Positions 1-64,000 of a DNA stretch of 64,000 nt are shown here, one piece after another. The notes under the pieces were generated by a model. It was not told where the DNA came from, did no database searches, and worked only from the letters and a program-made list of their open reading frames with translations. Every line of letters begins with the position of its first letter. The stretch's first letter is position 1. The DNA lies in NCBI GenBank assembly GCA_028583605.1, contig CM053326.1:8812587-8876586 (forward strand), in the 5' to 3' direction. The DNA is from Dastarcus helophoroides. Taxonomy: Eukaryota; Arthropoda; Insecta; Coleoptera; Bothrideridae. A program made the translations under genes and the position numbers.

Positions 1-719
1 GCGGCTACAAAAGCAAACTTTTTCAGGGAAAACTATTTTTTCCTTAATTAGTAATGTGAGAAGTATAAGAAAAAAATATCCAGAACACAAGAACAATAAT
101 TGGGTTAACCGGTGTAATCGTAACGTGTACGATTCTCTCTTTCTCTCTCTTTAAATGACGTAATTTTCAGAACATTTTAGGAATTTTATTAGGAACGACT
201 TTCCCATGAATTATGCGCAAGTAGACTCCTCTAGAAGTTAGGTATTCTAAGACGGGTAATGGACAAAAATATGATTTTAGTTGGTTGGATATTTCACGTT
301 ACACGAATAAGTTTTTAATGTTAAAAGAATTTTTGTAAAAATTGCCAACACAATGTTTAGAACATCTAGACTTTTCAAAGAATTACGCTATTTAAAGGGG
401 TGCGTGCACGTTACGGTTATACTAATAACTGTTTCAATATTGCACAGTTTGTTACAATATTTTTACTTTTTCAATAATTAATGGTGAATCTCGTATTTGC
501 TTTGAAATCAATAGAACTGAAGTTACAACCACAGAAATTCAAAATGTTCGGTTTCAATTTATTTGAAGATTCATTCAATAAGAACCTAAGATAACTGTGG
601 AAAACAAATTTAGAAAAAAGACACTTTCCAAGTTTTCCTAATTAAATTTTTTTGCAACGCTAATGTGGCCAGTTAACGTCAATAAAGATGGGTCAAGTCC
701 TTCTAGGTTAAAACATAAA
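1..719. other. AT-rich stretch without recognised feature
   Basis: This stretch is AT-rich and has no ORF that resembles a known protein. A short pyrimidine-rich tract (CTCTCTTTCTC type) lies near 133-151. I see no inverted repeat with a clear boundary. Confidence 0.5.
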
Positions 720-1165
720 ATGGGAGCAAACAATTTTTCAATTCATTTTATGTGTATTGTATCCAGAAAATAGGGCATATTCCAAAAAGGTAGTAATATA
801 CAGGGAATTCTATTTAAAAATTAAAAGTTGGTATTAGTTTTAGCAAAAGTAACGACAATAGGAAAGTCAATTTTATGTCAAAATTTGACATTTTATAAAT
901 ACATCGAGTGTAGCAACTTTGAAAACTTTATCTTTATAAATAAAGAAAAACTAGGGGGTGTACCATGTTCCTGTTACACCCGATATTTATAACTATGCTT
1001 AGGGTGCATTTTAGACCTTTGTTTTTTTACACATATGCTACGAGACACGATCATTGTAACACAGAGGGGGTGGAACACACGTTTATAGGCAGAAAAATTT
1101 TTATTTGGACCCAAAAAATACGCTCTTAAAATTTGTGCATCGAATTTTGAATCACTCTGTATATT
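720..1165. repeat. Interspersed repeat with CAGGGTG-type end
   Basis: The segment from about 720 to 990 matches 57690-57905 with scattered differences. Both contain a stretch reading GGTATTA-TTTTAGCAAAA, followed by a GGGGGTG-ACCAT and CCTGTTACACC block. Near 1155 there is the sequence GAATCACTCTGTATAT, which reads in reverse as the ATATACAGAGTGATTC terminus used by several TA-flanked foldback elements in this window. I read it as a decayed non-autonomous DNA element. It has no coding potential. Confidence 0.5.
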
Positions 1166-1648
1166 TTTTGTTACTTTTCAATAGAGCTTTTGCTTCCTAT
1201 TATCATATTCTATTTTGCTTATAGGGTTATGTATTAGAAAAGTAGAAAATGGTGCCAAAATTGTTGTATTCAATTGCAAGTGGCGATAAATTGTCACTTG
1301 CAATAAATATAAATAAATAATAAATTTAAGTATAAAAGAAAGGGTAGAATTTCTTATGGTTTGGAATGGGATGATAGAAAAAGATCACAAGGAGAAGTTT
1401 GTGCTCTATTTAATTGTAGGAACGAAGCAATTGAGTGGCCCAATAGATTACATGAATTGACACCCCTTGAATTTTTCCATACCTTTTAGACACACTGTAA
1501 TTATTAATATATTTTATGAGTTATGATTATTGAAGAATTTCACACAATAAGTATAAATTGATCAACATTATTATATTTATATATGTAACCACAGAAGGTA
1601 AGTTCTTCACTCTTATTGGTTGGAAACATTAAGTTTATTAATTTTATT

Positions 1649-1768
1649 TAACATTTCTGCGACCCAGTTTGGAAATATTTCAATATTTGATAATGAAAGT
1701 CTCGGAATATTGTCAACTTTCATTAGTAAAAATTTAAATATTTCCAAACTGGGTAGCAGAAATGGTAA
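1649..1768. mobile_element. Mini foldback (120 bp) of the TTAACATTTC family
   Basis: Two arms of about 40 bp form an inverted repeat: TAACATTTCTGCGACCCAG at the left is mirrored by CTGGGTAGCAGAAATGGTAA at the right. The arms continue through GTTTGGAAATATTT. The same end sequence bounds the 1.3-kb palindrome at 12051-13354 and the element at 32573-36496, so this is a very short relative or deletion derivative. No ORF is present. Confidence 0.75.
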
Positions 1769-2149
1769 ATAACATTAATAAGCGCAGCAAAAGGTAGATT
1801 TCCATTAATTTATTCAATTTTAAATGCTACTAAAAAAGCAGCGATTACCGCAAATCAGCTGGTCACCGCTAAAAGATAATAGAGTATCAAGTATAAATAT
1901 TATATAAAGTTAATAGCGTAAAATGCAAATCTTTCATACTGGCTGTGTAAAAAATATTGAACCAAATGGGATTATATGGTAATGGTTTTGCATTTAGATT
2001 TGCTATTTAGTGGGGTTATATTAAATATAAATACCTATGTTTTGATATCGCCGTCATTTGTTTTGTTTGCCTGGTGTTTATCAGAGGCAGCCACCTTAAA
2101 TATTTTTAAGTGGCAGGCTAGGTTTAGTTTAGTACTATTTGGCAGGTAA

Positions 2150-2381
2150 TTAAAAACCAAAGGATCTGATTGAATGGTCTCCTATGTCTCCCGATATGAC
2201 TCCTATGGATTATTGGTTTTGGGGATAGTTGAAAGCGTTGTGTATCGTAATAGAAAACAATAATAAATTGGAAGCTCAAATTAAAATTAGAATCATCAAC
2301 ATTCCTCCGGCATATCTACAGAATATTCTAACACTTAAGGGCTTTTGTTGATAGACTAAGAAATTGCGAAGAAGTGAATAT
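2150..2381 (+). pseudogene. Mariner/Tc1-type transposase C-terminus, remnant
   Basis: In the frame starting at 2158 the sequence reads KPKDLIEWSPMSPDMTPMDY followed by WFWG and a stop. This matches the motif around the third catalytic acidic residue of insect mariner-like DDE transposases, normally W-P-RSPDLTPLDFFLWG-LK. After a frameshift the tail reads VDRLRNCEEVN, the usual end of these proteins. Only the last quarter of the enzyme is left. It is interrupted by at least one stop and one frameshift, and a hAT MITE sits inside its last codons (2382-3417). It is clearly dead. The exact subfamily is not resolved. Confidence 0.7.
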
Positions 2382-3417
2382 CAGTCGCGGCTGGTGACTT
2401 TTTGACAGGGGGTACGCAGATGAAAAAATATTAGTATTTAAGAGTTTAGGTGACTCCAGTGACATAACAAGGTATTAAATTTAAGAGAAACAAATGTGAA
2501 ACAAAAGATGTGATATTTAATAGTATTTTTACGAATTAAATTTAATTACCAAAATATTTTTGGGTTATTATCTCTAAATTACTTTCATCGAGTACAAAAA
2601 AAAAACATTATCGACATTTCTGAGCCCCTTTAAAGTACTTTATGTGGTTGCACCTCGTTACGGCTCTAGGTTACTTAATTAAAATTGTTTGCTTTCATAG
2701 GAATGATATTATATCACTTTTTAATGTAAATCTGCATCTGAAGATAAAATGGATTTTATTACAAAGTTTTAATTAAACTCTTACAAGAACACAAAAAAAA
2801 AATTTAAACAAAATCCGCTTTACGATCTTATAAAGAAATAATTGTTCATTACTTTCTCAGCAATATTGTCTAAATCCAAATCAACAAATTAATAATTAGA
2901 CCCTAGAATGGGTACTGATATGTCTTTGTAAATAGCAGGTACTACTGGCAGTTAGACCTGTAAGCGGCACAATTAGCCATCGCATTCAGATCAGCCGGCA
3001 CCTACGCATTTAGCATCATAAACCGTAAACACACACTTCAAACTTTGACTCGTACTCATCATTTGGCAATGTCGCATAAGCGGAGCGGCCGTACCACGGG
3101 CTAGCTTTAACGTGGTTTTCTGTAGTTTATTTCTCCGCATCCCGTGGAGGGTCGTTGATAGGCATCGCACGGCAGCCCGCTGGGTGCATAATTCTGTGCG
3201 CACCAACTTATTTAAATTTCCTTATAATACATAATATAATGGAATAAAACGTTTGTGAACTTCACTCCAAGTCACTCACAAGTATTATTAGTTAATTAGT
3301 ATATTTTGTGATTAAAAATGTAGTAAATTCAAGTCTTTTACATTAAACAGAAAAGAATCGATAGCTTAATTGACGGAGAACGCGCGCTCTTGCGCTCTTT
3401 AAGACCAGCCGCCACTG
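2382..3417. mobile_element. hAT MITE (1036 bp) with 8-bp target duplication
   Basis: The element starts CAGTCGCGGCTGGTG and ends ACCAGCCGCCACTG. These are inverted ends of the CAGTGGCGGCT type also seen at 23944 and 29836. It is flanked by a perfect 8-bp direct repeat, GTGAATAT (2374-2381 and 3418-3425), diagnostic of the hAT superfamily. It interrupts the mariner transposase tail. No transposase coding sequence is recognisable inside; a 71-codon minus-strand ORF at 2991-3206 has no family resemblance. A GC-richer patch lies near 3060-3200. Confidence 0.88.
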
Positions 3418-3425
3418 GTGAATAT

Positions 3426-5700
3426 ATACAAATTCAGTGATTTTCTTAAATAAGTAACTTAATTTTCTTGGTATCTTTTTTTGTTCTATTCAAGCATTTG
3501 TTAATTCTTTTTATTATTCCCTTCATTATCTTAGAATGAACAAGATTATGATGATATACTGTATTGTGTTTCTGAATTAATTACCTCTCAAATAACATCA
3601 AACTAGACCTAGGTCGCCATTTATAAAAAATAAAGAAGACTGCCTCTGACAAAATTCAGTCGTACAAAACAATTCATACTTATACTGAAATATGGGCTTC
3701 TATGTTTAATTTTACCCCACCAAAAGTCAAATCTAAATGATATTTTGGTACATTCTTTGACTTTGTTTTAATTGGCAGTTTAAGTTAATTTTGCACCTAA
3801 AAACCTATTGTAATAGGTGCCATTTAAAAGTGGTGCACTTGTAATGATATTTGAATTATTACAAAAAATTTCTTACGTGCACAAATAAAAATAAGCAGCC
3901 GTATTAACAGAGCCTTAAATAAAGATTACTTAAATTAGGCATACTTACCTTTGGTGGTAATTTATGGTGAAAAGCAGCGAATTTTTGTGTTTACGACGGG
4001 CATTGCATTTATATTCCGCCTTCTTTCGAGTTTAACAAGCAACGCGACGAGCCCTAAAAGATAATAAAATTTACGGAACGGCCATTAAGGAAAACAAACA
4101 TAAATAAAAAACCTAGGCTAATAGAAGTAAAAACCTAAAAGCAGGAAATCATGGTACTTTTTTCATTTTTAAATAAAATCGTAGAACCAAAATTTAAAAT
4201 TTCATAATTTTTGTATTAGAATTAACTGCTCTTTTACAAACTTCTCTAGTATTCAGTGTTGTACTGCTTAATCAGTATCTTAAACAGACAAGTAAATAAA
4301 TAAAACCTGAAAAAATGATTTTATTGATTTGATTTTATAATGGAAAGAAAATCCTTTATGGTTAATCTTACTTTCGAAACGCCTAAAAATGCACTAGCGA
4401 ATGGAACTCTTCTATTCCTGATTGCGCGGCAGAATTTTATGTCAAGTTTAAATGTCTATTGTCAATTTGGTGTGTAGCGATCAAGTGTAGAACATTCTTC
4501 AACATGCCAAAAAATGCCAGCAACACACTAGAAAACTTGTCATATGTCAATAGTGAATAGTGCCAACTATCGATTAGTTGCAACCCTACCACTTCAAAAA
4601 AATTGTCTTATTCTTCCAATTCTGCTGTTTCTACTGTTTTGTAGCTATTGGTTTCGATGTTATTTTTTAACTCGTAGATTAAAAGAAATTTAAATGTTTT
4701 ATTTTTTTAAGCTCGTTTCAAAACATCGTTATAATTTGTGTTAGTAAAATATGGCATAAATAAACGATACAGTGACATAAGAGAAAAGAGTATTTTATTG
4801 TATTATTAAATATCACCAATTTGTCTCCATGGCGTGAAGAATATATTTTTTATAAGTACCTAATGATTGAATTTTTAAATTAAACTAATGTGCCTAACGA
4901 TGATTTTAAATAAAAAATATAAGGATTTCTTCTCACCATAAACCATTTTTTCCAGTTTTGTGAGATTGATATTGCCGAATGCAAAGTGTATTAAAACAGG
5001 GACCTCTAAACTTATAAAAATAGAATTTTGTGTTTTAATTACTAAGATTTGGGAAACAGTTGAAAATATAAATCATACAAGTAAAAAAACACATTTTAAT
5101 CACCAGTTATATGCATGGTGACTCAGAAGGAATGCACCAACGCTAAGCTAGAGATCCGAGATCCGAAAATATTACGATTCAGCTCAACATGCCCTTTACC
5201 AATGTCGCTTCTTTCAAAGACACAGGTCGTTCAGAGTTTCAATTTTATTCTGAAGTTTCTCAATCAATGATGTGATGTTTCTATAGAAACGAATTACAAA
5301 ACAACGAAATGTTTAATGTAAGCTTTCAGTGAAATTTCATTCTCGTTTAAAGTGTGAAATGAAATTTCTTTATTTCACACATTTTCGTTTATTTTACATT
5401 TAGCAATAATGACATGGCTTTTGATTCATTGAAACTGTCAAATAAATGTCCTTTTATAATATGGCGTTACAAAAAATATTTCGATAAAAGTTTAAGTCAA
5501 TGACTTCTGCAATCCAACTCAACATTTTTCGACTTCTCATTATTTTAATTTTTCAATTATTTCTTAGTAACTATCTCATTTGGTCCCTAAGTCTCTTAAA
5601 CTGTTTAAAGCAAAAGCAAATTTTGCTTTCGTAGGGTATAAATAGATTTATATTATTTTGATAGATAAGTTATTTTCAAAATATTAACTTTCATAAATTT
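3426..5700. other. Intergenic, no recognised gene
   Basis: From 3426 to about 3460 the reading frame of the split mariner tail may continue (IYKFSDFLK then stop). Beyond that I see AT-rich DNA with no ORF of known type. A local inverted repeat occurs at about 5330-5385 (TGAAATTTCA with TGAAATAAAG-like halves). Nothing else is supported. Confidence 0.4.
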
Positions 5701-5724
5701 AATCCTGATTTTAAAGCAAAGTTG

Positions 5725-5865
5725 ACGTACACGGAATTAAAGGTTATAGAGAAGCTGTGGACTAAAATCGAGAGCAAGTATCTGCAGTGCGTTATATCGG
5801 TTGAAAGGGTTTACAGGACGGCAGTTATCCTAGCAGTTGAAGCGAGTTGTAGCTGATATTAATTC
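5725..5865 (+). pseudogene. Possible Tc1-like transposase C-terminal remnant
   Basis: One frame reads LKVIEKLWTKIESKYLQCVI followed by SVERVYRTAVI. This resembles the C-terminal end of Tc1-type transposases, where a tryptophan, a K-I-P-x-Y-x-L stretch and an M-RR---VI motif are usual. The match is short and weak, and the upstream catalytic core is not visible. The downstream 85-codon ORF at 5884-6141 is not recognised and may be chance. Confidence 0.25.
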
Positions 5866-6450
5866 CGGAATGACAGATAATCAGTGCTCCGACCGCAATC
5901 GTGTATATTGTTTGGAAGCAGAATAAAGGACGCTAGATCATTCCGGACTCCGGCTGGCTTTTCTACCATATCAACGTCCGCATTTGTGAACCGTTACATT
6001 CTCCATTTCCGGAGCTGTTATAGTCGAGACTTTTTTAAAATGGTTTCCGCCATGTGCCCTAAGTGTTCCATTGAAAGGTTCTGCCGCAGTTACATTCTCC
6101 CTGAAATAGATCTTGTAAAACAGAATGGCATTTTCTTCTAAGGAGCCAAAAAATATAAGAATTAAATTTATTTCAAACGTTATTTCTCTTGTTGAGCCTT
6201 CGTTTTACCAACAAGCTAGAGATACCAAGTACTGTTATACATGGTGCTTCGCTTTTATGTGCTTACATTCTAGTTACATAATAAACGATAGCAACTTGAC
6301 AAAAAATGTTAATAATGTCTCCTGAGACAATCAAGCCATGAAGAGCAAGTGAACTAAACCGTTGTAAATTGTAAAATAAAAGTTTAGAAATTATAGAAAT
6401 AAAATCTTGGTAAAACTAAAAGTGCACACAACGGGAATTGTGTTACAGTT

Positions 6451-6649
6451 TTTAAAAATTGAAATACAAATCTTGTCCGCTTAAACTAAGAAAGATTAAA
6501 AAACACAACAGATGGTTGCTCTAACGCGTTTCAAGAGAGAGTATCTCTATGAAGATGATTACTTGGCTATCGAAACGCGTTAGAGCTAACTTTGTTGTGT
6601 TTCTTAATCTTTCTTGGTTTCAGGGGACAAGATTTGCATTTCGGTTTTT
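6451..6649. repeat. Hairpin MITE with about 80-bp arms
   Basis: Left arm 6451-6532 and right arm 6572-6649 are inverted copies with few mismatches, separated by about 39 bp. The innermost paired block is CTCTAACGCGTTTC against GAAACGCGTTAGAG. No ORF is inside. The GATGATTACTTGGCTATCGAAACGCG stretch recalls sequence common near Penelope-type element ends, but this is only a resemblance. Confidence 0.7.
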
Positions 6650-6885
6650 GAAGATAACCAAGGACCAGTACGTTCCACGTAAATTATGATTTTTGGTTAA
6701 GTTTTCGCATAAAAGCAGAAAGTTCGGCAAGCTTGACACGTATAAATCTACATCGGTTCGCAAAAATATTTCTAACATAAATATATCTTATTACAGGAGG
6801 TCCAAAAGTAACACATTAATTCATTATCTGGGGAACTTACATTTTATTTCGAAAATCCTGAAACAGGTCGAGTTTCAATTCTAAG

Positions 6886-7036
6886 ATGACACTTTTTAGG
6901 CATAATGTTATACATCCCCCTTCAACCTCCCTTGAAATGACAGCTACTCCTTTGAAATTTTTGAACTGAACGAGGGTGCTTGTGGCGGTACATCTGAAAG
7001 GATCCTTAATCCTCTAGTTAGCAGTAAAGGGTTTTT
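6886..7036 (-). repeat. Three-copy interspersed repeat, copy 1 (inverted)
   Basis: Read on the minus strand this contains ACAAGCACCCTCGTTCAG, TTTCAAAGGAGTAGCTGTCA and a GGGAGGTTGAAGG block. The same order occurs on the plus strand at 7283-7425 and 8996-9140. Copies differ by many substitutions, so the family is old. No coding sequence. Confidence 0.6.
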
Positions 7037-7282
7037 GAACTTTAATTATATTATATTATATAAAATTAGGTTTGCTAATTTTAAATGTTTTTAAAATGCA
7101 TATGTATATAATCAAATAAATGTTAAACTTTGCTCATGTGCTAATTATTTGTTAAATCTAACTTTTCAATTCATTTTGTGGCATAATATTTAATATTTTT
7201 TCTTATACGTAGATGGCAAAATACTTACAAGAAGAAAAAAGGAAAAGGGTTTGTTTTTTACTACAGCAGAAAATTTTATAAT

Positions 7283-7425
7283 GCCAAATGAAGAATTAAA
7301 AACCCTTTCAAATAAGCTATCCACACACACCCCTGTTCTATTTAAATATTTGAAAAGTTTAACTGTCACTTTAAGGGAGCTAAAGGGGAAGGTATCAACT
7401 TACTCTTAGAAAATGTCATTTTAAA
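7283..7425 (+). repeat. Three-copy interspersed repeat, copy 2
   Basis: The plus-strand copy runs from AAGAATTAAAAACCC through CACACACACCCCTGTTC to a GGGAGCTAAAGGGGAAGG block. It lies inverted with respect to 6886-7036, about 250 bp away, and directly abuts the left end of the mariner element. The pair may be the two halves of a disrupted inverted-repeat element. Confidence 0.55.
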
Positions 7426-8702
7426 GAGGTGTATAATTTGAAATCCGCTGTTTGCTCATTGATGACGTTAGTGGGCGTATTACCAGCTACCATGGAAATG
7501 TCTTACTGTTTTCGTATGAGTTCGATATCTGTTCATATCAATCAGTGCACATCATAAGCGATTTGATACAACAACATTACATTTTTCTTTGTGTAATCAT
7601 GTCTAGTTTTGTGCCAAAAAAAGAGCATATGCGGGAAGCTCTGCTTTTCTGCTTCAATTCAAGGAAATTGACTGCCGAATCACATCAAATGCTTGTGAAA
7701 GCCTATGGTAACAGTGCTTTATCGAAAACAACTTGCAGAGACTGATTTCGTTGGTTCAAATACGGCCATTTTGACTTGAGTGACAAGGAGCTTGAAAATC
7801 AGCCAAGAAAGGTCGAGGATCATTAATTACGGGCTCTTTTGGACCAGGACGATACCCAATCGCAAAAAATGCTTGCCGAGCAGTTAGGTGTCACTCAGCT
7901 AGCCATTTCCATGCGTTTACGTGCCATGGGAAAGGTTCAAAGAATTGGAAAATGGGTACCCCATGAATTGAACGATAGGCAGATGGAGCGACGCCAAAAC
8001 ACATGCGAAATCTTGTTTACCAGACAAAAAAGAAAGTCATTTCTGCATCGTGTGGTGACTGGCGATGAGAAATGGATTTATTTCGAGAATCCTAAACGCG
8101 ACAAATCGTGGCTTGATCCGGGCCAACCATTAATATCTTCCCCAAGACCAAATCGATTTGGACGGAAGACGATGCTGTGCCTTTGGTGGGATCAGCAGGG
8201 AATCGTCTATTACGAGCTGTTGAAACCTTGTAAAACTGTAGATGCCCACCACTACCACCAACAGCTGATTAAATTAAACCGTGCTTTTCGTGAAAAAAGG
8301 TCTGGCTATCAACAAAGATATGACAAACTAATTTTCCTTTACGACAACACACCATCGCACACGTCGAAATTGGTCCAAAATTACCTGCAAACACAGAACT
8401 TGGAGGTGTTACCCCATCCTGCTTATTCGACAAACCTGGCTCCTTCTGACTATTACCTGTTTGCGTCGATGGGCCACGCACTCGCCGAACAGCACTTTGA
8501 TTCTTAGGAAGACGTTTGAAAATTGGCTGGACGAGTGGTTTGCCTCGAAAGATAAGGAATTCTTTTGGCGTGGTATTCACGAATTGCTCGAGAGATGAGA
8601 AAAATATATAGCTAGCGAAAAGAAATGTCTTTTTTTGCTTTCTATACAAAACAAATGTGTTTTTATTACTAAAAAACAGCCGATTTAAGCATATACCTTA
8701 AA
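7421..8702 (+). mobile_element. Mariner element, mauritiana (Mos1-like) group
   Basis: A near full-length mariner of about 1.28 kb. The terminal inverted repeats are imperfect. The left end near 7421-7453 holds GAAATCCGCTGTTT and the right end near 8676-8702 holds AAACAGCCGATTTAAG. TTA/TAA at the edges is consistent with TA target duplication. Between them lies a single transposase reading frame, broken by stop codons (see 7599-8624). The element abuts a copy of the local three-copy repeat, so it probably inserted at its edge. Confidence 0.85.
7599..8624 (+). pseudogene. Mariner transposase, Mos1-like, inactivated
   Basis: The reading frame starts MSSFVPKKEHMREALLFCFN and runs for about 340 codons, the usual length for this family (about 345). 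The N-terminal helix-turn-helix region is followed by the linker WVPHELNDRQMERRQNTCEI, typical of Mos1 relatives. The catalytic triad positions can be seen. The first aspartate is in VTGDEKW near 8063-8080. The second is in LYDNTPSH near 8338-8361. The third is in LAPSDYYLF, 34 residues after the second (D34D). Internal stops occur after TTCRD (7743), after VEDH (7824), after QHFDS (8505) and near ER (8596); there is no intact product. The longest open stretch is 7839-8507. Similarity to the mauritiana subfamily rather than mellifera or irritans is judged from the C-terminal ASMGHALAEQHFDS and WLDEWFASKDKEF. No active transposase is expected from this copy. Confidence 0.93.
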
Positions 8703-8995
8703 ACTTTGACGTATTTTAAGATTTTACTCAGAAACCCTATTTAAAGGTAAAATGTATATTTTTTTGTCATCTTAAAAAGAAACCCATTTTAATGCTTCTT
8801 GTTGTTTTCACTTGCGTTTGGAAAAAATTTAAATCGTTAAGACAAAAAATCAATCAGAAAACCGATTTGGCAGATATTTGGTAGGTACATAAGCTTAAGC
8901 ATAGTTTAAGATATATTGAATTGTGTATTTAAAAACTTTTAAATTTAATTTTCTTGTCAAATATTATTACTGTTTGAAATAAAGCTTACGTTGAT

Positions 8996-9140
8996 GGATA
9001 AAGAATTAAAAACTCTTTAAAATGAGTTATTACAAGCACCCTCTTTCAATTTAAAATTTTCAAAGGGGTAGTTGTCATTTTATGGGGGTTAAAGAAGGAG
9101 AGATAAAACTACGCCTTAAAAGAAATTTGGATTGATTTTC
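8996..9140 (+). repeat. Three-copy interspersed repeat, copy 3
   Basis: Contains AAGAATTAAAAACTC, ACAAGCACCCTCTTTCA and TTTCAAAGGGGTAGTTGTCA in the same order as copy 2. It is the best preserved of the three copies. The interval 8703-8995 between mariner and this copy holds nothing recognised. Confidence 0.6.
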
Positions 9141-9149
9141 TGAAGCTAA

Positions 9150-9420
9150 AACTTTAAAATAATATTGTTGTTATTTAGTTTTTACTTCGTTCAAATTTTA
9201 AGATAGTTTTAAGTATTTTTTCAGTGTTGAGTCACAAACAGCGATTAACAAAGCAAGATCGAACGCAATAGCTGCTTGGGGCAATCTATGACAGATTGTC
9301 AATCCTTAACAGAAGGTTACTGAAAATTTAGTATTGTAAGAGAAGTAACTGGCGAAGAAAAAGCCAATAAAACATGAATAAAAATACTAATACTTCGCAA
9401 AGAAGATAGAGAGAATATCT
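9150..9420 (+). repeat. Penelope-like 3' region, isolated copy
   Basis: This segment matches 43085-43345, which lies directly downstream of a GIY-YIG endonuclease fragment of a Penelope-like element. Shared blocks include GTGTTGAGTCACA, GCTGCTTGGGGCAATCTAT and TTAACAGAAGGTTACTGAAA. It is therefore read as the 3' untranslated or terminal repeat part of another Penelope copy, truncated of its coding part. Confidence 0.6.
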
Positions 9421-10480
9421 AATGTTGGACCACTTTAATTAAATAATTACAATTCTGAATTAAATGTTGATGCATGCGAAAAATACTACATGTTTCGAGA
9501 ATCTATTCCATATTTTATTTTAAAGAATCTTTATAATAACATTTAAAATCAAAATTAAAAAAAAAGAAAGTTTAAATGTAGAATAAATTCCAAAGAAACA
9601 AACAAAAACATGAAATTATTGGTTAAGGTTAAACAGGGAAGAAAGTGAAGCTTTTCAAGTACTGTGATGTAAATTTTGGAATTTTCGAAATTTTGACTTT
9701 AATTCGAATATACAAATTTTTCTGAAACTTTTAACCTCTCAGTCAGAGATTTTTTCGAAGCCTCAAGCGTCTAAAAATACGAAATCTTAAGATTAATATC
9801 GAATACTTTTAAAAATGTAACATTTTGAAATTATCTGTGAATGTATGATTTTTATTAATAAACTTTGTTTTTTTCGAAATTTAACTAGTTACTCTGTTTG
9901 AAATTTCGACCATTTAAAATTAAAAAATCAAATTTTTGACTTTAGAAAATGTAAGCTTAAAAGTCCGAAATTTGAGAAAAAAATTCAAATTTAAATGTTT
10001 ATGAAATAAACTCAAAGTTTAACAAAAATCTTTTCAAATTTTTAAATTGAACATAGGGATTTTGATTAAATCTTAAATATTTGACTATTTATTTAAAAAT
10101 TCGACCTTCTAGAAAAGTAAGAATTTCAAAATTAGAGTAAAAATTTTGGAAAATATTTTTCTTTGCCTCAAATTAAAATTTATTTAAATTTTTTCAAATA
10201 AAAATTTGCTAAAAACCTTAAACTTGATATAAAATAATTTCTCTTTTTTTCTAAGTAATAATTTTAATTTGGAATATTCTATTTTTTTAATTCATTTAAA
10301 TCTTCAAAATTTCTAGCAGTGAAAATTTTGGGAAAATGTTTGTTTCATTTTTAATTCAAAATTTCATTTTTCATTTTTTTCTAAATTTTGATTTAAACTC
10401 CAAATTGTTTTTTTTCTAAAAATAAGTTTGCATCAAAATTTACACTTATATCTTTAATTTTGAGTACAATCAACTGCAAG
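9421..10480. other. Very AT-rich stretch, no gene
   Basis: Low-complexity DNA dominated by AAATTTT-type words on both strands, with many near-palindromic TTTTAAAA runs. No ORF longer than about 60 codons stands out and no protein family is recognised. Confidence 0.5.
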
Positions 10481-10486
10481 CGGTAT

Positions 10487-10692
10487 TCTTTTGGAGCACT
10501 GCAAGTAAATGTGGAAATAAAGATAAATGGCTATGAACCGCCTTTTTAAACATAGTTTCGAAGTTCTATAGAAGAAAAGTCTCCATAGACTTATGAACTG
10601 CACAATTCTCGCTCGATTGTCTTGTATGCCTCAAATATACTGCGTTTGGGAAGATCAGGGACAAACCTACGATAGTAGGTCCAAATCATGTA
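10487..10692 (-). pseudogene. Jockey/CR1-like LINE 3' end, fragment
   Basis: On the minus strand this matches the 3' ends at 14921-15240, 36080-36425 and 44536-44860. Shared blocks include a GATGGCTATGAACCGCC-like word, AGTTCTATAGAA and TGTCTTGTATGCCTCAAA. It corresponds to the last 60-70 residues of the ORF2 protein, with deletions and frameshifts. It is a short, old fragment. Confidence 0.6.
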
Positions 10693-10936
10693 AGTATAAA
10701 AAGGGAAAAAAACAAGCGAAATTGAAATTTAGACAACAACACAGCAAAAACGTCCAAAATAATGAAGGGGAGGATCATAGGGTGTTACATGAAATCCTGT
10801 CTCTATTAATAATAATAGTTTTTTTTGCAGCGTTATAGCAATTCCCTGACTATTCACCACTGATTCAATACAGAATTGACGCTCTGTACTGCGCGCATAC
10901 CGAAAGTATGTAGTTAAATGCGGAGGCCTCGATTTT

Positions 10937-10978
10937 TCGGTGCAATTCGGTACCGTTTTCGCAAATGAATTGCACCGA
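10937..10978. repeat. Short perfect hairpin, 12-bp arms
   Basis: TCGGTGCAATTC at 10937-10948 is perfectly mirrored by GAATTGCACCGA at 10967-10978, with an 18-nt loop. Function unknown. Confidence 0.6.
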
Positions 10979-11013
10979 CAAATCCCCTTGTCCCTATTTA
11001 ATTGGGTGCCTTC

Positions 11014-11653
11014 CAGAGACTAAATAGACTGAACCTAACACGGTAAGCAGTGAAGCCAGTTGAAAGCCTGGCGAAAGCCTAGCTCCATCTAGCTCGCAAT
11101 GCCCTCTTATTATTTGACAGACCTTTGCGAAGATAACATCGGTTTTTTTTTAAGAAAATGGGCTGTAAATATGGGGAAGTGTGTTGTGGATCATTGTTGA
11201 AACCTCAGTGAACACATTAGTGAAGGAAAATCAAGAGTTTCATTCTTTGGGTAGGTAAAAATAAAATATATATATATTCAATTATCGGCGTGCGCGCGTC
11301 GCCATTTCACTGCAATCATGACGTGTTTACAGTACCGGCTTAACAATATTGTACACAGGCGTCGCGTATTGAAAGAAAATTATTTTACTATTAAACCAAG
11401 ATGTCTTTGAAAATAGTTCTCCTGAACTTTTAGCAAAAAGCACTTATAAAAATTATCCTATTGGTCCAAAAGCCCCTAATTTAAAGTTTCATCTAAATCG
11501 TTAGAACCGTTACGCGGCAAGTTTCGTATTTATAAATTTTACTTAATCCGACCATATCAAAGAGTAGTGGAATGCACCTCCCCACTTCCCCGGATTTTAG
11601 CTTCAACTGTACGCATGAGACAACATTGAAACGTTCAGTCTATTTAGTCTCTG
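11014..11653. mobile_element. hAT-type MITE (640 bp), perfect 8-bp target duplication
   Basis: Terminal inverted repeats of at least 21 bp start CAGAGACTAAATAGACTGAA at the left and mirror at the right (TTCAGTCTATTTAGTCTCTG). The element is flanked by the perfect 8-bp direct repeat GTGCCTTC (11006-11013 and 11654-11661). TIRs beginning CAG with 8-bp duplications fit hAT. No transposase is present inside. It is richer in G+C than its surroundings. Confidence 0.9.
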
Positions 11654-12317
11654 GTGCCTTCGGTATAAGCACAGTCCACAGTTCTTTACTGAATCGGTAC
11701 TGGATAATCAGGAAACTGCTTATGGTAGGCTAGCAGGTACAGTTACTTCTACTAGGGCCGAACAGAGAACGAATGTGGTCAGCAAAATGCTTCCGCCGTT
11801 CATTATTACCTCGAACTACTTCCGAGTACTCATTTCACCACAATGGCTAAGTTGACCTTGGGAACCAGAGTATTTCTTAAAAACGGGCGGTGGATAAAAC
11901 CTCCTTGCGCCAGCGGGGATAGAAACTATTTCTTTTAGATATAATAATCCAGTGCTGTACTACTCGACCACGATCCCCCAACAAATTTCTTATACTCTTG
12001 TAGACTGTTCTTTTTGCGTTCTTGCAAATCAAATAAGTATTTATTACTTTTAACATTTCTTCGGCCCAGTTTGGAAATATCTAAATTTTTCAGGTTTGTT
12101 GACAATTTTCTAAACAGTTTTTGAAATGTGACTACTTGATATTTAAATTTATTGAAAACGTCACTTCATGACAGTTCACAAATTAAGAGGTTAGTTTATT
12201 TTACATAGAATAGGAATAATGAAAAATAGAAGACCAAAAAATTAGATATGGAAAAAATAAAAATTTTGTTTTTTTGATAAATTAGGAAAATATAAAAAAA
12301 TATATAAAAAGGTTGTA

Positions 12318-12364
12318 GCACTGGACATCGATGTTTCGCTCTCATTTGAGCTCGTCAGCAGTGT
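12318..12364 (-). ncRNA. Hammerhead ribozyme motif, left arm
   Basis: Minus-strand mirror of the right-arm ribozyme. The core CTGACGA and GAAAC elements and stems II and III are identical to those at 13041-13087. Stem I has five pairs plus one A-C mismatch. The predicted cleavage position follows the C complementary to G12324. Confidence 0.75.
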
Positions 12365-13040
12365 ATAACATGGAAAGGGAACAATGAGGAAGAAATATTT
12401 AAAAATAAAAAAAAATTTTAAAATATAAAAAAGAAAAATAAAGAAATTTTAACATGAATAGACGTTTCATCATCAATTTACTGTGTTAAAAATTTACTGT
12501 GTTAAAAACTTAAATATGTGAAGCCCGATCCACAAGAAACAACTACTCCGAGGGCTAATACCCCTTCCGGCATTGAACTACACTTGTGGGTCGAACTTAT
12601 ATGCTCTTGGTGACTACTGTTCCTAACCGCTGAAAACTATTCAACTTGGTAATTAGAAGCACTCACCATTTGCGGAGTCCATTCGTTCCGTTAGAGGAAT
12701 AGGTTTATTCTTCATGGTAGACCCTTATTGACCGGAACGAATGGACTCCGCAAATGGTAAGTGCTTCTAACTACCAAGCTGAATAGATTTCAGCGATTAG
12801 GAACAGTAGTCACGAAGAGCATATAAGTTCGACCCACAAGTGTAGTTCAATGCCGGAAAGGGTATTAGCCCTCGGAGTAGTTGTTTCTTGTGGATCGGGC
12901 TTCAAATATTTAAATTTTTAATACAGTAAATTGATGATGAAACATCTATTCATGTTAAAATTTCTTTATTTTTCTTTTTTATATTTAAAAAAATTTTTAT
13001 TTTTAAGTATTTCTTCCTCATTGTTCCCTTTCCATGTTAT

Positions 13041-13087
13041 GCACTGCTGACGAGCTCAAATGAGAGCGAAACATCGATGTCCAGTGC
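13041..13087 (+). ncRNA. Hammerhead ribozyme motif (type I), right arm
   Basis: All conserved positions of the hammerhead core are present. Stem I is GCACTG (13041-13046) with CAGTGC (13082-13087), six pairs. CTGACGA (13047-13053) supplies the C-U-G-A-N-G-A core. Stem II is GCTC/GAGC with an AAATGA hexaloop (13054-13067). GAAA follows (13068-13071). Stem III is ACA/TGT closed by a TCGA tetraloop. C13081 is the position-17 residue after which cleavage would occur. The very short stem III is typical of the hammerheads described in Penelope-like elements and in retrozymes. Whether this RNA is made and cleaves is not shown by the sequence. Confidence 0.85.
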
Positions 13088-13411
13088 TACAACCTTTTTA
13101 TATATTTTTTTATATTTTCCTAATTTATCAAATAAACAAAATTTTTATTTTTTCCATATCTAATTTTTTGGTCTCCTATTTTTCATTATTCCTATTCTAT
13201 GTAAAATAAACTAACCTCTTAATTTGTGAACTGTCATGAAGTGACGTTTTCAATAAATTTAAATATCAAGTAGTCACATTTCAAAAACTGTTTAGAAAAT
13301 TGTCAACAAACCAGAAAAATTTAGATATTTCCAAACTGGGCCGAAGAAATGTTAAATAAATTGAAAAAAAAACATAATATTTCCGGTCAATAAGGGTCTA
13401 CCATGAAGAAT

Positions 13412-14920
13412 ATTTATTATTTTGTTTTTGATATTTTGAATTAGTGGAATATTCAGCTCTCACCATCTCCCGCCAATTTCGTCGTTAGAAAACAAAGTGA
13501 TGCAACGTTGCTAAATCCTAATAGACACAAAGGCCACTGAATACTTGTGAACTTGCTGGAATCGTATTATCTGGCATGAAAAGCGTTATCCACATTTATT
13601 TGTTTTATTTATGAAAATTATTGTTTAACGTTATTCATACAACATATGGTGAAGATAACACTACTAGTTTCTTTACTGCAATATTTAGCTTGGAAATATG
13701 GAAAGCAATATTGTTATAACGTATTTGCTCTTTGGTAAACATAAACATGAATCATTGTTTTGACAAGAAATAAAAGATAGAGGAACGAAGCACTCGATTA
13801 AACGAAAGATAAATAGGAGCAGTGGCTGCTAAATTGAGTATTAAGTCGAGAAAATCCGTAATCCTTTGAAAAGTAAACAGTCAATATGGGCGAAGGAGAT
13901 AAAAGTATCGTTGTTGGCCCCGTAAAGATGTTGGCAGACATTTCCAGATAAAACAAAAAGCTTGACAAGTGCAGACGTCATTGAGAATTGAGCGATAGCA
14001 AGTTTGTGCGATTAAGAAGGCCAGAAAACTTGTTAACAAGGGTTGATAACGGAACGTATTGTTTGGATGTTAGCCCATCTCATATCTAGCAGATTTTCAT
14101 TTTAGATCTGTTAGTCTCGACCGACGAAAAGCGAGTTTTAATGTTGATTTGAATCTATTTGATGAGATTTATTTATCTGATCTCTTAAATACATTTGGGG
14201 CCGAGCGTACAACTTTTCTGTTTGTTCGATAAAATTTGTTCCATGATAAAATCTAATAGTTTCATGTTTTTAAATTTGTTTTCGTTATCTAGCTATAAAG
14301 TTCATTTCTCGGTTGTGTAAATTTCCAACTTTGGTGCCATAACTCATTGCATTTCTGCCTGCCAAACCACAGCATGTGCATGTATATCCATTCTATTGCC
14401 AGAAATGTGTAAATTTATATGTGACAATTTTAAAGAATGATCCGTTATTTCTCAATATTTCTATTTCATGCACAGCTCGACGTAGGTACTTTATTACTTC
14501 CTTTATTGAAAAGCGGTTATTTGTGAAATCACTACAAAACTGCAAGTCGTATATTACAGCGCGAAAATCCATTTAGAAGATGAATTTTTTCTCCTTACTC
14601 ACTTGTTGAATTTATGATTGTAATTGTTTTCAGCTTTGGTAGATTTCTGTGCGAGGGATTAAAAAGAGGCGCATTTTTATAGAACTATAATTATATTGTT
14701 TTGATTTAATAAAGTGGTTACTGTGAATTCCATTTAAATTAATTACTTTTTATTAGTTACCGTGAAATGGAATAAAAACTTTATTTGATTCTCATGACTA
14801 AATGTTAGTTATTGACATTATTCATTGTCAGGTCTCATCAAAAACAGACAGATTTATGTAGTGATAATAAATAAAAAAATTAAGTACTGTTTCTTATCGA
14901 TTTTGCAATCTTTTTTATGT
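13412..14920. other. Intergenic, no recognised gene
   Basis: AT-rich DNA with a moderately GC-richer patch at about 13790-14060 that has no intact frame. A 66-codon ORF at 14376-14576 has no recognised family. I see no repeat boundary here. Confidence 0.4.
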
Positions 14921-16700
14921 TTAATTCACCGCAAAGGATAACTCTGTTAGGCCTTCAAAGCACCGCGAAGTAGGGATGCGGAAACAAGGACAGGACGCCT
15001 TTTTAAACAAGGATAGGTTGTAATTTTTGGGGAAAATTCCGTTCGGTAACGAGCTCCACGGCTTAGAAGTTCTATAAAAAAAAGAGCCTCCGTAGACAGA
15101 AGTCCTCACTATGTCAGCCTGGACCGCACAGAAGTTTGCTGCATCAGACTGTCTTGTATGCCTCAAAAATCTTGCCCTTGGGAGGTTCAATCCTATTACT
15201 TCCTGTAAGACAAATCACCAACCATACGCCTGTGCTCTAGTGTTTCAAAAGAATCTGTTAACCCCTAGACATCAATAAGGCAAATCACTATTCATTGAAT
15301 TGAATCCAAAAGAGCGAAGGTGTGTTTTGGGACTGAACTCCAAACATAGGAGCAGTATTTGAGTGTTGGTCTAAATTGAGCTTTGTATAAGGCAAGTAGC
15401 TGATGAGATGTAAAGTACGTTTTGGCCCTAAAAAGAAAGCACAGCTTCTGAGAGGAGGATTTGGCGATGGCGCGCACATGATCGTCCCAAGAGAAGTTAG
15501 TGCTCATATTCACTCCTAGGATAGATAGATAGTTGTACCGTTTATTAGTATGTTTGTTGCATTATCCCTTGATGTTTTCTTAGAGAAAACCGGAACCTGA
15601 GCCTTTGGAACGTTGAAGTCGACCAGATTTTTCTTACCTTATTCTAGAATAATTTTGAGATTCCGATTAATCACCTGTATCTGCGGTTCCGTTAATCGAT
15701 CTAAAGCAGCGACGAATAATGGTTTGTCGGAGAAAAAAGGTGACACCGGCCTACTGTCATTCGCGTAGCTGTATATTGGATTAGAAGCTAATGCTAAGAA
15801 ATCGTTTATGTGTAACAGAACCAGAGTAGGATACAGGATAGACCCTTGAAACATTTCTGTATTAATAACAAATGTCTCGGATGAGATGCCACCGACGATG
15901 ATCTGAAGAGATCTATCAGCGAGAAAACTGGATATAAAATGACAGAGTTTAGGAGAAAGATCATAGGATGTTAATTTGGAGAGAAGAGATCGGTGCCAGA
16001 CTCTGTTAAAGGCTTTTGAGATATCCAATGCCAATTACACATATGAGTAACATATACCTGTAAATTGCTGGTTAAGCGTTGTTGTCTCTAACCGTATTGC
16101 CCGCCCGAGATGATTCTATTCTTTACTAGATATTTAAAAATCTTGATTTTGATTACATTTTTCATCACTTTAAATATAACGTGCAACAAAGATATAGGAC
16201 AATAGCTTTTAGCCGGCTTCCTTTTTCCCTCCCTGGGAACAATCCTAGCCTTACCACGTTTTTCCATAGTTGAGTCACAGATATGAGTGACATATGCCAG
16301 TAGATGGCCAGTGGAACGTTGTTGTCTAAAACCGCATATCCTGTTAGAGATGATTCTATTTTCCTCCAGATATTTGAGAATCTGGATGTTTCATCACTTT
16401 AGATATAACGAGTAACAAAGATATAGGGCGATAGTTGTTAGCCAGATTCCGTTTTTCCTTTTTGGGGACAGGCTGCACTCTAGCAGATATCCAGATGTTA
16501 GGAAATACACCTTTGTTGTAAGAGAGTGTAAACAATTTTCTTAGGACAGAAGTCAACTCTGGAGCGCACTTCTTAAGAATAATAGCGGGGATACCATCAA
16601 GATCAGAAACTTTTGATGTGTTGAGCTCGAGGGGAATCTTCCTGATTGAAGCCGCCCTATTTTGGAATTTGGCAGACTTGGAATTACGAAGACATCTTAC
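14921..16700 (-). pseudogene. Jockey/CR1-like LINE reverse transcriptase, decayed
   Basis: Read from 16700 down to 14921, the fragments follow reverse transcriptase order. First is a DLDGIPAIILKKCAPELTSV region. Then comes KLFTLSYNKGVFPN and PVPKKEKRNLANNYRPISLL at 16356-16556. Then ALDISKAFNRVWHRSLLSKL at 15981-16034, a QGSILYPT motif, and YANDS near 15753-15767, where the catalytic Y-A-D-D should stand. After that follows the thumb and C-terminal domain (15292-15513, LLALYKAQFRPTLKYCSYVW), and finally SKPWSSLPNGIFPKNYNLSL at 14921-15190. The second metal-binding aspartate is changed to asparagine (YAND). Frames are split by stops, and a duplication interrupts the finger domain. The endonuclease and ORF1 are absent or unrecognisable. 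It would not be active. Confidence 0.85.
16035..16500. repeat. Tandem duplication inside the LINE
   Basis: About 235 bp, starting near ATATGAGTAACATATACC (16042) and again near ATATGAGTGACATATGCC (16280), is duplicated head to tail. The unit covers the reverse transcriptase stretch between ISKVMK and the F-LEEN---S-R-YGF region. The copies differ at many positions, so the duplication is not recent. Confidence 0.65.
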
Positions 16701-16820
16701 TCGAACTGGTTTAACGAAGAACGACTTAAATTTCGAATGGAAGAAACCGACCTAACTACGAAGAAAGACTAAACATTTTAAATCTCCCAAAATTCTCAGA
16801 TTGCCGCATTCTTCAGATCG

Positions 16821-16964
16821 GATTATCACATATAGAGCTTTACACGGTCTGTTTTCTACTACTATTTTTCTTTTTAACACAAATATACATCTGATTATCA
16901 CATAGGGAGCTTTACATGGTCTTTTTTCTACTAATATTTTTCTTGGTAACACAAATATACATCT
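16821..16964. repeat. 72-bp unit duplicated in tandem
   Basis: Two adjacent 72-bp copies (16821-16892 and 16893-16964) both begin GATTATCACATA and end CACAAATATACATCT. About six substitutions separate them. Confidence 0.85.
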
Positions 16965-17890
16965 TCAAGGCTATGACTGGAACTCTCCAAAAATCGCTGT
17001 CTGCGCTTAGCACGAGCTAATCTTCTACCAAATAGGATTGTTAACTTTTTAGTTCCGGTATAATTTTTGATTTTTTACGAAACTTTTTATACCAATGAAA
17101 TTTATAGGTCCGTGGCCTCCTTCCTTATTTTTGTAATAATATTAATAAATATTTTTACACATTTAAATCTCTTACAAAATACTGATTAAAATGATTTCAA
17201 CCCCCCCCCCCTAGGTGTGAGGTTAATAATTTTTCAGATATTAAGAAGAATCATGAAAATTAAGCCTAAATTTCAAGTTTGCTTAAAAGGCTTATATTTT
17301 AAGTGCAAATTATTTTAGAGCATTTTGTTTTGAAAATATTGTAATTTTACTTAAATAACATTTGGAGTTATACAAAGTGATTAGCAAACGCAAAATGACA
17401 TTTTTCTCAGAAGGTTCCAAGGGTACATCGTGTATATTATTTTTTATTTATTTTAACCAATAGCTTAGCTTTGCTTAGATATAAATACCTGTTGGGCTTA
17501 TTCAAACATTTCAGAAGATATTTAATTTTTAATTTAAATAAAATTAACATTTTCTAGATTTATTTTGTCATGCGTTTTTTTCCAAATTTTATGATTCCAA
17601 ACAAAAATAATTATTCTTCAAATGGACTAGTTCAGTGCATTGTTTTTATTTTAATGATTTACATTACATTTTTTTTAAAATATGCCGCTTATAATCTGTA
17701 TCTAACTTCCGTGCATCTGTGCGTTATGTTCCCGGCAGATTTTACATTATTTAATAAAATAGGAGCAAAATTGGGGTAGCGTACAACATTCGTTCAGTGT
17801 AGTCAATTTTGGGTTTGTTTTTGTCAAGAAAATTAACGAAATATATTTTCAAAAAGAAAGTAACTTAAACCTAGTCTAATCAAGGTAAAG
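16965..17890. other. Intergenic; C-homopolymer
   Basis: No gene recognised. A run of eleven C residues stands at 17201-17211, unusual in this AT-rich background. A 69-codon hydrophobic ORF at 17570-17779 is AT-driven and not supported as a gene. Confidence 0.45.
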
Positions 17891-18007
17891 TACAATGTGA
17901 GTCATCAAGAATTCTTACCAATTTTTGGGACATATAAAGTCAATTTCGTAATAAAACATTATGTGGACATTAAATAGGCTGTAGTGGTCTGCTAATCGCA
18001 CATATTT

Positions 18008-18011
<4 letters not shown>

Positions 18012-18046
<35 letters not shown>
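18012..18046. repeat. (TA)n microsatellite
   Basis: About 17 TA units directly at the left end of the middle TIR element. This fits insertion into, or expansion of, a TA target. Confidence 0.9.
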
Positions 18047-18048
<2 letters not shown>

Positions 18049-20067
18049 CCGATTTATTTCGCAGTAGCAGAAAGTATCAACATTTTTTCAAGTAGAAACA
18101 TGTATTTTCTTTCAGGCCACGTAAGTGTGTTTAAATAGCTTTACAAAAATATATTATTCCTGACACCTATTCTAAATGGTTGTTTTATTATAGCCTATTA
18201 AATTTGAGAAAACATTGTACCGAGACGTTTGAACAATATTGTCTAAAAATGACCAAAGTGTTTTGGAACAAAATATAAATGCTAAAATATCAAATTGCGG
18301 ATTCAGGACAAACAACTTAAATAAATTTGAAAATAAAATATAGTAGAAATTGATAATAATAATAATCATTACAAGAATATATTGAACAAACTTCATAAGC
18401 AGATAATTAGAAGGCTACATTTATGCATTAATAAAGATGGTGGCCTCATAGATCATTTTTTGCAGTTTTTCCTTTAAAATTAAGTAATAAAAGTTTATAA
18501 ATAAATAGGTTTAATAATATTAAGCTAAATAAATAGAATCATCATACATTTCACTTCATTATTTTTAATCAGTGCAAGGTTAACTTTGATTTTGTATTAT
18601 TATTACTATTACCTTAGGGCCAATTCTAAAGTGCAAGCATTATCAAAAAATCTGGAATATACAGGGTGGACCATACGTAATGTTACACAGAGCAATGGTG
18701 GATTTTTCGAATAAAAATAATGTAATTTAGCTACATTTACCTCATACCAAAAGTTGATATTAACAGAGATACAGGGTGTTAAAATTAAAATTTCGATTTT
18801 TCCGTATAACTATGGAATGAATTGTAATATAGGCACGAAATTTGGAAAAGGAGGTTTCTTAAATCGACAAACTCTAATTTGCTAACATATTACCAATAGC
18901 TGATAGGGGGCGCTACCTGCCCTATGCTGCATAATTCTAAATTATCATAACTTTTTTGTGCACCCACGTATATTAATTTTAAATGAATTATTTTATTTTT
19001 TCATATTTTTTACTTAAATTACCAAGATGTTAAATTTTTGAAGGAGAATTGAAAAGAAGGTAATCATAAAACAGCTTTAAAAGTTGTTTATGTCAAATAT
19101 TACTTTCCTGATAATATTTTTACCCAAATTTCAAAAATATCAATAAAAAAATCCCAAAAATGAAGACGTAATTTATTTTCTAACATAGAGATGTGATATA
19201 TGATGTCTAAGTCCCACAAGAAAGTTTTAATAGTCTGTGTGGTCAAAGCAGATATTTAAAAATGATTTTTAATAAAACACAGCCAGATTTTTAATTGTTT
19301 ACAATCCCTTTACACGAAAAAAGTCATTTCCCAGATACTTATTATTGAAAATAAATTTTGTTTTGATATTTTTTTAATTTTGCTATAGAAATTTAACAAC
19401 TTTGAAGGCAAATATCTTAAAAATGGTTGCTTGTATCAACATTTTGAAAGTATACCTTTTTTACGTAAAAAATGTAGGTAAATAAAAATATTTATTTAAA
19501 ATAAGTGTACATAAAGGCACAAAAAGTTATGATGCTTTAGAATAATACAAGGTAGCGTAGGTGGCGCCCCCTATAAGTTAGTGGCAATCTGTTAGCAAAT
19601 TAGAATTTCTTGATTAAAGAAACCCCCCTATGCCAAATTTTATGTCTATAGTGAAATGTGCTCATCAGTTATGCGAAAAACTCACAATTTTTTTTTCAAC
19701 GTTGGCACCCTGTATCTCTGTTAATATCAACTTTTGGTATAAGGTAAATGTGGCTAAATCAGGTTATTTTTTTACGAAAAATCTACTCTTGCTCTATGTA
19801 CCATTAATTATGGTCCACCCGGTATATGACACATGTTTTAATCCTTTAAAAGCACACTTGCCGTCTTTATGCAAAAAAATATGTAACATTTTTTTACAAA
19901 TTTAATAGGCGATAATTGAATAACTGTTCAAAACACATATTAAGTAGGTATATTACATTTTTGAAAAGCTCTGTTAACTCACTTTTCAATGGCGTGAAAA
20001 AAATATATTTTTCTATTTAAAAAAATGTTGATATATTGTGGTACTGCGAAATGGATCATCCTATATA
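18041..20067. mobile_element. Long-TIR element (about 2.0 kb), middle layer
   Basis: Left end TATATAGGCCGATTTATTTC and right end mirror TATATAGGATGATCCATTTC begin inverted repeats. These continue with gaps for about 160 bp to a shared GCCTATTAAATTTG block (left about 18193, right about 19905). The intervening DNA contains a complete inner palindrome (18658-19826). No transposase is visible, so it is non-autonomous. TA or TATA flanks suggest a mariner/Tc1-like target preference. Confidence 0.7.
18658..19826. mobile_element. Inner palindromic foldback, about 350-bp arms
   Basis: TATACAGGGTGGACCATA at 18658 is mirrored by TATGGTCCACCCGGTATA ending at 19826. The arms carry matching blocks in inverse order: AAAAGTTGATATTAACAGAG, AATTTGCTAAC, GGGGGCGCTACCT against AGGTGGCGCCCCC, and CATAACTTTTT. 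The left arm runs to about 19010 and the right from about 19470. The loop is AT-rich. The ORF at 19630-19905 is a by-product of the arm. Confidence 0.8.
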
Positions 20068-20155
20068 TAAAAGAACAAGTCCAATTTATAGGCCACCACG
20101 TGTCATTTATTGGCCGTATAAAGTTCTTCTATGGAATTGATTTTATTAGGTCGTA

Positions 20156-20234
20156 AAATAGGTGAGCACTCTTGGTGACTCACACTGTACGTTACTATTA
20201 TACAGTGTGAGTCACCAAGAGTGCTCACCTATTT
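20156..20234. repeat. Perfect hairpin, 34-bp arms, 11-nt loop
   Basis: Positions 20156-20189 and 20201-20234 are exact inverted copies (inner block CACTGTA/TACAGTG, outer block AAATAGGTGAGC). The loop is CGTTACTATTA. The left half is also the right terminus of the 17893-20189 element, so two element ends appear to sit head to head. Confidence 0.95.
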
Positions 20235-20800
20235 GTATCTATAGTTATATTACCTTGGATTGGTAAAATCGCATTGGGGACCAGATGGAAATTATGCTGT
20301 ACAAAGTTTTTTTAATAGTGTTTTTCATACTGTTAAGAAATAAATGTCCAACAACTTCAATCAGGGATGCATTTTAAGCATTCAAATATAGACATGTTTT
20401 TTCAAATTTAAATTTAAATAACTCTTAGAATATATAAGCTAGACCCACAAATTCTTATATTAAATAAAAGCATAGTTGTTTTTTAACAAAAAAGAAAATA
20501 TTATAAGGGTGTACTATTTGAATTTTCTGAGAAAAATTTTATTTTGGGTTTGCTAATCATTCTGTACAGTAGCAAATATTATTTAAATAAAATTATATTA
20601 TTTTCAAATAAAAAGAAATACCATAATAATCTGCAATAAAAACAAAATGATTTGATTGTTTCCGGTTTTTTTTAAGCCTGCTTCCAAAGCAGACTCAAAT
20701 TTGATGATTTTTTCAAATATCTCAAAAACTATTAATCGCAGAACCACATTGTTTACATCCTTGTAATCGAAGTTTTATATAACATTCACATATGTAAAAA

Positions 20801-22247
20801 TACAGGGTGATTTAGTCATAATAGTATTAATTTTAGCTACGTGTTCGGAAGGCTTAGTGAAGACAGAAAATCGAAAAATAAAATTTTATTTGACTCTAAA
20901 ATAGACTCAAATCAACCCACTGACTGCCAAAAGCCCGGCGCTACTGACCACATTAAATGCTTTACGGCAACAGACGCTGATCCATATATGTAATACTTCT
21001 ATATAGCGTGTTGTGTATAATCGCCACTACAAAATGCTTTGTCAAAAAGGTGAGATGAAAGTATTTGTCGTACTCTTTCAAGAACAAGCATTCATTCATT
21101 TATAGCGGGAACATATGACAAGATGGGCGGGAACACTAATAAATGAATGACAACAATGATAACTGAGTAGAAGGGGGATTGGTTAATATATTCTGTCCTT
21201 GAAAAGGACAAACATCTATATCCATCGCGCCTTTTTGACACAAACAAAGGGACAAAACACGCCATATAGAAGTATTACATATATGCGCTGATCACGTTAT
21301 CGTCAACTTCATGCAACTGCAATGATAAGCCGCACTGGCGAGAACGAAACAGCGTGAACTAATCGGCAACAAACCTCCATTAGTTATTTTGACGAAAAAG
21401 TATTTGTATTTTCATACACTTAAAACTTTTTACATTTTTTTTTGTTTCGTTAAAAAATAATCGAACACAAAAAACACAGACCAAAAAATTTATTCTACAA
21501 AATAAATAACTGGTTTATTTAATTTTGAAACATAGTAACGTTGGTTAGCAGTCAGGTAGTTGTTTATAAAAAATATGTCAACGATAGCCCACAGTCAGAA
21601 TAAGTTCAGTGTACTTACATGATTACTCGAGTACCTCTTTTTCGAACTGTTTTAGACCTGTCGAGCGCGTGAAAAAAGTGATGACTCGTCGGTAACCTAC
21701 ACATGGTTTAAAAAATTTTCATCGTACCACAGAGGGTCACAAAAAATAAATCGTTGGGAAATAACTCTCGAGTATTAACCACTTTTAACATTTGCACCCA
21801 CAATAGCGAATTTAGTTCATTACTTGCACTTTGATATCAACGTTTACATCCATCTCGCGATTTCACCTTATTTTATTTTTGCTTAAGTTTCTTCTGCAAT
21901 TCGTTATTACGCGATTTACATATAAAAAAGCAAATCACCCAACGACTTTTTCCGCAACCATTTAATGTTTTTCGTATTGTCATTTAGACATAACTAGCAA
22001 TATTTTGTTTATTTGTTTCGCCCGAGTCCCAACTGCGCAGCCGTAAATTCTTCTTCTTTCTATTTATCTGGGCCTTGGAGCTTTGGAATCGGCGACAGCT
22101 AAAAAAGGGGATTAAATTATGATTTTAATTCTTTTTTCAGCGTTATTATACCTAAAAAAATTATTTTTAATCACGTATTCGTATTAACCTCATTTTTCTT
22201 CATCTTCCCCTAAAATTAATGCCATATTATGATTGAATCACCCTGTA
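20801..22247. mobile_element. TA-flanked CAGGGTG-type element, 1.45 kb
   Basis: TACAGGGTGATTTAGTCATA at the left is mirrored by TACAGGGTGATTCAATCATA at the right. The match continues to an ATTAATTTTAG block, about 37 bp in total. TA at both ends fits a TA target duplication. The interior has no recognised protein. It carries an inserted 303-bp MITE at 20983-21285. The remaining interior is moderately GC-rich around 21600-21730 and 22010-22090. Confidence 0.7.
20983..21285. mobile_element. 303-bp MITE, perfect 8-bp target duplication
   Basis: Inverted ends of about 32 bp start CATATATGTAATACTTCTAT and continue ATAGCGTGTT. The flanking direct repeat CGCTGATC (20975-20982, 21286-21293) is perfect. 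An 8-bp duplication with ends starting CA fits either hAT or P superfamily; I cannot decide. No ORF is inside. Confidence 0.9.
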
Positions 22248-22779
22248 TATAGGACGTTTCATTTAAAAAAGGCAAGTTTACTGTATAGTAAGAAATAATT
22301 TCAGAATGTGCGCCTCCTAGTGTTCTACCTTTGTAGTAAACAATTTTTGTTATCAAAATAATTGTAGGAGCTATAGGGCGTTATTGTACTGTATTGACTC
22401 ACCCTGCATAAAGAAAAAATAACTTTTTCTGATTTGAAAAAGAAACCCTTTTTACCTCTTTATTCTTGCTGGGTATTTTGCCACCAGCATGTTAGGAAAA
22501 ATAGGATACATTTAAGTTGACTACTTATGACACAAAATCAATTATAAAAGATATTTAGTCGGTAGCCATTATTTAGGATCCATTTGATTGGATACATTTC
22601 AAGCATAATAATAATAAAATTTAGGAAATCTGAAAACCTAATGAATCAGGAATTTCAAGATGACAATTGTGGAGCCATTGTGATTGTTTTTAGGAATGGA
22701 TTAAAAATGTTTTGAACATTAATTGAGTTTAATTGAACCCAGAAGGATACACATACACCAAAGAAAATGTCTTAAAACA
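22248..22779. other. Fragmentary CAGGGTG-family debris
   Basis: Near 22400 the sequence TATTGACTCACCCTGCATA reads in reverse as a TGCAGGGTGAGTCA terminus, the right end of another family member without a visible left partner. The rest up to 22780 has no recognised feature. Confidence 0.4.
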
Positions 22780-23015
22780 ACTGTACTTTTTTCCACTCGA
22801 ACTTAAAAATAAACAAGTAACTGCTGACTATTAAAAATGGCAATTGTTAGTTTCTTCTAAATAAAATCAAGACGAATCGGAATTTACTTGATTTCTCAGA
22901 TGAATATTGATAGACAGTATATTCTGCACTACTGTGCTCATTACACTTCCTTGTATTTCTAACCGTTTTCGAAATCCCAGTAATAGAAATAAAATTTGGT
23001 TTATCCTGTATACTA
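22780..23015 (+). repeat. Interspersed repeat shared with 60775-61025
   Basis: Shared blocks are AAATAAACAAGT, TTTCTAAATAAAAT, AAGACGAAT-GGAATT, ATTCTGCACTACT and TTCCTTGTAT-TCTAA. Divergence is substantial. No coding potential and no clear boundary. Class unknown. Confidence 0.6.
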
Positions 23016-23385
23016 TTGCGTCATATCCTTTTGCTGAATTAAAAGTTTAAGTCCTTAAATAACATGTCGTTACCCCTACAATATATAAGTTAATTAACTA
23101 AAAGGAAATGTGTACCTTGTATACTGTGCATTGTTTAAATTGTGTTTTAATTTTATTTTGCGGCGCACCAGATTAAAACAGAAATATCACACAGTTGACA
23201 GACAAAGGCATAACAAAGAAAGAGTAGATATAATAAGAATATAGAAGATACAAAACCTACAAATAATAATTTAAATGTACAAATAATGAAATTTTTATTT
23301 TTGGTATCACAATTTAAAAATTAAAAAACACTGTTACATTATAGTTTTAAATTTTCACCTCTGTCGGCAGTCCACATAACTCTCG

Positions 23386-23410
23386 TTTTATTTATTTATT
23401 TATTTATTTT
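23386..23410. repeat. (TTTA)n microsatellite
   Basis: Six TTTA units within otherwise featureless AT-rich DNA spanning about 23016-23935, where I see no gene. Confidence 0.8.
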
Positions 23411-23943
23411 TATCCATGTCTTAATAAATACTCATATCAATACAAAATTTTGAGGTTTGGGCCCCTATGCGTCAGGAAATTCAGATCTGTTTCCGATTAA
23501 GTTATAGAGGCCGCCAGCTGCGTAAAATAAAATATGTTTAAAACCCCATAACTTTTTTATACTATTTAGATATCTTGATTTTGGTCTTAAGTTCTTATTT
23601 TCCAATATATTTCAGATAAAAAAAAATATCTCTTGCGGCGTTTTTCAGATATTTCATTTTGAAACTTCCAATGTTGGTGTTTAGATTCTTGTAGCACTAT
23701 TTAGTTGTTTATCTGAGTGATTTACCATTAAATTTATGTCAAAATATCCATTTCATGTAAAATGTGTTTTCTCCTTATTTTTCTTGTTCAAATAATAACT
23801 TGTTCAATATTTCCCGAATTGTTTAATAGGTCGTGGCAATCGAATGTTATGGACTGCTCTGACTGTTAGTTGAACTTTTTGGATTTTTGTTTTTGAAGCT
23901 ATATGGAATCAATTGTTTATAAAAAAATATTAATGGTCAACCA

Positions 23944-25187
23944 CAGTGGCGGCTAGTGCTAAGGTTTGCAGGTTTGCGCAACCTCCAAAAAAACGCTGGG
24001 ATAAAAAAGAAAGTAAATTGTTCTTTATGTTGTTTATTTTATTTATTGATAACAGATTTATCGTTACCAAACATACTGCTGACTATTGCGGATTCCGCCA
24101 ATTCGTAAGGGTTTGACGACATTATTGGGTCCATGGTTTGCAAAGTTTGCAGGCTAGACTGCAAACTTTGCTTTACACATATGCACCTGCGCGTTAACTC
24201 ATATTTTGTTCGCTTAAAATACTTGCCCATAAGCAAGCATTAGGTTGCACTTGTGGGTTCAAACCAAATATTGATTCGCTATTATAATCTGTCATCGGTC
24301 AATGTTGGAGGTTTTGAAACACAAATAAAAATGAATTCAGTGCAAAGTTTAATTGCACAGCCATTCTGTAACCGATCTGTGTCGGAAAAACTGGAAATTA
24401 AGCGACGTGGATCACCTATTCCAGACTTAAATATTGTGCAGATGGTGTCTTGTAAAAAGCGAAGTTTTAACAGAAGTAATTCGCGAAGCTAAAGAAGTAC
24501 CTATGTAACATTGTTATCTGCTAAGCCAAAGAACGATTCAGCTTCACTGGCCCTTTAATTGCAGCAACTTTATTTTTTTCTGAAAAGTTTAACCAACATA
24601 GAATCACTTTTCCCGAAAAGAATTTTAAAGAAACCGCTAAGGTTTATCCATTTTTTAATTTACGAAAACTAAGAACTGAATTTTCTGTAATTTACGAAAC
24701 AGAAAAGTTTTAATGGTCTTTTGGTTTACTTGTACTCTATAACATTATTTCAGAAAACAGTGAGCTTAGTGAAACCCTAAATCTTTTAAAAATCCTGATA
24801 ACTATCCCAATGGCTTCTACTGAAGCAGAGTGGTGCTTCTCCAGTCTGAAAAGAATAGAAACTTTTTAAAAAAATACATTATGCCAGAGAAGATTGTCCG
24901 CATTAGCGATGCCTTCAAAGAAAAGGACTTAATTGAAGGGATACTTGACTTCAGTAAAAAGTTATTGATAAATTTGCAGCTGCCAAAGATCGTCCGTCAT
25001 ATGGACTTCCTCTTCTTTTTCTTTTGTTTTTTTGCGAATATAAAAAAAGGAGATATATGTATAACATATATCAATTTAAAATCATAAATATCCCTTCTTC
25101 CAGCTTAATTTAAAATTTCCAGTTTCGGCACATTTTTGCAAATGTCACTTTGCAACCCCCAAATTTTATTAGCACCAGCCGCCACTG
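23944..25187 (+). mobile_element. hAT element (1244 bp), ZMYM1-like family, internally deleted
   Basis: The ends CAGTGGCGGCTAGTGCT and AGCACCAGCCGCCACTG are inverted. A perfect 8-bp target duplication GTCAACCA flanks the element (23936-23943 and 25188-25195). Autonomous relatives would be far longer, so most of the transposase gene has been lost. Two decayed pieces of it remain (see 24330-25060). The same TIR type occurs at 2382 and 29836. Confidence 0.93.
24253..25060 (+). pseudogene. hAT transposase (ZMYM1-like), deleted and frameshifted
   Basis: The first piece (24253-24492) contains VSEKLEIKRRGSPIPDLNIV, which resembles the region near the N-terminus of insect ZMYM1-type hAT proteins. 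A large internal deletion removes the DDE core. The second piece (about 24556-25060) includes YPFFNLRKLRTEFSVIY, then LLKILITIPMASTEAEWCFS and SLKRIETF. This is the C-terminal dimerisation domain, where a T-x-x-A/S-E-x-x-FS-LKRIKT motif is standard. A stop after ETF is followed by a +1 shift into FLKKYIMPEKIVRISDAFKE. It encodes no working enzyme. The family call rests on the C-terminal motif and matching TIRs. Confidence 0.75.
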
Positions 25188-25538
25188 GTCAACCACTATA
25201 AATACCCGGAAAGTTCTATTACAGGAAATTTCAAATGTTGCGAGTCATTTCGAAATAATAACTATCTTTTACTTTAAAATAAAGAAAAGGTTTGACAAAC
25301 TCGCTGTTAAAAAATGTATAAGGGTTTTAAAGGCAGATATTTTAGGCATAAAATAAATGTTGTTAATAATATTTAGTATTCTGTGGTTCTTAACTCTAAA
25401 TACATTTTTGTTTATGCCATTTTTGCTGTATTTTAATCAATTTAATTGTTAACATTGGAGGTTTCAAAGTCATATATCTCGATATACAATACGAGATAGC
25501 TACTTTTGTAAAGTATACTTTTTTATGTAAAAAATGTT

Positions 25539-25588
<50 letters not shown>
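25539..25588. repeat. (GA)n microsatellite
   Basis: About 25 GA units with one GACA interruption near 25562. An ORF with poly-Leu/Ser on the minus strand (25396-25623) is only a translation of this repeat. Confidence 0.95.
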
Positions 25589-25618
25589 AAGACGGGAATG
25601 AACAATTTGTAGGTTAAT

Positions 25619-25650
25619 TCCATAGATCTGACACTAGTGTGAGATCTATG
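25619..25650. repeat. 32-bp palindrome
   Basis: CCATAGATCT, a central ACACTAGTGT and AGATCTATGG form a palindrome with a single G/G mismatch pair. Confidence 0.8.
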
Positions 25651-26252
25651 GTTAACTCTATATGTGTACTAACGAGACTAATAAGTTATTTATGTCAGAA
25701 TTGTAGAAAGGGCTCATTTAAGATTGGAGATTTTTTTTGTAGAGCAGTTTGCAATGTCTAACATCACACTTTTAGATTTTTATGCAATCCGAACTAAATA
25801 ATATATATATGTCTTATTGCAGAGAACAGAAGCTTATGTATAGAAATTGTAAAGTATAAACTGGAGTAATGGAGTAAAAGTTTAATATTGCGGAACTCTC
25901 GCCAGGGGAAACATAGCGTTTAAACTTTTTATGAAGTTTCCTAACTTGTTATAGGGGAGTTTTATTAAAAAATTCCGCGCTGCGGAATTTTGCATATATC
26001 CGATTTAATTTTTAAATCTGCATTTCCGCTCACATGTAACCACCTGCACATGGAAATGTTATTGAAAATTCTACTACCGGAGGCGGGTTAGGCGTATGTG
26101 AATTTTCTGCAGAAATTCTCCATTTTCGGTTTTTCCCCTTATTGTGACAAGATTCATTTAAATTTGACTGAAAATTTAATTTTTGCAGAATTTATTATTG
26201 TTCATGTAATATTTATGAAATAAAATTTAAATAAATATTTGCCTATTTTTAT

Positions 26253-26890
26253 ATACTAGGTGATTTTAAAAGTAGTACCATAAATTTAGGATTGTTTTTT
26301 AAAGCCCCAAATACGACGAAAAGTTTATATAAACATATGACGTGAAACGCTTCCTTTAGGAATTACAGGGTGTACAGGGTTAGTTCCTGGTTATAGTTTT
26401 TAATTGCTAATTGCGAAACGTATGCAGATAACTGAATGAAATTCGGCACAACTCCATACCTTTTCGTGTCCTTTCCAAAAATGTAAGAATTAATTAACAC
26501 ATCTTAACTACTAGTGGGTATATATCAGGGGGGACAGTGCTGAAATCGTGCTTTATTTATTTCGTGCTTACTTTAGTCGCAGCTTCGTATTAAAAATATA
26601 AACTAAAAACGTTTTTGCTTAAAAAAGATACTCCTAGTGAAATTCGATATTGTTAGCTCTTTTCGAGTAATTAATTCTTATATTTTTGGAAAGGACACGA
26701 AAGGTATGAAATTGTGCCACATTTCATTTAAATATCTGCAGACGTTTCGCAACTATTAATTAAAAACTATAATCAGGAACTAACCTTCCACACCCTATAA
26801 ATCGAAAACGAAGCGTTCTAAGATATCTTATTTTGGGCTCTAAAATACAAACCTGAATTTATGGTACTACTTTTAGAATCACTTTGTATA
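26253..26890. mobile_element. Palindromic foldback, about 240-bp arms (family also at 56989)
   Basis: TATACTAGGTGATTTTAAAA at the left is mirrored by a TATACAAAGTGATTCTAAAA end at the right. The arms share GTAGTACCATAAATT, CCATACCTTTTCGTGTCC and TTTTTAATTA blocks in inverse order. The loop spans about 26510-26650. No ORF. A second member occupies 56989-57976. Confidence 0.82.
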
Positions 26891-26974
26891 TGTATTGAAG
26901 TTCGTTTAGTATAATGATATTCTTAACCAGCTAGGCAGAAAATGTGATAATAATATTTTCATTTTCTCATTACC

Positions 26975-27029
26975 CTAACGGAATTTTTTCCCAGTGAGGG
27001 AGTCGTGGCTTAGTATTTATAATTTCCGA
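26975..27029 (-). mobile_element. Terminal 55 bp of the 3' LTR (truncated)
   Basis: TAACGGAATTTTTTCCCAGT and the following GAGTCGTGGCTTAGTATTTA repeat the first 55 bp of the LTR at 27397. In minus-strand orientation this is the very end of the 3' LTR. All of the rest of that LTR and nearly all of the internal region are deleted. Confidence 0.7.
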
Positions 27030-27396
27030 AATCAAATAAAAAATTGATTAAGAGACACCAATACTTCAAACCAAAGTTAAAAGTGAATACTCAGTTTAAA
27101 AGTTTAAGTCAATATTTAATAAGTGTCAAAAACTAATATTTCAAGTTAATTATAAAATCCAAAATATAGATCTCCAAAGTAGAAATCAACAAAGTTCAAA
27201 ACTAATACGTGAGCTTGCAATAATCAGCCCATAAGGCAAATCCAAAAACAAAAATTGTAAGTCACCAAACCAATTAACTATTACCAATAAATCAAACAAA
27301 GTCAAATAGGGGATAATTAAATGCAAAGTCAAGTCACAAAGAAAATTATCACACCAGCTTATAAAAAAGAGGGCCTCACATTGGGCGCCAAAATAC
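27030..27396 (-). mobile_element. LTR retroelement leader with primer-binding site
   Basis: Read on the minus strand, six bases (GTATTT) after the LTR terminus CCGTTAACA comes TGGCGCCCAATGTGAGG (27374-27390). This is a TGGCGCC-type tRNA primer-binding site as used by many insect and vertebrate retroelements. About 345 bp of untranslated leader follow with no gag ORF. It fixes the element's orientation as minus. Confidence 0.75.
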
Positions 27397-28905
27397 TGTT
27401 AACGGAATTTTTCCCCAGTGAAGGAGTCGTGGCTTAGTATTTATAATTTCCGATAAATTCTTCTAAGTGTCACTATAAAGCTATGAAATAATTTCCTTCA
27501 CTATCGCCGGCTAGCGTTGGGGAAAGAGCAAGCGCCTCTTCTTATTACAGAGTGGGAGTCGTACACCCCTGTGAGGACCCCTCGTTTGGGCCAAGGTGAT
27601 AATCTAGTAAGGGGAAAACTTTCCAAAAATTGACAAGTCCGGAACTCAGGAGTGAAAATATTTTTAAGTCCCAGATTCCGCTTAAATCGAATTAAGTTTG
27701 GTAATTGCGCGGCACGACGGCTAAAGAATACCAAAAAGGGGCGCCAGGTGATTTTAAATCACGCAATTTACCTAACGGAGACGTAGAAAAATCACCAAAA
27801 TATACCCAAAACGGAAGCTGGACAACTCACTCCTAGATGGCGTAGTTCCTGGGAGCGGCTCGTCTCGTTGCCACTCTCTCTCTCTGTGACCTACCTTGTT
27901 AAGATTGTTGCCGTCTATGTTTTTAACCTTACAATTTAGGCAGACAGGAAAATAATTCTTAGAACCAATAAAACAAAATATTTCAAAGGCACAATACGTT
28001 CAAGTGCATTGCACGTTCTTTTAAAAATTAACAATATACGCACACAAGGTAAGTGTATCTCTCACAAAATTTCTTATTCCGATTTTAGGTTATTGACACT
28101 ATTCATGTTAAAGAAAGTGTGCACTTTGTTCCGTACAGTTTTTTACAAAAGCTGGTAAACTTTACCTTTGAAATATATTTGACATACTCGATTCAGGATT
28201 CAGGTAATATATCAAACCGTATTATAATTTAGTAAAATCCAAAAGACTGACACATATATGGTTCCAACTAAGCTGAGACAATTCTGACATAATAATATAA
28301 AGTAAGTGATCGTCGCGAAGGATCCCAGGTCAACGTGGATACTTGTACTTCACGCGGCCACTGCGTAGGTTTACAAAAACTTGCTTCACCGAAGTCCTCG
28401 AAGCCCACACTTGGAGGTTTCTACGAGGCGGTGGAACTCCTCGTGTCTCTACACAGGTCGTGATTGAAAGATCAGAGATGGATCCAAAATAAAGATGACA
28501 AGGATCTCAAAATGAAACTGGCAAGGATCCAACCGAAAAAGAGCCTTGGTTATTGATAGGCTCTGCCGCGTGCTTGGGGAGCACCTCCTTACTTATTCCG
28601 GAAAAACCGAAACCATCTGAGGCTTTCGTCCTAACCCAGTAACACCATGAAATACAATCGCCCCAGACGGTCCGAAGATGGGTAACAGTAAATATCCCAC
28701 AGGAAAAACATCCAAAATCCACTTGGAAACCTCTGTAACCTCACCTTGAGAAGGATGACACCCAAGTGCACGACCAGAGAGAAGATGGCCGATTTCCTCC
28801 AGACCAAGACTGACAGAAGATATGCCAGCACGTGCAAAACCAACAGCTGTATGTTTGGTGGCCTAGCCACAAGCACTATCTCTAATGAAAATTTAAACCG
28901 TAACA
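27397..28905 (-). mobile_element. 5' LTR of a retroelement, copy 1 (1.5 kb)
   Basis: The LTR runs from TGTTAACGGAATTTTTCCCC (27397) to TTTAAACCGTAACA (28905), so it has TG...CA ends on both strands. It matches 50422-52144 over its length, with indels. It has no intact gene; the ORFs at 27501-27734, 28507-28722 and 28631-28906 lie within non-coding LTR DNA. A 23-bp unit starting GGATC-CAAAATAAA is repeated twice at 28480-28523, against three times in copy 2. Superfamily (Gypsy or Bel/Pao) cannot be told because no pol is left. Confidence 0.82.
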
Positions 28906-29055
28906 ATTTGTTTACTTATAAATATCATACATATTATCTTTGAGTTAGATTATAAATTTTGACATTTGTTCAAACTATTTATTTCTTATCCTTAAACATT
29001 TTGTATAGAAATGACATGACAAAGTGACATATTCAACCACATTATTTGTCGTACC

Positions 29056-29726
29056 TAGAGGATTTGATTCCAAGATCCCGATTTGCGGGATCCCTGGATC
29101 CCGACAGCTTTTCAGTCCTAAAATTTTCGGAATTAAATTTTTCTGATCCCGAGAATTTCGGGATTGAGATTATTTAAAAAAATGTAAAATATATTGCACA
29201 TAGCGAAACGCTCAGTGCCAGTGTCCTCAATAAAATTTCTTGCCTATTTTTTTAATATAAAATACAGTTTTATTCCAAGCAAGTACTATAAATTAACCCA
29301 CCAAGGATGCTATGCATGTTTGAAATAAAACTAAAAAGTTTGGTGACGGACGTGCTATTATTTGTTAGGTCATATTTTCGTAATTCAAATTAGAATGTTC
29401 CTATTAACTTAATTTTATTTATATTTAATGGAAGTGTGAGTGGTTAAGGTTTTTTCTATTTTGTGAAATGTTAAAGAGTTGTTGAAAAAGGAATAAGTTT
29501 AACATAAAGAGTGAATGATTTAAAAAGTCACAGACACTTTTAGGGTGATTAGTTAGAAAAGAGGAAAATGCATTGATTTATGTCTAAATTTTGATTGACT
29601 TTTATAAAATTTTCTTCTCTTTTATTCGTAACCTTCAATAACGAAATAATCCCGGAATCTCAGGATTGACTAAATATAATCCCGAAATCCCGGGAGTAGA
29701 AATAAAGACCGAGATCGAATTCCTTA
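29056..29726. mobile_element. hAT-like MITE (671 bp) with GATCCCG-rich ends
   Basis: The left end reads TAGAGGATTTGATTCC, followed by AGATCCCGATTTGCGGGATC. The right end mirrors as TAAGGAATTCGATCTCGGTC followed by a CCCGGGATTTCGGGATT block. Near-identical 8-bp flanks, GTCGTACC (29048-29055) and ATCGTACC (29727-29734), differ at the first base. Such CCCGGGAT-type ends and 8-bp duplications are known for a group of hAT elements. No ORF is inside. Confidence 0.7.
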
Positions 29727-29835
29727 ATCGTACCGAATTATGACTGATGAGCGCAATACTTGAAGGTATTTAATTTAAACATTGCCATTTTTACACTGAA
29801 TAACATAGTTATTAGATAGAAATGTAGATGGGGTG
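29599..29835. repeat. Duplicated flank of the hAT element, left copy
   Basis: This segment holds the right end of the preceding MITE plus about 109 bp of flank, and ends with ATGGGGTG. It recurs at 31411-31643 with roughly 10 differences. The left copy stops exactly where the hAT terminus CAGTGGCGGCTCG begins. Confidence 0.9.
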
Positions 29836-31410
29836 CAGTGGCGGCTCGCATATAGGCACTGCGGAACTGCAGCACCCCCAACTTCCATCTATCAATAACC
29901 TTTAATGTGAGGTCTTTTTTCTTTTGCTCTTTTCTTATATGTGTTTGTACAATATGCATATAACCCTTAAGGTTAATATCAGTAGCAATGCCCCAATTCA
30001 TGAAAAAAGATGCAAACGTAATATTTGTGTGGAGTAAGGAACTGTGTGCTCCACAGTTTCAACGCCGAGGTATTTGAACGTTGTACGTTTGCGCGCGTAG
30101 GAAGCTTCATATGCTACTCCAAAGGTGAGAAGGCACTGCTCTTCCTGCAGTACTGCCTGTGGCGTATTGGATTAGCGGCTAAACTCTGCTATTACTATCT
30201 ACTCGGCACAACGCTAAAGCTTGCGGTTACCATCATTCCCGGCGATTTTTTTTTTTGCCGCGAGCGAAATCGAAGCAATGCGAATCGAACGCATAATTTA
30301 GCGCCATTACTTCAAAATTGTTTTGTTTTGTTTTGATTTAATGCGGATTGTAGAAAAGCAACATTATCTCCAAGGAAAAATGCTTTACGTTGCAAATAAT
30401 TAATATTCAATTAAATATTGTTTGTTAGTTGGGATTAGTATTAACTTAATAAATTTTCTTAAGAAAAAAGTTTTATGTAATTATTTCAGAAAAAATAAAA
30501 ACCTTTGAAGGCAATTTGTTTTTGCAAAAGTGAATTATTTTGTAAAAAATAATTCATTTTTATTTTTAAAATCGTATTAATAGATAACGATAAATAATGA
30601 AATGATAATTTTCTGCCTTAAGTCATGCAATAATCTTCTAAATTAAAGAGTAAATTAAATTTTGTTTAAAAAATTTCATTTTCAAATTTTGTATTTATAC
30701 TCAAATTTTAACCTTTTGTTGAATATTTGAATATGAAATGTCGATTTTATTTTAAAATTTCAATAAAAATTTTTAAAATAAATTTGGAGATTTTTTTTTA
30801 ATTTTCGATTTTAATCATGAGCTTTCGGCTGTATTTTTTGTAATATTGAACTTACTTGCAGTTACGATGCCCAGTTTATTTTCCTTTCATAAAAAATAAA
30901 TGCGATCTCGAGAAATTCGTGTGTTTAAAGTTAACGGATATACAGCCAATTTCAAAACTGCTATTTTAGAATTAAGAAAAAAACACTCATGGCAGAAGCT
31001 AAAGAAGTGTGTGACTGTATAATTGTTGATATATTGGACAGATATTCTTCCACTAATCATTTAGTGGCTGCTAAATTGTTCGACAAGATACGCTTCTCAG
31101 AAGGGACAGTACTGACCACTGATGCATATCCCATAATTGACAAAGAAAAACCTTCAACTGAACTAAAAGTTTTTTATTCTAGGTCTGATATTCATGATTA
31201 TTGTAAATTAATTGATCTGCCGAAATTTATCTTGGAAAACAATTTAGATGATGTTTTTAGTGAAATTATAAAATTAATTAAAACCCTTTTGACAATTCCT
31301 TCAGATGCAGAATGCTGCTTTTCAACACTGAGAAGGATCAAAACTTTTCTAAGAAGCACTATGAAATGCAGTGCTTTTAATTGAAAAAGATTTCTGTAGT
31401 TCTCATCCAG
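29836..31410 (+). mobile_element. hAT element, ZMYM1-like, right end missing
   Basis: It starts CAGTGGCGGCTCGCATATAG, then GGCACTGCGGAACTGCAG, matching the ends of the 2382 and 23944 elements. The expected mirror end ...CCGCCACTG is absent. Instead the element breaks off near 31410 and is followed by a second copy of its own left flank. A transposase remnant lies at 30989-31384. A patch at 30100-30330 is much more GC-rich than its surroundings. Confidence 0.8.
30962..31384 (+). pseudogene. hAT transposase C-terminal half (ZMYM1-like)
   Basis: An open frame of 131 codons from the ATG at 30989. AEAKEVCDCIIVDILDRYSS and HLVAAKLFDKIRF resemble the region after the RNase-H-like core in ZMYM1-type hAT proteins. 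LLTIPSDAECCFSTLRRIKT and FLRSTM form the C-terminal dimerisation domain. Here the usual T-x-x-E/S-A-E spacing is shortened by a few residues (IPSDAECCF). The segment joining the two blocks is shorter than in relatives, so this is a deletion derivative. The N-terminal zinc-finger and catalytic parts are not present upstream. Confidence 0.75.
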
Positions 31411-31643
31411 CTTTTATAATTTTTCTCTTTTATTCGTAACCTTCAATAACGAAATAATCCCGGGATCTCAGGATTGACTAAATATAATCCTGAAATCCCG
31501 GGAGTAGAAATAAGGACCGAGATCGAATTCCTTAATCGTACCGAATTATGACTGATGAGCGCAATACTTGAAGATATTTAAATTAAACATTGCCATTTTT
31601 ACACTGAATAACTTAGTTATTAGATAGAAATGTAGATGGGGTG
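31411..31643. repeat. Duplicated flank of the hAT element, right copy (empty site)
   Basis: Second copy of 29599-29835. It ends ATGGGGTG and then runs straight into TTAAGAGAATT, the sequence expected for the unoccupied target site. So this copy shows the pre-insertion site. Confidence 0.9.
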
Positions 31644-32572
31644 TTAAGAGAATTAGTGAAAAAAAATCTTCCTGAATTTCAAGAATTTCATGTCTACTTT
31701 GTTATATTTATGGAGCAGCCCTTTAAACAAATTATTAATAATGTAATATGGAGTATATTTTGGGGACATTATGTTCAAGAACTTTTTAGTTATTGTAGAT
31801 TATTTAGAAATGTAATTCATCGAATTTAGAATCAGTTTTGGGACTTCCAAGCAAAAGATAAAATGACCTGTACCTGAATTATTTTCGTAAGGTTTGTTAT
31901 CAAAGGGAACCTGTTAATTCTGAATAATATTGAATTTCATAGATCACGCTTTTAAATAATCTACAATAAATAACAAAATTCTTAAAGATAATGTCATACA
32001 CGCTTGGCCTTAATATTTCTAATGTTTTTTAATCAATTCAATTATTAGCATAAGAAGTTTCAAGATATTCCTAAAATTCAATGAAGTTTTTTTTTTTTCA
32101 GAAATTCTCCAAACACACCATTTACATTAATAATTACTAAGAGGAAGGACATTGTATAAATTAAACATCTTTCAGAATTGCTATCATCATATTTTCATTA
32201 TAATAAATATAATCTTGCAGAATATTTGACACCTTGTCATTTGTTCCTCTACCTATAAAATGGGTAAGTACAAGAAAAATTTAAATAGCTTGAACAATTT
32301 TAACAATTTCTAGTTTATGATAAGGTCTGAGAAATGTCCTTGCCTCGACCACTTTAAAGCAGCCCCTAGTGTTATTCGGCTCCGACCAATAAGAGCAAAC
32401 ATACCAGCACTGGTGCTGACAGAATATACGTTTTGTTTAAATGCCACCCGGAACTACCGGACTCGTGACCTATGGAATAGATGACAAAGAGTTTTAATTA
32501 CCAGGACAGAATCTTAGTAAATAAAAAATTATGAAACCAGTACATAGTAAGTACGCTGTGCTATAGATTTCA
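31644..32572. other. Intergenic, no recognised gene
   Basis: No protein family is recognised. A GC-richer stretch at 32330-32470 lacks a long frame. The 62-codon ORF beginning at 31641 is not supported. Confidence 0.4.
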
Positions 32573-32855
32573 TTTTAATATTTGTTCGACTCAGTTTAAA
32601 AATATTTAAATTTCTAACCATCACCTCAGGACAGCTGATAAAGATAGGTCAGTTTATTTTACACAGAATATGAAAAAAAATGCAATGGAGAACACCAAAA
32701 TTAGACATTTTTAGGTAAATTATAAGGATATAAAAAAATATCTAAAGAAGTTTGTAGCATTGAATATCGATATTTCATTCTTATTTGAGCTAGTCAGCAA
32801 TGCGTAACAAGCAAAGAGAACGATAAGGAAGAAAGAAGTAGTTAACAATTCAAAT

Positions 32856-34423
32856 GCATATACCCCGACTTACGCTACCCCGTTTTACGCGAATTCGGAG
32901 ATACGCGGTTTTTCATTTTGATTGCCGCGCGCATCGGCTCTCTCGCTCCGCCCTCTCAATGTTCAGTTTGCGACAGGTTTAAACGTGTTCCGCGTGGAAT
33001 TGTTTTACGTGCGCAGTGCGTTTTACTTATAATCTCTAATTATGTCATCTAAAAGAACGAAAAATGAGTCATTTGAGCCTAACAAGAAAAGAAATACACT
33101 GTCTTTGGAGTGTAAACTGAATATAATTAAAGACTTTGAAGCAAAAATTAAAATTTGTGAATTGGCAAAGAAATTTGACCTACCGGAATTAACAGTCCAA
33201 ACGGTTATAAAAGGTAAAGAAAAAATTATGAACGCTGTGAAAGACTCTCAATCTTTGAATTCAATTATCATCCGTAAGCATCACGATATTATCGCGCAGA
33301 TGGAAACATTGCTACAGTCATGGTGTGATAATCAAGTAAGAGTGAAAAATTGTCCTGTAGATCAAAATACAGTGTGCTTTTAAGCAAAGCAGATTTTTGA
33401 AAAACTAAAAGAAGAAGCTGGGGAGGCTGCTAAAAATGAAGTGTTTAAAGCTAGTAACGGCTGGTTCAGCGGATTTTAGAGTCGTTGTAATTGGCATAGC
33501 ATCACAGAGAGTGGAAAAGCGGCAAGCGCTGATAAAGAAGCCGCATCTCTCTATCCAGAAAAACTCAAAACAATGATAGACGAAGGTGGCTACACTAGCC
33601 AAACCATTTTCAACGTAGATGAAACCGGTCTTTTTTGGAAGAAAATGCCTAAAAAAACTTTTATTGCCCGTGAAGAGAAAACTTTTCCAGGTTTTAAAGC
33701 CGCCAAGGGTCGATTGACAGTGATAGCTGGTGCGAATGCAGCTGGAGATTGTGTCCATTCTTTTCATCACTGAAATCCAAGGAGAATCAGTTTCCTGAAC
33801 AAATCGATAGCATAATAGAAGAAGTGGTCGATATCGCCAAACAATTAAATTTAGAGGTCGATCATGATGACGTTCAAGAATTGTTAGATTCACACAATCA
33901 AGAGCTAACAATTGACGAGGTTATAGAAATGCGTAAGTATGAGCAAGACATTGAACAAACTGATTCGCTAGACCCAGTGGAATCGGTAAATCAAATGACA
34001 ATTGCAAACTTAACAGAAGGACTCAATTCAATTGAAAAGGGGTTACAAATTTTAGAAAAAATATATTCTAATGAATAACGCGTTTCTACTACAAAACGAG
34101 GAATAAAAAAATAACTGGTATGCTACGAGGAAATTTTGCGTGAGAAGAAGAAAAACTTAACATTGTTAAAATATATGAAGCCTTCGACATTAAAATAAAT
34201 TCGGTTTAGGTTACTTTATTCATAACAATGTAAATTGTTTTATTATCTTACACTTTATTAAACATTTTTCTTCTAAATTATTGTTTTCTTTAAACTCTGG
34301 TCTCGATTAAACATACTTTATATGTATTGTATTTATATGCAAAGTTGAACCCCTACTTACGCGAATTCGACTTACACGGCAATCGCTCGGACCCACCTAC
34401 CGCGTAAGTCCGGGGTATTACTG
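32856..34423 (+). mobile_element. Tigger/pogo element (about 1.57 kb), deletion derivative
   Basis: The left end TACCCCGACTTACGC and right end GCGTAAGTCCGGGGTATTAC are inverted and match the Tigger consensus end CAGTAATACCCCGACTTACG. The right end CTG is followed by TA, the expected target dinucleotide. The extreme left end is mutated. It lies in the left arm of the 32573-36496 foldback. Two internal stops and a deletion inactivate its transposase. Confidence 0.85.
33042..34078 (+). pseudogene. Tigger transposase (CENP-B-like), deleted
   Basis: Starts MSSKRTKNESFEPNKKRNTL. Residues 20-60 (LSLECKLNIIKDFEAKIKIC, then ELAKKFDLPELTVQTVIK) form the psq/CENP-B N-terminal helix-turn-helix. The second DNA-binding domain (MNAVKDSQSLN to FEKLKEEAGEA) is broken by a stop at 33380. 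The next block, KASNGWFSGF, ends in a stop at 33477. TIFNVDETGLFWKKMPKKTF (33604-33663) contains the first catalytic aspartate. After GRLTVIAGANAAGDC the frame breaks and about 200 residues, including the second and third catalytic acids, are missing. The acidic tail then follows at 33780-34078 (VDHDDVQELLDSHNQELTID). Inactive. The antisense ORF at 33405-33911 is a shadow. Confidence 0.88.
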
Positions 34424-34639
34424 TATTTTAAAAAATGAGTAGACGTTCCATCAATAATTTAAAGTTAAATTCACAAGAAAAAGGGGTAAATACCCCTTCC
34501 GGCATTTAACCACGCTTACATGATCTGGATGTTTACTGTCATAAACCTCGGAATAATTGTATCTTATTGATCGAACTTCAAATATTTAAATTATTACCAC
34601 CGTTAATTATTGATAAAAATTAACTCCTGTTAAAAAAAT

Positions 34640-35792
34640 ATAGGGTAATTCTAAGGAAAAAAGCCATAGACGAGAGATGGACCAGGACACTAAATGCCCT
34701 TATATTTTTAGCGTTGGTTGTTTAAATTAAAATGACGTAAATTACTCGTGTCGAAGAACAACTCGCCAAGTTTTCGTGTTGTGAAGTGCAATAAGAGGTT
34801 AGTTATTTTAATAATTATTTTTCGTCACATGCAAATATTCTTATTGATTATTTTCAATCATTTGAGTTTTACATAATTCAGGTTATAAATAATTTAATAG
34901 GTATTTTCTATAATTACCTTAGTGTGCAAAGACGTCCACAATGATTTCATAAAAATTAAATACATAAGATCTGAAATACTGGTGTGGCCATATTATCTCT
35001 ATAAAAGGCCTTTTTCTTTTCTTAGGAGTTATGGCCATAGTAGCGAATGTTGTATTTTGTTTCAGATTATAAACATTTGCAAAAAAAGTTCTTTAGACCG
35101 GAAGACAAGTTGAAGGATGGTTTGAACATGAAGTATCGACTTGGGTCCCAAATTGTGGAATAAGGATGAACTCTGAAAATACACGAGGTAGAAAGACTAT
35201 GTTGTGTCTTCGAGGTGGAGAGTGCTGACAATATCTTACGTTTCTAAATTTGGAATATGCGCAAATTGAAGATCCCGATTCCCTTTATATCATTTTTTGG
35301 GTACTGTATTTTGGAAGGGTGTAATCTCGTCAAATAGTAGAAAAAAAATCCCAGTATTGCAACGTAGTATTTTTGAAAGGAACGAATTCTTATGCTAACC
35401 AAGAAACGTTTTACCATAAATGAGAATGGGCTAGCAACTTTTTGTCCTAAACAGGCCAACTGAGAAATAATTTTTCTTTTATAAAAGTAATGTTTAGTTT
35501 CTAAATAAACTACATTGCCTTTTTATGCTAATTTGACATTATAAACGTGTTTATTTTGTTCTATTTTTTTTTGTTTATCCTATTCTGGCCAACTTTTCTA
35601 CATATACTTAGGAAAGATGGCCCATAGACCAAATTTTATTTTTGGGTCGCAGTGATAAATAGGTACTTATTAAATTATCAATTAAAGATGTCAAGTACTT
35701 AGTGTACCACACTCAAATGTACATTGACATAAAATCGTACTTAATTATTTAGGAAGTTGGAGTTCATTGGCTACCTTCCCTAGATTTACCAT
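34640..35792. mobile_element. TIR element inserted in the foldback
   Basis: TAGGGTAATTCTAAGGAAAA at the left pairs with a mirrored TATGGTAAATCTAGGGAAGG end at the right; both continue to AGCCA. TA is at both edges. It interrupts the right arm of the foldback. The interior (ORFs at 34922 and, antisense, 35244) shows no protein I recognise. Confidence 0.6.
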
Positions 35793-36079
35793 ATGTATTT
35801 CGATTTAATATTTTTAATTAATTCGTGCTCCTTTATTGTTCTTTTTTCATTTCATACATTGCTGACAGGCTTAAATAAAAGCGAAACCACGATGTCCAAT
35901 GCTACAAATTTTTTACTCTTCTTATATCTTTATTATCTACTTAAAAAATTACCTTATATATTTCATTTATTTTCGAATTCTGTGTAAAATAAACTAACCT
36001 ACCTTTGTCATCTGTCATGAGATGACGTTTTGATAATTAAGATATCACGTAGTGGTACTTAAAAAAATATTTTTTCATT

Positions 36080-36425
36080 TAATTCACTCGCAAAGGGCAA
36101 CCCCCATATGCTTTCAAAGCACTGTGAGTAGGATGCGGAAACAAGGACAGATGGCGATGAACCTCCTTCTTAAACAAGAATAGGTTGTAACTTTTGGGAA
36201 AAATTCCTTTTGGTAACGAGTTCCATAGCTTGGAGGTTCTATAAAAAATCTCTACTTAGACAGAAGTTCTCACTGTGTCAATCCGGACCGGATAGAGAAT
36301 TTGCTGTCTCCGACTGTCTTGTATGCCTCAAAAATCCTACCCTTGGGGGGATCAATCCTATTAGTTCCCGCGAGCATCCCCCATGATAGTGCTTGCAGAA
36401 AAGAGACAAGTCACCAACCATGTTT
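36080..36425 (-). pseudogene. Jockey/CR1-like LINE 3' end in the foldback arm
   Basis: A minus-strand match to 14921-15240: AAAGGGCAACCCC, GATGGCGATGAACC, GGTAACGAGTTCCATAG, TGTCTTGTATGCCTCAAAAA and AGAGACAAGTCACCAACCAT in the same order. Only the end of ORF2 and the short 3' tail are present, as expected for a 5'-truncated retrotransposed copy. It sits between two parts of the foldback's right arm. Confidence 0.8.
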
Positions 36426-36496
36426 CAGAATACTGTCAAATTTCATTACTAAAAATTGAAATACATATTTCCAAGCTGGGTCGACTAAATGTTAAA

Positions 36497-38600
36497 ATGA
36501 AATTAATAATGGTAATGTTTTCATCCCATAAGGATCTAAAAAGAAGAATAAGTATTACGTAGTGATTTGCTTTTGAAGACTACCTGATCCCAACTTGTAA
36601 CTCAAAATGCACTACCCTAACCAGTATCGCCAATATGAACCTTCAAAAATTCCTTGAAAAGACTTTTTCATTTTAATTACATAAAAGTACATAGTCATTT
36701 ATCTATTCTAACTTTAGAGCCCCTACAGACACTCCAGTTTTTACTCCGGTTTATCTGCGCAGTCCAAATACGTACAGTTTTGCCTAAATCGAGGGCTGCT
36801 CCTATACAATTCATACTTTTCGTTTAATTCCGATGAGACTTGTAAAATGAAAATTCGAAAAACAAGTTGCAAAAGTGCAAAGCTCTTTTAAGTGCGTTAG
36901 CATTTCCTTATGTTATATTATTTTGCATCAGGTTCTACGTCCATTAACTTTCATATAATTTTTCATACGTTGTCGATTTTTTTATTAGGATTATTTTTTA
37001 CCCTTCATAGGCAAGACTAATTTTAATAAAGTTCTATAAATTGATTCAAGTATCTTTCAAATATTCTCTAACATTTATACAAACGTATCTAAAAATTTCA
37101 TAGAATAGATGCCACCAGAAGGACATAGAACTCTTCTATCGGCCTGAATTTTGCACTAAACGCATAGACGTTCAAAGTTGGCGCGAGCAAATATTAGACG
37201 ACATCAGAAGTTGTACAGACCGGGCTTTGCGCTCGCACAGGCGGCCTATATTACACACACATATCATGGCTTAGTTGCACAAACTGGGTTTATGTAGACA
37301 AGCCAAAGTAGGGACAATTTGACCAGAAACTATCTGCAAAATACTATTATATATTCACCTGCTACATTTGGAAACACAGTATTTGCTTTTATTAATATTT
37401 AGAGAAAAAAATTAAAAAAAACTTTCGAGTATTGGCACTTGAAAGCATTGTATACTATGTTTCTGCATACCACGTCTTCGTAAATAGAATAGATGAATTT
37501 GTTTCATTTAGCTGCAAAGATGTATAAGCATCTTAATACTTGTGGGGAATTGAAAACTTATTTTTTAAAGAAATGTTGGTTACTGTGTTTTGAAATGTGT
37601 CTGCTGAATCAACCTAATATTAAAAGCATTGGCAATCGTTAACTCTAAACGTCACTTATCTAGAGATAAAAGAATATCTGACAAACTGGATCTAATTTCC
37701 GAAAGCATTTTTATGTGACTGATTCCAGAAGAATCCAATTTACCGCATTACTGACAATTTCGACATCAAGCCATTCAATTCCTACTTGTCAAACAGAATT
37801 GCAGACGCTGAAACAGGAAGTTCTAATTAAAGGCACCGGTAGACTAAGCTAAAACATTATATTGTAGCGGTGAAAATTAAAACAATATTTTTGCAGTTCG
37901 ATGATAAAAATTGTAGAACCGGGCATTCATTTCTTTAATTAACAATTAAAATTACAGGCTTTTGAAATGGTAGATGTACGACACAAAGGACTTTTGTTCG
38001 GGAGAGTCGGCACTTCACAGAAACAATTAGTGAATAAGGACAAAAACAGTTAATGACTAAATCATCCCCTTTTCTTGCGCAACCTATTTCAGCCCTCCAG
38101 TTTAGATATTTAAAGCATAATCCTTTTTTACCGGACTTTGCGGACATTAGTAATCCCTTGGTTATAGATATTTTGCGTGTGAAAGAGGATTTATAACATG
38201 AAAATTTAATTACAGTTGATTATAAAAAGTTTTATAATTAAAAAGTTTCAGTATTACTTTGCGCTAATAATACACGTGATGCAAATAAAATCGGAAACTG
38301 AAAGCTTGGTTTTATTTTTTATCCGGTCAGATTAATTTAACGAACCGCGCTCGAGGTAAAACCTTTTACTACACACAAAGTTTGTTTTATGCAGCATTCG
38401 TTCATGAAAGTAAAATTATATTTAATGGGGGCTTTTAATCGGCAAATATAAAATAAGGTGGCACATAAAATATTATATTTATTGTTGCACTGGAAAACTT
38501 CTTAAGCGATTTGGGAGGAACTAGAAAAATTACTGTATTTCTTGAGCATAAGTATCTGATCAAAAATGGGATGTCAAAATTTTAGCAAAATTATTGAAAT
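36497..38600. other. Intergenic, no recognised gene
   Basis: Mostly AT-rich. A GC-richer patch at 37130-37270 has no intact frame. The minus-strand ORF at 37935-38147 (70 codons) is unrecognised. No repeat boundary noticed. Confidence 0.4.
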
Positions 38601-38616
38601 TAAGACTTTTAGACCG

Positions 38617-38775
38617 ATGACAAAATATCCGCGGCAAAATATCCCCGAAATAATATTCGCAGATTAAATATCCAACAGACAAAATATCCTAAAGACAAAA
38701 TATCCGCAAACCAAATATCCGCTGGCGAAATATTTTAACAACAAAATATCCAAGCTATGAATTATCCGATACAAA
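38617..38775 (+). repeat. Left terminal array of ACAAAATATCC units
   Basis: About ten units spaced 14-17 bp apart, for example GACAAAATATCCGCGG, CAAAATATCCCCGAAA, CCAACAGACAAAATATCC and GCAAACCAAATATCCGC. Units vary at both flanks while the AAATATCC centre is kept. Confidence 0.9.
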
Positions 38776-38849
38776 ATATTAGGTCCATAAATTAGATGCG
38801 TTAATTTCTTTCGAGCAAACTACTAAACTACTGTCAAATGGCAAAAATT

Positions 38850-38875
38850 GTATATATATATATATATATATATAT
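38850..38875. repeat. (TA)n, left of inserted element
   Basis: Thirteen TA units abutting TGTGATGAG at 38876. A matching (TA)n lies at 41591-41620 on the other side. Together they look like one microsatellite split by insertion. Confidence 0.85.
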
Positions 38876-41587
38876 TGTGATGAGCAGCCGGTTGTGACCA
38901 TAACCCGTGATTGTAGATAGTTTTTTAAAATTGTCGAAATTTGCTCATCTTTAAAAATTTTCGAAGAATAATTTACTTTCGATTTTCGGACCCAATTTAT
39001 CTACGTTGTGTTTAAAATTATTTTATTCCAATAAGTTGTAACCCCAGCTCGTAGAGTCGACAGGGAAGTGTTATCAAATTAAAACAACAAATGACCTTCA
39101 ACGTTTTATTACAATAGGTCAACAAATAAATCAACAAAATTTCAAGTTTGTGATTTTCAAGTGTTCTTAAACATAATACATCAAAATAAAAGTGAACCTG
39201 TTTGTTTCAACTTGTTTAAATTTGCTGGACACAGATCCGAGAGAAATATTTCTTTAGAAAATGAAGAGAATTCATTAAGCACAAGTAATCTGACATTCTT
39301 TGTCTAACTCTTTCGCTCGTATATGGTGCGTCGGTTATTAATTTCCCAAAGTTTATTTTAACCCTAATAATCGCAATATTTTCCCCAGCTGGGCCATTTA
39401 GTTTGTACTCAAAGGTTTTCAAACCAAATGCAGCTAACTTTGTACCTGATTATCGGTGGGCGTTCGCTGGTTAGTTTATACACAGAGGTTCTCCCCAATT
39501 CTTTTGTGTTTTTGTCGCTTCTTAATTCAAGCATACTTCACATAGCATACAGTTTCCTGTTAAAGCTTTGAGCTAACAATATCCAAAGGAAATGCTACGA
39601 GAAAATGAAGCTCAAGCTTGGAAATGAAGTTGTGATTTATCGTAATAAATCAAATTTATAAATGTTGATTTAATCTTACAGATCTCTCGTTCTTTCACTC
39701 TTTCTTTCTTTCCTTTGTTAACTTGTTCCTTTGTTTTTTTTTCTGTTTTTCTCATACCAAACTCAATCATTCGAACTCAAACCAGTGTCATAAAATAGAC
39801 TAGAAATATTGTTCAGATTTCGTAGAAACTTTCTGAGCAGAATTTGCCCTTCCAACACTACATCTACTTCTACGGCTACTGTTCTAATAGAAGGGGCGTT
39901 TTCTGGCTTAGAAAGTGGCTAAGCTTGACTTAGCACAAAAAAAAAACATTTAAGTTAAAGTTAGAAACAGGAATGAAATTCTCATTTCTTTCGTCAAAAC
40001 ATTTCCCTAACGAGAGCTGATGCTGATACTGCTCGTTCACCGACGTTAGTACTCCCCATTTGTCAACATATCTATAAGGCTCTCTTTGGGCCAAGTTGTC
40101 TTGTCCTATATTTTTGGGATTCAAGCAACCTACGAAGGAGAATCTGGGAATGAGGTAGCACTAGGTGAATACACCAAAACAAGAACTAGGTAAGAGCTCA
40201 TTGTGGGTTATGCTTCTAGGATGTTAAGGTGTAAAATGCCCACGTTTCTAGAACTTGCAGAACATCATTAGTAAAACCCAAATATATGTGTCTGCTGCCA
40301 GTTGCCGGACCTTTGTGGTGATGGGTATAAATTATTTTGGAACCCCTGGAAACTCAGCTTCCAACAGCAGAACACTAACATCGACCTTAAGGAAATGAAA
40401 ATGTTTATATGAAGCGAATGCGCTTTATTTCCTTTTCGTTTTCTTGTCTTTGTATTTTTATTTTGTTTCCCATTTTGAAACTGAGATTGGTAGTTGCACC
40501 AATCAGCGGTAGGGTTCTTGGCCCTATAATAATTTTCTAACAACGACTTTCTCATTCATTCGGTTTGTTGTGGAAGTTTTAAATTCCTTTCTCTTTTTTT
40601 TGTGTACGCCCCCCAACCCCATATTGATCAAAATTAGGAACAAGTATTTTCTCAAATTTTAGGAAGAGTTAATTAAATCACATAAGAGCAAAAAACCATC
40701 AAATAAAATCATCGGACAATTTAAAATTTACTTGCCTATTTATTTCGTAGCAAACATCACACAAATGGCACAAGAACTTCACGTTGATCAGAAATAGAAA
40801 TTGTTTTTTTTTGTGTTCATTCACGTTAGTTAGCACAAACAGAAGCAGTTTTTTTTTTACTTCCGTATTTCGTACTCGTTTTTATAAGTCCGGAAGTTGA
40901 ACATAATTTCTAAACTAATTTCATCGAAGTTTAGTACTTGACTACTTTTAACTTCTTTACGGTGCTTTAAGTTTTTCTTCCCCTACCCTTAACTTCTGGG
41001 GACCGAAAGATATCCCCTGCATCTTGCTAGAGGGCATGAAAATCCAGAATTTCTACTAATTTAAATATTTCTAATCCAAATTAACCCTTAAATAAATTTT
41101 GAAAGGGATTCTTTAAGTGCAAATCAAACTGCAAACCCATTTTGAATGATGCCATCCCCTTATCTTACAAGTTTTACTTCGATAATTGAGATTTAAATAA
41201 CTTGCAATTGAACGTGTTTATAAGGGCGTTTTTTGAACGTCAAATTCCTCCAGTCTACCACCACATGGTCTTGCCGAGATATTTGCTACGGTCTCAGTTA
41301 TTGACATGTTACCCTTATTTATTACTCTACTTTTCAGCGGTCCTTCAAAACTAACATGTTATTTTACTCAGTTTAGGTATCTGTGCTTGAAACAAACCAG
41401 GCCTAACAAATAACCCTTATCTAACTTGTCAACGCTAAGAAATCTGTTTCTCACGCAAAACGTTATGTTACAAAGAATTTTTGTAATACATTATTTGGAG
41501 ATGTAATATTTCCAAGAAAATTTGAATAACATTCAATTAAATAAAACAAACGAGGAAATAGAACAGTTTAGTAGAACTCGACTCACC

Positions 41588-41590
<3 letters not shown>
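38876..41590. mobile_element. TG...CA element of unknown class in a TA microsatellite
   Basis: Starts TGTGATGAG and ends CTCACCACA, inverted with one mismatch, with (TA)n on both sides. On the minus strand there is an AATAAAA signal near 39100 about 230 bp before the end, suggesting an LTR-like 3' region. TG...CA ends fit an LTR, but no second copy of the end is found inside. So it may be a very long solo LTR or another kind of element. The minus-strand ORFs at 39216-39422, 39930-40124 and 40268-40555 match nothing I know. Confidence 0.4.

Positions 41591-41620
<30 letters not shown>
41591..41620. repeat. (TA)n, right of inserted element
   Basis: Fifteen TA units following CTCACCACA; see 38850-38875. 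Confidence 0.9.
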
Positions 41621-41623
<3 letters not shown>

Positions 41624-42084
41624 ACAAGAGAAAAAAATCTTTCAGTTTAGCTCATAATATGCAGGGTTTTCCATTTAAAAAAACAAGAATTTTATACTTT
41701 TCTATGTCCAAAGATAATACATAAAAAGTGTTTAACATTTGTTTTTATTTTTTTTGCAGCTCCTTAAGCAAAATATAGAAAAATATCCTGTACATATGTA
41801 TATTGTTTATCTGTACCGTAGAGTTAGAGTCGCAATCCCATTTTTTTCTCAAAAATTTCCCGCAGTAAGTTTTACATTTTATATGTGGCAAAAGACAATC
41901 TAATAATACAATAATTCCACGAAACGTAGGAATTAATTAATTTTAATAGGATAAGCAAAATACACTTTGAAAAATGAATGAATTTCTTTCATACGTGAAA
42001 CTATTTCATTTAGAGATTATCCAATAAGTTTCTATTGTTAATTGTTGGGCTGCGTTAGCTTTTTATGTTATTAAATAATTTTTC

Positions 42085-42225
42085 GTGAATACTTGTTTAT
42101 TTTGTCTGTTGGATATTTGGTTTGTAGATATTTTATCCTTTGGATATTTTGTCTGTGAATAATTTGTTCGTTGGATATTTTACCTGTGGATATTTTTTGG
42201 CGGATTTTTCGTTGTGAATTTTTTG
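42085..42225 (-). repeat. Right terminal array of ACAAAATATCC units
   Basis: Inverted counterpart of the left array: TTGTCTGTTGGATATTTGG, GGATATTTTGTCTGTGAA, TTGGATATTTTACC and GGATATTTTTTGGCGG. Confidence 0.9.
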
Positions 42226-42504
42226 TCGTCTAGTAAAAGTTGGTGTATCATTTATATAGATACGTTAAAAAATGTGAAACTAAACTGAAAATCTTTAACT
42301 GATCGTGAGATTGACAAATTAAAACTGAAATATTTTCCTCAAGCAAAACAGTATTTCGAAAATGTGAGCACAACCGTACAAAATGTGGTCTATGGATATA
42401 AAGTATAACAGCATAATTTATATCAAAATTTGCATCAATAGGATTTTGTGGAAGATATAAGGAGAAGCGAAACTGTATCACACAATCATAATCACGTCAC
42501 CCTT

Positions 42505-43345
42505 TCAAGAATAAAGAACCTTGATTATTCCATACATCCTAGGTCTCTTGGATAAAATGAAACGAATAGGCCAAAAATTCAATATACGTACAGCATTCCA
42601 AACACAAAATACTGTAAGATCATTACTAGTAAATACAAAACCAAAAAATGAAACACATCATACCAAAAATTGTATTTACAAAATAACCAGCGAATGCAAC
42701 AAAATTTATATAGGTGAAACATCCAGACCTATGTGGATTCGCATTAACGAACATGAAAATTGCTTAAGTAAGGAGATTTTTCAAAATCAAAAATTTGCGA
42801 ACACAGAATTCAAGTGGACGAAATCCTGTATTATTTGCAGAGAAACACATTTACAAAAAAGAAAAATTAAAGAAGCAGCTGTGTGGCAAATTGTTTGATT
42901 GATATAAACGGTATGTGGCTGCCATTGTTAAAACAAAAACAACTAGGTCGCCTTAGAATCACCTAGGGAATAGTCTAATAAACTGTCAGAATTATTTCTG
43001 ACACCATTCACAAAATTGTAGAGGAAGAAATGTGAATTCATTTTCTGACGACGGGCAGGGAATAACACTGCTTGAAAAGTTAAACCTTTAAAATAATCTT
43101 GTTGCTATTAGGTTTTACGTCGTTTAAATTCTAAGATAGTTTAAAGTGTTTGTCTGTGTTGAGTCACAGGCAGCAATTGACAAACTAAGATCCAACGCAA
43201 TCGCTGCTTGGGGCAATCTATAAGAGATTGCCAATTCTTAACAGAAGGTTACTGAAAATTTTGAATTGTTAAAGGAGTAACTGGCAAAGAAAGAACCAAT
43301 AAAACATGAATAGAAATACTAATACTTTGCATAGAAAATACAGAG
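42505..43345 (+). mobile_element. Penelope-like element, 3' part
   Basis: Contains the C-terminal linker and GIY-YIG endonuclease of a Penelope-like protein (42521-42898), followed by about 450 bp of 3' non-coding DNA. The last 260 bp of this recurs at 9150-9420. The reverse transcriptase itself is absent, and the 5' boundary near 42505 is a truncation. It abuts the right end of the 38604-42242 element by about 260 bp of unassigned DNA. Confidence 0.8.
42521..42898 (+). pseudogene. Penelope-like endonuclease (GIY-YIG) fragment
   Basis: The frame reads IIPYILGLLDKMKRIGQKFN, then TVRSLLVNTKPKNE, the linker that follows the thumb in Penelope-like reverse transcriptases. Next comes NCIYKITSECNKIYIGETSR followed by R--EHE. 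These are the G-(I/V)-Y and Y-I-G motifs of a GIY-YIG nuclease, with the first glycine changed to cysteine (N-C-IYKI). The conserved arginine in the helix after YIGETSRP and the glutamate-histidine pair are kept. The domain ends with CRETHLQKRKIKEAAVWQIV, normally the R-IKEAI-I motif. Penelope elements use this nuclease for target cleavage in retrotransposition. With no reverse transcriptase attached the piece is inactive. Confidence 0.88.
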
Positions 43346-44535
43346 AACAGCATGATTTAACCTTGTTACATGAACATTTAGGAATAAATTAATAAACCAC
43401 TGAACTACCTAATTAAACATTAGATTTCCAGTGATTGTAAATTAACAGTTTGGACAATTTCCATAGCATATGACATAAATTGCTCCTGACACCATACACT
43501 TCATATTTTTTCTTTGGTTATAAAGTTGAAATATTTAAACTTGTTATACTTAACACCATCATAAGGCGTTAATTTTTGACATCAAAATTACATTTCTACT
43601 AATGTCAATGTCGTCAAAATTAATACCATATTTTAATTTTTAAACAATAATAATACATTTTTGGAATCTGCCAAATTTTCTGAACACAATGCACATAAAA
43701 TAAGTAATTTTTAACGAAAGCAAAATATTATGCGATCTAGTTCACTATTGTGACATTTAACATTTCAACAGCCTGCTCATAATCCTTATTATTGGGATAG
43801 TGAGACTTGGGAGAAATGTATGCCCATAGTCTGATATTACATTATATCTTAGCCAGTATCAGTTTAGAAGTCCAGAAGTAGCTACTAAACTATTGCTCTG
43901 TAAAATCGGAAAACTGAATTCGACTTTCCGAACTTAAATAAAGACAAATGAAGAGACAACAAATAAAATAGAGCACACTTAAAGATTTATTCCTCAAGCA
44001 ATATCAGAAGCGAACTCGACAATGCCTAAACCACAAGAAAAAGTATTATGATATTACCTTAAATACTCTTAGAATGCTGTCAACGAAATCAAAGCAAAGC
44101 TCAAATTTTCACAAATCTGCCTCTTAAAATTAGCATATCTTTTTTAAACCTTGAAAATATTTCGCATTTCATTAGCAACCTACTTTTTATAAATTTCAAA
44201 TAATATCAATGTTTATCCTCAAATCAGTTTCTTTTGGATACCACTCAGAGAACACCAAAGAACAATGAAATTGTGGCTACTTCTCTTCAGACACTGCGAC
44301 AGAACAAATAGTCTAGTCTATAGTTCATTTCATGCAAAAACTGGTGTTTATGATTTATCCAAGAGCAACATTCCCAAAGTGTACAATACGGTCGAACACA
44401 GCAAATCCTGGTGCGCATTTCCTCTTGGTACATCGAAAACACCAATCTGTGGATACACATGTTTTTATAAAATTCGGCCCTAAGATTATCACTTGTCTAC
44501 TTCTAAATCAGCAAATTATTATTTTTTTAAAGTTT
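43346..44535. other. Intergenic, no recognised gene
   Basis: AT-rich. A GC-richer segment at 44240-44485 carries overlapping ORFs (44265-44483, 44332-44586) that I do not recognise and that lack supporting context. Confidence 0.4.
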
Positions 44536-44860
44536 AATTTACTTGCAAAGGGCAACCCCATTATGCCTTCAAAGCACCGCGAGTAGGATGCGGAATAGAT
44601 GGCGATGAACCGCCTTCTTAAAAAAGGATAGGTTGTAATTTTTGAAGAAAATTCCGTTCGGTAACGAATTCCATAGCTTGTAATTTCTATAGAAAAAAAA
44701 GAGTTTTCATAGACAGAAGTGTCCGACTGCCTTGTCTGCCTTAAAAATCTTACCCTTGGAGGGATCAATCCTATTAGTTCCGGCCAGCATCTCCCAAGAA
44801 AATACTTGCAGAAAAGAGATAAGTCACCAACCATCCGCCTGTGCTCTAGTGTTTCGAGAG
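44536..44860 (-). pseudogene. Jockey/CR1-like LINE 3' end, fragment
   Basis: Minus-strand frame includes VGDLSLFCKYFLGRCWPELI, then PPRVRFLRQTRQSD. This is the C-terminal region seen after the reverse transcriptase in insect Jockey/CR1 relatives. The 3' end matches the copies at 14921 and 36080. 5'-truncated, with frameshifts. Confidence 0.8.
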
Positions 44861-45008
44861 AATCGGCATCTTTTTATTTGCAGTATTCCTAAACTTCTCA
44901 ATAGATACCTCTAAAAATTTTATTAAAATTTAGTCTCATTAAAGGATGGCCGCTTTTGAGGGAAAAATAACGGGAGATTGCATTTGTCAAATTTGGACGT
45001 AAGTATTG

Positions 45009-45286
45009 ATCAATACTTGAGTAAACACTACTGCTAATTCACTAACACATTTGGGGAGTAAAAGCGACGCCGCTTTTAATCATGAATGTAAAACTTGCGG
45101 TCATATTCAGAAAATTTGGAAGAGTGTATTTTGCTGTATGGTGTATACAAAAATTCAAAGAGGTCCATTCATTAATCACATATCAGTTTTAAGCTACTTT
45201 TTTTCAATCATTACTCAAGTGAACACCACTACTGATTTTCTTACTCTTGAATATTAAACTTACAGTCATATGCAGAAAATTTACAA
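45009..45286. repeat. Degenerate direct duplication, about 200-bp offset
   Basis: CAATACTTGAGTAAACACTA with AACTTGCGGTCATATTCAGA (45009-45118) reappears as TCAAGTGAACACCACTACTG with AACTTACAGTCATATGCAGA (45215-45286). Confidence 0.55.
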
Positions 45287-47450
45287 GATTAACTTGGGGT
45301 CGTCAAGTGTATTATCACGTGATTAGTAAACAGCCACAAAGGAGGCAGCAACAAGAAAAAAATCACTACGGCTAAGTTTGTAAATTTTGATATTCTGTGT
45401 CTACATATTTATAACAAAATAATGCAAGATGAGACCTAGAATACAACAGCCAACTGAACGAAAGCAACCTACCAAAGAACAAGAAGAAAAGCAAATATTC
45501 CGAACCGTTTTAATTTTGCCTGAACCAAAGATTCGCAAAGCTAATAATTCACCACAACTTCCACACTTTGCTGCGTTTTTTTCTACCAATTAAACATTCT
45601 CAAATATTAGTCAAAAATTGACCTTAAAATTTACTTCAGATCATAAATCTCTAGTAACTTATTAGGTACGACTAAAAATAATCAAAATTACACGGCAAAG
45701 TCGTTGCAAAATAAAAAAAAACATAACCCTTATTAGCTTTAAGAGTTCATAAATTTGTTTACGATATTTTGTGAAGAGAAAACTGGAAGTTTAGCTTCTG
45801 TGTATACAATTCAGGAATTAATTATATAATCCAATCCAGATTGTAACCTGATTATAAAACGCAAAAAGCATATTAAGGAAAAGGGCTTTAAAAGGTCACA
45901 TAAAAGCGTGTGCTATCCCCGCATAAGAGTGCGGCCGTAAAATCTCGGTAATGCTTCCCGGGGCGGTTATGACTCAACTAGAGTGCAATCCGAGAGGGTT
46001 GGAAGTGGCCGGCCTCGTAAAACAAAGCCTTCCTCTGCCCACGGCGTACATTCTTTGGAAAGTGTTATGGCACTTCAGTTCATCAACACTCTTGCCTGGG
46101 GAAGTGCCGTTCTAAGAGCTTTCAAATACTTGCTTGGACGACAACACAGTAACCCGATATATTCTCTTTAAAGCAATCTTCACTTTGTTACGTTATCCAT
46201 CCGAAACTTACCTTTCCACTAATAGGGCTAAATTACCGTAATTCGTCTTTCAGAAAAAAATACTAAAAGAAAAATGATCTTGTTTGATGTCTCAGCACAG
46301 GGATATGCACAACATTCAGAATGTTATCTCTTTACATACTTTCTTCGGTATAGAAATCCTATGAATAAAATAAGCCAATATGTGTTGGGATATATGGGCA
46401 AAATAGTGATGGTTTAATTAGTATGTTATTAGGGGAGCCATTGCAAAGTACAATTTTATTTAAGGAGGTACTTGAAACACATCATGTATTGTGAAGTATT
46501 TCGTAGTACTGAAATGAAACCGATAAATTGTTCAAAACCATAAGTTAGGCATTGGTTTAATTTATCGTTGATTTTCCTGGTTAGACCAAACACCAGTTAT
46601 TTGGAATTATTGCATGTAGTAGTTAAACATATTTATATCAGAAATTTTTAGCATGTATGATGTTTAGATACCAACGGAAAACAGTGACAGCACAATTACA
46701 TACATGAGTTTTAACCCCAGTTTAGCCATTAGAAAATTCTCCTTTATAGGATATTTTGAAGGAGCAATTTTCCACAATATAATATAACAATTCTAATGGA
46801 AGTATGACTTCGCCTAAGAAGAACAATTTTCTTAAACTCTTGATTGGGGTTTCCTGGTCAAGATCATCGTTGGATAGGATGTTCAAATTCTTCGAACTCT
46901 AATTGTGACAGAATTCTATTGTTCGCTATCTTTTTTATGGTTTTATATGGGAGCACTTACCCTTGCCACTTTTGATATTGCCTTGTAATTTAAGACTGAA
47001 GACTGAAGCCATTGCCATTGACTTGTGTAAACCGCTGAATGTATATTGCACACGACGACCGTTGGTCGTGGTTTGATCTATTATTGGAAACACCAAAAAA
47101 ACACGACTTTTCTCCATAAAAATGATTATATCTTTGGCAATTTTGTACCAAATCGTATTATGGCTTTTGAAAGGAAGAAGAATTTCTTCTAGGCTACTTT
47201 TAGTTTGCGATTAACTTCAAAATTTGTCACTGAAAACTGTCAGTCAGTTATCATGCTACAGGTCGCAATTCTTAACCGACTTTTGCCATTATTATTTCTA
47301 TCGATTTAGAATTCCTCAGAACAGAACCCTATTAATTTTAAAAAATGATTGGTCAAATGGTTTAAATATTATTAAAAAAAAAGTTAGTTAGTAGATATAT
47401 CATGGAGATTCTATGCCAAATGACGTAACAGCAGCTTTGGATGGAATGTC
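45287..47450. other. Intergenic; GC-richer island at 45900-46170
   Basis: The island at about 45900-46170 is clearly richer in G+C than the flanks and has an open frame of 62 codons (45983-46171), as well as other open frames on both strands. No family is recognised and no splice context is convincing. The rest is AT-rich without features. Confidence 0.35.
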
Positions 47451-47464
47451 GCCGAAAAAAGTAT

Positions 47465-47974
47465 AGGGGCGAGAGATGTTGGGTATCAAATAAAGGGGCA
47501 TGGCGTGTAGAACAAGATGGCGACAACGAAGTATATCAATCGGAACTTATTCAGAAAAATTTAAATAAAACGAACTTGTTACGTAGCTCCGGAGCATTTT
47601 GCGTATAAAATGAAAAAGCGTAACGTCTAGAACAAGATGGTGGCAACAAAATATGCCAATAGGCCAAATTTAAAAAAGGCGGTACATAAAACGACCAATT
47701 ACGCTAGCTCCGGAGCGTGTTGGATATCAATAAAAGGTCATAACGTAGTGAAATAAAATGACTGCAACGAAGTGTGCCAATAAGGCCTCATTTGGAAAAA
47801 TGTAAATAAAATGACCAATTATGCAGCGATTTTGCTGCGCGGCTGTGCAAGATGGCGGCAAATAAACCGACCAAATTATTCAGCAATGTTGCTGTTTGAC
47901 CCTGCAAGATCAAGACAACAGGGTAGGCCAAAAGGGCCTTATTTAGAAAAATATTGTTAAAATAACCAATTATG
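47465..47974 (+). repeat. Satellite-like tandem repeat, period about 120 bp
   Basis: Four to five diverged units start near 47465, 47582, 47701, 47823 (short) and 47881. Shared words are GTAGCTCCGGAGC, ATAACGT-TAGAACAAGATGG, GCAACGAAGTGTGCCAATA and AAATAAAATGACCAATTA. Units vary from about 60 to 122 bp through deletions. No ORF. Confidence 0.85.
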
Positions 47975-48682
47975 CATCGACGTTGTAAGTGCGTCTAAGT
48001 GTCTGAGGGGCATTGCTGCATGGTGCTTCGTAGCTGAGTCAGGGTGGCACATTCTTGTTCAAAATTATGTTTTCTCCCCTCTAATAAAATGCAGCGTAAT
48101 TTGTAAATTCTATCTCGAAATACGTCAACATCACGTAATTTTCACATTAGGTACAGCGAATATCTTGCTGCCTTCAGAAATAAACATCCAGAAAGATCAA
48201 ATTTTGCAAAGCATCTATTAGAGACATAACATAAACTTTCAAGCACGAACACAGTAGAAGTATTTCAATATTTGCAATAATACCAAAACACTTAATTTCT
48301 TGGAAGCCATAGAAATTCACAAATATTTACAATCCAGTCAATTTACACTTATGAACGAGCAGCTTAATCTTCTGAAAACTCCTCTTATTGGAGCTTTGGA
48401 GAAGAATTCGGATTAGACGGAATATTCTTAGCAATCTGTGATCCATGCAGCTTGTTAGTATGACAGCGGATAAACAAATTGTTGGTGTAACCGCCTATAA
48501 TGCTGTAAAGTGAGACCCGGTTCAGCCGTAGCAAATATTTATAGAAATATCGTGGAATTTTTAATATCTGTAGTTGTTTTATCTCATGACTATAAGAAAC
48601 AGAAATAAAAGTATAGCTGTATTATAATTGTCATGGAAATACAACCTGCACACATTACACACTGACGATTAGCTGTCAATAT

Positions 48683-49097
48683 TGTAACGAAATGTAAATT
48701 GTAGAATTTAGTACATAAGAAAAGTTTCTAGAAAGATCTGATAAGGGGAAAGCGGCCGCGATAACGAAACAAACGACAGATAAGCGTTTCAGAAATTTCG
48801 GCAAACGATAAGCCTTATCTGCCAAAAACTTCTAAAACCTGGGGGCCAAAACTATATAAGGCGGTCAGCTTTTCCTCGAGTCAGTTAGTTAGAGTCGGTG
48901 TAGTTAATTAACTAGTAAGTTCGCAGTTAGAAGTCAATAAGTGAGTTAATTGTTCAGTTGTAGTGATCCGAGTTGAGTTTGAAAATAAAGTGGGTGTTAT
49001 TCAATTCATCATGTTAATCAATTCGAACGGATCTTTGTGATAAGTTTACTAAGCAAGATATTTATTACTTATCACCAAAACATTTTTAGTTAGGCCA
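48683..49097 (+). mobile_element. Possible solo LTR (415 bp), Gypsy-like
   Basis: Candidate ends TGTAACGA and TAGGCCA, with ATAT on both sides (48679-48682, 49098-49101). Inside is a textbook insect core promoter and a downstream AATAAA (48984-48989), the order found in LTRs. The 4-bp repeat is AT only and could be chance. No internal retroelement sequence is adjacent. Confidence 0.45.
48853..48888 (+). promoter_or_regulatory. TATA box and initiator
   Basis: TATATAAG at 48853-48860 is followed 30 bp later by TCAGTTAG at 48881-48888. This matches the arthropod TCAGT initiator at the right distance. Confidence 0.6.
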
Positions 49098-49419
49098 ATA
49101 TAACTGTGAAACGCATATAATATGTGGCATAAAGAATGTTTACATTAGGAATGGGTTTGAAGACAAAAGTAAATTTTTATTTTACTTATTTATTATTTGT
49201 TTGTATATTTTATTTTTATGTGTTGGGCTTGAAGAAAAACTTTCTATTTTTTGCAAAAAAAATAACTTTAAACTATAAAACCAATTCTCGTGGTGTTCAC
49301 TTTTGGTTTTACCAACGGCTTTTGCTTTGTATGCGTATGGGTTATAGGCTATAAATTCGCCACACAGAAGTTTATTTTTTTAAACCATTCTCAAATTATA
49401 AAAATTTAATTAAAAAATA

Positions 49420-49612
49420 ATTTCCATGTCTAATTTTGTTCTTCTCTATTTGATTTTTCTTCTATTCTGTGTAAAAGAAACTAACCTATTTCGATCAGGT
49501 GTCATGAAGTTACGTTTTAAGAATTTATATATCACGTAGTCATAATTCAAGGAATTCTTTAATTGATAATGTTGTCAACTTTCATTAAAAAAAATTTAAA
49601 TATCACAAAAAT
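49420..49612 (+). mobile_element. Right-arm fragment of the hammerhead-family foldback
   Basis: Matches 13155-13340: CCATGTCTAATTTT, TATTCTGTGTAAAAGAAACT, TGTCATGAAGTTACGTTTT, ATCACGTAGTCA and GTTGTCAACTTTCATT. It stops before the CCCAG terminal motif and lacks the hammerhead part. Confidence 0.75.
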
Positions 49613-49964
49613 TGCTACAAAACTTTGAAACTTGACTTTCAGTTTGAAGTTTTTAGAAAAAAAGTAAACATTCAAAATGTAAGGTGAAATTTTTACATGC
49701 AAGGAAGTTAAAAAAATATATATTCAATTTATATGCTTTAATTTTTTTCTTTCAATTTTATGTTTATAATCAATATCTTAAAAAAACATAAGCTACGTCT
49801 ACAGGCTTTCCATTAATGTAAGTTGAAATTTGAAAAAAATAACTAGGAATTTATTAGAAACAGTCTCAGTCAAAGGTTTAATATTGGGAGTTGAAGAACA
49901 AAATTTTGAGGATTTCTGTTTTTAATAAGTGTGCTCCTGACTAAACTTCATCTTAAGCAAATTA

Positions 49965-50350
49965 TTCATATTTTTTTTGCAACAATGGTGTCTTCCCTAA
50001 CAACTGAAAATCTGCTGGATTAAAGCCTGTTTCTAAAAAAGGAAGAAAGAAAGATGGTCCTATATTTTGATATCCCTTATCTCCAAAGTGATGGAAAAGG
50101 TTATTAACGTGGAAATATCTGAAGGAAAATACAGTTTCAGACAACAATGATCAACTGACCATCTCCTCGGCATATATTACGCATGTTTGGAACTCAATTA
50201 TAGAGAAATTTGATGAAGCTGGGATTGAAACATCGGATATCTCAAAGGCCTTGGACAAAGTGCGATACCGAGCTCTTCTCACCAAATTAACATCTTATAG
50301 CATACTACCGTGTTTCTGTTATTTGTTTTATCGCTAACATCTCTTTAGGT
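49965..50350 (+). pseudogene. LINE reverse transcriptase fragment
   Basis: Plus-strand pieces in order: GVFPNN, LKPVSKKGRKK, LISKVMEKVIN, then ITHVWNSIIEKFDEAGIETS and DISKALDKVRYRALLTKLTS. These match the finger and first palm motifs of the same Jockey/CR1-like family as 14921-16700. The usual DISKAFDRV is preserved apart from F to L. Several stops and frameshifts. It is followed directly by the solo LTR at 50422. Confidence 0.8.
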
Positions 50351-50421
50351 CGTTGTTGATGTGTCATCCCATTTGAAACAGTTACGATTAATGCAATTAA
50401 TTAAAATATAGCTACGCCGAT

Positions 50422-52144
50422 TGTTACGGAATTTTTCCCCAATGAAGGAGTCGTGGCTCAGTATTTTTAATTTACGCCACTATCAATATGAATATAATGA
50501 AATAATTTCCTTCACTATCGACGGCTAGCGTTGGGAAAAGAGCAAGAGCCTCTTCTTATTACAGGCTGGGAGTCAGTACACCCCTGTGAGGAACCCCTCG
50601 TTTGGGCCGATGTGATAATCTAGTGAGTGGAAAACTTTCCAAAAATTTACAAATCCGGATCTCAGGAGTGAAAATATTTCCAAGTCCAAGATTCCGCTTA
50701 AATAGAATCAAATTTGGTAATTGCGCGGCACGGCGGCTAAAGAATACCAAAAAGGGGGCGCCAGGTGATTTTGAATCACGCAATTTACCTAACGGAGACG
50801 TAGAAAAATCACGAAAATATACCTAAAACGGAAGCTAGACAACACACTCCTAGATGGCGTAGTTCCCGGTAGCGACGCGTCTCGTTGCCACTCTCTCTCT
50901 GTGATCCTACCTTGTTGAGAGTGTTGCCGTCTATGGTTTAACCTTACAATTAAGAAAAATAATTCTTAGAACCAATAAAACAAAGTATTTCAAAGACAGA
51001 AGTTCAGGTGTATTGTACTTTTTTTAAAAAAATTAACAATTTACGCACACGAGGTAAGTGTATCTCCCACAAAATTTCTTAGTCCGATCTTAGGTTAAAA
51101 TTCTTGACACTATTTATGTGAAAGAAAGTGGGCACTTTGTTCCGTACAGTTTTTTTTTTTTTTCAAAAGCTGGTAAAATTTACCTTTGAAATATATTTAA
51201 CATTCTCGATTCATGAATACAAATTTTAAATTCCTGTTACGTTTTAGCATAAACAAGAGCAGAATTAACACTGGCTGGACATAAGCCCACCAGAAAATGC
51301 TAAGTAAACAAACGAAAAAAAGGGCTGTAGGTAATATATCAAAATCGTATAATAATTTAGGTAAAATCCAAATGACTGACACATATCTGGTTCCAACTAA
51401 GCTGAAACAATTCCCACGTAATAATATGGAAAAGCGGTACTTAAGTGATCGTCGCGAAGGGTCCCAGGTCGACGGGGATGCTTATACTCCGTGGGGCCAC
51501 TGAGTAGGTTCACAAGAACTCACTTCACCGAAGTCTTCGAATGCCCACACTTGGAGGTTTCCACGAGACGGTGACTACTCCTTTGGAACTCCTCGTGTCT
51601 CTACACAGGTCGTGATTGAAAGATCAGAAATGGATCCAAAATAAATATGGCAAGGATCTCAAAATAAAGCTGGTAAGGATCCCAAAATAAAATTGACAAG
51701 GATCCCAACCGAAAAAGCCTGTAAAGATTGAGAAAATAGGATTAACCCTCCAAATACTGAGGATTGAGGGGCACATACTCATACCTTGGTTATTGGTCGA
51801 CTCTGCCGCGTGCTTGGGGAGCACCTCTCTGCTTATTCCGGAAAAACCGGAACCATCTGAGGCTTAGTTCTGACACAGTAACACTACGAGATACAATAGC
51901 CCCAGACGGTCCGAAGATGGGTCACAGTAAATCCCCTAAGGAAAAGACACCCAGGATCCACTTGGATAAACCTGCAACCGCACCTTTTGAAGGATGACAC
52001 CCAAGTGAACGACAAGAAAGAAGATGGCCAATTTCTCCCAGACCAAGACTGACAGAAGATATGCCAGCCCATACAAAACCATCAGCTTTATGTTTGGTGG
52101 CTTAGCCACAAGCACTATCTCTACTGAAAATTTAAACCGTAACA
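50422..52144 (-). mobile_element. Solo LTR, copy 2 (1.72 kb)
   Basis: Runs from TGTTACGGAATTTTTCCCCA to TTTAAACCGTAACA, matching the LTR at 27397-28905. No primer-binding site, polypurine tract or internal sequence adjoins either end, so it is solo. The flanks CGAT and AGAT do not give a clean target duplication. A 23-bp unit beginning GGATC-CAAAATAAA is present three times (51632-51699). Orientation minus follows from copy 1. ORFs within it (50559-50826, 51884-52145) are not genes. Confidence 0.82.
51632..51699. repeat. Three tandem 23-bp units inside the LTR
   Basis: Units begin GGATCCAAAATAAATATGG, GGATCTCAAAATAAAGCTGG and GGATCCCAAAATAAAATTG. Copy 1 of the LTR has two. Confidence 0.85.
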
Positions 52145-52337
52145 AGATAAAAGTAAAAGTAGCCTAATGTCGCTCTTTTTCTTCAACAGACCATTATTAT
52201 ACTTCAGATAGACTTAATAAACAACAAATACAGATGATTAATCGATATATCGATATTCTTAAATGGGGAAGAAAAAAGATGGTCGATTCCAACGTCTCAA
52301 AAGCTCGGGTCGCTGTTTTCTCTAAGAAAACATCAAG

Positions 52338-53940
52338 GGCTTACACGGGATAGTAACCTGCGATAGCACTTGCGAGAGCAACTTGTGAGAGCGTTTACAC
52401 TTAAGCAAATTTTTAAAAGCAAATGCTCTCAGCAAGCCCTTCCTGCACTATCCAGACACTACTGTCTGCAAGTTGTTGCATGGCCGTTTACATGGTACAG
52501 TGAGTCGTGCAAGCTAGAGTGCCGCAAGTATAATTTTATTTCTTGGCGCTATTCCACTCTAAACCCTCGCTGAGTAATTAATTGTCTTTGTGCTTGCTTA
52601 AATAGTAGTTTAAAGTGTTTACCCCATTGTATTGTTCTAATTAAAGGATTGCTTTTGATAATATCTACGTAGCCTAAAAAATGTCTCGTCATAGATAGAT
52701 GTTGCAGAATGCAGGAAAATATCGAGAAGGTCCTAAAAGAAGAATTTTGGTTAAGTAGTGGATTGCAAGAAGGCATTTACTGAAGAATAAAAAGTCTTAT
52801 AAAAACCATATTCATTTAAAAAAAAAACCAGTGACTTATTGTGTTTTATTTTTTCCTTCATTAAAAATTTTCAAGAACATGCTAATCGAAAACCCTTCGC
52901 CATACGAAAAAGTCAAAGGAACAATTTTTACCTGAAAATCTGAAATAGTTTATGAAGTTGTGCCTATTTAAAAAAAAGTTGCAGCTTAGTAATTTTTTTC
53001 GCTAAGAATAAATAGAGACATGTTAGGTGTGGATGTCACTGATAGAAGTAGACCAAATATTTTATTGCAAATAATGCGTTTTTATACCTAGTTATTATCT
53101 GCCAAAGTTGCAAAAAAATATTTCAAGAGGTGTCAACGTAGTTACGGAAAGATCAATTTTTTTCTTAATTCTCAACAGACTGTATTTTAAAAACAAAGCG
53201 GTGCCGGATCTATGTTGATATAAACTTTTTTTCTTAAAATTACCCAAGGCATATCTTCTTTAAGCTTCTTAAAAATAGCAACCACGTATCTTCATTCTCA
53301 ATAAATAATTTTAGCAAAATTATTAAAATAACCTCTTTTACATATAAACCTATAAGTAATTGACTATACGTATGTAATTGGAAAGAAAGCTCTTTCAAAA
53401 TTTGTATAAAGCCAAGAAAAGAATCTTAAATGTAGCTTGTTGTAGTATGGTTGTTAAAAAAAGATTATTTAATAGTATTATTTCCAAATTCTCTATAAAG
53501 AAGTACTTGAATAACGTATTTTTTAAACCTCTTGCATAATTATTGATAAAAAAAAAGAAAGTCAATTTTTTTCTAGTTTCTTTCAATAAATCAAAAATAA
53601 TTAACTTTTCTTTAGGTTTATTTTTCATATATTATGCAGTAATAAAATAAGAAACTTCGCCTTAATTTTAAACCTATAAACGAGTATTTCTGCCTCCAAA
53701 TATACGACTTGCACAACCCACTTGCCGACAACTTACAGCAAATTGGAAATAAATCTGAACTTGGTAGGACGCTCTCCACGGTTGTTTACATGTGCAAGTA
53801 ATTATTGCGGCAAGCACTTGCTGCAAGTTTTACGACTTGCTCTGGGAGCACTCTGAGAGACTGTTTACACTACGCAAGTTGGCTGGAAGTACTCTCAGAC
53901 ATCTACTTGCGATAATTTTACTTGCTCGTGTAAATGGCAC
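52338..53940. mobile_element. TIR element with GTTTACAC/CAAGT subterminal motifs (1.6 kb)
   Basis: The left end GGGCTTACACGGGATAGTAA and the right end, mirrored as GTGCCATTTACACGAGCAAG, are imperfect inverted repeats. They continue to GCGATAGCACTTGCGAG and ATCGCAAGTAG blocks. Multiple GTTTACA(C/T) and CAAGT/ACTTG words lie in both 250-bp ends. Such ends (rich in TTTACACG and CAAGTxxCTTG) occur in PIF/Harbinger-like elements. Inside, near 52730-52780, a broken plus-strand frame reads PKRRILVK then a stop then WIARRHLLKN, faintly like the RR-W-RPW---R motif of Harbinger proteins. Superfamily uncertain. Confidence 0.55.
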
Positions 53941-56900
53941 ATAATACAACAGCGTCCTTATGGATGGTTAAATACTTCCTGTGAGATCTAATGTGTCTCT
54001 CCTAGAAGGGAATGCGAGCCCTAAATTCTCTTGAAACGAGCATGTGCAACCTTCAGAAGCTGGCCTTATTTTTTAGAGCTAAAAACTTCAAATTCAAAAT
54101 GAAATTTTAGGATTAACATTTAAAAGAAAATCGACCATGAAATAGAAATTTTAAACAATACAAGTTTTAAAACCATAAGTACCAGTCGTGATAAGAAGTA
54201 TCGCATTAGTAAGTTCTTGTTGATTGTTCTGAAGTTTTGTTATTAGTAGTAGTTATTAGTACAGCTCACTTGACGAATCCTTTAAGGTAATCAAGAGAGT
54301 TGGTCATTTCAGTATAGTTTGTTTTTTTCCTAAAAATTTAAATTATGCCGCTACGGCAATAAAAGAACATATTAGTTTACATCTTGGTATTTCTTGTATT
54401 GAATTCGCCGAGAAGAGTGCACCATTTTCATTATTTAGTTATAAATTTTCATTAATATTTGGCTTTTTATAGTTACTTTACCTAAGTCCTTGTGTACTTA
54501 TACGACTAAGTAATTTTGTTGTTGCAGTGACCGTATCATATTGATAATAGCCAAGAAGGGCCAAAACCGGTCTGCAGTTGTTAATTATTTTAAACTAAAA
54601 AATAGTGGGCGTTCCACTTTTAATGGGAAATATAGTTTCAGCCTTTTATCTGGTAAGAAAATCCAAGACACTAGGTTTTTCATGCCCCTGATTCTGAGTT
54701 AAACTGCCCATTTGTTAATTATCGATTGAAAGCAATCGACTCTTCAACACCCTATAGTGATATCGGTTCAAATCTCTCATAAAGCTAAGAAGTCCGATCA
54801 AGCATGTTATAAGCTTTTGAGTTTCCATTTGATACAATAAAGAAAAAAGCAAATAGGAGCTACAAATATTTGTGAGGTATTAGCACCATATTTCTCTCAT
54901 CATAACTCAATTTTATTGCGTGCGTTGCCTGCCACAAGGGATATTGGAAATGAACAAATAAAAAGTCAAACAATCGAAGCGAAGTGAATTGCCAACAAAT
55001 CAAATCAGAGTGGAGTTAAAGTATGAGATTGAAAAACGTACCTTTGTCTGAAATGTTCAATATGGGATCCGTAAGGCGATTGCTATGGTCGCTTGGGTTG
55101 AAAAGTCTATTGTGCCCAATATTTCACGCAGCTTCGCTTCATTCTACTTTGATTTGCTCAAATTGAAAGAAATTATCTCCTTTATAGCAAACCGCCTTTA
55201 GGTCACATTTAGATGAAGTATTTCTTTGATAAAACTTTTGTTCTGACTTCGTTAAATCTCGAAGTAACGGAAAAATCAACTCTCTTAAGAAAATGCAAAT
55301 CGTCAATTTCTGCTATTCTGTAATACGCTTTGTATTTCCCTTGGGTCGTACATTTTAAACAAAACGGCTTTGTTGCGTATTTCAAATGTTACAAGCTGCA
55401 AATTTAGCACTACCAAAGTAATATTGAATTTGCAACATTTGCAGCACTGATTTGATACTGGAGAACTAATGAGTTATATAGAAGATTACTTAAGTTTTAA
55501 TATTGTTGTTTATTTATTTAATAGTAAGCTATGAATATATTTTCATTTTATTGCAAAAAAATATATATAAGCTGCATGCTACCAAACAATATAAATCAGA
55601 AATATGCAGTAGACAAAGATTAAATTACTAGTCCATATCAGCACAAATTTCTGAAAAATAATCGATTACTGACGAATCTTCGAATGATTCTTGATACAGC
55701 CCACATTTAATTTCTTAACGCAGCATCTTGAGACAATGTTCTGTTTCATATTACACATTTTTTTAGAAAGTTCGTTTTCTTGCCGTAATTTCAATATCAA
55801 GTGCGAAATTCATGCCGAAGTCCTTTTCCAATTCTTTGTTTTAGTGTCTTTTTTTTTAAGTTAAGAGGGACTGAAGTATTGTAATTTGTCTTTTAGTTTT
55901 GGCTAAAAAATTTGAAAAAATATTATTTCCAAAATATTTCAGAGCTTGAATTTGTAGTATAACCAATAACCTCCCTTTGGCTCGCAGCACTAACCAAATT
56001 CTATTAAATAATACAACTTATATCAGTTGGCGCAAAACTTGTATTTTTGAAATACGTCAGCGAATTATGGACCATTTTCTTAGTCGACTAAAAATGGAAA
56101 AATATTTTAAAAACACTTTATTTTTGATTCAAGAGAAACTAAGTGAAATAAAGTGAAAAATGACAGTGAAATCAGTCCGAAACGCAATGTCGCACGTGCA
56201 GTAATTTGCAGTCATTACGGCAAGTGCTAAATGAACACTTTAATCACACGCATTCCAATGAATGATGTTTTGGCTCTTCATCTTCTTTGGCATATTTTAC
56301 TTACAAATTGTGCAAAAATCGATGTTTTCTTCCACGTTACGATAGGTCTCTTTTGTAGTGTCTTCGAAGCGACGCAATATGACGAATTAATTTCTCGAAT
56401 GTTCGAAATGTATAAATAAATAATGTATATAATTAATATGTTCGTTTCTTTTTTAAAAATGTATTCTTACATCTGAAAAATTAATATTATATCAAAAAGC
56501 TATTAGAAATTTTCGAAAAACCAATGTTGTGTAAACATTTTGCAAAAAAAATCACTTGTATTCTTGAATGCACGAAGTTAGCTTGTGAAATGTAAATAAT
56601 TGGGGGATTCATAGTTTCCCAAAAAAAGTGGTCTAATTTCCCGAATAGTCTTTTTTACAATGTAGCAGCATATGAGTCTCACAATGGAAATTCAGTGCAA
56701 ACATTTCGTATCCGTATCAAAAGCCTAAGGTTCCGCGAATATTATGAACATATTTATCTGAGCTGGTTCTCGAAAAACGTGGGTGAAAAAGAAAAAAATT
56801 ACCATTGAAGCGAGGTAGCAGTGCGTGTAGGACTGAACTTTTCAAGAAAAAATTAGCATGAGGTGATCTAATGACTGGTATCTGCAACTGTCTACCATTA

Positions 56901-56988
56901 GTAGGAAAAAACATGATGCTGGTCCGCAATTTCCCGTTGTCCATTATACCCCTGTTTCCCCTACAATTTTAAACGCGTAGTTTCGCGT
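53941..56988. other. Intergenic, no recognised gene
   Basis: AT-rich with short ORFs only (56231-56419, minus 56717-56944), none recognised. A GGGCCAAAACCGGTCTGCAG word near 54563 recalls retroelement tails, but nothing adjoining supports that. Confidence 0.4.
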
Positions 56989-57976
56989 TATACAAGGTGA
57001 TTCTAAAAGTAATACTATAAATTCTGATTCGTATTTTAGAGTCTCAAATAAGACGAAAAGTTTATATAAATATATGTTGTAAAAAGCTTCCTTTCAGAGT
57101 TACAGGTTGTGGAAAGTTAGTTTGTAATTATAGTTTTTAATTAATATTTGCGAAACGTGTACACATAATTAAATAAAATTTGGCACAACTCCATACCTTT
57201 TCGTGTCCTTTCCAAAAGTCTAATATGAATTAATTAACCCAACTTAACCAGTGGCGAGTATACCCGAGGGAAGCAGTGTTTAAAACCTGCTTTATTTATT
57301 TTGTATGCACTGTTGTCCTAATTTCGTGACAAAAATATAAACCACAAACGTTTTTACATAAAAAAATAATTTTTCACATTAATTAACAATAATTACTAAC
57401 TAATTATTATTACCAATTAATATTAGTTAAACTTAGGTAAATTTTATTTACAAATAATTTGTTTTAACAGGATATTTCAACTAATTTTATTTTTTTTCTT
57501 TTCCAAGTCAACTAGATGTCACAGCCGAGATTTTTGGTCAAGCGTTTTTAATGCATCAAGATATAAAAATGCATTTTACTCGAAAAACGTTGACAATATC
57601 AAATTTCAGTAAAAAGTACCTTTTTTATGTAAAAATGTTTGCAGTTTATATTTTTGTTACTATGGTCCCTTAGAATGAGTCATAGCCTTTTAGGTTGAAA
57701 AATAAAATCGGACGAAAACATTTTTGATCCTTTAAAAACCACTTTTTTAGGATCATGCAATCAGGAAATTATGCAGATTCCAAAAATGTGATAATACACA
57801 GAGCGTTTCATTTAAAAATCAACGGTTGGTATTAATTTTAGCAAAAATAATAATAAATAAAGAAAAAAGAGGGGGTGCACCATAATCCTGTTACACCTGA
57901 TATTGGCTTCTGATCTTATTTTGGGCTTTAAAATATGATCCTTAATTTATGGTACTACTTTTAGAATCACCTTGTA
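56989..57976. mobile_element. Foldback, second member of the 26253 family, with insertion
   Basis: TATACAAGGTGATTCTAAAA at the left and its mirror ending CTTGTA at 57976 match the ends at 26253-26890. The left arm is kept to about 57360 (CCATACCTTTTCGTGTCC block at about 57192). The right arm retains only the last 70-80 bp. The interior contains the repeat shared with 720-990 (57690-57905), which probably replaced the rest. Confidence 0.75.
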
Positions 57977-59354
57977 CAGGCTATTTTGAAATTAGGTTGA
58001 CAAATTTTAACAGCGGATTCTTTGCCAAAAAATATGTAAAACGTTTTTGATAAACATAAATCGGGAGAAGCTTTCTTTTTAAGATACAAGATGTCAAAAG
58101 TAAAATCGAAATGATGATTTTTTATTAATCTTTTCAAAATGTGACAAGATAAATAACTAAAATTTGGCACACCTATTTAGATTTGAATTCTGTATAAAAT
58201 AAACTGTAAAATGCTATTTAACGTGGATCAGTGGTGGATAAAACTGGGGGGAGGGGGTTAATAAAATTGTCCTTAATTTTGTTATTTTCAATTTTATTGA
58301 TATTTTAAGGTTATAATCGGTTAGTAGGAACTTTTTTACGTAAAAAAGATACTTTTATCTTACTTCGATAGAGTAGACCGTTTGCGAGTAAAAGGCATTC
58401 AAAAAATGTACTACATGTCTGGGAACTAGGGAGATTTAAGTTGCTGATGGGTCATACAAATAGAAAAGATGATTGTCACAGTGACTTAGGTTTAACGTCT
58501 TAACCTTAAAGCAATACGTTTTCTTTGGTTTAATTTTTCAATTTCTGTTAATTGTGGGTTCAATCAATTTATCTTCGAATAGAGAATTAAGTGATATGCA
58601 TTTAGGGTACTGGGTTCTCTAATGGGAACGCAGCGGCTGCTCGTTTCAAAAATAAGACGATCCGCTATTCCTTTTAGAGAAAACTCTCTCCTATCCTCCT
58701 GGTAAGTATCCAATATGTACTTATTACAGACCTTATACAAAAAATGCATATTACTTAATTTTCTATGCGAAAATGAATCCATTAAGAACATAATTAAGAA
58801 ATTTGAAAAATTAAGCATACAAAAGAATTGTTAGAATGTTTTAATGTTAAACCTGACCACCATATTTTTTGTTTCCATGGCCCACTTACAACTTTGAACT
58901 TTTTAATATTAATTCCTAGACGTGCAATGCATTTTGTGAATTTTACTCTAAAATGCTCTACTTCATTGAGGTAAGTATCTTTTTTACGTAAAAAAGTCTT
59001 AACTAAAACATTTTTGGCCTAAATTAACAGGAAAATTGAAAATAACAAAATTATGAATAATTTTATTAGCGCCCCCACTAGTGTTACCCGCCACTGTTTC
59101 ATACTAAATAAAATTTTACATTTTATTTCATAGAGCATCAATATCTAGATGGGTGTATCAAATTTCAGTTATCTATCTTGTCACATTTCAAAAAATCAAT
59201 GAAAGACCATCATTTCGATTTTACTTTTGACACCCTGTATCTCGAAAACTGAAGCTTCTTCGGATATAGGTTTATATAAAACTTTTTACATATTTTTAAA
59301 CAAAGAATTCCGCTGTTAAAATTTTAAAATTTAATTTCTGGACATCCTTGTATA
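57975..59354. mobile_element. Giant foldback, about 450-bp arms
   Basis: The left arm 57975-58430 and right arm 58910-59354 are inverted copies. Matching blocks include TTTTAACAGCGGA-TTCTTTG, TGTCAAAAGTAAAATCGAAA, AATGTGACAAGATA, ATTTTGTTATTTTCAATTTT and ACTTTTTTACGTAAAAAAGA. It abuts the preceding element, sharing the TA at 57975-57976. The loop (about 480 bp) has an ORF on the minus strand (58564-58818) without recognised family. Confidence 0.82.
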
Positions 59355-60774
59355 CAATTTAAAATTAATTGTTATCAAAATTGCGAATATTTTTCTGAAT
59401 ATCTAGAATCAACATGAAACGTTTTGTTAGTTATCTTAAAAATTCTTGACAACAATTAGTCTTTAGAAACTTTAGGACTTTTCATTGACAAGTAAGGTCA
59501 AATTTGGAGAAAGAAAAATGAAATTTCTAAAAATAAAATTCTTGTAAATTTCCCGTGACGTCGAAATTTTTTAAGAAAAAAAGATTGCTAGAAAAATTGT
59601 TTAGCTTTAAACACAAAATTTAGATAATATTCCTAAATATTTGGAGGATTTTTCTCTAAGTTACACCTTTAGAGCAAAATTTTTGAAATATCTAATTCTA
59701 CAGGTTAAACCAAATTTGATTTCTACTACAGGTATCTCATAAACCATTAGAGATACGAGAAAGCTTAAATGGGCAAAGTAGTGCAGAATTTAATGCCTGA
59801 GAAAACAATTGAATTCCAATTTGTTTAAATTTTATTTAAAAAAAAACTGAAAATCGCAATTTTTACAAATCAGTTGTAACTTGTTTATTTGCAGTCGATT
59901 CAAAAAAATTCAAAAACTGTGAGTAGTTTTTTTTTGATTAATCTGTTACGTAATATGCCATACTTCACTGGCGAAATGTGTTAAATAAAGTAATTTATTA
60001 TTTTTAAACAAAAATATATTAGTAGGCTAGTGCCATAACTTTTAATAAAAAAATTGCAGTACCTAACTACGTAAAAATAAATATAAAAGACTAAAAATAT
60101 TGTTATAAATTGTGCAATATTGAAACTCCTATTAGTGTAACAGGCATGCACCCCTTTAAAAGGCTTGTTTCTATGAGAACGTGTAGATGCTCTAAAAATT
60201 TTGTTGGCGGTTTTCACAAAAATTCTTTTAACATTAAATTTTTTTTCGAGTAACATGAAGTATCTAACAAACTAACATAAGAAATGACTCTCATATTTAT
60301 GCTCATTATCCATCTTAGAATACTTAACTTCTTAAGAAGTCTAGAATGCACGCTTGCGTATGAGTCATGAAAAAGTAGTCCCCAATAATATTCTTAAAAT
60401 ATTCTGAGAATTACGTCAATTAAAGGGAATCATGCACGTTACGATTATTAAAAAATATTTTAATAATATATATTTTGTTAAACTATTTTTGGTTTTTTAA
60501 TAATAATTATTGCGTTTTTAGGGACTGCATCTTTTATTATTAGGGACTATAGCGATTGCATTTCCTACTCTGATTTATTTTTGTTTTAAATAATAAATAA
60601 CTTAATTTAATGCAGTTTGCCAAAAACAAATTATGGCCATGAGACACATCAAATTAAACAGAAAAATATGCTGAATTTGAAAATGATTAAATTTAATATG
60701 ACGTCCATAAGAAATAACAAGGTTAACATAATTATCTTGAAAACAGTTTATTTCAGATAAAAATAACGTACACA
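59355..60774. other. AT-rich intergenic DNA, no recognised gene
   Basis: No supported ORF (the 91-codon minus-strand frame at 59981-60256 is AT-driven). Nothing else noted. Confidence 0.4.
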
Positions 60775-61025
60775 AATAATAAGGCCTTAAAAACAGCTAA
60801 CTAAAATTTTTGATTTTTTCTATCGTACTTCAAATAAACAAGTTACAGCTGATTACTAAAAATGATTTTCATTTTTTTCTAAATAAAATTAAGACGAATT
60901 GGAATTCAATTGTTTTTTTAGGGGACTATTGTTATGCATTAAATTCTGCACTACTTTCCCTATTTAAGTTTCCTTGTATGTCTAATAGTTTTCGTGATCC
61001 CTGTAGTGGAAATTAAATTTGGTTC
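60775..61025 (+). repeat. Interspersed repeat shared with 22780-23015
   Basis: Second copy of the repeat described at 22780, ending just before the TTAA-flanked transposon. Confidence 0.6.
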
Positions 61026-61073
61026 AAAATGTATATCAAAAAAAATCTTATAATAAATTCAATTTTAACTTAA

Positions 61074-62330
61074 GGGCGGGGTAAGGGTTTTCACTTTCGA
61101 AAAATCGAATTTTTTTTGTTTGTCTTATCTTATTGTTTAACATTTCAAGAATATGTCCTTCAAATTTTAAGCCGATATAACCAATATTCTTGAAGTTATT
61201 GTCTTATTAATCTCCTGGCCTTTAACGCTATAACTCTAACAGCTGCGGGCGGTCGGAATAGCAGTGCAGCTATCGAACAGGTATACAGTTTAGTCATTGC
61301 TATACTATACTATACACTACAAGAAGAAGCGAGCGTCAATTTGTCGTTAGACGTTCGACCGTGTGCGTACTCAAAATGCCAACGAAAGTTTCAACCACCT
61401 GATTTGATGATGATTTGGAGAATTGCACCGAAAAAATTATCTGGCAGCAGACAAATTGTTGAATTTGCATCTTATGTAGCTGCATGCACTTTCAATGAAG
61501 GTGCTGGTGCTTTCCTAACTTTTCTGTCTGACATGAACGTCAGCGTCGGCCCAAGCGCTCATGATTATGCGACATTCGCGGACAGCAATCGCATTGACAG
61601 GGCTGAGATTCAAGCTGAGCAGCAGAGCAAAGAAGCCAGAATAAAACAAAGACTTGAGAGAAAAGAGGCTGAAGACATCGACAATGCCGCAGGAAATCTG
61701 TTGTATGGAGCTGGAATCGATGATTCTGTGTAAGTTGGAAAAAAATATTTTTTTTCTTCACTTTTTTAGTTCATAAACTTTAGACGCGTTTTTCTCAAAA
61801 CTACTTTTTCAAAGTCCGTGTTCACTGTCATTTAAAAACTACTTGACCGATTCATTTCAAACTTTGTACATATTTTCGACATATAAAATACCGCCCCCCA
61901 ACGTTTAGTTAAATTATTTTTTTTTACATTAAGGGTGTTTCCCACCCACAAAATTGCGGAATTTTTCGTAGAAAATAACAGTTCACACTTTAGATGGCCG
62001 CCAAAAATTTTTAAAAGAAAAAAAAATTATCAGAGAACGCTGGGGGGAAGATTTGATTATAATTTAACTAATTTTCATGGTTTTTTATTTTCAGATAATT
62101 TCCGGCCGAGTTATGGTGAACACCGCAAATTGTTTTTTTCCCAAGACGTTTTGGGGGAAGCTCTGTTACCGGCTTATCATTCAATAATTCTGCATGAAAA
62201 AATTACACAACATTGTCAAAAGTATGCTTAATAATGTACAAAAGGTTCGAATGAAATTGCTTAATCCATATTTGAGAAAAAAAAATCGCAAAAAAGTGTT
62301 TTTTTTTACGCTGAAACCCTTACCCCGCCC
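61074..62330 (+). mobile_element. TTAA-flanked DNA transposon, Kolobok-like, complete ends
   Basis: A perfect 17-bp inverted repeat GGGCGGGGTAAGGGTTT opens the element at 61074 and closes it at 62330. Both ends are flanked by TTAA (61070-61073, 62331-62334). TTAA duplication is known for piggyBac and Kolobok superfamilies. piggyBac ends begin CCC or CCY, so ends beginning GGG favour Kolobok. It is 1257 bp long, shorter than autonomous elements, and carries only a C-terminal piece of a putative transposase. It is probably mobilised in trans or dead. Confidence 0.82.
61341..61733 (+). CDS. C-terminal fragment of a transposon-encoded protein (Mutator/Kolobok-like)
   Basis: An intact ORF of 130 codons inside the TTAA transposon. 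The convincing part starts near 61410 (APKKLSGSRQIVEFASYVAA) and continues CTFNEGAGAFLTFLSDMNVS. Next is a charged region (DSNRIDRAEIQAEQQSKEAR), ending NLLYGAGIDDSV. In insect and cnidarian transposase-like proteins of the Mutator-like domain family I recall the same order: a helix with a T-F/Y-N-E/D-G motif, a D--RI--AE...SKE-R--R basic helix, and a final Y-G/A-G stop. The catalytic residues would lie upstream and are missing. The first ~25 codons probably belong to the 5' UTR, joined by deletion. A GTAAGT donor-like site overlaps the stop and a TTTTATTTTCAG acceptor lies at 62083-62094; splicing would leave the same last residues. Function not demonstrable. Confidence 0.5.
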   Translation: MSLDVRPCAYSKCQRKFQPPDLMMIWRIAPKKLSGSRQIVEFASYVAACTFNEGAGAFLTFLSDMNVSVGPSAHDYATFADSNRIDRAEIQAEQQSKEARIKQRLERKEAEDIDNAAGNLLYGAGIDDSV

Positions 62331-62513
62331 TTAAACCAGACATTTTGACATAATTTTTGCTATAATTTTCAATGATTTTTTTCGTAATTACAACTTTCAT
62401 AATGGCACCAGTAATTGTCATCACTCTAATAGTCAGCACCAAACATACTTTTGGAGAAGAATAATATTGCTTCTTTATTTTAATTCTGCTTCTTTATTTT
62501 ATTTCTTTTACAG

Positions 62514-62622
62514 CCTCAATCGGTTCCCACATGTATGTTCAAGAATTTCCAATGAAGCTGTTAATAGTGATGCCCATACAATTGCATTGCCAGACAGAAC
62601 AGCATATCAGCTTCTTGTCTAA
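62514..62622 (+). CDS. Candidate terminal exon of an unknown gene
   Basis: A strong acceptor (TTTATTTCTTTTACAG, 62498-62513) precedes an open frame. It reads LNRFPHVCSRISNEAVNSDA then HTIALPDRTAYQLLV and a TAA at 62620-62622. A polyadenylation signal AATAAA follows at 62729-62734. Composition is more coding-like than the flanks. No family is recognised and no upstream exon is visible within reach, so it may be the last exon of a gene with a very long intron, or chance. Confidence 0.3.
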
Positions 62623-62734
62623 AATATTTTGGCGTGATTGTTAGCAAATTTAGTTAACGTAGATTGAAATAATATTAATTACATTTTAGCGGTTTTTATT
62701 GTAATCAATGCAATTTTTTTTACATGAAAATAAA

Positions 62735-63494
62735 ATATGTTTGACAGACTTTGAATTAAAATGTTTTCAGGTTTGTAATTAGTTTTTGTTTATGAAAAAT
62801 TCTAGTTGATGACAATTACAGGATACAAAAAACAAAAACAATCCAGTAGTTGTCACAATGTGGCAATTACTATGGAAATCGCTTATCTGGAGCTAGAAAT
62901 CCAAAATTAGTTTAGATAACTACTTGCAGCAATTTTACACGCACAGATGCAAGAATTATTGAATTTTATTAAAATTTTCAAAAGTTTTCACCACATGGAT
63001 AATAACTGACACTTAGTAGATCTGTCAGTGCATTTTTGGTGTCAGTACTTGCAAGCAAAACGTACAATGAAAACGCTAAGGAAAAAAATTGTTTTAATAT
63101 ACAGAGAGTTAATTTTGATTGCAACTGAAGCCTGCAAACAATTGATAACATATTCAACGACACATAAAACATATAAAGTATCCATAATGGCACTTAAATG
63201 TGAAAGGGGCAAGTCAAATGGATTAAAAATATTACAAGAAAAGATTTTCTACTGAAAAAAGATTAACTTCATTGACAATTATTCAAATTATAGTGAACTA
63301 AAGACGGCATTGGCAACAAACTAGAAAAAAATAGAGATATTTTTTTTTTAAGTGACATTTCTATTTCACCCATCAACATATGGATTCTTCTTTGGACTGT
63401 TGAGATGTTAGAACAGTTCAAAAAATAAAGCGACGAAAAATTTGATTTATAAAAGATATAAAAAATGTCTAAGGGAAAGACACATAAAATACTG
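62735..63494. other. Intergenic, no recognised gene
   Basis: AT-rich DNA. The overlapping ORFs at 62978-63193 (minus) and 63028-63255 (plus) are not recognised. Confidence 0.4.
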
Positions 63495-64000
63495 TACAGG
63501 GTGAGTCACTAAGCAGGAATCGGTCTTTGGCAGGCGTATCGTTCAAAATATCAAAAAATGTTTGGAATAAAAGTTGTTTGAAATAAAGTTCTTCCACAAC
63601 CTAAAATTATTGCCAAATATAGCGGCTTTCCGGTTGCACCGGAAATGAACACAAGTTTCTTATTTTAAATAGAACACCCTATGTATTTTTACATTTTTGG
63701 ATTCCTTGTTAGAAATGAATATGAATTTATTAAAACGACATAGGCCTTTAGTTAAACCGTTTTTGCGTAATTTAATTTTTTTGGTTAAATTTGACGATTT
63801 CGGAGCTTGACGCCATTAACGATATTTTCCAAACGCAATGACTCAGAGTTGTGTGGCATACGGTTTTGGATTCAGGAAGAAATGGAGTATTTGTTTACGT
63901 TATTGCTGTTAGCAAAATTTTTTAAATTTCTTTACATCCGTCGACTCAATTCTTCAGTTGTTCAAACATGCATAACTTAATTTTTTCAAATGGAACCATC
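63495..64000. mobile_element. CAGGGTG-type element, left part, cut by window end
   Basis: Starts TACAGGGTGAGTCACTAAGC. It contains AATAGAACACCCTATGTATT, a word combination typical of insect foldback or MITE families with CAGGGTG ends. The right end would lie beyond 64000. No ORF. Confidence 0.5.

Follow-up and report, generated by a model that had tools for sequence, protein, structure and literature searches.

A palindromic insertion with a hammerhead ribozyme in each arm in Dastarcus helophoroides: a retrozyme-like unit probably inserted by the enzyme of a Penelope-like element

The closest described relatives of the element studied here are the animal non-LTR retrozymes (Cervera and de la Pena; PMC7229834). 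In the parts of that paper drawn on here, these are small AT-rich non-coding units with a type I hammerhead ribozyme (HHR), which are found as multimers and in high copy number, are flanked by duplications of more than 4 bp and co-occur with Penelope-like elements (PLEs). The HHRs of invertebrate retrozymes have a short stem with a tetraloop (PMC7229834), whereas those of PLEs are minimal variants without helix III or loop-loop contacts (PMC7761336). It has been proposed, from co-occurrence, shared type I HHRs and tandem copies, that PLEs provide the enzyme that moves the ribozyme-bearing RNA circles of animals, the retrozymes (PMC7229834; PMC7761336). PLEs of the Penelope/Poseidon type occur as head-to-head or inverted copies with an optional tail of ~30-40 nt and with short duplications (PMC11167929, PMC3846280). 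In the Adineta Penelope the pLTRs are inverted, the tail has 31 bp and the duplications have 8-10 bp (PMC3846280), and in vitro the purified Anolis PLE protein cuts and extends both target strands and starts the cDNA at two sites bounding the tail (PMC11167929). Each of these papers is cited for part of its text. Among the titles and abstract beginnings listed by searches of an open-access library, none described head-to-head retrozyme insertions.

The window analysed is a stretch of 64,000 nucleotides from the beetle Dastarcus helophoroides. A first-pass annotation had described a palindromic mobile element at 12051..13354, a perfect foldback with a hammerhead in each arm. Its mobile nature is supported, but the insertion actually extends from ~12047 to ~13410 and its arms are only 93-96% complementary: the ungapped complementary pieces measure 388 nt (96%), 200 nt (95%) and 94 nt (93%), and with gaps the complementarity is 93% over 1,332 columns. 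We consider it likely that the locus is one retrozyme-like insertion made by a PLE reverse transcriptase/endonuclease from a circular template, with both nicked target strands serving as primers. The features of the insertion are as follows.

~12047 to ~13410: whole insertion, ends set by the extra right tail and the flanking duplications
12038..12046, no strand: left target-site duplication TATTTATTA, exact 9-mer, identical to 13411-13419
13411..13419, no strand: right target-site duplication TATTTATTA, 9-bp match to 12038-12046
12047..12737, minus strand: left arm, read as cDNA of unit 649->695->1->624 (0.96 lap), outer end untailed
12691..12705, minus strand: 15-nt stretch linking the unit end to the next unit start, also found between consecutive units in copy L010
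12706..12737, minus strand: second copy of the tail, at the centre and upstream of the left arm; matches 13381-13412 in reverse complement at 100%
12733..13412, plus strand: right arm, unit 1-680 (0.98 lap), outer end tailed; served as unit reference
about 13378-13410, plus strand: tail (~35 nt) between the 3' end sites ~q645 and ~q680, at the right outer end only
13041..13087, plus strand: hammerhead core of the right arm (from sequence and covariance model), predicted cut after C13081
12318..12364, minus strand: hammerhead core of the left arm, bounded on both sides by stem I (from sequence and covariance model), predicted cut after C12324

When positions in the window were drawn at random and 2 nt of slack was allowed on each side, a 9-mer match of the TATTTATTA kind came up in 8 of 20,000 trials. 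The left arm aligned to the unit without interruption at the unit junction (12049-12737, minus strand, to U2 649-1319, 94.8%), and this, together with the tail copy at 12706-12737, shows that the template ran on into a further unit. Since the unit runs into itself across the 15-nt stretch, the template was a head-to-tail multimer or a circle. The window element contains no frame of at least 150 aa. An ACCATG lying across the unit junction (window 13396-13412 and 12733-12760) opens a 20-codon frame, MKNKPIPLTERMDSANG..., which in L010, in L024 and in the left arm is followed by a splice-donor-like GGTGAGT; this may be what is left of the beginning of a PLE frame.

The identity of the ribozymes was examined by cmscan of 2,400 bases (11501-13900). 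Both sites matched RF02275 (Hammerhead_HH9), the best-matching covariance model, over the full model length, one with 40.2 bits (E 3.5e-8) and the other with 36.8 bits (E 4.3e-7). The outer part of helix I is unmatched here and both scores are below the gathering score of 52; the scan of the whole window against Rfam at the gathering threshold gave 0 matches. The features of a type I hammerhead are present, namely the core CUGANGA..GAAA..UH, stems I-III and an open stem I. As judged from the sequence, both arms hold a complete type I core for which self-cleavage is predicted, and the type assigned by the first-pass annotation stands. The annotation had also regarded the short stem III as established for retrozymes and PLEs alike; this agrees with the tetraloop stem of retrozymes (PMC7229834) and disagrees with the minimal HHRs of PLEs (PMC7761336), in the parts of the two papers used. 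Because it has a short stem III and PLE HHRs are minimal, the window HHR would be grouped with retrozymes rather than with PLEs.

A genome search with RF02275 at E<=10 gave 57 matches, none above the cut-off, and at this threshold the model also matches in 11 of 14 control genomes. All ten loci cut from this search (two of them overlapping) map to the unit. When the 35-nt HHR core was searched with up to 3 mismatches, 2,084 sites were found in the 539-Mb genome and none with the reversed control. The covariance search, which had been suggested as a check, thus scored both sites and the core stood clear of its control. The suggestion that compensatory changes might be seen among copies was borne out thinly: 96.9% of 390 HHR pair cells are paired, and two-sided changes occur at 3 pairs (4 cells) among 30 distinct rows, some of them coming from the AT-decayed copy at 32-36 kb.

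Conservation was measured at 20 loci chosen by whole-unit score among the best matches, a choice that favours long young copies. The divergence from the majority per site was 0.0061 in the HHR and 0.0224 in the rest of the unit; among the 46-nt windows listed, each of the five with the least divergence overlaps the HHR, outside it the minimum was 0.0101, and the 3' end (q601-680) had 0.0146. Measured against the window copy, the values were 0.0061 (HHR), 0.0401 (rest) and about 0.015 (q601-680). In the alignment of distant, old and decayed copies the window holding the HHR comes 18th of 247. The expectation of a core better conserved than the remainder of the arm therefore holds for young copies, while conservation among old decayed copies is not clear. 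As no other part of the unit is conserved so well as the HHR in young copies, these comparisons suggest that cleavage probably matters at some step of the element's life.

The unit from which the arms are built is a 695-nt, AT-rich (GC 0.301), non-coding, retrozyme-like sequence with one HHR, high in copy number and non-autonomous. First-look candidates in a DNA search with the unit numbered 2,716; scoring of 40 of them gave 85 matches, and 20 stretches (L039-L058) were taken from the best-scoring of these. Mapped on the circularised unit, the arms ranged from 0.07 lap (L029) up to 2.41 laps (among L039-L058). Multimeric or tandem arrangements are present in L045, L047 and L048, and L030, L031, L035 and L036 are single-arm copies. 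With the animal non-LTR retrozymes (PMC7229834, in the part used) the element thus has in common the type I HHR, the small AT-rich non-coding unit, multimers, high copy number, duplications of more than 4 bp and the presence of PLEs in the genome. It differs in unit size (695 nt instead of tandem repeats of 150-450 bp units) and in that head-to-head insertions following the tail rule of PLEs are common; expression as linear and circular RNA is part of the definition of the class and would be expected of the present element. The circular fold of the unit was only slightly more stable than those of 30 mononucleotide shuffles (-127.2 versus -116.1, sd 6.1), and the predicted RNA fold, which is suggestive only, places the untailed start site in an A-rich hairpin loop. 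A fixed 5' end at q646, which the match list had seemed to indicate, was rejected, the arms running beyond this point and the break coinciding with a poly-A stretch. The phages and viral contigs searched with the element contained no match.

The surroundings of the locus were surveyed in a 264-kb sample (the window plus 200 kb to its right), scanned without selection of copies. The unit matched at 12 places; six of these are two-armed, each with the minus arm on the left and the plus arm on the right. The unit junction is crossed without a break at 12049-12737, 77203-78199 (1.4 laps) and 217723-218415 (264-kb coordinates), and in the neighbouring copies 77203-78199 and 217723-218415 unit end, 15-nt stretch and next unit follow in the same order. 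At 173918 (same coordinates) there is a 29-nt insertion consisting of the tail only, with a 12-bp AAT-rich duplication, which indicates that q680 is a cDNA start. The further copies in the window are the following.

32573..36551, no strand: older two-armed copy, split by later insertions
32748-32812, minus strand, and 35847-35911, plus strand: decayed HHRs of the older copy
1609..1781, no strand: short two-armed copy, minus arm U516-665, plus arm U563-635
49373..49610, plus strand: single-arm fragment, unit 371-603, without HHR

Within the older copy, at ~32870-34420, lies what we take to be a DNA transposon of Tigger/pogo appearance. Elsewhere in the window there are a mariner-type transposase frame (7827-8504; Pfam Transposase_1, E 4e-23), a fragment of a distant PLE family (42527-42877; 30% identity to residues 656-777 of the frame of L062, a full PLE of this genome, E 5e-13) and, at 15903, CTGAAGAGATCTGTCAGCGAGAAA-like words that are repeated many times across the genome.

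All two-armed retrozyme insertions examined were head-to-head with their arms pointing outward. Among opposite-strand neighbours of the exact HHR core within 2.5 kb (first 100 listed) 10 were head-to-head and none tail-to-tail, and one same-strand pair was 709 nt apart, about one retrozyme unit. Their outer ends fall at two different sites, ~q645 and ~q680. Of the 19 two-armed insertions in which both ends are visible, 18 have one tailed and one untailed end, the exception being an old copy (L038) that reads as tailed at both ends. Flank words of at least 9 nt (9-16 nt) were common to both sides in 13 of 18 insertions, compared with 15 of 306 swapped controls; the remaining five had no exact shared flank word of 9 nt, and in one of them, L010, 14 of 15 flank bases match by eye. 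Many centres show small overlaps or short gaps, and the centres differ between copies.

Near-perfect inverted arms and a short duplication, as seen at the window copy, would also suit a foldback or MITE DNA transposon moved by a transposase, with the hammerhead located in long terminal inverted repeats. Such an element should have identical ends and an inverted repeat of constant length, neither of which was found: the outer ends are unlike in 18 of 19 cases, the arms vary in length within and between copies (up to 2.4 units), the centres differ, the duplications vary in length, and tail-only as well as single-arm copies are present. We rejected this candidate, to which we attach hardly any probability. 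From the same variation (arms of 0.07-2.4 laps, shifting centres, one tailed end) we conclude that the palindrome results from the insertion of a unit with one HHR; the distinct palindromic element that had been supposed is not supported.

The insertion anatomy was compared with that of the PLEs of the same genome. A GIY-YIG-like frame near L024 was used for a genome search, which gave 3,506 candidates and 150 scored matches. Opposite-strand neighbours among these 150 endonuclease matches (within 8 kb) were head-to-head in 13 cases and tail-to-tail in none, and one same-strand pair was 2,816 nt apart, about one PLE. In three PLE insertions (L059-L061), whose arms are 99.9-100% identical, the duplications measure 13, 12 and 13 bp and one of the two ends is tailed in every case (3/3); L060 and L061 are spacer-free perfect palindromes of 1,734 and 2,074 nt, in which both arms stop at identical points. 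A full PLE (L062) has pLTRs at 208-448 and 3004-3245 and an 837-aa frame (RVT_1, E 6e-12) with the tail inside it; along its full length the frame shares 46% identity with an Anolis protein, and several of its named homologs are insect proteins. By eye we take L062 to encode a GIY-YIG endonuclease and to carry an HHR-like motif in each pLTR; a comparison of its frame with Pfam gave no GIY-YIG match, and for five broken PLE pieces no Pfam family reached significance. Two further sites, L026:3568 and L011:7698 (CTGACGAGATCTAACAAGATCGAAAC), are what we presume to be candidate minimal HHRs of the PLE type, the one in L026 being located within tandem repeats that precede a second PLE reverse transcriptase. 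In L054 (1-198) a retrozyme piece directly adjoins the tailed 3' end of a PLE, which could be a nested or a chimeric insertion, with retrozyme and PLE sharing one event.

The retrozyme insertions thus show the features of PLE-type insertion, that is head-to-head arms, one tailed end and a duplication. Because autonomous PLEs of the same genome share this geometry, the tail rule and the duplications, we conclude that insertion of the HHR RNA is probably the work of a PLE enzyme. The retrozyme differs from PLEs in having no reading frame of its own, neither a reverse transcriptase nor a GIY-YIG frame being found in it, and in the sequences of its HHR and tail. An identical anatomy would also be expected if the unit were a non-autonomous PLE derivative, made of the pLTR and the frame start of an unsampled PLE family, instead of a retrozyme moved in trans. 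The ACCATG and the short open stretch in the tail are compatible with such an origin, as PLE tails lie inside the frame (L062; PMC11167929, in the part used). On the other hand, the retrozyme copies read contain no reverse transcriptase or endonuclease frame, their HHR fits HH9 with a stem III and is, read by eye, unlike that of L062, and no PLE with the retrozyme tail was found (one full PLE read). With L062 as the one full PLE compared, no convincing similarity to the unit was seen (best E 8e-4, T-rich), and a PLE protein query on the 264 kb matched elsewhere and at none of the retrozyme copies listed. We regard derivation from a PLE as unlikely, and continue with a retrozyme-like unit inserted by the PLE enzyme.

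What the template looked like can be judged from the path of the arms. The HHR cut site is crossed by 30 of 35 arms, the unit junction by 14 of 35, and more than one lap is covered by 10 of 35, whereas no arm has its 5' end within 10 nt of the HHR cut. A linear monomer cut by the HHR was therefore rejected as template. The median difference was 0.021 between laps within an arm (10 pairs), 0.024 between the arms of an insertion (18 pairs) and 0.039 between different insertions (1,200 pairs), values derived from pairs that are not independent and among which the difference between arms could also have been lowered by gene conversion. The low differences between laps and between arms suggest that a single template, or like templates, gave rise to all arms and laps of an insertion.

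Multi-lap cDNAs of the same kind would be obtained if genomic tandem arrays were transcribed by read-through and the linear multimers were copied by the PLE protein, without circles and with the ribozyme idle. Tandem copies do exist (L045, L047), the uncut HHR site is crossed by those 30 of 35 arms, and PLE insertion in vitro is independent of HHR activity (PMC11167929, in the part used). An idle ribozyme does not agree with the HHR showing the strongest conservation within the unit among young copies, nor linear multimers with laps of an arm that differ no more from each other than its two arms do in an insertion. Copying of linear multimers is a serious contender, though on the unlikely side, and we prefer a circular template.

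According to the reading that we favour, the HHR would cut multimeric transcripts, and ligation would give circles of ~695 nt. A PLE reverse transcriptase/GIY-YIG endonuclease acting in trans would nick both target strands 9-16 bp apart, and each nicked 3' end would prime a cDNA, one beginning at the start site that precedes the tail and one at the site that follows it. Synthesis would end at varying points after up to several laps, and the two 5' ends would be joined. If both cDNAs were about one lap long, each arm would carry a ribozyme and the product would be a palindrome close to perfect, and the palindrome of the window is explained by both arms having run about one lap. Two-strand priming appears to be the most likely route by which the PLE enzyme inserts HHR RNA.

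Instead of two primed strands, a single cDNA could snap back, prime itself and copy its own sequence into an inverted arm. Self-priming has been argued for the Adineta Penelope (PMC3846280, in the part used), independent stops do not predict the spacer-free perfect palindromes of L060 and L061, and in one retrozyme copy (L024) the arm ends are only 4 nt apart. In 15 of 18 insertions, however, the template end points of the two arms are more than 20 nt apart (up to 242 nt), as expected for two separate cDNAs; arms can be very unequal (0.18 and 1.05 laps in L057), and a copied-back arm is not expected to stop at one untailed site nearly every time. One-strand priming thus seems distinctly improbable, and two-strand priming is retained.

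The first-pass annotation had suggested that pairing of the arms acts as a switch between self-cleavage and a long dsRNA feeding endo-siRNA. On each strand of the window copy one HHR does lie in sense orientation and the other is present as its complement, but with many copies having unequal arms such a switch is unlikely to be a general design of the family and could at most be a by-product of some insertions; judged from the sequence, we give it very little weight.

The insertion anatomy, that is the geometry, the tail rule and the similar duplications, now ties a retrozyme to PLEs within one genome. The two start sites have so far been seen in vitro; the genomic record fits two-strand priming and suggests a rule of one tailed and one untailed end. 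Paired priming may be general for PLEs and ribozyme RNAs, one strand always starting before the tail and the other after it, with circles giving multi-lap inserts, a generalisation that we put forward tentatively and at somewhat less than even confidence. If it is correct, head-to-head inserts with arms of equal length would mimic palindromes with two ribozymes, and a two-ribozyme palindrome can arise without any palindromic element.
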